Shown in pieces: positions 1 to 64,000 of a stretch of 64,000 nt of DNA. Below the pieces are notes generated by a model, which saw only the letters and a list, made by a program, of their open reading frames with translations, was not told the DNA's origin and did not search any database. Within the stretch, counting starts at the first letter, position 1. Each line of letters begins with the position of its first letter. The position numbers and the translations under genes are program-made. The DNA is from Panorpa germanica (Eukaryota > Arthropoda > Insecta > Mecoptera > Panorpidae), in assembly GCA_963678705.1 (NCBI GenBank), contig OY783203.1, positions 7,378,001-7,442,000 on the forward strand, written 5' to 3'.

Positions 1-104
1 TTGTTCCTGCATCTCATTTTCAGTATATACATTGTTAAAAAATTTCTTAAATTTAATACGAATTTAATACTTAATAAATTATATATTTTTTTATATTTAA
101 TTTA

Positions 105-186
105 TTTAACGTCGGCCTATCACCGATGACCTCTTACTATTTTGCCAGTTTCTGGGGAGTCGTGGTCTCATGCAAGATGTCTCAAA
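105..186 (-). repeat. SINE tail fragment (tRNA-derived family)
   Basis: Read on the minus strand this is the conserved 3' part of the SINE family seen more fully at 36.6 kb. It has a segment about a chromosome-like gap of 'GTCATCGGTGATAGG', then the end motif CCGACGTTAAAT at the low-coordinate side. The tRNA-like head is not recognisable, so the copy is 5' truncated or decayed. Confidence 0.6.
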
Positions 187-439
187 CATTGTTTCTTATT
201 ATTTATATATAATATCTTAAAGTGTAAGTATTGATGAAATGAGTGTTTGGATTTGGAACGCAGTTCTACTAAAACTAGGTTAATTCCGTAATCTGATTCT
301 CTGTTCCAATTATTTTGGATTACCAGGGCATGTGCTTGCAGAATAAATGTAACCGTTCACAGAGTCATGCTTCCAATCGTAATTTAACCTTCATGGATAA
401 AAAATATAGTACATACGATAACACAAGTGAAGAATTTCA

Positions 440-645
440 GGCAAATCGGACATTCGGTTCATTTTAGCGGGTTGTAAATCTGAGGTATTGGTCTTTTACA
501 CGATCAGATACTTTTCAGATTCAGAATCTCATCAAACTCTGATCGGATTGTGTAAACTGAAATCTGTTTGACATCTCAAGTGTAATAAAAATTTAAAGAA
601 ATCGAGTATGAATCTGAATCATATCTGATTGAGTAAAACGTTCTT
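440..645. repeat. Dispersed repeat rich in 'AATCTGA' with inverted arms
   Basis: The left part (TTTTACACGATCAGATAC, near 493) is roughly complementary to the right part (ATATCTGATTGAGTAAAA, near 622). Related text occurs at 3.95-4.01 kb and 21.12-21.22 kb (for example AATCTGAATCTGATACGATC). It behaves like a degraded inverted-repeat element. No coding capacity; family unknown. Confidence 0.4.
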
Positions 646-647
646 TT

Positions 648-860
648 ACTGACGACCTTTTACTATGCTGACAGTTTTTATGGTATCGTGGTTTTATGCA
701 TATCAAAACACATAACCAAATAATTTTAATAACAACCAAACCCCAGATATATAGTTGACCCCGAAGATATAGTTGTCTAGAGTTAAGTTTCTATCCTCTC
801 GGCTACTATCAGTCGTCGGTGGTAGGATTCAACATCGGAAAAGCCGAAGTTAAATAAATT
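648..860. repeat. Rearranged SINE fragments
   Basis: Two pieces of the same SINE family lie here. One at 648-705 is in minus orientation (GACGACCTTTTACTATG). One at 815-860 is in plus orientation (GTCGTCGGTGGTAGGATT, then CCGAAGTTAAATAAATT). The pieces are too diverged to decide whether this is one inverted copy or two insertions. Confidence 0.45.
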
Positions 861-1203
861 AAATGAAAACAAGTAATTTATGAACGAAAAATATTATAAA
901 ATTGAACGGTTAAATAGTTATTAAATTTTTTAATTTTGATTTGCTAATGTATGAAAATAATTAAGATTGTCATTTTCAAAAGACGCTGTGTTGTAATGTG
1001 CTGAAATTTAAACATATTCAAATATATTCTAAAAAATTATAAAAAAATATAACTTACAAAACTCGAAGTGCTGTTAAGTTGGCCAGACTGCTATTATCAA
1101 TAACATTTATTTTATTTCGTCTAAGTAATCTGGAATAGAAAATCAACATAATTAAACATAAATATATCTCCAAAAGTAAATTAACATTTTTGAAGCTACT
1201 TAC

Positions 1204-1275
1204 AAAATGACTAGGTTTTCCATAGCAGGGAAAACACCTTCAGGTAAGGATGTCAGACGGTTGCTGCCCAAATTA
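1204..1275 (-). CDS. Leucine-rich-repeat protein, exon of one LRR
   Basis: This 72-nt minus-strand exon has a TTTCAG acceptor above 1275 and a GTAAGT donor below 1204. The frame that continues from the upstream exons reads NLGSNRLTSLPEGVF then PAMENLVIL, a complete 24-residue LxxLxLxxNxL repeat. The first base completes a codon and the last two begin one, the same phase as the other three LRR exons, so splicing to exon 2659-2802 stays in frame. It is the most 3' exon visible; the rest of the gene must lie at lower coordinates outside the window. Cell-surface or secreted LRR proteins are the likely class. The repeat register (LEAL, N-L, LVIL) is compatible with an LGR-type receptor ectodomain, but no transmembrane part is seen, so the family is not fixed. 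Confidence 0.8.
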
Positions 1276-2658
1276 CTGAAATCATTATTAGTTTCACATT
1301 ATTTAAAATTCAAATCATCATACAATTTCAAAATCAAATTGTGTGAGTGTGTATAAAATATTTATTTCATTATACGAAGGCGTGCAAGTGTTTAATTGAT
1401 ATACAAACCATTATGCCGTATTCCAAATAGAATTTTATTTGATTTAATGTAATATTAGGGTAGCACGTAATTTAAAAAAATGTATATTTTAATATTTAAG
1501 AAAAAGTTAAGAAAAGTTTGTTAAGATATTTAGTGTATGTGATATATTCTACAAAAAGTCCTTTGTACTTTGAGTACTTTTTTTAAAATTAAATTGCATT
1601 TAAAGTTTATCTAATAATTAATAAAAAAGTGAAAATTTATATTTTATATGTTTATTTCGTTACAAACTTAATTTTAGACATATTGATAAAAGCAATGGTA
1701 TTAGATAACTTAAACATTTAATCTAATCCATTTGTAAATTTCATAAATTTAGGAACAGTGAAAAGAAAATTAAATTTTTAAATATCCTTGTAATGAAATG
1801 TGGACAGTGTCTTATAGTAACTGAAAAATGTTTTCTTGTTGTAGTTTTAAATTTATTACAAAAATACTTAAACTAATTTAAGAACAAAAAAGTTATAGAA
1901 AATGTAATTAAAAAAGATTAACTGTTGGAATTTTAATAAGTTTTAAAATAATTTTAATAAGTAACAAATACTATATACCTTAAAATGAATATTGGTTATT
2001 GTGAATATTTTATATAATTTTATAAACTGCAATAAGAGTTCAAAGATTATACAGTTGAAAGGAAATAATCAATTTAAATCGAGGTAAAGTGTATACTCCA
2101 AAGTTTAGTCTATCTTCTATCTATAATATAATATTTATTTGGAAAACGGCATTGTATTAAATTATTTGTATATTTCTTGTTGTTGTCATGTCTGTCATGT
2201 TTTGCCAATTGTTATCTCACGATGTATTAATTTCTTTAATACTTTTTGGTTTATATAGTAATGCTCCTCTTTCATTATTATTTGTATTAATTTATATGCC
2301 AATCTGTGTAGTTTTCTTCTTTATAAATAGCGCGTGATTTTGTCATTCATAACTCTGTATAATTTTTGCCAAATCATTAGGTTAATTTCTCCAACACTTA
2401 ATTTCAATTTAGAAAGTTTTTGTAATACTCCTAATTGTTTGTATCACGTTTAATATAACGTTTCTTTAACTACTGATATGTAATTTATAAATTTTGCAAA
2501 ATACAGTATTCTTTAACTTATTGAAGGTGGTGAGTATTCTCTAAGTGACGTATAATGTGATGTAACAGATACATAACACTATCATCATAAACGGTATAAT
2601 TTTGTGACAGATTTTTGTATTGTTTGTCATGTTCGTTTTTGATGAAAGAAAAACTCAC
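1276..2658 (-). other. Intron of the LRR gene
   Basis: AT-rich sequence between two LRR exons, bounded by GTGAGT at the upstream exon and TTTCAG at the downstream exon. I see no other coding segment or recognisable transposon in it. Confidence 0.6.
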
Positions 2659-2802
2659 AGTGCCTCCAGAGATGGAAGAACTTTTAAGGCTTCTGTTGGA
2701 ATCGTTGTAAAAAGATTTCCATCAAGTCTCAGGATCCGAAGGTGTTCCAGTGTTTGGACACTCTCGGCCTCCATGTGTTCGATGAAGTTGCCTTCGAGTT
2801 GG
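2659..2802 (-). CDS. Leucine-rich-repeat protein, exon of two LRRs
   Basis: This minus-strand exon of 144 nt encodes exactly two 24-residue repeats. The first begins QLEGNFIEHMEAESV and the second RLDGNLFTTIPTEAL, ending in LPSLEAL. The acceptor is GTTGTCTTAG and the donor GTGAGT. Phase matches the flanking LRR exons. The open frame on the opposite strand is a shadow. The module order (SGL..L, then IP.EAL..L..L, then N-L) resembles successive repeats of LGR4/5/6 and insect rickets-like receptors, but LRR proteins are a large class and this cannot decide the family. Introns of about 1.4 and 6.1 kb flank it. Confidence 0.82.
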
Positions 2803-3439
2803 CTAAGACAACAGCAATACTTTAGTTTCATTTTCTATACAAATTTGCATGCATAGTTTCATTTATGTAAATTACATGTTATATTTTATTTGATGATTGG
2901 CTTTCAAAAGAAATATATACAGTTTTATATTGGCGAATAAACAGACTTAATATGAACTGCAATCAATTAAAGATGATGATTCATTTGTGAGTATATACAG
3001 ATGTATGATTGAATAACTTTATTTATAAATACATTTAGGGACTAAAAACAGTACAAAAAGGACAAAAGTACAATATTGTATGTATGTATCTCCATAGTTA
3101 TAACAATTTTAAAATACCTTTTGTGGAAGGATAAACCTAAGAAATCTAAATGTTTTGATGTAATAGATATAACTCTAAATACATGCAACTGCTTACTGGT
3201 TTGTGTGTTCTAACTCAATCATTCAAAGCCAAATAAGAAGTAAATCTTGGAATGGAAGGTAATAATCGCAATAAGATAGATGTGATAGCTGCCATTATGA
3301 ATCCCCCATAGAATAGGGAATGCAGTGAAAGTTTAAGGGACTCCACATCTAAAAATTATCTACTCATTAAACTCTTTCACTGTAATAAATTTCTCATTTC
3401 TATAGGAAAGTATTAACTGGCATTGTCTCTAATATATCT

Positions 3440-3740
3440 CGGTTATTGTAAGGAAGAGTATGGGTGATAGAGGCAAGGAGAAAGAGAAAAGAGAAGGAGG
3501 AGAAGTAAACGCAATGATACTTTTTAATTTTTGGCAAATGACGAAACGGGAGAGAGACGAAAGACAAAAAGAAAAGTAGAAAAAATGCTATGTTAGGAAG
3601 GATAGTGAAAAGAGAGTACAGGCTTTGTCGAGAGGAGACTAGCAAGGCAAGAGAGATACAGGTAAGAAGGGGAAGGGGGAAACAAGGAGAGTGAAGGATG
3701 GCGGAAGTAAAGAGAAAGGGAAAAAAGGAGGATAAACTGT
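3440..3740 (+). repeat. Purine-rich low-complexity tract
   Basis: Long runs of AGAGAAAAGAGAAGGAGGAG type on the plus strand. Similar purine-rich text occurs in the LINE remnants at 11.15 and 59.8 kb, so this may be a very decayed LINE piece. No readable protein motif supports that here, and the minus-strand frame of phenylalanine, serine and leucine is the antisense of the tract. Confidence 0.35.
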
Positions 3741-3934
3741 ACGAAGATAGATATTAATTCTAAATTGCTATGTATATATAATGGACTGAATTAAATTAGA
3801 TCTTAACATTTGTTAACTTGGAAAATAAAATGAGAAATTAATTAACAACAAAATAAATACAATTCAGCAGTGATGTAGCCCAGGAAAAATTGCCAGCAAT
3901 AATAGGAAGTTGTCATTAATTAAATAAATTAATT

Positions 3935-4012
3935 AAATAAGAAACGGACAGTTCGTTTGAATCTGAATGAAAATCTAAATCGTATCTGACCGTGTAAAAC
4001 GCCTTTTAACCA
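3935..4012 (+). repeat. Copy of the 'AATCTGA' dispersed repeat
   Basis: Contains CGGACAGTT, then GAATCTGAATG, then CGTATCTGACCGTGTAAAAC, matching the repeats near 0.6 kb and 21.2 kb. Partial copy, origin unknown. Confidence 0.4.
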
Positions 4013-4462
4013 GATACGAAGACGTTGTATGCATTTAAAGACTATTTTCTATAATGATTACTTAAACGTTAATAATTTAAAACTAATTTACTAGTACAAT
4101 GATTCAAAGATATTATTATCTAAACATTATCTATAATTGAAGCTAGATTTGATATTCAGTATATTTTGAAATGTTGTTGCCAAAACCATTTAGATCAAAG
4201 TGTACTTTTCGTTATCGTTTATGAAAATTTTATACACATAGATATCGCATACAATTGTGGGAATATAAAACCTTGGCTATCTGCCAACAAAAAGAAAATT
4301 CTCACTCCACAGTTTTCAAATACCAGACTTCACACTTAAGCAGTTACAACTCCAGAGAGAGTATAAACTTCTTCATATTTAAGGAATATTACCAATTACT
4401 ATCAGTTTATTTTTATTTACCATTGGCATGGAAAAAAGATTTTCTTGGATTTATTTAGTGAT

Positions 4463-4685
4463 TTTATTTAACGTTGGTCTGTTTCTGATACTATTCATAT
4501 CACGCCGGCAGTAATTTTGCCGGATTTTATGGTTGTCAAGACCCTCATACATGTTTTACATCGCTGTCTAATAAATTTGATATTTATATATTGCATATAA
4601 TCAATTAAACGAAACATCAATCAAACCCTGAAGATTTAGTATTGGTCCGGGAACTGAATCCGTTGTCGGTAATCCCTCGACGCTC
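4463..4685 (-). repeat. tRNA-derived SINE, nearly full length
   Basis: Minus orientation. The 3' motif (AACGTTAAATAA type) is at the low end. The tRNA-like promoter is at the high end, where the plus strand GGTCCGGGAACTGAATCC is the complement of a box-B-like GGATTCAGTTCCCGG. Body segments match the 36.6-kb copy. The head stops within a few bases of the PIF/Harbinger-like MITE that starts at 4689, so the MITE probably inserted at or in the SINE head. Confidence 0.6.
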
Positions 4686-4688
4686 TTA

Positions 4689-5097
4689 TGCCGGTTCCAC
4701 ACCAGAGAGACAGTTTTGAAAACAGTTTTGTTTTATTTTAAAACAGTTCTATTTTTTTTTCGAAAACAGATTGTTCATACTGAACAGACTGGTTTTGTTT
4801 TTAGTGTTTTTGTATGTGTCCCATAAAAATTAAAAACATGATAAACAACAACTGCGCAAATGTTCACAAAAAACAAAACTGAGTGTTCAAACAAAGCAGA
4901 CTAAAAAACAATAACAAACGTGTTTTCCTTTGATCTTATCGACTCCAGATGGGAATGTGTTTTGTTTACTAAAACAGCAACAAAATATAAAAATGTTTTA
5001 AGAACTGTTTCTTTGGTGTAAACATTGGTGTTTTTGTTCAGAAAAATAAGTTTTGGTTCGTGTTTTATTGAACTGTCTCTCTGGTGTGAAATCAGCA
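4689..5097. mobile_element. PIF/Harbinger-like MITE, copy 1
   Basis: A 409-bp element with terminal inverted repeats. The left end is TGCCGGTTCCACACCAGAGA; the complement of the right end is TGCTGATTTCACACCAGAGA. It is flanked by TTA at 4686-4688 and 5098-5100. A 3-bp TWA target duplication is the known signature of PIF/Harbinger. The interior is rich in AAAACA and has no transposase. A second copy in opposite orientation lies at 44871-45240, also with a TWA duplication, which makes the boundaries secure. Confidence 0.75.
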
Positions 5098-5149
5098 TTA
5101 GACATATCTTATGTGAAATATGCTTTAGTGCCTCTTTCTTAGGCTAAGC

Positions 5150-5247
5150 CTACACTGCGAAAAAGAATAGCGCAGAAGTAAATCCGTAATTCTGTAATAC
5201 ATATTGCTGTCAGTATTATTTCCACGCGATTTTCTTTCGCAGTGTAG
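5150..5247. mobile_element. Short hairpin element (MITE remnant)
   Basis: The left arm CTACACTGCGAAAAAGAATA is complementary to the right arm, whose complement is CTACACTGCGAAAGAAAATC. The interior is about 50 bp. The left flank GGCTAAGC resembles ends of PIF-like MITEs, but no target duplication is clear. Confidence 0.45.
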
Positions 5248-6762
5248 TTCTTGTGTTTAGAGTGTAGATGCTGTTAAATGCAATGCAAAATAAGACCATA
5301 AGGATGAATAAGCAAAACAAGTGATAAAATTACGCACTACAATCATTCATCATTTGGATAATACAATTTGCCTCTCTAGATTCAGTTAGCAATCAGTAAG
5401 GCCTGTTGATATAAAATGGAATCATGAACTAGATTCCCAGAAGTCAACAGGATACGCACAAAAACTTGGTATCCGTTTGTCTTCCTTTTCTAACATAACT
5501 ATCTGCACTTGACTAAATGTTCTCGGATTTCTATTTCTTTGTTTTCAACAATAGAGATATACTCGCACTTGAAGGCATAGATGTTGAAAGTTCGTTTTTA
5601 CTTTGACGTCTTCTTAACTTCATCAATAATGTCTAGCGATCGGTGACGTGTCCGGACTTGACTTGTAGAGCGAGACACGATGACTGATGGTTTACTTCTT
5701 TATGTACAAGGAATCAATATTGAAAAATGGCAGCAAAAAATATTACCAACGAATTATCGATGATACGAATAAATAATATGAAAAAATTGTGCATAGTAAA
5801 GTTGAAATATGCTACAGTAGACTAAAATTTATAATATGTATTCAGATTAGAACTACAGAGTCGGATTAGGAAGGAAGTCAAAAGTTGGGTTCAGCTTCAA
5901 CATTGACTGTATACAAAGGAGACATTAAATATTCTATTAAATCTTCGGAAAATACTTTTTTAAATGGACACTTCTAAACACACATGTATTTTAGGTTTAA
6001 GAGTAATAAATATTACGTAATAAAGTAATACTTATATCGGTAATTATTGTTAACATATACTTGCACATATATTAATCATGGATTGCAATAATACTGTATA
6101 ATTTAGGGAATTACAGCTGACCTTAGCATCAATTGTTAAGAAAAGTCATGGTCCCACTATTTTATCTATGATTTGGATCTTTTTCTTAATAAATACATCT
6201 GATTATAACTTTTTCTTATTGAATATATTGATACTTTATTAAAAGATACGTATACGTATCTCGTAGTTTAAGTTGCACACTTGCTAACTTGCTATAACCT
6301 AATTCCAAAGTTTATTTTTTATTTCTCATAAAGAAAATTGTCTAACAGTGCAAGTTTCACTCTTGCTAGGTTGCTACAGGCTATGAAATAATACTGTAAT
6401 TATTTATATATTCCTGTTATTGAAAACCTCTTATTAAATGAATTCATTTGATTAACATACTCATTTAACATTTACTCACGTAATATCGTTATTTACTAAA
6501 TCACAGTTTGCAAAAAACAATTGTGTCAAATCATGTTTGGACACATCATCCTATGCGTGACCTTCTGTTTAAAGTTTTACAATACGTGACAACAATACTA
6601 AGCTTAAATATTCTAAATAAATAAAGATTTACCTCCTGCAAGGTAAAAGCTAGTAATGAATTCCAATTTTATAACCACTAATTTCTAATAAGCTATTTAC
6701 ACTACTAGACAACACTATATTGAAAAGTATTGAATAAACAGAGGCAACGATTGCTCTTAATA

Positions 6763-7349
6763 CGAGGCGTGTTTTTTAAGTGAGTACCGTTTTGGAATTA
6801 AAAATAGACGTGCAAAGATATCGCAATAATTTTATTTTTACATTAAAGCCTGTACCTTAATCTACTTTTCTACATAATTTCCGTGGAAATTGAGGCACTT
6901 GTCATAACGTGGCACCAGTTTTTGAATACCCTCCTCATAAAATTCTGCCGCCTGACTTGTTAACCACTGTATCACAACTGTTTTGACTTTTTTCATCATG
7001 CACATTTGTGCGGCCATCTTTAAATGCTCTCACCCATTTCCTTACCATTCCATCACTCATAATGTTTTGTCCGTAAACTTCACAGATCTCACGATGAATA
7101 TCGATCGGTTTTACGCCTTTAGCACTAAGAAATCGTATAACAGCCCGTACTTCACAAGCGGCGGGACTCACGATTGTCGGAGGCATCTTAAACACTCAGT
7201 AAACAACGTATACAATGAAGAATCAGACTGTAATGGCTGTAGAAAAGTAGATTAAGGTACAGGCTTTCATGTAAAAATAAAATTATTGCGATATCTTTGC
7301 ACGTCTTTTTTTAATTCCAAAACGGTACTTACTTAAAAAACACGCCTCG
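6763..7349 (-). mobile_element. Mariner deletion derivative with 111-bp inverted arms
   Basis: A 587-bp element flanked by TA at 6761-6762 and 7350-7351, as expected for Tc1/mariner. The ends (CGAGGCGTGTTTTTTAAGT) form inverted repeats that stay near-identical for 111 bp (6763-6873 against 7239-7349). On the minus strand it encodes the transposase N-terminus, with a helix-turn-helix region including EVYGQNIMSDGMVRKW and GRTNVHDE. It then jumps, out of frame, to the transposase C-terminus (RYDKCLNFHGNYVEK, then stop). The whole DD34D catalytic core is missing. The right arm includes an inverted copy of the last codons and stop, so the 5' end has been replaced by a copy of the 3' end. Non-autonomous; it could only be mobilised in trans. 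Confidence 0.85.
6935..7195 (-). pseudogene. Mariner transposase, N-terminus fused out of frame to C-terminus
   Basis: The minus-strand frame starts MFKMPPTIVSP at 7195 and reads a mariner HTH domain for about 75 residues. At the deletion junction near 6965 the correct continuation (WLTSQAAEFYEEGIQKL) is in another frame, so the visible frame ends in a short unrelated tail. The catalytic aspartates are absent. This is a broken transposase and not a host gene. The plus-strand frame covering 6983-7255 is a shadow. Confidence 0.8.
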
Positions 7350-8944
7350 TAATTCCGAAATAAAGAAGCAATAAAAACGTTTATTTCTTTTAAATTTTAT
7401 AGAAATAATACTGGTTTTATTTTTGAATAGTTTATAGAATTAAATTTTGAATTTTCCCGTACGCGTGCCACTGTTAGTAAAGTTGACATATTTTGATATT
7501 ATAAAAAGAGTGAAAATTGTTCCCTTATCAACCTATGTTTCTTGGTACTTGCACTCGAGCCTCTAATTTTCTCCCTCATAGTGTTGTAGATTATTATAGC
7601 CGTTAACAGTAACAACCCTGTTTTATTTCCAGCATCAAGATGTTGGGAAGTGAGGAGGAGCTTTTAATTGTAAGAGCTCTATTACCTTTATTTTATCAGT
7701 AGGTCCTAAAGTACCCTCATTTTCACACCCTCCGTTATACTCGTATTTATATCCTAGGGTGTAATTTACATACATAGCAAGTAACATAACTTAATTTAAC
7801 ATAATTTAGTTTATTAAAAAATAAGTTAAATAATTTAATAAAATTTACAAGCAAACTATTAACGAAATCTACATAAATAATGAGATCTGAACAAGACAAA
7901 TAAATGAATTTTTTTAATACTACAATACTTAACCCTGCGTGTGAACGTTCTATTTTTCGAGACATGGTGTGTACACTGGATCTTTGAGGGAACAGTTGAA
8001 ATTTCAAACTCCTATTTCTCTCTCATGAGTACAGAGCGCGCTATATGCGCGACTGTAACAATAACATCCAAACTATGGCTCCTATTTTGTAGCTTGTTAA
8101 CTTACATCCTATAACATTTGACGATTTTTCAAAGACCTATATTTTCTAAGTTAGACTACGGAAGTTTACCCAAAACTCTCAGCCGACCAACGATCATTAT
8201 GAACGAATGTGTTAAGAGCTTAGATGAATGTTCGGGTGTTTGGTTAACCGTAATATTTGTTTACGTAAAATATGCATAACCGTATTTAGGGGATGTATAC
8301 TACTATCTGAATATTAAATTTGGATTTGCAAAGGAACCGCAAATGACATGAATTTGGTATCGCCTAAAGTAAGTAAGCGTTTATAATGGCTTAGCTTTCT
8401 TTAGATCATTTTTTTATAAAACATTATACACTCCCAGATAGAAAGTGAACCTCCAAATTAACTTGTGGTAAGCTAGCAAGTGTGAACCATGCAAAAGTAG
8501 AAAATGATGCTTAGAATTAGCTTGCGGCATGCTAGCATGATATTTTTCTACCTCGGCTATGTAATTCAAACATAAAATTTAATTCCACCAGTGAAGACGC
8601 TCCATAAAATAGGTTTAAGTGTAAAGCCTTTGTTCCATCTATTTACATTCTTACCGCAGTACGCTATATTGTTAATGAAAGTATATGGAGAAATGATACT
8701 ACACATGGGGGAAACGGATTACGATCAATGGATAAATTGGCGTACCAAATTAATTATACTATTTACACCAAATAGAATTTGTGTGAAACCAGTTTACTTA
8801 GGATTAATGGAGATGCTCTTAATGATAAAATGATTCTCCCCTGCGCAGATCCTAAGCCTGCGATATCTGATCCCTACTTTAGGGATGCTACTCGTTCGGC
8901 TTATACGGTACATTATTTCAGTTAACTGGTATTGACATACTTAC

Positions 8945-9088
8945 AGTGAGGTCAGCGTTTTTAAGGGATGGAGTGCTTGACCTGGTATCTCTGTCAGTCC
9001 ACATTCATGTAGAACTAATTTTTTGAGCTTGTTGAGTCCAGAAAAAGCCTCCAGGTCAATCTGTTCCAAATGGTTACCGGAGAGAATC
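8945..9088 (-). CDS. Leucine-rich-repeat protein, exon of two LRRs
   Basis: A 144-nt minus-strand exon with acceptor CCGTTTTCAG and donor GTAAGT. It encodes two 24-residue repeats, ILSGNHLEQIDLEAFSGL and then VLHECGLTEIPGQAL, ending LKTLTSL. Its phase is the same as the other exons of the series. The cysteine in the asparagine-ladder region (HECGL) replaces the usual N. The pattern LEEL-ILSGNHL-AFSGL across the upstream junction is typical of LGR-type receptor ectodomains; that is inference from register only. Introns of 3.6 kb upstream and 6.1 kb downstream. Confidence 0.85.
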
Positions 9089-10031
9089 CTGAAAACGGAA
9101 AACACAGTTGTATATATTGTTCTTTGTTAAATTACTCTTGCTGAATAAATTTTTTGAATATATTTAAATAATATTAACTTGGCATTGTATTACTTTTGAA
9201 CATATCTGCTATATAAATATCTTGTAAAACTAGATTCATATAACTTCACAGAATATAACCTGATAAAAGTTAGTAAAAGGACAAACGATGAAATTTATTG
9301 GTAGAATGATAATTCAAAATTCTGTCACAGTTTCACAGTCATTTATATGGATTTGTGTTTGAAGGATTTTACTAGACTAGTAGACCAAGGATCAGGCGTG
9401 AATAAAAACACTTCGTTTTAGGCTCACATCTATCCATATCCGTACGCTGACGTTTGATTTCCTCTGAGATATAAACCACGCTGTAAAATAAATGGTTTTT
9501 ATTGCGGATGCTCTATTCAGGAAGTAATTGATGAATTATACTATTTTATATCTATTTTAGGTAATAATTTTGTTTTTCACATTCATTTGTATCATTATTT
9601 ATAAAGTGACAGATCTCGGTTGCTTGAATTACTTTATAGGTGACTATAAATTGAATATTTATAGATTCTCTATATGTAAAGATCATCTATGTTTATAACA
9701 TAATAGTTGCTGCGCAGTGCTCTTTCAAAATGTTCTATAAAGAAAGGAATACTGCTTGTTGCAAATTTCTTTGCAGGACAATATTTGCCATATTTTCAAC
9801 CAATGAAACAAAATTACCATTGTTATATCACAAAACATTAGGTCGTATGTTCAAAATGCAAATTTTAAAAGTCAAAATCAAAAATGTACCACCGCAAGGA
9901 GTATTGATACTTTTTCTATGTATAAACAACAAAGAATTATTCCCGAAGTCCATATCTCAGTTATCTAGATTATTTTCTGTGGGTATATCTTAAAAGTAAG
10001 GTATACCAGAACAAACCGGCAATTGAAACAC

Positions 10032-10163
10032 AATATCACATCAGAAATAGCGCCAGTCCCGCAAGCAATGTGTCGACGCGTTGTTACCAATTTTCGTTCG
10101 AGATTAGAGGAGTGCAAGCAGCTTGAAGGTCGTCATTTAGACAGTATTGTTTTTTCAAAATGA
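10032..10163 (+). pseudogene. Tc1/mariner-type transposase, C-terminal remnant
   Basis: The open frame ends at a TGA (10161-10163) and reads EIAPVPQAMCRRVVTNFRSR, then LEECKQLEGRHLDSIVFSK. This pattern (EIxxIPxxMCxRVxxNFRxRLxxCxxxxGxHLxxIxF) is typical of the C-terminus of IS630/Tc1/mariner-superfamily transposases. The frame upstream of about 10032 is broken and no catalytic motif is seen, so only the last 40 or so residues survive. No inverted repeats were located. Confidence 0.6.
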
Positions 10164-11149
10164 TTTTACACATCATTGTCTATAAATAATAAATAAACTA
10201 TCTATGTGGTTATCTAAATTTTTTATTTTATTCAGCACCTAGTATATTTAAATTTTTAAGGTGATCGTAAGAAAAGTGATTTTCTAGGGAACGTCTTTAA
10301 GTAAAACAAAGACATGTTACATGAGAATATAAATATAAATATACAGTAACGAAAGTTCAAGTAAGTACAGAAAGCGGGCAATATTTTTCTAGAATAGAAA
10401 ATGTGAACAAAACTAGTCTCAACAATTGTGGTCAATGACTTAACTTGGTAATTGACTTTTAATTATTTCTAATAGAACCATTGAAGAGAATTATTTTGTT
10501 ATAATTCTCATTTATAATAACAATATATGTTATTTCAACATAATACGATTGTTCTGGTTTGACAAAATGCTTCAATGCATTTGTGCTCTTATGAGTAATT
10601 CCGTCCTCGTCTGGCAATAGAGGACGTCGCTGTACATTGGTGCACTGGTTCAACGTTTCAACAGCATTCAAGAAACTTCAACAACGGAAATTACGGTTCA
10701 CTGGTTGAAAATAATTTTCTGTGGCTGCAAAGACTATTTGCAAAACAGGAAATACATGTTCAGCAAGAGGAAGTAAATATATTTTCTTTTAGATTGACAT
10801 ATTTACTGTAAAATACATAAAACTGATTAAATGATATTTTGTATATACTATATGGTATACAAGCTTATATAACTAGTGTGAAATTGTCGTATAAGTAATT
10901 GCCGTAATGAGAAACTTAGAATAATTATTACATTTTCTACTTTAACTAGGATTTACTACTAGATCTTATAACTACACTGTCGTCAAAGTAATAGACGGTG
11001 TCTCGTCACCTCTGCTTCTATCCCTTATACATAACATCGCCTCATCTACCTAATTAGTATTACTATATACATTTCAGAAAATATTACAGTCTGATATCTT
11101 GTAACTTTAAGATTAAATAGAAGATTTAAGTAAATAGAGATATTGAGGG

Positions 11150-11278
11150 CGATACACGAAGAGGTTAGGAAAGAGGGTGGAAAGAAGGCAAACGAAAAGA
11201 AGCAAGGAACGGAATGGCGGCAGAAGAGGTAGGGAGAAGGAAAGAAGAAGGAGGAGTTAAAAAGTAGCCGCAGGCTAA
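11150..11278 (+). pseudogene. LINE ORF2 fragment (degenerate)
   Basis: A purine-rich stretch whose plus-strand reading contains ERN, then MAAEEVGRRKEEGGV. This corresponds to ERNGMAIEEAEGRREGG in the better-preserved LINE at 30.6-31.3 kb. Small indels break the frame. Only about 40 codons are recognisable and no target-site duplication was found. Confidence 0.45.
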
Positions 11279-12661
11279 TATTTTACTTTCCTATTAAAGG
11301 TAACATAGTGTATCGTATTCAGTCCTAGCACCGTGCTATAAGTATATTGATATTTCTGTGTTTTATAATTAAAGAAAAAATTTAAAATTTTATTTATCAT
11401 TTTCAGTATATACTCGTTATATTCATGACTGTATTACTTATAAATTAAGTAAATTATTTGAATTTAAATGCTATTTTAGTGCATATTTAGCAGAGTTTAA
11501 GTAAATTTTCTTTCTCTAAACTAAAAGGTGGTAATATCGTTGTAAACACATACCATATATACATTGGGCTTTCTCCTGTAATTACGTTAAGTATAGGTTG
11601 TGATGTTAAAAGATTAAAAAAATGAGATTAGAAGAAAAGCACTTTTAAAGTTTTAACGCAGTACACGGAGATATATCCGTACAATGTGCAAAAAAATTCA
11701 TATTCCTGATAATATTATAGGTACAACTTTCGCTTAAAATTTTTATCAGACTGTAGACGTGAAAAAATGACTTTAAAGAGATTGAAAAATGTTATTTTTT
11801 ATATCAGGGTGATGTAACCTCTATATTATTAAAACTACTTTTTCAATGCGGTTAATTATGCTTCAAATTTAAATCTAATTATTTCAAGGGAGTCAAGTTT
11901 AATCTTTAAAAGTGTAGACAAGTTCGTATTACAGATTGCAAAAATGCTTACGCATAGATAGCGGATATTTGGCCTGCGTAATGTTCTCAAAAATTAAATT
12001 CTCTTCCATTTAAAATGAATATATTCCATGCAATGGTAAGAATTCACAGGTCCGCAGTGTTCACAACAAACGCATTGGCTTTATTGAATAAAATGTGGAA
12101 GAAAAGAGAATCGGGGCCGGAAACGGTATTCAGCGACAGTTACGGCTTTTAGTATTAAGTATGGTTTTGTCATCAAATTTGCTATCGTCGGCATAGCCCC
12201 ACGAGGTTGTTTCAAAGAGCAACCCTTGCATTGCATTTTTGTCACTCTGAGCTGTCGATGCGAGTACCACGGACCTGTTGATCAAAATTTGGACACACTT
12301 GTTGTACACCTAAATAATTCTTTTACTATCTAATACTATATTACAAGCAAAATGTATTCTGTATTAATTACAATTAATTAACAATGAATAAGCACTCTTA
12401 TTAACACGCTTTATTAAACCAACAAGCCAATTAAGTAACATTGTTATATAATTATCTGTAAACTGTCGTAACTTAACAATAAATGTAAATAAATGTGTCC
12501 ATAAAGTGTTGAGAATATTGGCAATGTACAACCTGTTGATAATTGTGCTACTTTATTGCTTGGTTCGTGCTAATGGCTTAATATTTGTATACAATATTAG
12601 GGACCAGGTGAAGTGAAGTGGAAAAGAGAAGGAGAGTTAGTAGGGAATTGATTTTACTTAC

Positions 12662-12733
12662 AATTCTTCCAGGTGAATGTATTTTTCAAATACACGTGGC
12701 CCAATACGCGTTATGTTGTTGTTCGTCAAATCC
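12662..12733 (-). CDS. Leucine-rich-repeat protein, most 5' LRR exon found
   Basis: A 72-nt minus-strand exon with acceptor TTTTGTTTCAG and donor GTAAGT. It encodes one repeat, DLTNNNITRIGPRVFEKY then IHLEEL. The phase (one base completes the first codon, two left at the end) equals that of exons 8945-9088, 2659-2802 and 1204-1275. Since 72 = 3 x 24, exon and repeat boundaries coincide. Upstream there must be a signal peptide, an N-terminal cap and possibly more repeats. I could not find them with confidence; 24737-24774 and the 40.8-41.6 kb island are weak candidates. DLxxNNIT..LEEL is the sequence style of the first repeats of LGR receptors. Confidence 0.82.
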
Positions 12734-12835
12734 CTGAAACAAAAGAAGTTTTATGTATTTTTTATGCAGTTGTAAAGTCTTGATTCTACAACTTAATAGT
12801 TGTGTCTACACTCCAGTGTTTTGAAACCTTTTGGA

Positions 12836-13108
12836 TAGGGACTGGATAATAACGTAAAAATATCCGATAAGTTAAAATTAACAATTCAAATAATATATTA
12901 TAAACTATTAAATATTTGCTTTGTAATTTGATAACAGTATGAAAATTTTATTCCGTTATCGTTATTTTTTGGTTATTTAAAGAAAGGTTATTAAAAAAAA
13001 TGGTTATTTAAAAAAAAAAATATGAAAGGCTAAGTTATTGGAAAAACATAAATTGAATCGTTATTTTTTAGTTATTTACGCAACGTTACGTTATTTTTCT
13101 AGTCTCTG
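12836..13108. mobile_element. Small TIR element (hAT-like?)
   Basis: The left end TAGGGACTGGATAATAACGT and the complement of the right end, CAGAGACTAGAAAAATAACG, are inverted repeats. The interior is AT-rich with repeated GTTATTT words. No clear 8-bp duplication was found, so the superfamily assignment is tentative. Confidence 0.4.
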
Positions 13109-15284
13109 TTTGTGAAGGACTACAAGTAATGTTTACGACAATTTATTTTATTAACAGAATATAAATGAAACTCATTATAAAAATGAATAAAAAAATGAAT
13201 AAATTCAGAATAAAAATGATACTCATAGTTATCGCAATAGTTACTTAACAGAATACTTTTTTTAATCTAATAAAAGTTTATATAATAATTATTAAAACAC
13301 TTTAATATACTTTAATCTAGAAGAAAGCTTTTTTAAGAAATGCTATGATTTTTATAATCTAAAAAAAGTAATTTGAATTCTATGAGATTGTTACGATTTA
13401 AAATAAAGCGCTGGTTCGAGAATCGCATCCCAACATACAAAAGTTTGGCGTCAAAAATTAATGCTCTCCATCACAGTGCCGGTTTTTTCAGCTTGTAATT
13501 ACAATACAATAAATATATCATAAAATGTTATATATTACGAGAAAGTAACATATTATACGTAACAGGTAACATTTTATTCGATGAAAATGTTACCAGCCTC
13601 TGTTTTAGAGTAAACACATTTATGCGAAGTAGGTTTATGTATATTTATTTATCCATTTACCAAGATGTAAATACACATTTATTTTACGACCGCTTAAGTT
13701 TATTTTGTAGGTGACTGGTGACAAGCAAGCAGACTGTTGACGTCCCATAAACTGTCGAATTAACACTTGTTTTCTTTAACAAAGTACTGAATTAAATATC
13801 TGTCAGCTGTCACATCATTAGATGCTCTTGGCGATAATTTGTCGTATTTATTACATCATATATTAGCGTTATTACTGGCATTACACAATTATAAATATGA
13901 AAATTATCATTTTCAAATTGTAACTTTAAATCGTTTATTATATTAAGATACTTATATTTAGGAAAAGTAATTTTCTTAAAACTATTTTTTTTTGTAAAAG
14001 TGTTACAGTATATAATACTTCATTAATTGTATTTTACAACGGTACTTCAGGTTCGATTTTCGGTCTAGCATTATATATTTTCTCGGTTTGGTTGTCATCA
14101 AAGTTTTATTGATTATGTATTCTCTTATTAGGCAGTGATTTAGTTCTGAACTCAAATTTTGGTTTTACAATTATTAGTAAATTTGCACATTTAACGTTTT
14201 AATACATAACCCAAATTTCGATTTTCTAACTTTTACAAATCATTAAATATTAGCAAATATATATTGTTCCAATATTTCTCGAACCTTCTCGAGATACCAT
14301 ATTTGATTGTGATACCGAATTGTATAAGTATATACCATTGGTTCTTACGAATCAAAGTGTTGAACTTTTTATGTTAGGAACATTAAGTACATGATTTAAA
14401 AATATATTACAGTTATAATATACAGTTCATTATAATTATATTACAAATATTGTAATAACTAATTTAACAACGAATCCTTTGTCATTTCTCTATAGAATAT
14501 TAAAAAAGAAGCAACCATGGAAAATAAGAAAAATCAGTAAATTGAAATCACACTTCATATATGGAAATAAGACATAAGAATTTGATAATCCTCTTCTTTT
14601 CTCTTCTAAAATGGTTAAACCGGTGAAATCAACTCGGATTTCGATAATTTTTTTAAAGTATTGATAATTTAAAATACAAACCCCTTACAAGTCCAAAATT
14701 GATGCTCTAATCAGGTATATACCTGTCTCGTTCATTCTCATACTAAGCAGTCATAAATGCTTCTCGCTTACTCATTGTTAGATATTAATATTTAACTAAT
14801 ATTTATTTTTTATTATTTTAATGAGTTTTTCTTAAATTATTCTTTTAGGATTGACCGATTCCCTAATAACGCACTTTTTACGTCCCGTTTTACGTCACTA
14901 ATAGGTTTTGTTTACAAATTTTTGTTAATTATTCTTATATCTTTTTTTATTAATGAATACTATACTTTTGGCTCTAAGCTTTTATGAAGTTCCTAAATGT
15001 AATAACAAACCTAACATTATGTCGCGTGTTAAAATTATTATTATTTTGTATGATTAATATGACGCCACCCTTTATGTTCATTCCATTATTTTTACCTGTA
15101 CTGAAAAAAATACAGCATTTATTTTCATTATGTGCGGAAACGTCATAATTGGTTTGTCAAATTTAATGAACTTGCTTTGAATTATTTTAGGGAGCTGCTG
15201 TCTGCCGTGTTGGTTTAATTAATGATGCATAATGTTTTTTATGACTTTCTAAATAAAATACTGGCAGTAAAATAAAATGAACGG
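13109..15284. other. AT-rich DNA without recognised features
   Basis: I see no coding exon, inverted-repeat element or SINE in this stretch. A few splice-like motifs occur, but without coding sequence between them. Confidence 0.5.
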
Positions 15285-15346
15285 CACAGTGACCGAGAAT
15301 AGGTTGCGACGTCTGATTACTGTGTGTCGGACTCGATTTGTTTTTG
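15285..15346 (+). repeat. SINE head fragment
   Basis: GATTACTGTGTGTCGGACTC followed by GATTT matches the box-B part of the SINE head at 19.2 kb (GACTACTGTGTTCTCGGATT). Only the tRNA-like part is recognisable. Confidence 0.4.
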
Positions 15347-15959
15347 CCGCTAGGCACTACATTCGTCCGCCTTAAATCGATAAATTACATATCATTGGAC
15401 TTAATTCCATTTTGTTTGTGATCCTTATTCTATCTACCCATTCTCACTCCTTCCAAAAGAAAAAAAGAAAAATAAAAACAAAACATCATTTTCATAAATA
15501 ATATTTAAATATCTTACTCTGTGTCAGTAGATTCTTTCTTACTTTGTAAACAAATTTAAAATCTCTATAGCATTAACTTATACTACGAGAATCGGATATA
15601 CGAGATAAGGATATCAACTCTGCAAAGAGATATTGAAGTAGCAGATAAATGTAAGTACCCTTTTTAATGATTTTTAAACATTAAACTTATTTTTCTTCTT
15701 TATTATTTTATGTAACTTTTTAAAAAGTTTTATAAGTATTTGATGTATTCAAATAAAAGAGGGCGCCCGCCAAACGACGCCAACTGACGCTGTATTTCAT
15801 TGCTCTATATAAACAAGCAGTATTCCGCATTGAATAGTCATAAATTTAATTATTCATAATAAATTCTTGTTATTAAAAATATTTTGTTGTCAAATGTTTT
15901 TAACACTCCGTTTGGATTATAAGCATCAATTATTATTGTTTGATATTTGAAAACTAAAA

Positions 15960-16240
15960 CTCGCTCGATAAAAATACCAAACTAAAAAATATTTTATTAT
16001 ACTATAACCTCCAAATTGTAACAATATGTCAAAATGCAGTAGGATTTATTTTTAAAAGATATTCAATGTCAGTTTGTCAAAAATAAAGAAGTAAAAACAA
16101 TTTCTGTTATTAATTGTTACAGCACTTTTAATTATTTTACACTCAATTTCCTCCAACTGTCAAAATTTATATTACTAACGACGCATGCGCACCACCTAAA
16201 TTACTAAATTCAAATTAAAATACGAATGTGACAGGGAATA
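15960..16240 (+). repeat. Dispersed repeat family B, copy 1
   Basis: This segment is about three-quarters identical by eye to the reverse complement of 35735-36005. Shared words include TTACTAACGACGCATGCGCA and AGGATTTATTTTTAAAA. No ORF or terminal repeat was found. It is likely part of an uncharacterised transposon. Confidence 0.55.
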
Positions 16241-17226
16241 CCGTAGAAAATTGATTCATTCATATATTAAATAGATAATAGATAAATGGTGTTAGTTAAG
16301 CTACTGACGTCCAAAGAAATAATTAATTAGTTAAAGCTGCTTCTGAATCGCAAATAACATATTAATCTCGAATAATTTGAAACTGTTTTATTAGAATTGC
16401 TAGAGCTTTTATCTTTTTGCAGATATTTGTAATAATCAATTTATTATTCGCATTTGACATACTTCCGGTGACATATTTGTTTTTCCGTTAAATGATATAT
16501 GATGTCACACTATGTGTGAGGCGTCTGAACGATATAGTTTTCTGCTGATTCATTATAAGATATTACTAATGTTAAGTATCTTTTATATGAAGAACTTATA
16601 GGGTTGCCAACCATATTTAGTAAAATAATCAGTCCCTAAAAATCTCTTTTAATTTACTCATTTTTAAGAAAAGAAATTGTTCAGAAATTTGTCTTAGTGT
16701 CTCCGCACTGGTTATCAAATTAGATTTAATATATGTAACTGTGGATTGTATAACAGTATGTTGACTTAGAAAATTTGTATAGAAAAAATGTGAGGTAGCT
16801 GTATAGATTCTTTCCAGTTACAGAGCACAATGCGACTTAGTGTGGCACTGTGCGAATGTTTAATTAAAACATACATTAGTTTCTAAATCTGTACCTTAAT
16901 CCATACTTGCTTATTTTTATTCTCAAAAAATTGTATAAATTTTTTATCTCAATTTTATAAATTTAAATTTACTTTTAATTTTATTTAATAAAATATGTTA
17001 TTAAGTTAAATAAAATAAAAATTAATTTTAAAGATATTAAATCATTCCATAAAATGGTATTGGAAATAGTAGTCAATAGTAATTGTCAAGAATATGAAGA
17101 GTTTTTAGATTTTAATGCGCACATAATGCGAGAGCAGAAGTTTTAAAGTGCTCAACTGTGCGAAACACTGCTGTGGTGCGCTCTTGTGCCGTAATTGGAA
17201 AACAGCCATAATAGTTGAGTGAGTAC

Positions 17227-17627
17227 TAAGGATGGCGATCTGAGATCGATCGAAATTTTTTTAATCGATTTTAAACAACAGATCGATCCCGTGAATCGAT
17301 CTCAAACACTCGAAAATCGATATTCGATTCTTTTTTGTAAGAATGCAACTATACGTTTGTTTATTTACATTATTTATTATAAGCTTAGACATGAAATATT
17401 GGAAATTATAATTATTTTATTCTATAACAAATAACATACATGATTTTATTGATTAATCAAAAATCACTCTTCACTTATTCTTTAATTATAAGATAGACTT
17501 GTATTTTTTTTTACAAATTGAATAAAAATAAAATCGATAAAATATCGTTTTCTGTTTTAAGGTTAGTGTCATATGAAATCTCAAAAAGAATCGAAAAATC
17601 GATTTTTAAGAAGAATCGCCATCCCTA
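17227..17627. mobile_element. hAT-like MITE with 8-bp target duplication
   Basis: The 401-bp element begins TAAGGATGGCGATC and ends GATTCTTCTT-type sequence complementary to TAGGGATGGCGATT. It is flanked by a perfect GTGAGTAC at 17219-17226 and 17628-17635. An 8-bp duplication fitting nTnnnnAn is the hAT signature. The interior has many ATCGAT/AATCGAT words as subterminal repeats and no transposase. The open frame inside it is incidental. Confidence 0.8.
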
Positions 17628-17984
17628 GTGAGTACTTTTTCATCAATAAAAAATGACAGCAACTATTTAGGCGATCATAAAGTGTTATTTTATTTAGAAA
17701 AGGTTGACAACCCTTACAGCCTTCCACCTTATTGAAGATATAAAATATATTATGTACATTCCATTAGGAAGTAGATATAAAAATAATGTAATATAAAACC
17801 CTCCAAATATCAAAGGAATAAACTATTCACGTCCCTAAATGATCATATATTTGTATTAAATTATAAAATATATACAAATGGCTCTATAAATAATAGCTTA
17901 CGACATTCAGTAGTCGTAGTATTGTGTATTAAGACAAAATAACAACTTCAACTTCTGCATAAACAGCTTTTTATTATTGCCAGG

Positions 17985-18092
17985 CACGACCAGAGACAGA
18001 AGACTGGGAAGACTGGGAAGACCGGAGACCACCCTAGGAGTCTTCGTACCCGTCCAATCCCGTCCAAACCCGTCGTAACCCGTCGTTCGGTA
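17985..18092 (+). repeat. GC-rich minisatellite-like cluster
   Basis: It has three near copies of GACTGGGAA, then four near copies of CCCGTCCAA/CCCGTCGTAA. This is strikingly GC-rich within AT-rich DNA. No gene was recognised. Confidence 0.55.
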
Positions 18093-18867
18093 TGATATCC
18101 ATTAGGGAAATAATGTTCGGAATTCGAATCCGTTCTATGAAGTAAACAACATCGCTGTTTTTTTTATTTGTAGGTTATCTAGCACAAAGACTATTATTTC
18201 CAACATGTATGATTGAAAGCAACGACAAATATTTGATTTATTTGCGGAATTTACATAGAGTGAATATCCGAGTCGACTGTCGTTCCACATATCTTTTATG
18301 GATTATCTTATTCATATACAAATAGGGAAAAATCCAGAAAATGTTAGAAGAAGTGGATGTTGGATTCTGAATAAATACTCATATGCTATACTGACTATAT
18401 AAATAAAAAAAGAGGAAAAAAACATTCACATATGTTTACATAGGGTGATCTGGTGATCTGATGAACTGGTACCTTATGGGTCAACAGAGAATTCCTTTTT
18501 TAACATTCTTTGTTATATACATTTATAAATAAAAGATATTCTAGTTTCTCAAAGATACGACTATGCATATCTCAGGCTCGTTCTAGGTGTTACGCTTGAA
18601 TTAGCATGTCTTAATTTCTATAAAACCAATTATTCTCCTAGTTCAATATTTTAGGAGACAATAACAATTAAAAAAGTAATTTTTTCCTTTAATTATTAAA
18701 GAGATCCAATGATAAAGAAAATTCCAATACATGGCACGTCACATGTAGCAAATATACCATTTCTTTTATACAATAGTGATGCATACAAGTGTGTGTGTGT
18801 GATACGTCGTTTACTACTAACAGCTGGTTGGATTTCCACAAAGGAAAAATAATCTCGACTACTTATT

Positions 18868-18937
18868 ATAGTTCAAATTACGAGAGTTCGGCGGCGACTT
18901 ATACTTAAAACAAGTTGTGGAGTATAAACTGCCGATA
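18868..18937 (+). repeat. Half copy of a hairpin MITE family
   Basis: AGTTCAAATTACGAGAGTTC and ACTTAAAACAAGTTGT match one arm of the complete hairpin element at 55.45-55.59 kb. The second arm is degraded (GTATAAACTGCCG). Confidence 0.4.
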
Positions 18938-19179
18938 TAACTAAAAAGCACTGACTCACTTATTTTTCTATAATGTATAAAGAAACGAATAAGAGTGTTT
19001 GATCTCTGTTTGATCAATCATTTTTAAATGTTGTTCTTATTAAATGGATTCTTATGTTAAAGATGGACTTAGCATGCAATTTATAGAAAGAGGCTTAGAA
19101 AATTTCGAAAAAATTTCGACTAATAATACCACTAATAACACACCATTTTTCTGAATCTACTAAACAAAATTGTGTATCA

Positions 19180-19734
19180 GACGACACAGTTGGGTGAGAG
19201 CATTGACAATTGACTCTGACTACTGTGTTCTCGGATTCGATCCCCGGGCCAGAGTTATATTTTGTGGGTTTGATTAAATAAGATTTAATTGGTTGTGTGC
19301 AACCATAGTGCAAAAATGAATATTGACAAAAAAAAATGATCACAAAAAGAAAAATTCGAGAACGAAAATAGAAAAAGGGAAAAAATAAAAGAAAAGAAGA
19401 AGAAAAAGAACAGCTTGGAGAGAGAGGTTGAGGAAGAGATTGGATGGAAATGGGAACATATAGTTAAGGCAATTGCTGTATCATATCGAGATGCTGACAT
19501 AGGAAAAAGAATAAGGATCTTGAACGTTGAACGAGGAGGTGATTGATGAAGCACCAATGGAGTACTTTGAAATAGAATAAGGAAAGAAGCTGAAACATAG
19601 AAAAAGAAAGAATTATATTATATTGTATAAGTTATATGTTATAATAAATATGTAAATAAAATGTAATATTGATTTAAAAGTGCTAATAACTACTAATAGT
19701 TGATGCACTGAAAAATAAATATTAAAAAAAAAAA
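19180..19734 (+). mobile_element. Composite tRNA-headed retroposon, about 555 bp
   Basis: The element is bounded by a direct repeat, AAATTGTGTATCA, at 19167-19179 and 19735-19747, and ends in a poly(A) tract. The first 110 bases are a tRNA-like pol III head, with a box-A-like AGTTGGGTGAGAGC at 19188-19201 and box-B GGATTCGATCC at 19233-19243. The head is the same as in the shorter SINEs here, but the remaining 400 bases are different. They form a purine-rich segment with a readable stretch (SLEREVEEEIGWKWEHIVKA and on to VERGGD, stop) and then an AT-rich 3' end. The body looks captured, perhaps from a LINE or host transcript. The antisense frames on the minus strand are shadows. Confidence 0.7.
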
Positions 19735-20159
19735 AAATTGTGTATCAAAAAGTGACATAGTGTTTGGTCAAAATTATATCTACTGAACACAATAAAGATA
19801 AAATCAAGATATTTTTCGATAGTATATTATAAAAAAATCGAAGGCATAATTTTTTATTTATTTAATTTATCCTATCATCCTAAGTTACTTACAACAATTT
19901 GGCAGTAAAGTAAAGTACTTTTGCTTTTTCCTATTTTACACCCTGTGTATAAATTTCAAAATTATATATTGAAGAAATGAATTTCGTATGTAAGTTTTAT
20001 TCAAAGAATAAAATCTATTCTATGATTGAAAAGCGAAAGTCAACAAATAAAGAAAAACTCATTTATTTTGTTGTTGATAATTTGATTCTCTTTTCATCTA
20101 TGTAAATGAGTTGAACGCTGAGCTGTATGTTGCACAGTGCCAAAAGATTTATACGGCGG

Positions 20160-20216
20160 CGCCTGTTGTTGTAGGTTGTAGGGATGTAAGGATGTAGGGA
20201 TATAGGCCGTAGTAGG
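20160..20216 (+). repeat. Short tandem repeat (GTAGGGAT-type)
   Basis: Near-repeats of GTAGGGATGTAAGGATGTAG and GGATATAGG. Small minisatellite, no gene seen. Confidence 0.45.
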
Positions 20217-20769
20217 GTGAGCTAAATCCGGAGTGTATATATTTATCTCGGATTATATTAAATCGCTTTTAGGGTTAAAGGGTCTATCAGAACATGGTAA
20301 TAAAAATAAAACGTTTAGTGGTTACCCCACATTGTAATTTATAAGAGATATCTTTAAATTAATTAAAGAATGTTGATTTTGTATAATTAATTGCAATAAA
20401 TTACCATATAAATGAATTCTGTTGATTTGTGAAAAGGAAAAGTTTCTGTATATATTTATAACTTTTTTTAATATGATAATTGATCGATTAAAATGTTAAT
20501 TGATACTTGCAAACTGAGCAATAGGGGCTCAAGTCGATACCATTAACAAGATCGTTGAGAACATGACATTTCGAACAGATGTATAGTCTGCAGATAGTAA
20601 TCGTAAATAAATATATGTATGAACATCTGAATTGATTTCAGTTTCATTGTATTACTCTTCAGATTTCGCACAGATTTGAGTTTACATGATCTGATTATAC
20701 CTCAGTCCAATAAGTTCTCTGTTCAGTCCGAGTGCTGGCGTTTCAAATTAAGCAAGACCGCATTATATA

Positions 20770-20897
20770 GGGTCTTTCAACAAGAGCTAACATTTTAAAT
20801 TTCGCAGCATTTTTTAACTGGCAATATACAACCTCAGACTCTGTACTTTAGAGTAAAATAAAAATATTAACACTTTTAATTTAAAATGACACTCGTA
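20770..20897. mobile_element. Palindromic MITE 'GGGTCTTTCAACAAGAG', copy 1
   Basis: It begins GGGTCTTTCAACAAGAGCTA and ends AATTTAAAATGACACTCGT, the inverted end. The interior (CTGTACTTTAGAGTAAAATA) is the reverse complement of the interior of the 27.38-kb copy, as expected for a near-palindrome. No coding capacity. Confidence 0.55.
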
Positions 20898-21109
20898 CAT
20901 AGATGAAAACTGTCTTATTGCCGTGATCTTAACAGTTGTACAAGTACGCAGAAGCAAACTTTCTTGAGACGCTCTTGAAACAGATTTTCAGGAGAACTGA
21001 CGTTAAACAATCTGACGTTGCGCCGCGTTTGTTTACACATCAGATATTTTTATTACCTTACTTTTTATTATTACTTTTATTGAATATTCTGATAGTATAG
21101 TTTTTCTGT

Positions 21110-21230
21110 GGTATCAGATCATATCTGCAACTCCGTTGGGATCCACCGTTCAGATTCTAATGTAACACTTACGATAAACGGACAATTAATCTGAATCTGA
21201 TACGATCGTATTAAAGGTGTATTAGGTAGA
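21110..21230 (+). repeat. Copy of the 'AATCTGA' dispersed repeat
   Basis: CGGACAATTAATCTGAATCT then GATACGATCG matches the copies at 0.6 and 3.95 kb. Unclassified. Confidence 0.4.
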
Positions 21231-22565
21231 GGTGAACTTCATATAGAGGACTTAAAACAAAGACAAAAAAATCATTGTTTCATTAAAAAAAAACCGAATA
21301 TTTTCAAATATAATGTTAAAAACTGTTTTTATTATATGATTTAAAAAAAGTTAACTGTATTTTTAATAATTCAATACTGAATATGCAAATTTTGATATAT
21401 ATAATTTTATTACATTTTTTTGTTAAGTTAATGAGCTGATTTTACCACATAATTTACTCTTATCGGAAACTGTAAAACCGGAAGTATACTTTAATATGAT
21501 TTAAAACGTCGTTAACACTTTGATTAAACGGATAGCGAACAATTTAAGAATTCAAAGATATGAATCTTCGCTCACGCAATCGTTTATATAACATTTTTGC
21601 TAAGTTAACTTACCAGATTAATACGAAAATTTCATGTTGTTTCTTGAAGAAATAACGAATATCACTTAGTTAATGAGCATTACAAGTTTCATTACATCCC
21701 GGTAGTTACATTCACGTAGTAATATTTCATCTCAATGAGGATACTTTATTATCGTTTCATTTTTTAGAAGGACTTCTTAAATCTATAATACATAGGGAGG
21801 TCTATTTCAGAAGTTTTATGATTTTGTTAATAAACAAAGAAGTAGATTTATTTTTCAAAGAGCAGTAAAATAGGTTGAATTTTCGGTAATATTGTTTATG
21901 TAACTTTAACTTTTGTTATGTTAGATAATCCATACATACAAGTAACTGGGTTTAGAAATTTATTTAAATCCAAAGATATGTATTTTTTCATCCCGTTTAG
22001 AAATTATACATGTTTCAATATTATCCAAAGTGTTCAATATTATCATGACTTGGAAAAAATTCGACTATCCTGTCTGGGCATCAAACGTCAGATCTTTATC
22101 TAGTAAGATACTGGTCTAAATCTTTGAGCTACTAGTGACGTTCTGTTATTTTCGTATTCGACATGAGAAACAGACTTACTCTAAAGACTCTTTCTGGCAA
22201 GATGTACATACACATCGATTTAAAGACCAAAAATATTACTATTGTATACAACTTTAGTTCAACAAAGAACTGAGTATTACACTAAGAAGACGTCATTGTC
22301 ATACGATTATAAGTTGTGAACTTTTTACAGAAAGGATGATCAGGGTGAGGATGAGTGCCTAGTTTGCTCTTCTGTGGACGTCCATGTTATGTATATTTAC
22401 ATTTTATTTGTGTTATGCATGTAATACTAATTTGTACAGCCATTTCATATATAAAAGCAAAACTTTTTATGAATGAACACTTATTCAAAATTCCAACAAA
22501 GACTTTTTAGCTTAAAATTAATGATAACCCCACTGAAATCACTTTTAGTAAAGGGTTAAGTGTTT
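21231..22565. other. AT-rich DNA without recognised features
   Basis: No exon, transposon terminus or SINE could be recognised. The short plus-strand frame at 21918-22103 has no family features. Confidence 0.45.
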
Positions 22566-22862
22566 ACGGCTACAACGCCGTAGAACGCTTTATGCTACGA
22601 TCAAAATCTACCCCTTCCACCAAAAAACCGGGTCAAAAGCCGATGATTAACGACCTCCCTCGACGCCCGTTCCCTGTTTTCTTGATACCCGACTCTTCTG
22701 TCACTACCCAGTTCCGCGGCTTCCTGAACCCCATTCACCATACTGTCCCCTCTCTCCTCCTCCTCTTTCTCGTATCCATGAATCTCCCCACTCCAATACC
22801 CAAATCCACAAAGAACCATTATAGGGAGTTACTGGAATTACCAGGCTATGGAACTCAATGAT
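22566..22862. other. Less AT-rich segment of unknown nature
   Basis: About 300 bp of balanced composition with overlapping open frames on both strands (22592-22861 plus, 22601-22819 minus). The minus-strand frame is acidic and glutamate-rich in the middle (YEKEEEERGDSMVNG). Neither frame matches a domain I know and no good splice sites frame it. It may be a transposon fragment or 5' untranslated exon. I would not call a gene here. Confidence 0.3.
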
Positions 22863-23559
22863 TTTTTATTTTTTTGATCATTTGAGATATGGTCTTTTTA
22901 ACACGTTTATGGTAAAATATTTATCTTTGTATTTGTCAATTGTCAATATATCTTATACTTTTGATTTTTTTTTTTCTTTTTTTGACTTCTGTAACGGCCA
23001 TTTTGTTTATATAATCGTCAATGGGTCTAGATAAAGTACTGTCATCTATCAGATTCTACTATCTCTGGGTTATTTTACTTTTGGACCAGTTTCTTTCTAT
23101 AGTAATCCCAAATGCCAAATGGGGAACACTGGTATACGTATGTCACATTGTCATTTCTTTACTTTGTATGGGTGTTATTTATTTCTTTTATTTGCTTTTA
23201 GTTTTATTGTGTTCCTGCAATTGAAGAGTTCTGTTTACAAAACAGAAATATATCATTGTATGACAAATAATAAGACATAAAGAGGCTATTAATAATAGCG
23301 CAGTAACCAAGATTGTTAGTATGCTTATTATAATTGAATTGTATTAAAGCTGCAGTTGCGTCAGTTACATTGAATCCAATATAATGAACAAGCTATAAGT
23401 GTATACAATATACATATCTCGTATCTATAGAACTTTAATTAAAAACTCTAAAAATTTAATAAAATAACATGAAAATAACTGAAGAAAAAAATAAGTTTCT
23501 TGATGTAATAAACGCTTTGTTTGCAAGTAGATATTGAATAATTTTTTGAAAATTTCCTA

Positions 23560-23930
23560 TTTCGTAGAGAAAAAAATTCTAAGACTTCTGGCGTCCCTGG
23601 ATTTTTTCCTGAATTTCCTGGAAACCCGTAATTTTGGAAAAACTGAGAAAAAGTTGGGCTGTATAACTTTTTATTCGTAAAAGATAGAAAGGTGAAATTT
23701 TGCGTGTGTATTACGCTATTAAATGCGAACATATTTCAAAACATAGAAATTCAAAATTTAATAAAAGGGGCCCGGTAGGAAACTTTGGAGAAAGCTCAAA
23801 CTTTGAATTGTGTATTTAAAAAAAAATTCAAAATTTTAATTGGGGGCACGGGGGCAGTTTTTGCCGAGGGTAAAAATTGTGCTAGAAAGTTGATTTATAA
23901 ATCCCAAATTTTGAAAAAAGTTGGTCAAAC
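23560..23930 (+). repeat. Dispersed repeat family A, copy 1
   Basis: It contains GATAGAAAGGTGAAATTTTG, CCCGGTAGGAAACTTTGGAG and GTAAAAATTGTGCTAGAAAG. All recur in the same order at 33.67 and 50.2 kb. The motif AGAAAGTTGAAATTTT occurs more than once in the family, which hints at internal duplication. No ORF or TIR; unclassified interspersed repeat. Confidence 0.6.
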
Positions 23931-24736
23931 ATAATACATAAATTACATAATATATACGTAATCTCAGAAATACATCAATTTGATATGTTAACCTCTATTA
24001 CAGATGCCTACGTCACTAACAACACCCAAGTAAGTCAAAACAATAAAGACGTCGCGACACTTCGTCGACAAAAGCACATCAATTTGAATCATATTTTGTG
24101 AAACACATTTTTCACATGCATTTATAAAATATTTCATATCAAATGTACCGAGTCATCTGATTTATTCTCTGTTTTCTGGCGAAGATTGTTTTATTTAGAC
24201 ACAAAGATTTCACATTCACTTATGAGTACACTGTGCAATACAGTGTCGAATTGGAGTGCTTCTTTATGACAAGGTTTATAAAAATATCAGAAAAAACATA
24301 TTGTTTATGACAAAATATGCCGCTTCATTTTATACAAAAAGTTGAGTTCGTGATGTACATATTATATTCAAGGTATATACATTCATGTATATAGCATATT
24401 CTATTTATATGCTGTTGTGATGTAAAGCTTACACTGCATGTGTAAATATAAAGGTACGTCCATATTAAAATGTTGCTGCATGTTCGTAGTATGTACTGTT
24501 ATGTTTATTCATTTCATGTATATGCAATATATATACAGGATATTATTTTCACATTATATATGAATATACAAGGAATGTTTATTGTTATGTGAGTGTTATA
24601 ATTATTATTATAACCTCAAAAAACTGTCATTGTAATTTACATCTCTATTTATGAAATATGTTAAACGCTGAACCATTAATCTTATATTAAATCAACAAAA
24701 TTTCTAATTAAACTTTTGCATAAATTACATACTTAC

Positions 24737-24774
24737 AAGTCACTCCAAGAGAAACGGTCTTTAAAACAATGTTT
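24737..24774 (-). other. Weak candidate 5' exon of the LRR gene
   Basis: A 38-nt minus-strand segment with an acceptor (ATCCTAACAG) and a strong donor (GTAAGTATG). It can be read as KHCFKDRFSWSDL with an end phase compatible with the LRR exon at 12662-12733. There is no independent support, and chance splice motifs are common in 64 kb, so this is a lead only. Confidence 0.15.
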
Positions 24775-25344
24775 CTGTTAGGATATTTATTTTTTATGAG
24801 GCATTCACATAAAAACTTAACCCATGTCACAAAATGAAACCCATGGAACCTTTTATAGCGGCAAGTACCAAATAATTGAATAAGCTTCGCCTAAAATGCT
24901 GTAATATTTAATAAACAAATTAGCGAATAATACTTGGGAAAGGTCTGACAACGAAAACAACGGGTATTTTTGTACTTAGTAAAAATAACTTTTGTTTGGG
25001 GTTCTGTTTTTGTAAGAGAAAGACAAATTTTGTTTATGAAATTATTATTGAAAGAGTCATTAGAAAGTATAGTAATATTCCGTTTAACGCTCGTGATGCG
25101 TTTCTAGAAAGAAACCGGTAAATATAAGCGTTGAAACAGGGAAAATTAACAAGTTTTACTTTTATTTTAAGTTAGTTTTATCAGTAGCGTGTTATAGCAT
25201 GAAACATATATATTAACTAGATATATTTTTACTGCGGTAATGAGTTTATAAACGATTTTATTAAAGCCATTTATAAAAACCCCAAAACCAATATCTAGAT
25301 TCTATTGCACCTAATTATTTTATAATTTTCGAGAAATAACCTGT

Positions 25345-25530
25345 TTTACAATATTTTAATTGCATTAATTTAGTATTTTTAATTTAGAAATATTGGATCT
25401 TGTAAGGTTCTACAAAAACAAAGAAAACTTAAATTAAATCATAAATTGAAATTGGTGGAGAGTCTGTCTAAGCATATTCCCATATGCTATACATTTTAAA
25501 TTAAAAACAAAATTAAAACAGTGAGTGGGA
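25345..25530 (-). repeat. Dispersed repeat family B, partial copy
   Basis: Co-linear with 35990-36170. Shared words are ATTTAGTATTTTTAATTTAG, TGTAAGGTTCTA and CATATTCCCATATGCTATAC. The orientation is the same as the 35.7-kb copy. Confidence 0.5.
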
Positions 25531-25605
25531 ATATTACTTACGTTCCACTCTATGTAGTATAAAATTAATAACAATCGTGTTTGGTACTCTTGAGCAATGA
25601 TGCCC

Positions 25606-25610
<5 letters not shown>

Positions 25611-25692
<82 letters not shown>
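25611..25692. repeat. (TA)41 microsatellite
   Basis: An uninterrupted TA dinucleotide run of about 82 bp. Likely length-polymorphic and prone to assembly error. Confidence 0.97.
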
Positions 25693-25693
<1 letters not shown>

Positions 25694-27380
25694 CTTACAT
25701 ATGTAGAGTTTGTTTTTGTGTACTACCGTTTTATGTAAATTTTTAATTATAAACCGCGCTTTCGAATCAGTTAATATTTAGCGCTTCTTTATGGTTCGAT
25801 AAAAACGTTAAACAAAAGCGTTATAACAAATCAGCATTAAGCAGGTTCTTACTGAAATGCCAATAGTATCAGTCGCGCTGATATTTCAAAATATTGTACA
25901 TTTTTCGATTTATCCTCGCTCGTCAAGTTCAGCTGAAATCGCTTTAAATATGAACATTGCCGAGAAAGTCAAAACATGTTTTTATGACATGGCTTGGCTA
26001 GACCAATGCGTTTGATGAATCTCATAAAATTGACATATGAACGTCAAAGTTCAGTACCCTGGTAATGGTTTTCTGTTTGATACTGCGGAAAAAAGAAAAA
26101 TATGGGCAGCCTGCCAAATATATTAACTATCCTTTAGTGAAATCGTATTAAAAATAGGGAAACTTTCTGAATATGTCAAAATATTTATATATTTTTCATT
26201 TTTCAACTTAAAATATTGATAGACATAAATTTATAATAAGATAAAATACATATGGTTCTTTAGAAATACGACCAATACAATATATGTTATTAGAAAGGGT
26301 CTTTAATACATCGATGTTAACTCTATGAATACTAATACACAAAATGTTGCGGGTTTTAAGATATCGGTAACTACTCCTATTACTTAAAATCAAATGAGTT
26401 TCTTGCATATTAGTGTTTCTGCTTCGTTCTATAGTCAGTTAATTAAAATACTTAGCTTTTTAAAATTAAAGAGATATAAATAATTACCATATGTCCTAAA
26501 GACTTCAACTACATAAAACTTAGTAATACTTTTTCCTTAAAATGATTTTGTTTTCATTAAATCTGCAGATTCATGCAAACTCATTTTGTAATGCTTTAAT
26601 TAAGTAGTTAAATAAGCGTCATTCTTTCAATAAGTAATCAGAATCACTGTATCAAGAAGAAAGCTCTTGCCAGAACAGCCATTATTATTTTCTCTTTAAA
26701 AAATCTGTATAAATTTATTAGCCAACATCATTAAAAGTAAAAGTTTTAAAACTCTTGCGATTAATAAACAGTTTGTGTTCAAACAAAGCCTAATTGGTAT
26801 TATCAGTTTATTTTCATTAAAATCAGTTTAGTATTAAAGTCTTGATAACATCATTTAAATAAAACACTCAAAAATTTAAATTTATTCATATATTCCATCA
26901 CAGAAAACTTCATTCACGAAGAGAGAAAAAGAAAAAAGGTTAAATAATAAGAAAAGACCGGCTTGTGCCTGTCAAACTGTAGCAGAAGATTCTTGTTCTC
27001 CTTGAAAAGACAGAAGAATGTTGAAGGGCTGATAGAGTATAATTAAAAGGCTATAATTGTAAAAATTACAGCATGCCTTTGCTGAGCTCTATTAGCATTT
27101 ACTTAACAACCCCTATTGGCTTTATTGTATGGAGATATATGTTAATAGCCCCCTTCTCCTACTGTTAAAGTGCTAGGGAAAAGTTATTCGATATTCGTAG
27201 CATATTGATGGTTTTGGTTTAGAATAATCGAAGGTTCAACAGCATCTAATGTTATTGAGTCTTTTTTAATTTTTTTTTTATGAAACTCCTCTAGATATTC
27301 GAGAATTTATCAGAATTATACTTTTTACGAAATTTAATGAACTTTAAGTTTTTCAAAATGTCTGTTAAAGTGTATATATA
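25693..27380. other. AT-rich DNA without recognised features
   Basis: No transposon ends, SINE or exon was recognised. The minus-strand open frame at 26208-26408 has no supporting features. Confidence 0.45.
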
Positions 27381-27566
27381 GGGTCTTTCAACAAGAGCGG
27401 TCATTTTAAATCAATAGAAAAATGCAATATTTCTGTGAAATGTGGTGATATTTTTATTTCAATCTAAAGTACAAACTCTGAGGTTAGTAATGAAACAAAC
27501 GATTTCCCAAATGTGACCGAGAAATATTGTGTTTTCCCATTGATTTAAAATGACCGTTCTTGTTAT
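27381..27566. mobile_element. Palindromic MITE 'GGGTCTTTCAACAAGAG', copy 2
   Basis: The left arm GGGTCTTTCAACAAGAGCGG and the following TCATTTTAAATCAATAGAAA pair with the right arm, whose complement reads AACAAGAACGGTCATTTTAA. Complementarity continues inward (CAATATTTCTGTGAAATGTG against CACAATATTTCTCGGTCACA), so the 186-bp element is nearly a perfect hairpin. The left flank is TATATA. The last 10 bases of the right terminus appear lost. Confidence 0.65.
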
Positions 27567-28535
27567 TGATATTTATAAAATATTAAAAAAAAATTGAAAT
27601 GGGCTGCACTGCTTTGAACACAAAAAGATACCGTAATTTATTACGGTAAGATAATTCGTTATTCATAGCTAATTAGTTTATTAAAAATATGCAAGAAAAC
27701 AATTTGCACCCCGGCAAGAAAAGTGACAAACAAAAAAACTGAATTGTTCAAAAGTAACAATTATAATGTATACCCAGTAAAGACACATTAGCATAATATC
27801 AGATTTTTTTAGTTTCTCATAGGAACGTGATATATTAGTAAAAGTAACAAAAATCGTTCGATAAACAAAATATCGATGTTTTCAACACACCGATATTTCT
27901 TACATTTCTTCTCAACAATGACTTGTTAAAAATCTAAAAATTTTACTTGTTGTTCAACAAACGGCTATCTTTCAGTTGGTTTATTATACATAGAAATATG
28001 TCTTTCAAGCGGAGCAAAGTTGATTTATGCATGCAAATAACCTCTTCCTTTCTTAAGAACATAAAAAAATAGATTGCCTTACAAAGTCTATTGTATTAAA
28101 GTAATATAAATTTAATGTAAAGCAACGCACAATGACATTTGCAATATTTTATTTTAACAAACAAAAGCTTTACTTCCATGACTAACGTGACTTTGCTAAA
28201 TCAGTTACGGAGCCGAAAATCTCGTCGAGATGGCAAATCGCGGTCATTATTTACTTAAAGTATATACTTCATATCTGTCACTGATATATATTTTTTTTAA
28301 GGAAACAAGTTCATATATATGTACTCGTTTTGTGGATTTAGTGATCTTTTTTGTCATAACTCATGCTTGCAGTGTGTCACAAATATATTCTTGTCGTATT
28401 GACACATTTTATATAAGAATTAGAGCCTCGATATTTTCAGTAGAGTGTAGTTGCACTAACATATTTTATTATGGGAGCAAATTTCTTTTTCAATGATTAT
28501 TATTACACCACTATATGTATTTCATAATACGAGTA
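27567..28535. other. AT-rich DNA without recognised features
   Basis: Nothing supportable was found. The plus-strand open frame at 28230-28496 is hydrophobic with no known motif and has no splice context that convinces me. Confidence 0.4.
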
Positions 28536-28602
28536 TAACACATGGGCTGAAAAGTCCCGGCCCTAACAAAGAAAACACAGTTTTTTTGGTTCAAAATTAC
28601 CT

Positions 28603-28971
28603 TTATTCATCAACGTAATCTCCATCAAGAGCAACGCAATCATTCCAGCGCCGCTCTAACATTTCAATACCACTTTTGTAGAACGATTTATCTTTTGCCT
28701 CAAAATAGGCCTCAGTTTCAGCGATAACCTCTTCATTCGTGCAAAATTTCTTACCGGCGAGCATTTTTTTCAGGTCTGCGAACAGGCAGTAGTCGCTGGG
28801 AGCCAAATCTGGCGAATACGGTGGATGTGCGAACAATTCGAAGTTCAATTCATGTAGTTTTGCCATTGTTTTGATTGACTTGTGACACGGTGCGTTGTCT
28901 TGATGAAACAAAAATTTTTTCTTTGCCATATGCGGTCGTTTCTTTGCAATTTCGGCCTTCAAACGCTCCAA
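28603..28971 (-). pseudogene. Mariner transposase, catalytic C-terminal part
   Basis: The frame contains HQDNAPCH with the second catalytic aspartate (residue 25) and SPDLAPSDY with the third (residue 60). Exactly 34 residues lie between them, which defines the DD34D motif. It ends with a typical RRWNDCVALDGDYVDE tail. The first catalytic aspartate is in a separate frame upstream (28977-29297), so a frameshift near 28975 separates the two and the enzyme cannot be made as is. Confidence 0.85.
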
Positions 28972-28976
28972 TAACG

Positions 28977-29297
28977 CTATATAATATTCATTGTTAATGG
29001 TATTTCCTTTCTCAAGATAGTCAATGAATCACGCCAATGAATTACACCACGCACATCCCAAAATACCGAGGCCATAACCTTTCCAGCCGATTGTTGTGCT
29101 TTCGGGCGCTTTGGACGAGGTTCACCAGTTGCTGTCCACTCAGATGACGATCGTTTTGATTCCGGAGTGAAGTGATGGATCCTTGTTTCATCCATTATCA
29201 CATATCGACGCAAAAATTCCGGTTTGTTACGTATAAACATGGCCAAAAAACATCGTCGCGGTAAAAAAACATCGTCACGGTAAAAATATCTCGTCAC
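28977..29297 (-). pseudogene. Mariner transposase, part with first catalytic aspartate
   Basis: From about residue 25 the frame reads NKPEFLRRYVIMDETRIHHF, which includes the first catalytic D of the DDD triad. It then runs GEPRPKRPK and SAGKVMASVFWD. The first 20 or so residues come from a duplicated sequence at the break, not from transposase. It is frameshifted relative to the downstream part. Confidence 0.8.
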
Positions 29298-29300
29298 GTA

Positions 29301-30145
29301 ACTTATGGATGGTCTTTTAGTTTAATAATAAAATCGTGGACTGCCTAAATTATTTTTGATGTCTGAACGGTGCAGGCCTACATATATCTACTACATTCAA
29401 GCAGAAAGACAAAAGGAAAATATCGCATATTTACGTATATTTTCTAAAACTATACAAAATACTTTGTTCCAACTTTTGGCTTCGTCCAATTTGTTAAAAA
29501 AAATTGTTTTTTAAACGATTTCTGATTACAGATTTGTATACGTGTTTTGTTTCAAGTTGTAGTAGTTAAATTTCTTATTAAAAGATAAAATGTCGTTCTC
29601 ATAAAGTTCATCAGGGAAACCTGGGGGGGGTGGGTCGTGGGTCATAATCTGCTGTTTTTATGAGCTCCCACGCTCAATGACGGAAGTATTGCGTGAGGTG
29701 TAAATTGTAGTTTATGTTGTTCCAAGGGTGTAGTAGCAGGTATATTCTGTTCGCTATGAAAAATAAACGGAGGCTCGCGTTCTAATAATAGGTAATAAGT
29801 AGATGCAATTGTCTAAATTTTTAGACGTATGCACTTACTGTTGAATACCATCCGTTGTTTTGAATAGTTATTAATTTTCAGTGAAGTGCTCTATTTTATT
29901 TTATATAACAGATATACAAAAAATGAAGTATGCATAAATTGTAGAAAATTGGCTTCTCTATCAGATTGATAATAACTATTTTTATCATAGGAGCCACTGA
30001 TAACGAGATATTTCTAGCCGCCATTTAAAAAGTTTAATTAATGTTAGGGGGATAGTTGCGCTTAGAATATTGTCAAGTAATTTTGAATTCATGTTTAGTT
30101 GATTTTAGAATTGCAAAAAGAACTAAGAAATATTTAACATATCAC
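29301..30145. other. DNA without recognised features
   Basis: AT-rich sequence with a short G run (CCTGGGGGGGGTGGG near 29622). No exon or transposon end was recognised. Confidence 0.4.
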
Positions 30146-30148
30146 TTA

Positions 30149-30389
30149 ATAAGTTCGTAGGATGACGTATAGATGACCGAGTACGAATAACACTTGACAA
30201 GCCAGTGCTTTATCAACACACGAAATTTAGATTTATCCATCGTTTGGATAATTACAAAAGTAGCCCCACTAAACGCACTGTAACGCTTAAACTAATGGTC
30301 CGAATGTCATGAAATTTTGAAGGTTGGTACTATCTAAAAATCATATTTGTCAGTAACGGCGCCACCTATATGTCATCCTACAAACTTAT
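30149..30389. mobile_element. 241-bp MITE flanked by TTA
   Basis: The left end ATAAGTTCGTAGGATGACGT is matched by the complement of the right end, ATAAGTTTGTAGGATGACAT. TTA flanks both sides (30146-30148 and 30390-30392). A TWA duplication fits PIF/Harbinger, although TA-type (Tc1/mariner) cannot be excluded. No coding sequence. Confidence 0.65.
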
Positions 30390-30605
30390 TTAGTAATAGA
30401 TAGTTTAGTATTATACTAGTACTTCTTATTCACTTTTTTCCATTGCAACAAATCAACCCCTAAGAATATCATATTAGCTCCGGAGGGTAAATGAATAAAT
30501 TTTCTTCTATAAAACTACGTGTACATACATATATAGTACGTGTAAAATATTCTCAAAATTTCGTTTGAAGGCAAATATGTTTGGTAATAGTTCGAGCGTT
30601 TATAT

Positions 30606-31303
30606 TATTATTTATTGTTTATTGTTCGCCTTTCGGCTCTACAATCTACATTCTTAATACATTTCATATACTTCAAATTACAATTAAATTTACATTATTC
30701 TCCACCAGCTTATTTATTCTCCTGTTTTTTCTTTCCTTCTTACTATTTCCGCCATCCACCTCTTTCCTTCACTGCCTCCCTTTAATAGCTGGCCAATATT
30801 CCTTTCGCTCGCTACTTTTTCCTTACACTCAAACTTAATGTGCTCCAGTGTTTCGTCCTCCGCTCCGCACATTCTACACTTTCTTTCCTCACTCTTTTCC
30901 CAGTATCTGTTTCCTTTTTCCTCATTTCCCAATCTAAACCTTGCTGTTCTTCTTATGTGTTTTATGTCTTTTGTCTATAAGGTACTGAGGCACATTATTT
31001 TCCCATAATCTTTTATATCTTTTATTGTAGTTACTTTTTTCTATTTCTCCCATTCTCTCCTGCTGTTGTATCTCCTTATCCCTTCTCCTTAGCTCCTCTT
31101 CCACACTTGCGCCACCTTCTCTTCTCCCCTCTGCCTCCTCGATCGCCATTCCATTCCTTTCAAAGTACTCCTTTCTCTTTTTTGGACCTCCTCCCCCCCC
31201 ATTCTTTATGCTATCCTCTCTTATTTTCTTTAAAATTTTGCTTTCCGCTCTGTTCAATTTCTCCTCGTATTTTACTGCTCTTTCCCCTGTTTTAATTCGT
31301 ATC
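30606..31303 (-). mobile_element. 5'-truncated LINE with 18-bp target duplication
   Basis: A perfect direct repeat, TAGTTCGAGCGTTTATAT, lies at 30588-30605 and 31304-31321 and brackets the insertion. The element runs on the minus strand. Its 5' end is cut within ORF2 and its 3' end is a run of TAA/AATAAA-like repeats after the conserved TGTAGAGCCGAAAGGCGAAC. The perfect duplication suggests a fairly recent event. TAA-type 3' repeats are known from I-like LINEs, but the clade is not settled. Confidence 0.9.
30714..31257 (-). pseudogene. LINE ORF2 C-terminus with CCHC-like knuckle
   Basis: Two frames, 31257-30934 and 30932-30714, are successive parts of one ORF2 end separated by a frameshift. 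The first is lysine/glutamate-rich and ends in a region with RLWENNVPQYLIDKRHK. The second contains CRMCGAEDETLEHIKFEC, a C-x2-C-x8-H-x4-C knuckle typical of the C-terminus of many insect non-LTR retrotransposons. Reverse transcriptase and endonuclease domains are absent because of 5' truncation. The plus-strand frames here are shadows. Confidence 0.8.
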
Positions 31304-31857
31304 TAGTTCGAGCGTTTATATAATATTGCGAGTAAATAACTCTTAACATTCTGTAAACTACGAATATTTTGATAACAAATACTGAATACTTGTTAACTAG
31401 CATAAACTCGTAAACTATAACCGCGGGTACGTTCAAGTAGAACTATAACTATAACCCATTATGTAGATAATACTCGGTATCTGTGAGTATATCACTCACA
31501 CTTTCGCTCTCTCTATCTCCCTCTCTCTAAACGCCCTGTTAATGGTTTCAGAAGGTGCTTCATTAAGCATCATTTCAACGTTAATGTTTATCTATTGATA
31601 ATACTGTAATAACTCTAATAAAGCAGCTAATGAATTGATTCTAATTAACAGCAGCTAAGAGATATAGTGTGTTTCAGAATTTAGAGGAATAGTTGTTCGA
31701 TTTATAATAAGTTGACTGTTATAGCAAATATATTAATTACAAAAACTGTCGTACTGTAATAACTTTTATCTTTTGTATCTTTTACGTTAAATACGTCGTT
31801 GCGGTATTTGGGTTATTTTCGTTAATTAGCATACGTTAATATGGTATTTACATATCC

Positions 31858-31894
31858 AGGTGGAAAATGATCTTCGAATGCTTAGCTTGTGGCA
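31858..31894 (+). other. Weak candidate exon
   Basis: TTTACATATCCAG acceptor, then 37 nt readable as VENDLRMLSLWQ, then GTAGTAAC as a mediocre donor. No match to a known family. Recorded only as a possible exon of an unidentified plus-strand gene. Confidence 0.15.
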
Positions 31895-31974
31895 AGGTAG
31901 TAACTGTGAACTGTATTTCTTGATTAGGCATTACCAAAACTATTTTATATATCCACTAAAATTATGTGTCCCAT

Positions 31975-32370
31975 TTCCTCCAGTTCCTCCTTACCGTAGG
32001 ACATTCTCGCTGCATTCTTTATTAATGGCCAACTCTCTTATTCTCGTCCCATGCTGCTTTTCATGTCCCTCATTCATCACGTCCTTCTTGGAACCTATTT
32101 CTGTCCTCTACTTCTCCTTTTCTCACTCCTGATTCTTTTCTTTCTCCTTTATTCCTTTCTACAATAACTCTATCTCTTTTTTACTGTTTCTTTTTCATTC
32201 GTATTCCTTCTTTATACGTTCTAACGTGTCCTGTTCTTCCTTACAGGTTCTGCAGACCTCCCAGTATTTATTTCCCTTCTTCGCTTTGCCGATTTTGAAT
32301 TTCGCTGTTCTTCTTGTTAAGAATACTTGTAAGTATCTCCTGTTATATTTTGCTTGGTCGAATAACCTTA
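31975..32370 (-). pseudogene. Second LINE ORF2 C-terminus remnant
   Basis: The minus-strand reading from 32310 downward gives RTAKFKIGKAKKGNKYWEV then CRTCKEEQDTLERI, parallel to the knuckle of the LINE at 30.7 kb. Frame breaks follow. It abuts the mariner N-terminal half at 32381, so the mariner probably inserted into or next to this older LINE. Confidence 0.6.
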
Positions 32371-32380
32371 TGTATTTCTA

Positions 32381-32760
32381 GCACATGGGCTGAAAAGTCC
32401 CGGGCCTAACACATAGATAGCGCTAGTTTTATTGCAGTCACCTTTTTTCAGTTAATACTAACCTTCAAAAGACAGCTGTTAAAATTTCATGATATTCTAT
32501 TCAGTAGTTTGTGAGTAATTGTGCTAAGAGTGACGCTACTTTTGTTATTTTCAAAACAATGGATCAAAAACAATTTCGTGTTTTAATTTTACACTGCTTC
32601 TTGATGGGAAAAAATACCGTTCAAGCGAAGCAATGGCTTGAAAAGTGTTATGGGGATTCCGCTCCATCAGAAACAATAATAAAACGTTGGTTTGCTGACT
32701 TCAAACGTGGTCGTAGAGACACCGATGATGCAGAACGCAGTGGACGTCCAAATGAGGCGT
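32381..32760 (+). mobile_element. Mariner, N-terminal half
   Basis: The terminal repeat GCACATGGGCTGAAAAGTCC follows a TA at 32379-32380. A 5' leader and the start of transposase follow. The homology stops at about 32759 after SGRPNEA. The terminal repeat is nearly identical to that at 28538. This half contains what the 28.5-kb copy lacks and lies on the opposite strand. Confidence 0.85.
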
Positions 32761-32807
32761 TATATGTTAAATTAATTTTGATGAATGAATATTTTATAAT
32801 TTATTAG
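32559..32807 (+). pseudogene. Mariner transposase, HTH part, truncated
   Basis: The ATG at 32559 starts MDQKQFRVLILHCFLMGKN. A Mos1-type helix-turn-helix region (QAKQWLEKCYG, then ETIIKRWFADFKRG) and the linker DAERSGRPNEA follow. After 32759 the frame reads unrelated sequence to a stop. Upstream in-frame codons exist, but the ATG at 32559 is the conventional start of the family. No catalytic residues. Confidence 0.82.
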
Positions 32808-33669
32808 CAACATAGTCATCATATGAGGTATGGGTATTATGGGAATCAACAAATGTTTGAAGAACATATTTTTCGTACGCACTTAATACGTTACTTGATC
32901 CATATTAATACTTTTACTTAATCACCTCATTTTTTAATAACTCAAATTACATCCAATTTATTATAAAATTCTGGTGGTGGTTCGTACCTACTGACCTAAT
33001 GGACTTTGCCCCCCTTCTTGCTTCCTCTTTGCTTGCTCCCTGTTATAGTTATTAAATTTCTGATGTAACGATAACAATATATAACATAACCTAAAAAGCC
33101 ATAAATAGATTTTACGTTAACGACAGTAATTAATACAAAATGTTAAATAGACACTGTACACGTGCCCACGGACCTGGGGTCATATACAGGTTGACAAATA
33201 AAATAGATGAGCCCTAATGTGGAAACAAGATACAGCCGCACCCGTCGCACCCCAAACCCTATTATACTTGTACATTGATGCCTAAAGGTATTATGTTCTC
33301 ATATACAATGTAAAATAATATACTATAGTATAATAATATATCCTTTAACAACAACACCCATTTCCGTATTATTAAATTTCTTCTTATATCAAGATTGGGC
33401 ATCAACTTGTACACCCAGACTAAAAATAGATGGTCATTAATGTGTGATTTGCATATTTCGTTTATAAATAGACAGAATATATTTAAAATTATTCTATAAA
33501 TAGTATAAACAGCAGGAATCAAATGTTATTTTATCAAAACGAGTATTCTAGTAGACTTGTTACCGTTTCAAAACACCACCGTAATTTCTACAAGTTTTAT
33601 TTTTTTCTTTTTGACGAAACTGTTGGCAGTAGCATTGCTACTTGACACTGATGTGTCGTCAGGTTAGAT
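32761..33669. other. DNA without recognised features
   Basis: No repeat or exon recognised. The open frame at 33262-33522 (minus) has no domain features. Confidence 0.4.
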
Positions 33670-33895
33670 CCCCGGTAGGAAACTTTGAAGAAAGCTCAAA
33701 TTTTGGGTTGTGTAATAGTTGCATATCATATTAAAAAAAAAATCAAAATTCAAAATTTTTATTTGGGACCACGGGAGCGGTTTTTGCGCCGAGAGTAAAA
33801 ATTGTGCTAGAAAGTTGAAATTTTGTATATTGGCTAAGTTTGGTTAATTTACGAATCAAAAAAAATTCCCAAATTTTGAAAAAAAGTTAGTCAAA
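33670..33895 (+). repeat. Dispersed repeat family A, copy 2
   Basis: CCCGGTAGGAAACTTTGAAG, CGAGAGTAAAAATTGTGCTA and GAAAGTTGAAATTTTG appear in the same order as in copy 1 at 23.56 kb. This copy lacks the upstream third seen in copies 1 and 3. Confidence 0.6.
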
Positions 33896-34486
33896 TAACG
33901 AATAAATTGAAATTTATACGTAAAATTTATATAGAACGAGTTAAATATTTCAATTTAAAAATGGAATTAAAATTTGAAACGAAATTACTAATTATTTTGA
34001 ATTATTGACGGGGTAAACTCTAGTACATATATAATCATAAACTTAAACGTGGTGGCGACGGCACCACAAAAACTGTTAACAAGGGTAGTCATGGGTGATG
34101 GAACTCAGCAGCGGAAATATACCTATGTTAAATAATCTAAATAAAAAATTAATATTTTTTTTTCAAATTTATAAGAAAATGTTATAAAATAATCTAGTTT
34201 TCAGAACTTGTGTAGTTATGATCATATTTTTGCACGTAAATAATTTTGATTATATTTTTTTCATTAAATAAATAACAGATTAATATATATAAATAACATA
34301 ATATAACATATATAAATACATAAATAAAATTACAATTATTAAAAGTAGTTGCATGGAAAAATTATTTAGTCTTTAGTTTAGTTATAGTTGTATTGTGTAA
34401 ACAACGACGTTATCACACATGCGGTGATATTTTCAAATATTAATATATATATTTTATATATATATATATATACATATATTTTACAA

Positions 34487-34706
34487 CGTTGGTAAAAGTA
34501 AGAACTTTTGTCGAAAGTAATCACTCGCTGTAGTCTCCATCCCCACATCAATTTCCTGTCACAAGATTTTCATATGTCTCAATTCTCTACTTCAGTCCAA
34601 TCGTACATCTTACCTAAAAGCTGTGAAAACGATTGTACGCTTGACAGATAACACACTGTAAGTATCTTTCAGTTGTTAACAGATTACGATACAAAAATGG
34701 TTCCAT
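34487..34706 (+). repeat. 220-bp duplicated segment, copy 1
   Basis: Direct repeat with 36385-36602. Shared words are GTCGAAAGTAATCACTC, CCCCACATCAATTTC, CTAAAAGCTGTGAAAACGAT and AACACACTGTAAGT. Divergence is perhaps 15-20% by eye. No ORF runs through it. It may be one of two copies of an uncharacterised element, or remnants of terminal direct repeats 1.9 kb apart. Confidence 0.65.
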
Positions 34707-35734
34707 TTATTAATACACTCCCTTTAATGAAATAAAATTAATTTTTACTGATAAAATATGTATTATATAAATTAAATTTAAAAGTGATTGCTTTGAGAAA
34801 TTCAAGTAAATTGCAATGAACGTAGTTTCTAATATTTTGGCATCGATTACAACTAAAATTTTCACTTTTACTACAATTGTGGTAATTTACCCCCCTGTAA
34901 TAAAGTGAAATTTCTCTTACCTAACTATATATAATATTTAGATATACTTTTTATTACAAGCTAAAACGTAAATAAAGTAGTAAACCAAAATTATTTTATA
35001 TACTGCTTTATAAAAAGTTAATAAAGCAGTTTCTATCGAACGATGAAATTAGGTATATCAACGAGTAAAGTTTTACAACAAAATTTAAAACTCTTGTCTT
35101 TCTTGTTTTCCCAAAATTGAATACTATAAATATTATGCGAAATCAATGGATTGTTTGCCCTGCTTCCAGTCTTATATATACAATAAACAGAGTATGTAAA
35201 CATTGATTATTTAATTAAATAATTATCTCTAATGAAACTGTTTAATGTTGTAATTTACAAGTCATTGTTATTTCGTGTGGTTGTGGTTGATAAAGACAGA
35301 ATGCTAAATTATCATGTTTAATGAAGTGATAATTTAAAGTTTTTCGTTCTTTTATTACTATTTTTTTTTAATTATAATAAGTTAATCACATACAAAAACT
35401 TTATTACTTTTAAGTAACTACCCACTCAACACAAATTGTCAACTCTTGTATTATAATTAAACATATTAAAAACCTTGTGTTAATAAATTAATTTAATATG
35501 TAACATTATAAAATCTTGCGTAAAGAACTTTATTCACATCAGAAAACATAAATTGATGTCAAAAGATAACTTTTATTATGTAACCTTACATTATAATAGC
35601 ATAAAAAGTGTTATGTAACAGATAAACTTATTTATATCAAATAAACCATAAATATATGTAACCGTTTATATTTAATTACGTTATTTACGTTTTTATTTAA
35701 TATTTTAATCTAGATTTCCTGTTTTCAGATTAGG

Positions 35735-36170
35735 CATTTGCGTTTTAATTTGAGTTTACTTAATTTAGTTTATGCGCATGCGTCGTTAGTAATATAAATT
35801 TTAACAGTTCAACAGTTAATCAAAATTGAATGTGGAATTATTAAAATTGCTGTCTTTAATAACAATTAGTAATAGAATTATTTTTACTTCATTATTTTTA
35901 ACAAATTGACATTGAACTTGTTTTAAAAATAAATCCTAATGCATATTGACATGTTGTCACATTTTAGGGATTATATAATAATATGTATTTTTTAATTTAG
36001 TATTTTTAATTTAGAAACATTGGATCATGTAAGGTTCTAAAGAAATAAAGAAAACGTAAGTTAAATTCTATATTAAAAATGGTGTAGGAAATTATTACGC
36101 ATATTTCCATATTCTATACAATTTAAATTAAACACAAAATTAAAAACAAAATGAAAACAGTGATTTGCTT
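35735..36170 (-). repeat. Dispersed repeat family B, longest copy
   Basis: The reverse complement of 35735-36005 matches 15960-16240, and 35990-36170 matches 25345-25530. The family is therefore at least 430 bp long, with the partial copies covering different ends. No ORF, no TIR found. Confidence 0.55.
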
Positions 36171-36384
36171 AAATTGTTAATAATTATGCATTTTATATTA
36201 AACTCGAAATAACTATATACACATTTATTGCACTATTCTATATCTTATATAGTTATATATGTATCTTTGATAGATTTACACTCAGCAGAATGATATAATT
36301 TTTTTTACCAATCACTGTAAAATTTCAATTCTAGACCCTATAAATGGATATATTTTATTTTGTATTAAAATTAATTTAACTATG

Positions 36385-36602
36385 GCGTTGGTAAAAGTAA
36401 ATACTTTTGTCGAAAGTAATCACTCTCTGTAGTCCTCATCCCCACATCAATTTCATTTTATAAGATTTCCCGATATCGCAACTCTACTTTAGCTAAATCA
36501 TACATCTTGCCTAAAAGCTGTGAAAACGATTTTACACTTCAGTGGTAACACACTGTAAGTGACTTTTAGCTGTTAATAGATTGCAATACAAAAAATTGTT
36601 CC
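36385..36602 (+). repeat. 220-bp duplicated segment, copy 2
   Basis: Partner of 34487-34706. It is followed after about 30 bp by a full-length SINE. The identity ends abruptly on both sides at GCGTTGGTAAAAG and at TTGTTCC. Confidence 0.65.
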
Positions 36603-36635
36603 TTTAAATTAATATTATGTAATTTAGCCCGACAG

Positions 36636-36870
36636 GTGCATTCAGAGACCTGACACCAGACTGTTGCGTCCTCGGTTTGAGTCCCGGAGCAATGCTAATA
36701 TTCTGAGTTTGGTTGATATCAAATTAAATTCATTATGTTAAAACTTAATAGGCAGCGGTCTATCTCATATATATAAGAACACGACAAATACTTCCAACAT
36801 AGTAGGACTTCGTCGGTGGTAAGGTATCGGAAATAGGCCGACGTTAAATAAATTAAATTTAAAAAATACT
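36636..36870 (+). repeat. tRNA-derived SINE, reference full-length copy
   Basis: The 5' head has a box-B-like GGTTTGAGTCC at 36674-36684, preceded at a tRNA-like distance by a weak box-A region. The body includes CTGAGTTTGGTTGATATC and ATATATAAGAACACGACAAA. The 3' end has AACATAGTAGG, GGAAATAGGCCGACGTTAAA and an A/T tail. At least ten partial copies occur in the window in both orientations. Such SINEs are transcribed by RNA polymerase III and mobilised by a partner LINE. The partner is not identified. Confidence 0.7.
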
Positions 36871-37087
36871 GAAAGAATGTTATACAATGTTTAATATTAA
36901 CTTACTTTAATAGTTTAATAAAAATATATTTAATTAGAGCTCATTAAAATAATTTATATCAATTATTTTAATACCTAGAAGGTATGTGAATATTTATGTC
37001 ACATATGCTGTAAAGTGGATAATTATAAAATTATTATTATTTAATTTAACTGATATTTATAAGACGTTCACGTTTTTGTTGCTCCAG

Positions 37088-37168
37088 GTTATAACTTCGA
37101 ATCGATCCAATATTTCCAATCACTATGAGTTGAGTACACAATACACAACTACCAATACATACTCATGT
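37088..37168 (+). other. Candidate exon of 81 nt
   Basis: A good acceptor (CGTTTTTGTTGCTCCAG) and a weak donor (GTAAATGC) bracket 27 open codons, VITSNRSNISNHYELSTQY then TTTNTYSC. Two N-x-S/T sequons are present. No family recognised, and no partner exon found nearby. Chance is a real alternative. Confidence 0.2.
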
Positions 37169-37309
37169 GTAAATGCAATTTGTTTTAGAGTTAACTACTG
37201 TCAGATTATGAAAATATAGGCAAACGTGTTCTGACTTGTAAATTTCAAATTGTTTTTAGTCATTTATATAGTTATATCAAAAGTGTTTATATCGGGCCCA
37301 TCCAACCTT

Positions 37310-37412
37310 AAGGCCTAATGTAACCTCCATATATGTGGCAACGACACTATAAAAACTTCCAACAATAGGAGTGAGCATCGGAAATAGGCCGACGTTAAAT
37401 AAATATATTTAA
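37310..37412 (+). repeat. SINE 3' fragment
   Basis: ATATGTGGCAACGACACTAT, then CATCGGAAATAGGCCGACGT and TAAATAAAT. 5' truncated copy of the SINE family. Confidence 0.6.
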
Positions 37413-37811
37413 AAAAAAAATTCATTTTTGTTTTGAATATTATTACAGATATATTATACAATTTTTTTAATATAAAAGTCATTATATATTATTTGAAAAA
37501 GTTATTATTAAGGATGAACCTACGTCAAATCAGACAAGATTTGATATTGAATTTTTTAAAGCGAATGTAAATTCTTTATGAGACTCGTTTCTAAGGAATA
37601 AGGATCTTATTTTCCTTCATTCAAAATCTTCCTTTTTTACGAAAATCATCTTTGCATCTTTGTAGAAAACGACCTCACGATAGAATTAAAAAAAATATAT
37701 ATTTGTTTTTATTGGTCGCCATCAGTCGACTACCGGTCGTAGAGAAACATTGCATTTCTCAGATGCTTTTAAAGGTTGCAAGAGATTACCTTTCTGCACC
37801 TTACAATTATT

Positions 37812-37885
37812 TAACTTCATCCTATCGCCGACGACCTCCTACTCTGTTGAAAATTTAGTGGTGTCGTAGCCTCATATATGTGCAG
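37812..37885 (-). repeat. SINE 3' fragment
   Basis: Plus-strand text CCGACGACCTCCTACTCTGT and GTGGTGTCGTAGCCTCATAT is the complement of the SINE tail. Confidence 0.5.
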
Positions 37886-38238
37886 TGGCACTTTAACACT
37901 TGAGATTTTGAACTTGAATGTTTAAATAAATTTACGATGTTGCACGATCAAAATATTTAAAATCAAATAATTTAAATAAATTTAATTAACACTTAATTTG
38001 ATTCTAATGAATAATGATTATTCTTGATTATTATGCATAGACACAGCAGTCATCGTAAATTTCCAGTGATCTCGCCCACTGTGTCGTTACATTTATTTTT
38101 AATAGTACGAGTATTTTAACACTTTAATTTTGATGTAAAGTAACATTATTGTTAATTACAAGAGATGTGTTTACCGCGACTATACACATGACTCAGTAAC
38201 TCAGTGACTGCCAGTAAAAGAGTGAATAAAAGTTTTAA

Positions 38239-38466
38239 TTAAAACAGAAGCGTCAACAAATTCACCAAAAAAATACATGCAAGATATGCAGAGATAATCT
38301 CGGTAAAATGTTGTACAAGCAACCACCAGGGTTCATTCCTGACGAATAGAGTGCCATGAAGCTGGTTGGGGGTGCTTCGCTTAGCCCCATGGGGCTTCTG
38401 AATAGAACGAACAGCTTCCATAAAAAGATGGTTCAGATCTGTTAAGCGGTTTAGTATGTGTCTCAT
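38239..38466 (-). other. Unidentified short ORF with coding-like composition
   Basis: A 75-codon frame beginning with ATG (MRHILNRLTDLNHLFMEAV) and continuing through KPHGAKRSTPNQLHGTLF to a hydrophobic end. The base composition is more balanced than its surroundings. I do not recognise the family. It could be a transposon fragment, a retrocopy piece or a single exon. Confidence 0.25.
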
Positions 38467-38867
38467 ATAATCCTAACGTTTAAGATGAAGAATTTACACA
38501 TTTTTTAAATTCATCGTGGTTTAAACATTATTATATAAAATACTGTAGATCAGGTATTAAAAGTAGAAATAGTTATATTTGTAATAAAATAATTAATTAA
38601 TTATGTTAGCAAGTACAAATTTCGCTGAACAAATGGTATAACGCATCAATTGTATCTAGTTTATGTAATCATATATTTATAGTACAGAGAAGACAAGTTA
38701 AAAGAACTAGCGGGAGCGAAACTATTTTGTAGATTTAGAATAGTTTTAAGTGTAGTTTAAATACAATTATCACAATGTAAGTGTAAGATTAAATGTAGAA
38801 GAATGTAATGCCTAATCGGCAAAAACATTAACTAAATAAATACATCGATTAGACAGTAGTGTAGCAG

Positions 38868-38945
38868 ACATATATAAGGCTTCGACACTATAAGAACTGT
38901 CAATAGCAGTAGATCGGTCAGGCTAACGTAAAATAAAAATAAAAG
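38868..38945 (+). repeat. SINE 3' fragment
   Basis: ATATATAAGGCTTCGACACT, then GAACTGTCAATAGCAG and GGCTAACGTAAAATAAA. Degraded 3' copy of the SINE family. Confidence 0.5.
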
Positions 38946-39224
38946 ATAAAATACTAAGTAAATTTTAAATACAACATTTCTTTCGTTTTTCGTCAATAAC
39001 ATCTAAAATAATTAGGTGTAACAGTTATATCTTGGTATTTCTAATGTCACACAGTGCCGCTAGTCCCATAATATAAACTCACAAGCAAAACAACATCAAT
39101 TATAAATTCAACACTATATTTTTGTCTTCCAAGTTCATAATACTGGGTTTAATGTTTTAAGTGTATGTTTTAATATAAATAAAACACCAAAATAAAAATA
39201 TTGATAGTTTTATTTATTTCATTT

Positions 39225-39395
39225 ATGCTTCATATATGTGGTCCATATTGCTTCCTTATAAATTGATGTAAGCACATAATCAACTAAACTTGATAACAGT
39301 CCAACACAGAAAATATAGCACTGGTCCGGGGATCAAACCCGAAGACGCAACAATCTGACGTTAAGCATCACTGCTATCGATCACTTACTATTGTT
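39225..39395 (-). repeat. SINE head and body
   Basis: Minus orientation. Plus-strand GGTCCGGGGATCAAACCCGA near 39323 is the complement of the box-B-like GGGTTTGATCCCCGG. The body (CATATATGTGGTCCATATTG) is at the low end. The 3' tail is eroded. Confidence 0.55.
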
Positions 39396-40449
39396 GAAAT
39401 GTTTCTTTTAAATATATTTTATTAACGACTGACTTATCACTGACGTTGACATACCTTTGATTGTATAAATCTCAATAATATTGTTACGTTATTGCTACAT
39501 TCGTTGCAAAAGTGGAATAATTCACAGATGGCCATGTTTTCCGATGTTGTTTATTAATAAAATGAAATGTTTATTCGCATCAAAGTTACTTGTAGTAACT
39601 ACTCGCTGAGAGCATTAACTCTTGCTACAAATAATTCCAGGTTTTTAATGTTTTGATTACCATAGTAAACTTAACTAAACTGCGGTAGCGTCTGGATTCG
39701 ATGTTTAACGTAGTAAGTAGGTAAATATGTTTTTACACATTTAATGACTGCATGTATTGATTATTTTGAAACAGATTGGTTTATTTCTATCTATTTGAAG
39801 CTACCATTAATTGCACTGCTGGTGTATTTACAATCAGAGCAATATATATCCACTGCCCTAGAACTGCCCCAGTATTGTAATGTGCCCCAAATGGTTACGC
39901 GGATGCTATTACATATATCAGGAGATAACACTCAGTTTTGTATTCATTTTATTCAGAATGAACAAATGTAGTTTCAAATTGAGTCAGTATCTGATTTAGA
40001 ACGCAGTTCACGGGTTCACTTATTTGTCGGAATGATCGAGATTCACAAATCACAATTTTATTCGCAATTCCAATTGAATACAATCTACGAACTGGAATTG
40101 TTCAGAAGGCGACCATTCCATCTCGTTCCGTGAAGATATCTTTTCCACCAGCAACAGCGACGGAATCGGGATCAGCTACGGGCTTCAGGAGTAGTGGGAC
40201 GGAGGACGAAGGACACATACCTATTTTATTTGTAAAATGAGGTCAATTTGACGGTTATTTTGCGACAGGATATTCTACGACATGAACTGGATCGGAGTTA
40301 TATTTGACTATTTATTACACTTTGATATTCCATGTTCATTGTAACTCTTCCTATTTTTTTTTTTTTTTTTTTGAATTTTCAACCATATACCAACGTAGCA
40401 ACGTAGCTTTACGGGTATGAATAACGCTGTGAACGTCGTGTTATTGTTC
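39396..40449. other. DNA without recognised genes
   Basis: A poly(T) run of about 20 lies near 40354. The less AT-rich part at 40.0-40.32 kb shows no domain. The open frame at 39744-39971 is not supported. Confidence 0.4.
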
Positions 40450-41650
40450 CCGGTCACTGGGTGTGATTTCCGATATGATATAAAGCGGGTCTCTTGATAT
40501 CTCGGCGCTATTACTCTGTTCTCATGTTCCGTACGGACAATGTGTGTGTTGAGTTGGCCTAGGGCAGGGGCAAAGTGGGTGTAAGTCGTGGAAACGCGGA
40601 GGGGATTGAAGAACTACTGTATTAACACGAATAGGAATGTGGTAGGGTTTTAGGGTGTCACAAGCCATTCAAGAGCCGTGTCTCTTGAGTCGTCTGGATC
40701 GAGGGGAACCTCTGTCCCCTGTTATAACCGGATCTTCTCTCAAAACTTTGTTAGAGTATAAGTTCACAGCGTGTAGTGTATGGTACACTCACCACAACGT
40801 CACCACAACACTATATGAGTTTCCATCGTTTTCCAGCGTTTCCCAATGCTTCAGGAGGCCTCAGTCGCAGCGACCGCTATTGATCCGCCCCTCTCCTCTT
40901 TTACGTTGCCCCGCCAAAGGCCATCGCCCGCCAAACGGCCGCCCGCCGTCTCCTGCTTTCTCGGTGCAAGTATCTACCACCCGTTACCCGTTGCAAACAA
41001 AAATCCCTTCTATGTTTAAATTCTTACAAACATCTAGGAAAGTATTTCAATTACCGCGACGTTTCGCAATTCATTTCACACGGATCACATATGATGTTAT
41101 CACTACAAGCACAAGACAAGCACAAGCACCAAGTACAACCTCAACCAGACTTCTTGGAATTTACTCCATTGAAATAGTCAATGTTCCAAAATAAATAAGT
41201 ACCGCCACAAAATTACACCTCATGCCAACAAGAACAGCGTACGGAGAAAAGTCAGGACGCTGAGAAATTGTTCTCCTTTAAATAGATTGCATGAGGTTTC
41301 TGCGGCTTAAAAGGGACCACGGTTATGTATGTACAACTAGAGGAGTAGAAGGAGTAGAGAGAGTGGAGGGATCGTTTGCGTACGTCGTTCTAACGGGCCA
41401 CTTGGCGCCTTCTTTGATACGTTGTGCGTGTTGTTTGTCGTGACAGCACAAGTGTCACAGCATTGTCTATTTTGACGCGTTATGTAACAACACATAGCCT
41501 GCTGCCACTTAAAGCCACCCTGCCACCCCGCCATCCTACCACCCCCTGTTTGGTGGTCCTCCTATAATCACAGAGTGAGGCACTGCACACTGAGGACCCA
41601 TCCTCCAGTTATCCAGTATCCAGCATCCAGAATCCCGCAGGCCACATCAG
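40450..41650 (-). promoter_or_regulatory. GC-richer island, possible promoter and 5' noncoding exon
   Basis: For 1.2 kb the composition changes sharply, with many CpGs (CCGCCCGCCGTCTCC, CGCCCGCCAAACGGCCGC). On the minus strand a strong splice donor, GTGAGTGTAC, follows 40793. The exon before it would contain only short upstream ORFs, as in a 5' untranslated exon. The plus-strand frame 40655-41194 (179 codons, serine/arginine/proline-rich) has no recognisable domain and is best explained by GC-rich composition. A link to the minus-strand LRR gene 28 kb downstream is conjecture. Confidence 0.35.
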
Positions 41651-42789
41651 CACACTAAAACGAGCTCAAATTCCCGAATATATTCTTCGCAATTTATTTC
41701 CTTCAATACACACGCAGAGTGTTGTATATATCAGTGGTTTTTATATCAAATATATATGTCAGGCTTTGGGAAGATTTATGGTTCGGTAAATAAAGCATTT
41801 CGAGTGTGACGGACAATAAAGTATTTTTTTTATGAGGATTCTTCTGTGTATAATAAATAGCACGGAAAAAATGTTATTTTCAATTTTGTTTAATTGTTAT
41901 CATAAAATGAATCGTTTATATAAATCATACTTTTTCCTTTTTTAAATATTAATAATATAATATCTTATTTTTATATTTTTCCTTTTTTGTGACTTTTTCT
42001 TTTATACTTTTCATCCTCACATTTGTTTAAATTTACTTACGAAACAAATCCTTGTCCTAGGTCTCCTCCGTCTACTCTGTGATAATATGCAAAAACATCA
42101 TTTATGTTTTCATCTTCAGTCTCTCAGCTATAACTCAAAAGCTCTACGTGGGGTACGAGGGGTACGTGGGGATTTGAGGGGGACCCCTCTGTAAAGCTAG
42201 CTGAGTGAAACTGGAAACGGACTCAAAAAAAAAACATAGAAAGTTATTTACGTTAAAGACTCCATTTTAGGTAGTACGCTTTTCCTTTATGAAATATATT
42301 TTACTGTACTCTATCTTTCTTTTATGGACTGTTGTAAAAATTCCTAACGAATGTAACGGCTTGTCGTTCAAATAAACTTTTAATACTATTATTTTAAGGG
42401 CAACCTTTTTAGGGGGAAAAATCATTCTAAATGTTGTTATAAACTTTTACCAATCTTTGCAGAGCGTGCTAATTTTATATCATCCCTAAGGGAAGAGCTT
42501 TAACATCCTGAATTTTGACATTCTTATACAAAGTCAAGGTCAAAAGGAACGACACTAGCTCGTACATGTTAGGTTAAAGGATTCACGGTTACAATAAGAT
42601 TAGTTGTTCATCAAATTTTACTGAAATATAATTTTCTATATAGATACCATTATGAAAATTGTCACGATACTCTACAAGCGATTAATTCTTTCAAAGGTAT
42701 ACTTAAGCTTGACTTAAAGAGTCATTTTACGATTTTTATTACAATAAACGGTCTCTCAATAAACGGGCGGTCTCTAAAGTGTAACAAGA
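41651..42789. other. DNA without recognised features
   Basis: A short GC-rich patch near 42.15 kb (GTGGGGTACGAGGGGTACGT) is a local duplication. Nothing else was recognised. Confidence 0.4.
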
Positions 42790-42985
42790 CATGACAAGGA
42801 AGAGTATTATAAGTCCTGTGACGTCAAATTTATTGCAAAATTCAACTTCCAAAAACAAGAATAATAAAATCAAAAAGAAACATACGACTAAAAACATTTA
42901 TTTGTTTTCAAATGTTTGACGTCACAACAGGGGTGTAGGGGTTCACAATGTTTGACGAAACGTGACAGTGGGGACGAGAGGTTAA
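42790..42985. repeat. Degenerate inverted-repeat element with GACGTCA
   Basis: CCTGTGACGTCAAAT at about 42817 and TTTGACGTCACAACAGG at about 42919 are inverted relative to each other. Similar words (TACGTCACAC, AGTCACACGC) occur at 60.99 and 46.1 kb. It is probably a MITE family with poorly preserved ends. Confidence 0.35.
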
Positions 42986-43269
42986 TAAAACATGAAAATA
43001 CTATTTTTCTTTTACATAAATCTTTACACGTAACTATGTCATTAAATTGTTCATTTCAAAATTGGTTTTCAAGTTGTTTAAGTTGAGAAAAAAATCAAGA
43101 AGTCTTGGTACATGTTCTATGCCCTCGTCACATTAAAGTAAGCGTTCTTATTTGAACTATAACCTCTACAAAACCACAAATAGATTCATAGTTATAAAAC
43201 ATAATCCACTGTAGAAATAAAAAAGATTGACGTTTTCTATTTAGAAGAGTTGATGATAAAAAGGCTTAA

Positions 43270-44058
43270 GGCTGGGTTCACACGACATTGTATTGCACGT
43301 TTTTTACAGTATTCGATTTTAATCGTATAATCAGCGGGATATTCACACGGTAAACTTTTATTAGTAAAAACGAATAGCCGCAGTTTTCATACAGCAAAAT
43401 GGATGTACTAAAATGAAATTTGCTATATGTTTAAAGTAAGTAAAGGAATAAAATATCGCTGTTTGATATAGGTATTATTTAAGTTTTAATATTTTCTTTA
43501 ATTTTGAATAGGACGAACGAATAGAGTTCAGACTTTGAAGCGTGCTACGGCCAGTATAAATTCTACCTGTACAAATCGATAATAATATCTATAATAATTC
43601 GCGAATTATTGGTGATTTGGAATTCTTGGATAAAATATTGTCTGTGACGCCGCTTAAGTTGCAACGCGATTTTTATATAATTCCATAGTTTTATCCCACA
43701 AATTCAGCTTTTGTTTCACCTAAAAATTCATTAAAGCATTACCTATAAAAGATTCGTCAAACATATTCTAATAATAAACTTGAAACACCAGCACTAAACA
43801 CTTGTTCGGTTGCTATTTGATAAAAGTCACGCCGTGTGACAGATACCCTATAATACTATGCGCCACTGCAAGCCGAATTCGTTAAAGTTCATTCGGTTTG
43901 CTTGACAAGTCCGGTGAGTATTCGGTAAACGTGTTTAGCTGTGTACGTTTTCTTTCAGTACGAACGTCGTATTCGTATAAGGGTCTATATAAAATGTATG
44001 CACCACTGTTTATTCGATAATATTTATACTGCAAAAAAACGTGCTTGTGAACCCAGCC
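43270..44058. mobile_element. PIF/Harbinger-like non-autonomous element, 789 bp
   Basis: The left end GGCTGGGTTCACACGACATT matches the complement of the right end, GGCTGGGTTCACAAGCACGT. TAA flanks both ends (43267-43269, 44059-44061). A TWA duplication and GG..TTCACA-type ends fit PIF/Harbinger. The inner arms also share TTTTTTACAGTAT-like and ATTCGATAATA-like words. No transposase is seen; the short open frames at the right end are incidental. Confidence 0.75.
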
Positions 44059-44870
44059 TAACTCGAATTTTATTATTAGAGTGTAACACACACTCTCCTG
44101 ATAAATCAATGAACAAATATACAAATACATTGACAAACACCGAACTTCAATTCACTTGATGTTTTGAATAGCAAACACAATGTTCTATTTCCATGTGCAG
44201 CCTCAGTCAGTCGTACGATGTCGGAATATTTGCGTTAGGGGTGCCTGAACCCTGTGAACATTTGTTTTCCTTTCAACACTACCTCCTCACCCTTTCCACA
44301 TTGTGATATACCATACTCCTGCCCGCCTACTACTCTATACACGTCACCATTCACGAGTCACCATTCGTAGACCACATGCAAGGTTTTGATTCGGTTACAG
44401 CCAGTCAATGAATGACACTATGACAGTGACTGATATGAATGAACCGTGATTGTACTGTTGATTAAAATTTGTAAAATCAAAAACAAGAGAACAACAGATA
44501 ACGTCAGGATAATATTACAGTCACGTGGCTATTTAAAATAATCACTATTTATATATTTTTCTAATTTGATTTGGTTACGGCTTGTTCAATCTTCTTGTCA
44601 GTATATACAAATCTACTTTTACTAAATAAATTACTGAGTATATGGCATGCGGAGCTCACACTGGAACAGATTACGCCCGCTTCAGTCGCAAGACTATATC
44701 GGTTCTTTTCTGATCTTCCGAATCCGAAAAAAAATTTAAAACACTACTCAAATGCCACAAGATATCGCCATTTTCACCATCCCATTCTCTACCGACTTTG
44801 AATTGTGACTGGATAGATTTAATTTAAGACTAAAACCTAACAAAAATCAACTGCAGAAAGTAATAAGTAA

Positions 44871-45240
44871 TGCGGTTTCACACCAGAGAGACAGTTCAAT
44901 AAAACACGAACAAAAACTTGATTTTCTGAATAAAAACAGCAAGTTTATCTTTTGTTGCTGTTTTAGTAAACAAAACACATTCCCATTTGGAATCGGTAAG
45001 ATAAAAGGAAAATACGTTTGTTGTTGTTTTTAGTCTGCTTTGTTTGAACACGCAGTTTGGTTTTTTAGGAACATTTACGCTTGTCAGTTGTTGTTTATCA
45101 TGTTTATAATTTTTATGGGACACACAGAAAAACACTAAAAACAATGTTTTCGAAAAACAGAACTGTTTTAAAATAAATCAACATATTATTTTGTTATGTT
45201 TTTTGACAACGAAATTGTTTTCTTTCTGGTGAAACCGGCA
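44871..45240. mobile_element. PIF/Harbinger-like MITE, copy 2
   Basis: The 370-bp element is the reverse-complement relative of 4689-5097. It starts TGCGGTTTCACACCAGAGAG and its right end is complementary to TGCCGGTTTCACCAGAAAG. TAA flanks both ends (44868-44870, 45241-45243). The interior (TAGTCTGCTTTGTTTGAACA) matches copy 1 in reverse. The minus-strand frame within it is not a gene. Confidence 0.75.
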
Positions 45241-45243
45241 TAA

Positions 45244-47570
45244 TATATCTATATAATTTAAGTTTGAGAATAAAATACATTTTAATAAAGATTTGTGGGC
45301 AAACCAGTCTCTCTAATAATTGGCAAAAAGCTCCTCAGGGCAAGAATCAAAAAGTAAAAGATTAATTCAGATTTATCGTGTAAAAGACAAGTTTTATCAA
45401 AATAATTTTATTAGTATAAGTATGAAGTTGAAATAAAATTGCCTTTTTTTGTAATCTGTGACGTAACAACCCTCCGGGGAATTCCTGTTCAGCGATCTAG
45501 TTCAAGCGAATCTCATATACGATATGTGATGGTGCCGCTTGCTGCTTGCCGTTTGCCGTTACCACCTCACGACGACTTGAGTTGGCTCTTGGCTTCGTTT
45601 GCCACCGAGAGAGAGAGTAAACTGGTGTAACGGTTTTGTAAGAAAGAACCATATATTATTTTCGGTAACTTTCACTCCGTAACACCGAACATAGACGATT
45701 TATTAGATTGGATGCTGATTTTTAGACAAGCAGAGAATAAAAAACGTGAAATGCTTACAGACTACACTCTCTCATGATGTTTAACGATAAGAGAAGCTAT
45801 TATGGCATGATCAGCGAATGGAAAATACCGATGCTGAATACCGAATTATGGAAGATTTTTCATCTCATTTATATACACGTATCTTATACTACTATTACAA
45901 GAAAATAACATTGTAGATGTAAACAGCATAAATAAAAAAATTGTTTCATGTGGAGCTTAATATTATCATTAACCTTCTGATGCTTCTCCTCTCATTGACA
46001 ATCTCCTCTATGGTGGAGCTTATATAGTGGAAATATTTTGTATGCTACTAAATCATTATCTAATTGATTTATAATTAGCGGTCATCCACTAAGTCACACG
46101 CAAAGCAGGGGTGAGTCATAATTCTCCGTCGCCTTACACATGTAATCTAAAATTCATCTTCCAAAAAAAGGAAAAAAATCTAGACCTAAAAACAAAATGA
46201 GATTGGGACACAATGTGGGACAAGACGGAGTTCACGAGAGCTGCGCGGGAAATTCAAAAAGTCTTTTTTTTATTTTATAATAATATGCCACGTTACAATA
46301 AGTACCTATGCTAAATATGAAAATTAACCTAGATAAAAAATAGTCGTTCAGTGACAGCTATATTTATGAATAACAATTAAAAATGTTGTGGTAGCTTTAA
46401 CACATTATGTCTTTTAGTATTTTAAAGCCAGACGAATATTTATCTAGTAGACTCACAGCTAGATAGTTTGGAATAGATACGGAAAAGTCACTGACTTATT
46501 AAGCATACTATATTATAATAAAACTTAGTACTTACTTACTTAGTATTTAGTAGTTACTAAAGGACATCTTTATATGTTGTTTCAGTGGAGACGCACCTTT
46601 AGCATACCCGTGCAATCACATAGCATGATCTTTGACATAAATATCTGAAGCTTTACGAAGAGGATAAGGTGAACGGTATCTAACCAGATTTAGACAAAGG
46701 TTAATGTATGCATTAACCTAACGCCTCACTCCTTGCACCCCGCACCCCTCGCTCTCTCACCACACATTTGCGCTGAATTGCCTGTGATTGTGTACTTTAT
46801 GTATCCTCTTTCCTGTTCGTCATACGTTTGCTTTAAACGAAAAATACCGCCGAAAAGTTTTTAATAACTTAATAAGAATAGCCTGACTGCTTGACAGCCT
46901 GAAGCAATACTCGAACCATCGCTCTATCACCAGTGGTGAACTGGATAGGGTGTCAACTTGCCCGATTACAAGTGGGACCTTTACGGACAAAGTAGGCTCT
47001 CAATGGTATTGACTGGTTACTATGGGTCCTTTATATTTTTAGATCCAGTACGCCTCTGTCTATCGTTATCTACATGCGCTATGTCTTTCTACTTACAAGA
47101 ACGTGTTATACATTTTATAAATGAAATACTTGTAAAAGTTTTTATGTTTTATTTTTATAAAATAAAAGCAAAAAACTATTATAAAGAAATGCAGTCTCGG
47201 TTAACATCAATCTAAAAGGTTTTGTAAGAGACAGGAACATGTGCCTACAGTTGAAGCAGCGGTTCTTAACTTTTTTAATGGCAGGTACACTTGGAACATT
47301 AGCTTAGGCGTATGATTGCACTTAGACAAACTTGTCATTGTCGTAAAAAGATCAAGTATTAACCACTTGAAAAGTATGCATACAAAGAAACATTGCCCAG
47401 TAAACAATTTGGTGAAGTGTCCCGCTTTGTGACGTTTCCATTACTATTGCACTTCAATTATGGTTCGCATTAACTTTAACTATTTGTTATTCCGACAGGT
47501 GAAGTGATTTCGCCATTTGTGACCGATAAAACAGACATTTAATATGGACGACTGTGAGAAACTGAACTCT
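45244..47570. other. DNA with only weak signals
   Basis: 46.08-46.26 kb contains CATCCACTAAGTCACACGCA, reminiscent of the TACGTCAC repeat at 60.98 kb. 45.47-45.63 kb is less AT-rich with an unsupported 63-codon frame. 46.92-46.99 kb has a tRNA-like string that I could not fold. No gene was recognised. Confidence 0.35.
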
Positions 47571-48245
47571 AAGTATGGCACCGTATTTAAGCGAATTTCT
47601 GCCGGACGTATACGGGCTACTACGCTTTACCTATCCGAACCCTGTAAATGTAATAAGATCGCTCTGGAGCTCTCAGACTGCACGCTACAAAGCCGTCCGA
47701 ATACGGGCGGCACTACCTCGCACATTAGAACCGTATAAAGGCGAATTTTATCCAAGCGTTACCACTACTACAACGATATCCTATCAGAACCTTTGTAAAT
47801 GCAAACAGCCGCCTCAGACTGGAGGGGATACCTAAGATCGCTTGTTCTTTCGCTGCAATACGGATTTTTTCGGGTCTATCGACGACATCGCGTATGACGA
47901 GTATGTTCTGCATGCAGTTTATGTTTGTATTTCAGTAAATCATGGACACCGATACCGATACCGATACGATAGAACTAAATTTAAATTCACGCCCACCAGA
48001 ACTCAGATATATAATAAATGCTAAAGTCCCTTTAATACCAGTAGTGTATCGATAAAAATTAAAGTTAAAGTTTGCTCTCATGATAAATTATATAAGTGCT
48101 AAAGAACTCCAATACACCCCCTAATACACGACTACAGACATCTGTGACACACATAGGCGGTTTGCTTTGTAGCTCATCCAATCCGCCGATTTACGTCCGA
48201 ATACGCCGTCGCTTAAATACGGTCCCATACTGAGACAGGCCTAAA
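47571..48245. mobile_element. TIR element with GC-richer interior (hAT-like?)
   Basis: AGTATGGCACCGTATTTAAG near 47572 and the complement of its partner, AGTATGGGACCGTATTTAAG near 48233, match at 22 of 23 positions over the longer arm. Possible 8-bp duplications, TGAACTCT, lie at 47563-47570 and 48246-48253. The right terminus has about 14 extra bases (TTTAGGCCTGTCTC) that the left lacks, so the left end may be eroded. The interior has short related blocks (CCGAACCCTGTAAATG, CAGAACCTTTGTAAATG). No transposase; the overlapping open frames are not genes. Confidence 0.6.
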
Positions 48246-48253
48246 TGAACTCT

Positions 48254-49284
48254 TTCAAAACAAAATTTTCTTGACAAAAAAAACATACGCATCTTCAATA
48301 TGAACTGCAAAATGTTTACTGAGTGGTATCAATTTTGTCTTAACGTTTTCTTAAAAATCTGATTAAATTTTATTCTATGTACAAAATATTGTTAATCTAG
48401 GTGTAATTAATTTGTCAAAAAAAAAAATGAAATTTTTCTATCGATTGTGAAGCGAGATATTTATAATTAAAGCACACATAATTAACATGCAACGGGCCAA
48501 TAAAGTATTAAACAAAAGACACAGTTTCGTGTATATCTGAAAACCCGTTCTTAGGAATGCTCTAAAAAAACTAATATTTAATAAAACAAAGAATTAGGAA
48601 TGCCTTAAAAAATAAAAATCATTGTTTTACACGCCGAAAAGTTTTGTCCACAGATCAATAACAACTTTAGTACAATACAATTACAACTAAACGACCTGGA
48701 AAATAGTAAATTGACGTTTGATACAATGACTATATAAAGGCAATGCAGCTATTTTTAAGTCGTGCTTAAAATTAATACCACTCTTTCAACATAGTAAACA
48801 ATTATAGTTTTATTGTACAGAAATAATGCACCAGTGGAGACGATCCTTTATGTAATGTTAATAAACACTCTGTTTTATTATTTATACATCCTCCGCTAGA
48901 AGAGTAAAAACATGATATTTTAAATTAATCTAAATACATTTTTTATTAGGATCATTACTTATTTTTTACATAAATAAAAAAAATTCAACCAGGAAATTAT
49001 AAATTAAAATTATTAGCTCGTTATGAAATATTTTTAATAAGGTTGCTTTATATAATTATTACAAACTGAGTGGCTAGATAGACAACATAATCAAGTTTCT
49101 TTAGTTTAGCAAAAATCGTGCCAATTTTAGAACCTAAGTCAATTACATCACCAGTTACAATTTGTATCTATTAATATCTTAAATTTAATGTTAACAAATT
49201 TAATAGACGAATGCGTGTTAAAATTAAGAACCGCTGATTGTTATCAAGTTATATTGATTATGTACTTACATAAACGTATTAGAT
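48254..49284. other. AT-rich DNA without recognised features
   Basis: No exon, SINE or element terminus recognised. Confidence 0.45.
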
Positions 49285-49372
49285 AACGGTGTGGTCCACA
49301 TATATGAGGCCACAACACCACAAATACTACTTACATAGTCGGAACATAGGCCAACGTTAAATAAAAAGAATA
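49285..49372 (+). repeat. SINE 3' fragment
   Basis: GGTCCACATATATGAGGCCA, then CATAGTCGGAACATAGG and CCAACGTTAAATAAA. Clear copy of the SINE 3' half. Confidence 0.6.
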
Positions 49373-50194
49373 CGAATGCGTGAATACGATAAACATTTAA
49401 AAATTATTTTTCAAGTTATCGTAATTATTAACACCTAAAATTTTTCATAAAATAAAAGATTTTCATTTAACATTTTTTGGTCTATAAAATCCGACAACGA
49501 ATCATAAATTTTTTATTATAAAACATAAAATTACATTATTTATGGTCTTCTATATATACTCGTTCTATAATATTTTATTAAAAATTTTAAAAGTAATTTG
49601 TTCTTCTTTTTATAAACAAGTACTAAAAGAATTCTATCAACTCTAAAATTAATTAGTATAAAAAAGAAGAAACAAAAGATCTAACATAAAAGTCTGCGAA
49701 AATAAAATTTAGTAAGGACGGGTGTTTTTTTTACGGAAGAGTTGTTTATCACACAAAGTCGTAATTCTTACAAGAGTTTATGTTTTAATAAATCCAACCT
49801 AAGTGCTTTTTTGAGTGAAAGTGAATGGATGGATGGGATAAGTAGAAGTTCAGAATCTGTAAAACTGATTTTCATTATGATAATAACCAGGATTTAACAA
49901 TGTGTGAACGAAACAAATACCTAATGTTCTTATTACTTAATATATTAGCCTGGACGCAGTGGCGTTACCATTAGTGAATTGCTTTTCAGCAGGAGAGATA
50001 ACATTTTGACAGTCAACATACTTGAAATTATTTGGTTATCTTTTTGTAACTTTTGTCTTCAATAACATATATTTTTTTAAATATTTGTTTGAGTGCAATA
50101 TTCTTATATTCTTATATGTTTCTTGTCTTATATGTTTGGTACGGTATGGTTTAGTATGGTCCATCAATGTTTTCCTATTCTAAAATTTCCTATT

Positions 50195-50460
50195 TCGATT
50201 TTCCTGTATTACTTCGTATTAATTCGTGAAAGATAGAAAGTTGAAATTTTGCATGTGTATTAAAGTATTCAATGCTGACATTTCTCAAAAATTAGAAATT
50301 CAAAAATTGAAAAAGAGGGGTTGAAGAAATTCGGGGGCCCGGTAGGGAACTTTGGAGAAAGTATTATTAATAAAAAAAAAATTCAAAATTTTATTTGGGG
50401 GCACATTATTTACCGAGAGTAAAAATTACCGAGAGTGTATAGGCTAACAAATTTTCAAAT
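50195..50460 (+). repeat. Dispersed repeat family A, copy 3
   Basis: GATAGAAAGTTGAAATTTTG, then GGGGCCCGGTAGGGAACTTT and CCGAGAGTAAAAATTACCGA. It has an internal deletion compared with copy 1 after GGAGAAAG. Confidence 0.6.
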
Positions 50461-51427
50461 TCAAATTTTAAACAGTTGTGTTTCTGTCAACTTTTGGATA
50501 TTTGAATTATAGTTTTAATGTCAATAAAAAATTAAAAACACGATAAATAAAAAATGAGTTCACAATCATATTAAATATACTTTGATACATTTTTACTAGA
50601 CGCCACTGCTTGTAAAATCCGAATACACAAGCTGCCGTGTAAGAAGCGATAACGCCAACATTTGAGTTACATGGTGGTATCAGGCATCATGATGTTCTTT
50701 CCATGAAAAGCGGAAACTAGAAATCCACCCGAAAGCAATACAATGAGGCTGTACTGCTTTGCCAAACACGATTAGAAGTTTAATCACAGCTAAAATAAAT
50801 GAACGAAAAAAACAACAAAAGTACACACACACAATCGACACTAAAATAAGCAGTAAAACTTTTTGACGGCTCAGGCTCACAGCAGTTTGACAATTTGGAG
50901 TTGGGAGTTGGATGAGAGGCTTCAATTTTTTATGGTTTATATGCTGTTCAACTTTTACGATATTTTAATGCCATCCCATTGTAAAAGATATCAACGCTAA
51001 AAACCCTAGAGAGTTCAAATGTTTAGCGAGAATAAACTTGAAGTGGTTTGTTGGGAAGATTGTAATAGATACGAGTATGCTCGTTTATTAAGCATGCTTT
51101 AAATTAATTACGTCTTTAACTGGAAATGTATTTTATTACTTTTTTTATTTCTTGGATTCAAAAACAAATTTTGAATAGACTAGCTTAATGCACTAATTAT
51201 GAGAGTGAAACAACGTGCAAGCGCAAAATAATTGCGGGTGGCACCTTTTCAAGATTTGCAAGTGTCAGATGTTGAGCCGACTCCACCACAGGTTCAGCCT
51301 AAGTGTCCACAGATTCTAAAAGTGGCCCTGTGTTACTAAGAAAACGTTTGTTACTAATAGACTTAATTTATCAATTCAAGTTGAAACATGTTCATCTATG
51401 GTAAGACTAATTATTGATTATTAGTCC
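50461..51427. other. DNA without recognised features
   Basis: The minus-strand frame 50680-50925 has a hydrophobic stretch (LLLILVSIVCVYFCCFF) but no start context, splice sites or family match that would support a gene. Confidence 0.35.
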
Positions 51428-51441
51428 ACTGAGTCTAAGTT

Positions 51442-51543
51442 TTATTTATTGTTAATTGTGTGTGCCTTTCGGCTTTACAATCTACCGTATTCTATTTCTT
51501 GTTACATTTCATTGCTATCTTAACAATTCAACCTTAAAACTAA
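51442..51543 (-). mobile_element. 102-bp LINE 3'-end insertion with 14-bp target duplication
   Basis: A perfect direct repeat, ACTGAGTCTAAGTT, at 51428-51441 and 51544-51557 brackets about 102 bp. Plus-strand TTTATTGTTAATTG and then CCTTTCGGCTTTACAATCTA corresponds to the 3' end of the LINE at 30606 (TTTATTGTTTATTG, CCTTTCGGCTCTACAATCTA). Only the last 100 bases were reverse transcribed. Confidence 0.8.
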
Positions 51544-52130
51544 ACTGAGTCTAAGTTACTCATCAATTAACAATTTTTATTTAATTAGCAAATTTATATT
51601 TCAAACTCATTTAATTATAAATTCTATTATAGTTTTAATGTATTATACGTATTAAATTGTAGATCTAACTTCTTAACTAGCTAAAAACTAGCTATCAAAT
51701 TTATTGTAAAATTTTACTTTGTATTTTATATGAAAGTATTCAAATAAAACACTTTCAAATATTAATTGCTTCCGCAAAACTAAAAACAAAATAAAAAATC
51801 TAAAATTGTTGAATATACATGTGGATTATAATATTTGAATGCGTATAACAACATTCCTCTAATTGCCGTTCTATTTTTATAATTAACGGAGCCGCTCATG
51901 CTATTTAAGGAGGAACGAGACCAGTCTGCTTGATAAATCGTTTTTTATATATTATTTAATATAGAATTCTAAATATCTATTTATTTTAAATTATTATCAG
52001 AAAACAACAAATAATTGTTATATATTAAATTATTTTTACTATAACAATATTAAATAGTAGTAGATTGATAATAATCAAATAAAATGCAGGTACTAACTTA
52101 ATCTTATAAATATCAGAAATTTATTACCAT

Positions 52131-52308
52131 CAGAGCCGATTCTGCTGCTTCTCTTATTTTAAAGAGTCACCGTATTGTTTCTCTCTAACTTAAGTTAGCC
52201 TAATAATTTGGTAGTAGGTGCCCCTTTTTTACAATTTGGCGTCTCCATCTTAGCGCTGGATGCGATCGTATCCTTCGCATTGACCTTGGACCGACTCTGA
52301 TAACGGTT
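52131..52308. repeat. Imperfect inverted-repeat element
   Basis: ATCAGAGCCGATTCTG at the left faces the complement ATCAGAGTCGGTCCAAGG at the right. The interior is less AT-rich (GATGCGATCGTATCC). The family and target duplication are unclear. Confidence 0.4.
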
Positions 52309-53359
52309 CAAGTAAAAGATAAACGTTTTAAATTACGTCACTAGTACAAAAGTTCATTTCTGATTTATAACTGTAATAACTTTTATTTAAAGTATGCGTG
52401 TCCCCACCAAATCATACCATATTTTATTACAATATACGCAAATACGTAATATGTATATAGTAATTAAAGTTTCTTGTCGTGAACTATTTTTTAATGTTTT
52501 TACATTTTAGTATGACATACCATATTTATCTTCTTGCAATTAACATATATATGTAATTACCATTTTAGTATCAAGTTTATTATAATGTTCAAAAACTATA
52601 TGAATGTAGAATTTTATCTCTATTAAAATAAATATTTTTAAATGTAAAAAACACAACAACCATTAAGCACAACATTTTAATGTTGGAAAGTGAAAGAATA
52701 TTCTAATGAAAAGATTCTGCCAATTTTTTTTTTTTGCATAGGTGATATCTATCTGACATTTGAGTGAAAAAGAATTGATATACTGATTTACTGCGAAAAC
52801 TAAACATTTGACGATTTGAAAACATTAAAACGCAGATTCCGTGTCACCTTAATAATCTGCAGTCCCATAAATTATCATCTGTTTCGCTTACAACAGCAAC
52901 ATGCTGTTACGGAGAAATATAATAGAGTGTTTCTATATATAGATGTATATTTTATGACTTAATTTTGTGCAAAGTCATATATTTAGGTTATTTGGCCAGT
53001 TATTGTAATAATTGTCATAAGAGTCTCGCCTTAAGTTTACATTTTTGTTCCCAATTACAAGTGCGTGCTTGCCATTTAAATTTCAGTACGGTATTAATAC
53101 GTTAGCATGGTACTCCCACATTTACACATTTACTTTTTAAATCAAAATTCTATAAATAAAATAATGTGATTAAAAAACGTAAGTTGTTTTCGAAATATGT
53201 AATTCAAGTATGGATGAATTTATTAAGTAACTTTTTAAAAAGTTTATACATATTTCAGTTGAACTATACGAGTATACAAGTTTAACCAAAACCAAAATTT
53301 TAGTATATTTCCTTATTTAAAAAAATTGCATTCAATGTTTCAATACTTATCCATAATTA

Positions 53360-53430
53360 TATTATCCATTATCGATGACCTTCTACAGTGTTAGATTTTT
53401 ATAGTGACGAGGTTTTATATATATATAGAT
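53360..53430 (-). repeat. SINE 3' fragment
   Basis: ATCGATGACCTTCTACAGTG, then GATTTTTATAGTGACGAGG, matches the complement of the SINE 3' half. Degenerate. Confidence 0.45.
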
Positions 53431-54292
53431 TTATATGTACTACACCAGTGCCTAATACATTTATGATTGCACGACTTCTTAAAACTATATATCAACAAAT
53501 TTCTGCAAAGCCACCCATTCAAAGAAACTGTTACAATTTTTATAATACAGAGGAACGATGAAAATAAAGATTAAATTATAATTAAGACATATTATCTCAA
53601 TACAATAAAGTAATATATCAATTAAATGTTTAGTTTCTGCTTGGATAATTTTTCAATGAATTAAATATCATAACAGCATTAAAACATAAAACACTTTCTT
53701 TTCCTTCCTCTGTAAAAAATTGAGAAATTCTCATTCAAGAACTTTTTTTTTTAGTTGAAGAACGGTGGCAATGACACTACCGCTACTGTCTGTGCGGCAG
53801 ACATATAAAACAAAATATAGTCCTTTCATTTAATATATTTTATTTTTAATACATTTAAGAGTTCCAAAAATAAATCTATTAATAATATATTTAACTGAAT
53901 GAAGTTTTTGGGATACACGTATACATATATATAAAAAAATATGTACACAAACAAATAAATCAGTCATTTGACTTTTATTCTTATACCAAATTTTAAATAA
54001 ACAACTAAGACTAAAATAATCCTTCCCGCTTACACACGAATGTGTACAGTGCAAATACAAATATTATTGTAACAAATACTGTAGTATCAATATTGAACAT
54101 AAGGTGTATTAAAACAATCATAGACGAGATTCTGACAGTATGTGTGCTACGTCATTTCGTAACGGTTAATTTCTGCATTAATATTTACCGACGGGTCGGT
54201 TAGCAGTCTGCCCTAAATATATTTTTAAATAATAGTATTTGTTCTTTTCTTAACTTGATTTATTTATCGTAGTTTCTATCTATATTTCCAGT

Positions 54293-54465
54293 ACTGAGTT
54301 GTATCATAGATGACCTCGTACTATGTTAACAGTTTTTGTGGTGCCATGTCCTCAATATGATTATGTACGTAATCTATTTAACTTATAAAAATATAACTTT
54401 GGTCCGGGATTAAAGCCCGAAAACATAGCTATCAGCGTGAATCATCCATGTCGTCAGTCTTTTCA
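54293..54465 (-). repeat. SINE, head to body
   Basis: ATCATAGATGACCTCGTACT and TTTGTGGTGCCATGTCCTCA are the complement of the 3' half. GGTCCGGGATTAAAGCCCGA is the complement of a box-B-like region near 54401. Nearly full length. Confidence 0.6.
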
Positions 54466-54772
54466 TATTTTTAGCACCTTTGACGGCTTGGAACGCAAAA
54501 ACTGATTTCCTCTGTGATAGCCGATATTAAAGTAGAAATTATCCGTTACGAACGTGTTTATTAATTCTAACTTACTTTTTCCAAAAGATCACTATTTCTC
54601 TAACTCTCGTTCTAATCTCAAATTAAATTTGATTTAGCAAAGTTTTAAACAAATAAAATATGTGCTTATAGTTAAGTTATGTTGTATACTTATGTATTAT
54701 TATGTAAAAGAAATTTTAACGAAAAAGTGACACAAATAATATTAAAATTGTATTTACGTTTGTATGTTCCAG

Positions 54773-54830
54773 GTTCGGATTACCGAGAACTTTGTCAACT
54801 CCAGGATTGAAATGGATAAACCCTGTTATG
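54773..54830 (+). CDS. Candidate exon of an unidentified plus-strand gene
   Basis: TTTGTATGTTCCAG acceptor, 58 nt, GTAAATATAC donor. Two frames are open: VRITENFVNSRIEMDKPCY and FGLPRTLSTPGLKWINPVM. The GC content is well above the flanks and the splice motifs are in good agreement with consensus. I recognise no family and see no clear neighbouring exon, so strand and frame are provisional. 53.5-54.29 kb to its left shows nothing else. Confidence 0.3.
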
Positions 54831-55447
54831 GTAAATATACTAAACTTAAATTTTTTATTATGAATTACTCATTTGACAATTTGAATTTGCAGTAGAGTAG
54901 TGATTTAGAAAAATGTCTTGATGTTTATGTAAATGTATATTCTCATAAAGTTTTAAAAACTTCCTAGTTTAAGTTTCAAATTTATGTATTTTCTGATTTA
55001 CATATACATATACTAGTATTTCCGTTTACATTAAATTTATGTTGCATGTTGTAACAACATAAATATTAAAACATATCTCTGCAATAATTAAATGATCACT
55101 ATTTGCAAGTCCTGCGGTCATGTGTACTGAGTACTGAATACTGACGCTATACTCACTGTAGCATATTCTGTTCGAGATTGTTGTACGCTATAGGCACAAC
55201 AGCCTCGTAAACATGTTCAGATTTATTATTTACAACACATAGTCAACTGACAATTTGTTTTCATAATGGATGAATCATAACTAGGGACAAGTTATTTTCA
55301 AGAGCATTGATGGTAAACATTTGCAAGTAGGGGAAGCAAATTTTCCATATCTTGGTTGTTCCAAAAATTACCTGAAGAGACAACATCAATTCTTGATTCT
55401 TAATTTTTTTTATTGAAATATTGGTAAATATATGTATGGCATTTTTT

Positions 55448-55590
55448 TAAATTCAAATTATGAGAGTTTGCCAGTGACTCCTGCTTAAAAAAGGTTGTGC
55501 CGTATAAAATTCACCATCGTATCATCGGCTTACAACCTCTTTTAAGCATGAATCACTGGCGAATTCTCGTAATTTGAACTATATTTAAAT
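55448..55590. mobile_element. Hairpin MITE
   Basis: The left arm TTCAAATTATGAGAGTTTGC and then CTTAAAAAAGGTTGT pair with the right arm, whose complement reads TTCAAATTACGAGAATTCGC and then CTTAAAAGAGGTTGT. The loop is about 20 bases. One arm recurs at 18.87 kb. No coding sequence. Confidence 0.6.
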
Positions 55591-57009
55591 TTTGAAGTTT
55601 AGTTTTCCCACTTATGGTAGCTCTTCGTTTGACGTCACAGAAGAAAATAATCGAGCTTATTTTTCTTTTTTCACAAGAATCATAATATAAAACTTGATGA
55701 GATGCACAAACCAACTATAAGTAGTAATTTACGTATCATACACATACTAGTACCATATACATCTTTGTTGTATAAGTAGATGACAAATCAACGAATGTGA
55801 CATCAGATGCAGATTTAATTTTTATAACTTTGAATCGCTTTATTGATAAATGGTCAATTTTGCGACTCATTAACAAATAATTGGACATTTTATCGTTTAA
55901 TAGAAATGAAGTCATGGTTCACAAAACCCATTCAACATTTTATTTTTATCCTAAGTTCATAATTCAGTTAATTTCATTTCTTAAATAAATACATTAGAGC
56001 TCCAATTTACGTTGTTGTAACCTTATTCCTATATGTAACAATGTACTTCAATAAGAGTTTTGTTAATTGGTATCTCAATTAACTACATATTTCATGAAAA
56101 ATATAAATTACTAAACTAATTGGTAAAATATTACTAAGTGTTTCGATACGACTAGATTTTATGAATGACACAACTTCGGAAACGACGCAAATTGGGACCC
56201 TATTTAAAACACAAAAATAAGAACATATCTAACTGGATTTCTTTGAGGAAACAAGATCAATTGGTACTCAAATTACCGTTGCCATAATAATACATCAGTC
56301 ACATAGCAATACATTGACTATCACGACCGCAAATATGCAATTATGTTCAAATAAGTTTCAATTTTATGGAAGAGTTTAGCAGTTAAAAAATTCATTTAAA
56401 AAGCTAGGATCAAAAAAAATTATTGAATAAAACTACAAAATAAATGAATAGGCACACTAGATCAATTCAATTGGATAAAGGAAAGGTTATTTATTTTTCA
56501 AACAGTCAATTTTTCTTGAATTTGCCGTAATACCAAAAAAGCCGGTAAAAACGATGGACAAAACTACGAACACCAACGTTGGACGCATCGTGTGCTCAAT
56601 GCTAGAACTAGGTGTGTCTAACGTTTACGTTGGAAGAAGTTCGGACTGTCAGTCTTTTAACCCGCGTTAAAAGGAATTTTTGTACCTTCATCATACGCTT
56701 GATTCACATGTCGTCCACTGTTGCAGAAATCATCCAACAAAGAAAGGTTTTATACTTGAAGGTGTTTTTATTTACTTGAAAGCTTTTGTTAAACAGTGTC
56801 AGTGTGATCCAAAAATTCGTTCCACCGTGTAGTAGGAAACTTGCCATGTCAATCTTCCAATATTTGACTCACACGTTACAAACAAGCATTTGAATCAAAC
56901 GTTCATCGCATCGTTTGATACCGGCTAAAGAAGTTGTTCAAGTGGCCTTTTCCATATGTACCATTTAGGACTCGTAGGCATTCAGTGACGGGCCCTAGTT
57001 AATCTTGTG
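55591..57009. other. DNA without recognised features
   Basis: A short inverted pair (CCAACGTTGG near 56573) lies in otherwise unremarkable AT-rich DNA. No exon or element recognised. Confidence 0.4.
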
Positions 57010-57358
57010 ACTCTAAATCAAATTCCTAGTTACGCTACTGATTGAATCGTAATAGAAAATGTCTTTGTTCGTATACGGTTTAAAACAAAACACAAGGACA
57101 TTAGGATACCAGGACCAGAACCAGGACAAAGCACGAAAACCACAATTAATCGTGTCGTGGTATCCGCAATAAAACCCGGTCGACGGCGACGGTCGTCGGT
57201 CGATGGTAGTACCAGTACAAAACCACGCCGTGTAAGTGAACGAACGGTATGGTACGAGTAACAGAATATTGTAACAAATGATGAGGTCGTATTGTGTTGT
57301 TAAGTCGCGCTTTGGTTCCATTGTGTACTAAACCCCTGTAAACTGTAAACTGTAAACC
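57010..57358. other. Palindrome-rich, GC-balanced segment
   Basis: GGTCGACGGCGACGGTCG followed by GTCGGTCGATGG forms overlapping imperfect palindromes near 57178. CTGTAAA is repeated three times at about 57336-57356. The minus-strand open frame 57013-57321 has no domain. It could be a regulatory region or part of a degraded element. Confidence 0.3.
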
Positions 57359-58498
57359 ACATTTAGAGGTTTCTCTTCGAAATTGTTGGATATAAAGTTA
57401 AATGTGTTATTTATATAAAATAATTAACTGTTATAAAGTCTTAATTTAGTTCAACTTGAAATTATAATAAACGGTTATATAATTCACTTAAAATATGAAA
57501 TTATATGTAAATTAATTTTTACGTCTGTACTTCCTCCTCCAAATAACAGTACTTATATTCAGTATTTATATGTACCCAATAAACATTTTGACATCATATT
57601 AAAAATGCGTATGATTTTCTTGTCATGAAACAATTCAATTTGATTTCACTTGTTCAAGGGATATGTCAGTGATATAAACTACAAATAGAAAAACAACTTC
57701 ACCTGGCCTCACTGAATCTATAAACCTGGCCAACTGTATCTAATCATGATTGCCTTGCATCCTATCCAAGCGAAATCAATTGTATATAGTCATTATTGAA
57801 CCTTGTTTTGGGGCCTATGTTGGTTCGGTATACTTCTGTTTGCAACCTCTTTAATTCGTACCGTTATTTCAATTTAGCGATAGTTATGTTGTCTTCTTTC
57901 TTTAAAATCAGAAAAACGTTTGTGGGACGCTTTCCATTCACTCTGAAATTTTGTCCTTATCTCCGTTATGGTCACCCCCAAGAAGATAACATATTCCCAA
58001 GAGGATGTGTCGGGTGAATACGATGGCTGATGGCATCATGCAGTGTTTTTTGTGTCCAAAATTCCACAAATTGGAACGAAAGTAAGTGCTGTCACTCTGC
58101 TGCTATTTACAATTGTCATTAATTTCATCCCCAGAATGTAAAAATTGCTTTACAATACATCTTCAACAACATAATAGTGATTAGATGGATTAGTTCCATA
58201 ATTTCTGCTAAAACGCTAGAGCGACAAAATCACGAATGCAGCAACTAATTATCAGCAATTTAACAAGTTCACCATTTGGTTATTTCTCTTCTAGTAAAGT
58301 CATATATCGTCAGCTCGTCATTGATTTAGGGTGCAGGTGCTTTGTTTACGAGATTTTGGTGTGTTCTATTTCTTAATCGTATCACCGATTTTTCGAATAC
58401 TTTATCTTATTGGTTCTATATATGTATTCGTTGCAATTTATCTAAATAAAGGGGCTCTAAATAAAATATATGTGTAGCTATTTATTACATACTACTCG
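57359..58498. other. DNA without supported genes
   Basis: 57.9-58.1 kb includes TCGGGTGAATACGATGGCTG, faintly like the reverse of a mariner catalytic region, but a consistent frame cannot be read. The plus-strand frame 57796-58017 has no family match. Confidence 0.3.
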
Positions 58499-58968
58499 CA
58501 GTGCCGCATTAGCTATATAACAGAAGTAGCAAATGCTATGGGCCCCGCATTTCTGGAAATCCCGCGCAAAGAACAGAAAATGTTCACCTTGGAAAATTTT
58601 GGTTTAAATATTTTTCTTGAGATCTAGCATTAGAACATAAGACATAACAGTAAAAGACACAGATGTGAGATACTGCGTAATACCATTCTTAATCATGCCG
58701 GTTTTCTCAATCACATCCGGTTTTGTACTTACTATTAACTTATTATTACGCTTGGGCATTTGCATTATTTGAAATTACGTAAACTAATGAAATACACCAA
58801 CGTTACGAAAATACCACGGGGTTCTGAGAAATTTTATGAGTAAAAACTGCATTTTTATAAATTGTAAGAGTAATGCATAAGCACTCGCTGTAACAAGACG
58901 GCTACAAATATAACAAAATTACAATAATATTTTTGCTAGAGGCTTGACGTTGACTTAATACGGCACTG
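58499..58968. mobile_element. hAT-like element, non-autonomous
   Basis: The left end CAGTGCCGCATTAG and the complement of the right end, CAGTGCCGTATTAA, are terminal inverted repeats that begin with CAG, as hAT ends often do. The flanks ACTACTCG (58491-58498) and ATTACTCG (58969-58976) match at 7 of 8 positions, consistent with an aged 8-bp duplication. No transposase frame was found. Confidence 0.65.
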
Positions 58969-59814
58969 ATTACTCGTAAGAAACAGTAGAATTAAATGCA
59001 CCAAATATTAACCTTTGATACTATTTGTTTGCTATCAATATCAATAGCACAAAAGAAACTGAATGTTTCTATACACGGCAGGGGACAAGAGTCGACCAAG
59101 AAAGCGGAGTACGAATACAGAATATTTTACTTATATAACTTCCTATAAATTTTCCATAAGGTCCATTCCAACTCTCTTTTTAGTTTTATTTATGTTTCAA
59201 TCTTAAATGTAAATTACAGCTTGTGCTGTAATAATTTTTGTTAAACAAAAGGCTATAATTACTAATAATAAAGCACAATACATGCACACTAAGTACATTC
59301 AAATTAAAAACTAAAATAGTAGATAGGAATAGGACTTTAGAAATCATTAAATTATGAAAAACATCCCCAATGAATTCCCATCAAATTATTTCAATTATCT
59401 CTAATATTTCAATAATTTGAACATAGCTCTTCTAATTTCGTCAAAAGGCGTTTACACTTTGCTTAAGAATGTCATCGATTTTTGGTGAATCTCGTTAAAA
59501 TACCAACCCAGCATCATAGGTGTCACTCGAGGAGCAGTGATTCTCAACAATAATTTATGAATAAATTTTTTCCAATTTGAAACTCAATTATCCAAACATT
59601 AGAAAAACATTACTAATAATGTTACTAATTGGTTAAAATTTAATTGTTGTTTCAAACTAACGTTGATTCTGTTACGTCGTTGGCTTGCATATAGATGTCT
59701 AAATCTACGTCATGTTTCATCAGGAACCCAAAACTCTATTTGATTTTTTGAGCTAACATTTATGTAATATTCTACTTAAACAAAACCATTTTTAAAACGC
59801 TGTAACCTAGAAAT

Positions 59815-60230
59815 GAAGCGAAGAGAAAGGCAGCAGATACTGAGAAAATATAGAGGAAAGGATGTGGAAGGTGTGCTTGAGAGAGATAGAAACGCTGGAG
59901 TACATTAGTACATTAAATATTCATGTGAGAAAAGAGTAAAAAGTGATAAAGAGATTGTGTAGCTATTAAAGAGAGGCAGTGAAGGAAACGGTGGATGGTG
60001 GAGATAAAGAGAAAGAGCGAGGAAAGAGAAGGAAGGGCAGAGTAGAAACAGAAAGAAGAGTAGCAAGAAGAGAGAAGCAGAAGATGTTTAAATTTATCTG
60101 TTTTGTTTTTATAGATGGAATAACGATCACAAATAAAATGTTATTAAGCTATGTAATTTAATAATTTAAGGCGGAAGAATATAGTGCAATATAATGGCAA
60201 AAACATTAAAATAAAATAATAACTAGAAAT
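59815..60230 (+). pseudogene. LINE ORF2 C-terminus, strongly decayed
   Basis: The plus-strand reading has CEKRVKSDKEIV, a stop, then LLKRGSEGNGGWW. This parallels CKEKVASERNIGQLLKGGSE of the LINE at 30.7 kb. Several stops and frameshifts follow, in purine-rich DNA. The 60-codon open frame here is a by-product. Confidence 0.45.
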
Positions 60231-60273
60231 TCAAGAGGCATGTGCTGTGTTTGCTTCTACTTGCCGATACTCT

Positions 60274-60275
<2 letters not shown>

Positions 60276-60350
<75 letters not shown>

Positions 60351-60377
60351 GCACACTATATATATATATATATATAT
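60276..60377. repeat. Compound (TA)n microsatellite
   Basis: About 72 bp of TA, a short interruption (CATGCACAC), then about 20 bp more TA. Confidence 0.95.
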
Positions 60378-60969
60378 ACAAGCGTTGCGTTATCTACACA
60401 TGATTTAACATTCACATCAACAATTAGCTATCGATTTATCTGATTTAAAACATGTTTTCTAAAGTGATATAACAGCAAAATAAATTAAAATACTGAAATG
60501 TGCTATATATAAACGAACATGAAACTTATAATTATATAAATTAACAATTTATATGTTAAGAAAATTAGTGTACAGAAAGCTGCTACGAGTATATTGCCTG
60601 TGTTGCCCGTGTTGAATGTTGCCAGCAGCCATTGACAACGTGTGGTTGTACATCAATTTAGTAATCTAATTTGAAATTGCACCATAAATATTTTAAAAGT
60701 AAAAACAAGTTTTGATATAGTTGTACAAACACGATATGCAAGCGTAGGATAGATGTTTCCAAGTGTTGCCAAGTGGTTAAATGTAAGGCTAGTTTCAGAT
60801 CTGGCAATATTTCCAAATTAATTTCAAATTTAGTATGTGCATTTACTAGTGGTATTTTTATCTTTTCAAGCTAGTTTACTGCAAAGCAATTTATCAAATA
60901 ATGAGGAGTGGAGAGTGTCGAGGGAGAGGTAACAGACAGAGAAGAGCGATAATAGTAGAGAGAGAGAAA

Positions 60970-61030
60970 AAGTCTTAAAGGGTCATCCATAAATTACGTC
61001 ACACAAATTTCATGCTTTTTTAATCTCCCC
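60970..61030. repeat. Terminal fragment of a repeat 'GGTCATCCATAAATTACGTC'
   Basis: GGGTCATCCATAAATTACGT then CACACAAA. The wording resembles ends of dispersed elements I have seen in insect genomes, and related text occurs at 42.8 and 46.1 kb here. The opposite end was not found. Confidence 0.35.
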
Positions 61031-61697
61031 TTTCATTAAGTTTTATAATTTTAATAATTATAACACTTTTGTGAACACCTTTTAAGACTATTAGTTTTAC
61101 ATATAAAAGGTCAGTATTTCAATTCTGATTCATTTATTTTGGCATTGTTTTCAGAGAGCAGCCGACCTTACTTAAATTTAACGCCCTTTCGTATATATAT
61201 TAATAACTCCTGGTGCATGTCTACCAAATGTATGAAACTATTTACATACCTTTTAATTACATTAATTAACATATTGTATCAATCTTTCGTAATAGTCTCC
61301 TTATCAAGTAAAACGTTGACAGGTTAAACTGTCAGCATGATTGATTATGCTGAACACAGTATGAGGATGAGATGACAGAAAATAAAATTTGCTGTTGTAG
61401 CTTGGCATCTTCCAAATTAAGTCAAGAGCTTTATGGGTCTTTAGTACTACGAGTTCAACCTAGTGGCGTCTGTGAGAAGGAGTTCCAAATACTGTCTTAA
61501 AAGTTGTTTTTTTAATTATTTAGTAATACTCCTTTGAACCTGCTCTATATCAGTAGTGAACTAAACTTTATGGAGGTTATAAACGCAACTGTTAGACGGC
61601 CGTTAGTACTACGCATGCGCTAAAGTCATACGATCGACAGGCTCTTTCGATTGAAGCTCCTTCCGTGTCTGTAGATTTATTATGCTGGCAGTAGCCT

Positions 61698-62311
61698 ACT
61701 TGTAAAGCAAAATAAGTGGTTTCAACCTGGACTGTATTTATCATTTTTGGTAAGCGGCCATGGATCTATTAAAGCAAAGTTAGTCCAGCTTGGAGTTGAG
61801 AGTAATGATAGGTGCAGATGTGGTGAACGGGAAACACTGATGCATATATTAAAAGAATGCACAGACTACTATGAAGCGAGAGTGAAATTTCAAGATAGAA
61901 TAAAAGTCAGAGAAATTGGAAGTCTAGAGTATCTAGTAAATGAAGAGATTAGGTATCGATACTATAATGAGTATGCGAAGGAGATTTTTGAAACTAGGAA
62001 AATGCTATTGAAGAATGATGAAGTAAGAAGAAGAAGAGATGCAGAGACAATAATAGGAAGTGAAGGAAAGGAATTAGAGCAAGGGAATTGGGATAATTTC
62101 ACGGTGGATGAGATTGAACAGTAAATTAGATAAAATAGTTATAGTAGAGTTATAATAAGTTACCTTGTACATATTTTATTTGTTCCTATATAAACATATA
62201 TTAATGTAATTGAAATGTAAAATTAAGGGGGATAGAATAAGTGGAAAAAGCAGCACATATGGGCGGAAGCCTAGGAGGTGCTATTAAATTTAATAAATGA
62301 AAAAAAAAAAA
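61698..62311 (+). mobile_element. 5'-truncated LINE with 12-bp target duplication and poly(A)
   Basis: A direct repeat, TGGCAGTAGCCT, at 61686-61697 and 62312-62323 brackets a 614-bp insertion ending in about 13 A residues. It is 5' truncated and carries only the ORF2 C-terminus and 3' UTR. It belongs to a different LINE lineage from the one at 30.6 kb, judged by the knuckle spacing and the poly(A) end. Confidence 0.9.
61720..62124 (+). pseudogene. LINE ORF2 C-terminal domain, intact frame
   Basis: The frame is open from before 61720 (FQPGLYLSFLVSGHG) to a TAA at about 62124. It contains the SGHG motif after the RNase H or thumb region, then a CRCGERETLMHILKEC knuckle (C-x-C-x7-H-x4-C), and ends in a charged tail (VDEIEQ). 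This arrangement is usual at the end of R1/Jockey/I-type ORF2 proteins. It is undamaged, so the insertion is young, but it lacks catalytic domains. Confidence 0.85.
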
Positions 62312-62349
62312 TGGCAGTAGCCTTCGTTTGTATTGACGAAAAAATTATA

Positions 62350-62520
62350 AGTGTTTTAATAGAACAACGAATTATCGTGAAATTTTATATGAAACTTATC
62401 TTTCATGAATGAAGTGTTTGAACTGATAAATATTTATCACGTGCGCGAATTTTGAGTGAATTAAGCGTTTCCAAGATGAACGAGAAGATGTTGAAGATGA
62501 CGCACGTCAAAAACAAATAA
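62350..62520 (+). pseudogene. Mariner-type transposase N-terminus, decayed
   Basis: EQRIIVKFYMKL is read near 62362-62397. After frame changes, LSRARILSE and then RFQDEREDVEDDAR follow (62465-62510). These are hallmark pieces of the HTH half of one group of mariner-like transposases. Stops and indels disrupt it, and no catalytic part follows. The LINE at 61.7 kb inserted just upstream. Confidence 0.6.
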
Positions 62521-62999
62521 AAATATAGAAAAATTATTAATCTGATCCATTCTGACCAAAACTGTCGTATACAAACTTGGAACGTGAAAATTTTTGTAGT
62601 TAGGTAACCACAGGTTGTAATTCATTTTGTAATGACACAGGGAGTTTCAATAAAGGCTTGAATCTGATAGAAAGTCGGTAGACTGCTTGATCAAAGTAAA
62701 TAAGAAAGTGATGCAGATTAGAGTAATGCACCCCTCGTTTCTTTAAATAAAACATAAATAATGAAAACAATATAAGACACGTGTGTAAAATTTAATAAAC
62801 ATATAATTTATAGTCCACCATAATTTAAAATTCTGTTCTAAAAAATATTGATAATCCACAAATCATTATCCTGTGTAATTTAAGAAAATAGCATAGGCAA
62901 ATAATTTTCAAATGTTCTGGGTAATAATTCTTACATCGGTTTATATCTTTACATTGAAAATTTGATGTATTTGCATATATGTTGAATTATGAGTTCTTG

Positions 63000-63005
63000 T
63001 TTATT
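63000..63005 (-). promoter_or_regulatory. Polyadenylation signal AATAAA
   Basis: Minus-strand AATAAA begins two bases after the stop codon of the NOP56-like ORF. This is unusually close, so a further downstream signal may be used instead. Confidence 0.4.
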
Positions 63006-63007
63006 CT

Positions 63008-64000
63008 CTACAGACTGTCACTGTCGTCACTATCGCTGCTTGTTTGATCTGTATCAAAAACCATTTCTTCATCGTAGGTCTTAGAGCAACTGCTGGTGGG
63101 CTCAGCATCACTTTCTTTACAAATGCTTCTTTCTTTACAAACGCTGTTACTCTCATCTAATTTAGCTTTTTTTCCTTTTTTCTCCTTACGTTTATCAGCT
63201 TTGCGTTTCGACTCTAATTCATAAAGGGGACGACGTTTGCTAGTAGAAGCACCCATACTAGCAACTAAAGAGAGTTTAGCAGCCAAATTTTTAAATTTCC
63301 TTTTCTTACTAGCTCTACTACCTTTTTTAGTTTTAAATAATTTAAGTAATGATTTTCTAAAATCAAAGCCTCTTGATGGTGGAGTCGAGGGGGGTGTTTT
63401 TGGTCGTTTAGTACATGTTTCAGGTGCTGAACTATTTTTCGGACCAATATCTTCTTTAGGTGGTGCAGTTAAGCTTGGGACAGTAGTATTCTTTTGATGT
63501 TTCAAATAATTAGCCAAGAAATCTCTATTCTCATATAATTTTATAATTTTTGCTGCAAGTTCTTTCATGTATATCGCTTCTAATTCGGATATGTCTCCCC
63601 CAGTTGATACCTGTGACGCTACAACAAGTTTGTCTTCAACTTGGACGGACACCAGCTTACTTAAATCACTATCTAATATATATCTACGGTGTCCAACTAG
63701 CTTTACAAAGTCTACGAAGGTTCTGTTATCATGTATAAGTTCAGAAAACTCCGGAAAGTGGAACCGGTACCACGTGTATAACCTTTTAGTAAACACTTCA
63801 ACACTCTTTTCTATTGTTTCTACCAAACCTTGTATGTTGACAACTTGATTGTTTTTAGGTGTAGGAGGTACAGTCTCAATATATTTCGAAGTGGATTGAA
63901 TTACTTCTACAGTCACGCGGCCTCCTTTAGGTGTATCCTTCAACAGGATGTGCAAATGTAGACGAAGACATCTTATTAGTTCCTGAACCGCAATATCAGA
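63008..64000 (-). CDS. NOP56-like protein lacking the Nop-domain core (partial)
   Basis: A minus-strand ORF of 330 visible codons, open to the window edge, so the start is outside. NOP56 is a core protein of box C/D snoRNPs, which guide 2'-O-methylation of rRNA in the nucleolus. In visible numbering, residues 1-25 (ELIRCLRLHLHILLKD) match the end of the NOP5 N-terminal domain. Residues 60-115 match NOSIC (SVEVFTKRLYTWYRFHFPEF, then LIHDNRTF and LVGHRR). Residues 116-170 match the helical region up to LANYLKHQ. The expected Nop domain (about 150 residues with GxxVGARL and GAEKALFRA) is then absent. A short VPSLTA and possibly LAAKLSLVASMGA look like its edges. The rest is a lysine-rich tail with nuclear-localisation-like clusters and an acidic serine end (SSDSDDSDSL). 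No introns or stops interrupt it. It is probably a diverged paralogue or retrocopy, not canonical NOP56. The small overlapping frames on both strands are shadows. Confidence 0.75.
   Translation of the reverse strand, partial: SDIAVQELIRCLRLHLHILLKDTPKGGRVTVEVIQSTSKYIETVPPTPKNNQVVNIQGLVETIEKSVEVFTKRLYTWYRFHFPEFSELIHDNRTFVDFVKLVGHRRYILDSDLSKLVSVQVEDKLVVASQVSTGGDISELEAIYMKELAAKIIKLYENRDFLANYLKHQKNTTVPSLTAPPKEDIGPKNSSAPETCTKRPKTPPSTPPSRGFDFRKSLLKLFKTKKGSRASKKRKFKNLAAKLSLVASMGASTSKRRPLYELESKRKADKRKEKKGKKAKLDESNSVCKERSICKESDAEPTSSCSKTYDEEMVFDTDQTSSDSDDSDSL

Follow-up and report, generated by a model that had tools for sequence, protein, structure and literature searches.

A probable NOP58 retrogene with a gutted Nop core in the scorpionfly Panorpa germanica

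To our knowledge, NOP58 is an essential core protein that is single-copy in the organisms usually studied. An account of yeast Nop58 assigns the binding of Nop1 (fibrillarin) to the N-terminal domain and dimerisation to the coil in the middle, while the Nop domain is described as binding to Pih1, part of the R2TP loading complex, and, by archaeal analogy, to an L7Ae/Snu13-type protein together with RNA (PMC4165372); the archaeal Nop arrangement is reported to be alike (PMC7089733). The same yeast account includes nop58-3', a laboratory deletion allele that lacks the last 83 residues and causes a growth defect (PMC4165372). As for ribosome-assembly genes that multiply on a sex chromosome, a described case is that of the X-linked Esf2/ABT1 duplicates of Drosophila, which are reported to be testis-biased in two species, D. 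melanogaster and D. sechellia, to preserve the ABT1-like RNA-binding domain, and to have gained disordered regions in three suzukii-subgroup species (PMC12470439). Here we describe WIN, a gene of P. germanica that resembles nop58-3' in being a NOP58 minus part of the Nop domain, but is a natural gene. Like the Esf2/ABT1 duplicates, it comes from a gene for ribosome assembly that has multiplied, apparently on the X, and its disordered-looking region recalls those gained in some of their species, whereas its RNA-binding core has been lost. Among the listings shown in a literature search that covered few subscription papers, neither retrogenes of NOP58 nor a NOP58 lacking the Nop core were seen to be described. 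We judge WIN to be a real, selected, NOP58-derived gene, namely, a diverged retrogene whose RNA-binding core has been gutted.

The window, i.e., the whole 64,000-nucleotide stretch of DNA that was analyzed, spans C21:7378001-7442000 (contig OY783203.1; P. germanica, Mecoptera). C21 is apparently the X chromosome, as inferred from its agreement with the published assembly figures, which list the P. germanica X at 47.99 Mb (PMC11464959). For P. cognata, the X gene content is reported to be common to Drosophila Muller element F (PMC10715201). WIN lies on the minus strand at C21:7441011-7442324. A sequence-only reading of the window had pointed to a single open frame of 330 codons at its end; this frame is indeed present, and the longest stop-free run elsewhere reaches 182 codons (any frame, window positions 1-63000). 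The frame is open but incomplete, as its upstream continuation on the contig runs without interruption to an ATG at C21:7442324, giving an intronless gene of 438 codons (476 codons stop to stop) that includes an NOP5NT domain. WIN thus extends 324 bases past the window, which carries its 3' three quarters (Table 1). Only one other frame of at least 130 codons occurs in the window, a 179-codon frame at 40655-41194 on the plus strand, located in the most GC-rich 2 kb (0.42). A plus-strand frame of 125 codons at 61747-62124 gave a weak, sub-cut-off match (E 0.096) to the zinc-binding part of reverse transcriptases, and is perhaps a LINE fragment.

Table 1. Features of WIN located in the window (window coordinates)
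Feature	Position	Strand	Basis or remark
WIN open frame, residues 109-438 and stop codon TAG	63008..64000	-	Codons 1-108 fall outside the window
Possible poly(A) signal AATAAA, two bases after the WIN stop codon	63000..63005	-	Sequence only
Part of the linker that joins the N-terminal domain to the coil, residues 109-167	63824..64000	-	Invariant-residue alignment
Coiled-coil (NOSIC), residues about 168-287	63464..63823	-	Sole match to Pfam Nop
Eroded Nop core and basic stretch, residues 289-390, net charge +24	63155..63460	-	Alignment, charge count
Relic of the last Nop-core helices, residues about 339-394, overlapping the basic stretch	63143..63310	-	Similarity to X8.072
Acidic C-terminal tail rich in serine (residues 391-438; net charge -10)	63011..63154	-	Charge count

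Pfam profiles detected NOP5NT at residues 3-62 of WIN (E 5.8e-9; 36.6 bits versus a cut-off of 27) and PF01798 Nop at residues 169-288, matching profile positions 2-120 of 228, with no other Pfam match. When the window part alone was searched, the same positions 2-120 were matched at E 7.9e-20, leaving positions 121-228 unmatched. Because the sister copies described below match PF01798 in full, this profile comprises both coil and core. The sequence-only reading had seen the coil of a NOP56 retained without the Nop core. Its coil was recovered, but in a NOP58 derivative; similarly, the core part of the profile was unmatched as it had claimed, but the core has not vanished cleanly: it is eroded, and a relic of the final helices persists. 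The basic-then-acidic tail that it had described was borne out by the charge counts (Table 1). As regards the lysine-rich KKE/KKD tail of NOP58, WIN has a basic stretch, but its C-terminal end is acidic (Ser/Asp). The tail of WIN falls on the disordered side of the charge-hydropathy plot. Scanning the tail alone gave no Pfam family over the cut-off (best E 0.18), and an alignment-free structure prediction for the 330 residues encoded in the window was not usable (pLDDT 42, pTM 0.22).

To place WIN among its relatives, the whole assembly (464,208,970 bases in 249 contigs) was scanned with PF01798, giving 16 matches with E up to 0.001, all of which were scored. They fell on canonical NOP58 on C13, canonical NOP56 on C19 (three pieces; a gene separate from WIN, as the sequence-only reading had envisaged), PRP31 on C2 (four pieces, identified by the adjoining Prp31_C matches), a copy on C11, and the loci on C21. 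Besides WIN, six intronless NOP58-like loci lie on C21 within 0.8 Mb, at 7.942, 8.0725, 8.2226, 8.2274, 8.2323, and 8.2392 Mb, and the open X copies cross the first two parental NOP58 junctions without an intron. The sister copies at 8.07 and 8.22-8.24 Mb are, like WIN, intronless, NOP58-derived, and situated in the same 0.8 Mb region; unlike WIN, X8.072 and X8.239 keep the Nop core. The copy at 7.94 Mb is broken into two separate open frames, one holding the N-terminal part and the other the coil and core. At 8.22-8.24 Mb (loci L013-L015), three near-identical tandem copies with about 4.8 kb spacing are accompanied by one inverted copy. The coding DNA at 8.2274 and 8.2323 Mb is identical, and the copy at 8.2226 Mb differs from these two by 5 synonymous and 0 other changes. 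Comparison of X8.228 with X8.239 gave dN 0.043 and dS 0.073, and dN 0.082 and dS 0.071 for the C-terminal part. We consider the sister X copies to be under constraint; WIN itself has no close copy. The C11 copy (C11:4659593-4660249, minus strand) is a NOP56/58-type frame of 307 codons that has no NOP5NT match and lacks the GAEK stretch; it keeps the coil and most of the Nop core, including 24/27 core hydrophobic positions, which would make it roughly the reverse of WIN. A 13-row tree grouped it with the X clade, but on a branch of 3.1, and this position may be due to long-branch attraction.

Several lines of evidence placed WIN with NOP58. Searched against the PDB, the full WIN protein matched human NOP58 best (2.8e-42) and yeast Nop58 next, with human NOP56 at 3.2e-26, whereas the 330-residue window part alone matched human NOP56 best (7.4e-22), making the NOP56 label of the sequence-only reading understandable. 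A 12-row tree of the N-terminal half was then built, in which WIN, X8.072, X8.228, and X8.239 represented the X loci and two near-identical X copies and the broken one were left out. These four loci formed one clade (support 100/99) that was sister to the chromosome-13 Panorpa NOP58 (96/95) within the NOP58 side (100/100). A constrained tree with a NOP56 origin of WIN was rejected (AU p = 0.007), and so was one in which WIN was grouped with NOP58 alone (AU p 0.004). The terminal branch of WIN was long, 1.37 in this tree and 1.01 in the 13-row tree, and a seven-row tree did not place WIN (support 50/20). Given the rejected constraint and the best match of the full protein, the NOP56 identity was abandoned.

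The start of WIN, MLILIENAIGLAIFRLLDEEKL, aligns gap-free with that of Panorpa NOP58, MLVVFETPAGYAFFTLLDEEKL, and the two proteins share descent, the NOP5NT domain, and the coil. WIN differs from NOP58 by its eroded Nop core, the lost GAEK, the absence of introns, its location on the X contig, and apparently also by an acidic Ser/Asp end in place of the KKE-type tail. The parental NOP58 was modeled with five exons of 45, 77, 1149, 130, and 264 nt, set by hand from GT/AG sites and homology and without transcripts. The WIN frame runs unbroken across the first two parental junctions, showing the intronlessness by which retrogenes are recognized. At such divergence, a poly(A) tract and a target-site duplication would be expected to have worn away.

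Erosion of the Nop core was quantified by counting the residues that are identical in four NOP58 (human, yeast, Chaetomium, and Panorpa), with the linker taken as NOP58 67-157. Of these invariant residues, the NOP5NT, linker, coil, and core of WIN keep 8/14, 6/25, 24/56, and 14/54 (45/54 aligned), respectively, and those of X8.072 keep 10/14, 12/25 (22 aligned), 32/56, and 39/54; X8.228 and X8.239 each keep 34/54 in the core. Between WIN and X8.072, core retention differs at p = 2.6e-6 and coil retention at p = 0.19. Within WIN, NOP5NT plus coil retain 32/70 versus 14/54 for the core (p = 0.026), whereas no such difference occurs within X8.072 (42/70 versus 39/54; p = 0.19). Positions that are always hydrophobic, in the four NOP58 for NOP5NT and in four NOP58 plus four NOP56 elsewhere, were also compared. 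WIN keeps 14/14 of them in NOP5NT, 16/19 in the linker, 24/30 in the coil, and 9/27 in the core (6/27 being gaps), and X8.072 keeps 12/14, 15/19, 28/30, and 24/27; in the core of X8.239, 23/27 are kept. GAEK, the signature of the Nop core, is found in all eight reference rows, X8.072, and X8.239; it reads GAEN in X8.228, and GFDK stands at the aligned columns of WIN. About 16 residues are missing after this site in WIN, a gap that an earlier alignment puts elsewhere.

Some of the core nevertheless survives, as the WIN tail can still be aligned to the final Nop helices in X8.072. The local score was 66 against a shuffle mean of 32-33, and was reached by 0/1000 shuffles of the whole tail and 1/1000 of residues 289-395. 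The score against X8.228 was 55, reached by 0/1000 and 3/1000 shuffles, respectively. Comparisons of the tail with parental NOP58 (75/1000 shuffles with the whole tail, 80/1000 with residues 289-395) and with NOP56 (64 and 55) were not significant, which speaks against our reading. This alignment with the sister copy's helices ruled out a clean deletion or replacement of the core. A core hidden by a frameshift was also rejected, as the other two frames over residues 285-400 scored within shuffles (80-349/500 and 173-402/500) and hold 4 and 25 stops. The gutted Nop core of WIN has become a basic stretch of disordered appearance, behind which comes an acidic tail, and we regard the NOP58 origin together with the gutted core as nearly certain.

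The overall pS of WIN is 0.73 to NOP58 and 0.69 to X8.072, placing synonymous sites near saturation. The sequence-only reading had argued that the frame was held open and had not decayed. This was examined by a neutral simulation of 2000 copies (substitutions only, with AT-rich base frequencies chosen by the analyst), in which copies at 0.1 substitutions per site carried about 7 to 8 stops and 0.1-0.15% were stop-free, and from 0.25 substitutions per site upward 0/2000 remained without a stop, upholding the argument. When just the tail was considered (codon 289 onward), the stop-free share was 7.5-11% at 0.1 and 0.45-0.6% at 0.25, and it had fallen to zero at 0.5. Furthermore, the base composition of the tail is uneven by codon position, with a chi-square of 19.1 that was not reached by any of 2000 segments of 450 bases drawn at random from the window. 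Relative to NOP58, the NOP5NT, linker, coil, core, and residues 351-395 of WIN have pN of 0.33, 0.49, 0.45, 0.54, and 0.57, against pS of 0.77, 0.82, 0.75, 0.63, and 0.64, respectively. As no neutral copy stayed open at such divergence, selection held the WIN frame; it did so most clearly on NOP5NT, and the coding nature is judged to reach through the tail. We strongly infer that selection kept WIN coding while it diverged. WIN is likely still to be a functional protein. It could alternatively be a decaying retrocopy caught ahead of its first stop, since core pN comes close to pS, including over residues 351-395, and one copy of the X cluster is itself broken. This is nevertheless very improbable, as the divergence is far too large for a neutral frame to have remained stop-free, NOP5NT is constrained, and the hydrophobic pattern is kept. 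There is next to no chance that WIN is part of an intron-containing NOP56 or NOP58 gene with its Nop core encoded by an exon elsewhere, the case that would have overturned the sequence-only reading. The genome-wide PF01798 scan found no Nop exon neighboring WIN, the nearest further C21 match lying at 7.94 Mb, 0.5 Mb away, and the WIN frame passes both early parental junctions without an intron.

With NOP5NT and coil kept but the Nop core lost, WIN should therefore meet partners but not load on RNA. Its N-terminal domain would contact fibrillarin, and/or its coil would pair with NOP56 or a sister NOP58 copy. Without the Nop core, there would be no docking on the 15.5K/SNU13-RNA platform, and WIN would not be loadable by R2TP. 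Such a protein would mimic NOP58 without carrying RNA, and would hold or divert NOP56-fibrillarin, perhaps in germ cells. We put this explanation as a whole, a selected NOP58 derivative acting as an RNA-free partner-binding mimic, at slightly under an even chance, and partner-binding mimicry by WIN, taken singly, remains a tentative proposal. Binding to NOP56 or fibrillarin may have been lost, because so few of the invariant residues of coil, NOP5NT, and linker are kept (24/56, 8/14, and 6/25). WIN might instead be functional but outside the snoRNP, its NOP5NT-coil half being a scaffold or self-dimeriser without NOP56 or fibrillarin and its basic/acidic tail serving chromatin, the nucleolus, or another role in germ cells. 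This reading, less favored but still a serious one, is consistent with the poor retention of the linker and the disordered-looking tail, and has a precedent in the Esf2/ABT1 duplicates (PMC12470439), while the kept hydrophobic positions of NOP5NT (14/14) and coil (24/30) speak against it. A new mode of RNA binding, in which the lysine-rich stretch binds RNA non-specifically and keeps WIN in snoRNPs or on pre-rRNA, would fit the strong positive charge of residues 289-390 and the partial derivation of this basic stretch from the last Nop helices. It is improbable, because GAEK is gone and just a third of the core hydrophobic positions (9/27) are kept; basic stretches of this kind also commonly serve as nuclear or nucleolar signals.

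As for where the proposed mimic would act, germ-line expression of WIN is about an even guess. It is drawn from the testis bias of the X-linked Esf2/ABT1 duplicates and from P. cognata, in which testis-only genes are reported to be equally common on the X and the autosomes (PMC10715201). A testis role is weakened by the same P. cognata source, which reports that male gonads express X-linked genes at a lower level than female gonads do, and that the X is poor in male-biased genes (PMC10715201).

Motifs resembling docking sites of PP1 were seen in the sister copies. In PP1 regulators, SILK is reported to precede RVxF (PMC3792071). With hand-written SILK and RVxF patterns, X8.072 (L012 3541-4950, plus strand; 8.0725 Mb) was found to carry SILK at 440 and RSVRF at 462, and X8.239 (L015 2667-4262, plus strand; 8.2392 Mb) SILK at 502 and KRIRF at 524, in both cases 22 residues on. 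Shuffling the last 60 residues reproduced such a pair in 0/20000 trials for X8.072 and 3/20000 for X8.239. The RVxF pattern is loose, since alone it also matches NOP56 (KVKF). X8.228 has SILK alone, and at 8.22-8.24 Mb the RVxF end occurs in the inverted copy and is absent from the three tandem copies. The scan found neither motif in NOP58, WIN, or the C11 copy, so a PP1-docking pair in WIN was rejected. The doublet in X8.072 and X8.239 predicts a candidate recruitment of PP1 by a NOP58-like protein.

The X contig also holds a SNU13-like frame (C21:33451811-33452155, minus strand) with 52/113 residues identical to the SNU13 on C10, an acceptor-like CAG at the same place as in that gene, and human 15.5K as its best PDB match (1.1e-35). 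By these similarities, the X is judged to carry a diverged SNU13/15.5K paralogue. An extra fibrillarin copy as a partner was rejected, the genome scan giving one place only, with four matches on C16. It is conceivable, though unlikely, that scorpionflies have evolved a second, X-linked box C/D snoRNP set, probably germ-line, made up of PP1-docking full-length NOP58 copies, the diverged SNU13, and the autosomal copy without the N-terminal domain, with WIN as an inhibitor or assembly brake.

A natural, selected derivative of NOP58 in which the half that binds partners is kept and the half that binds RNA is lost would offer a ready-made separation-of-function protein, from which it would become clear whether RNA-free mimics can control snoRNP proteins. 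With the WIN cluster, insects provide a further instance of ribosome-assembly genes that have multiplied on a sex chromosome.
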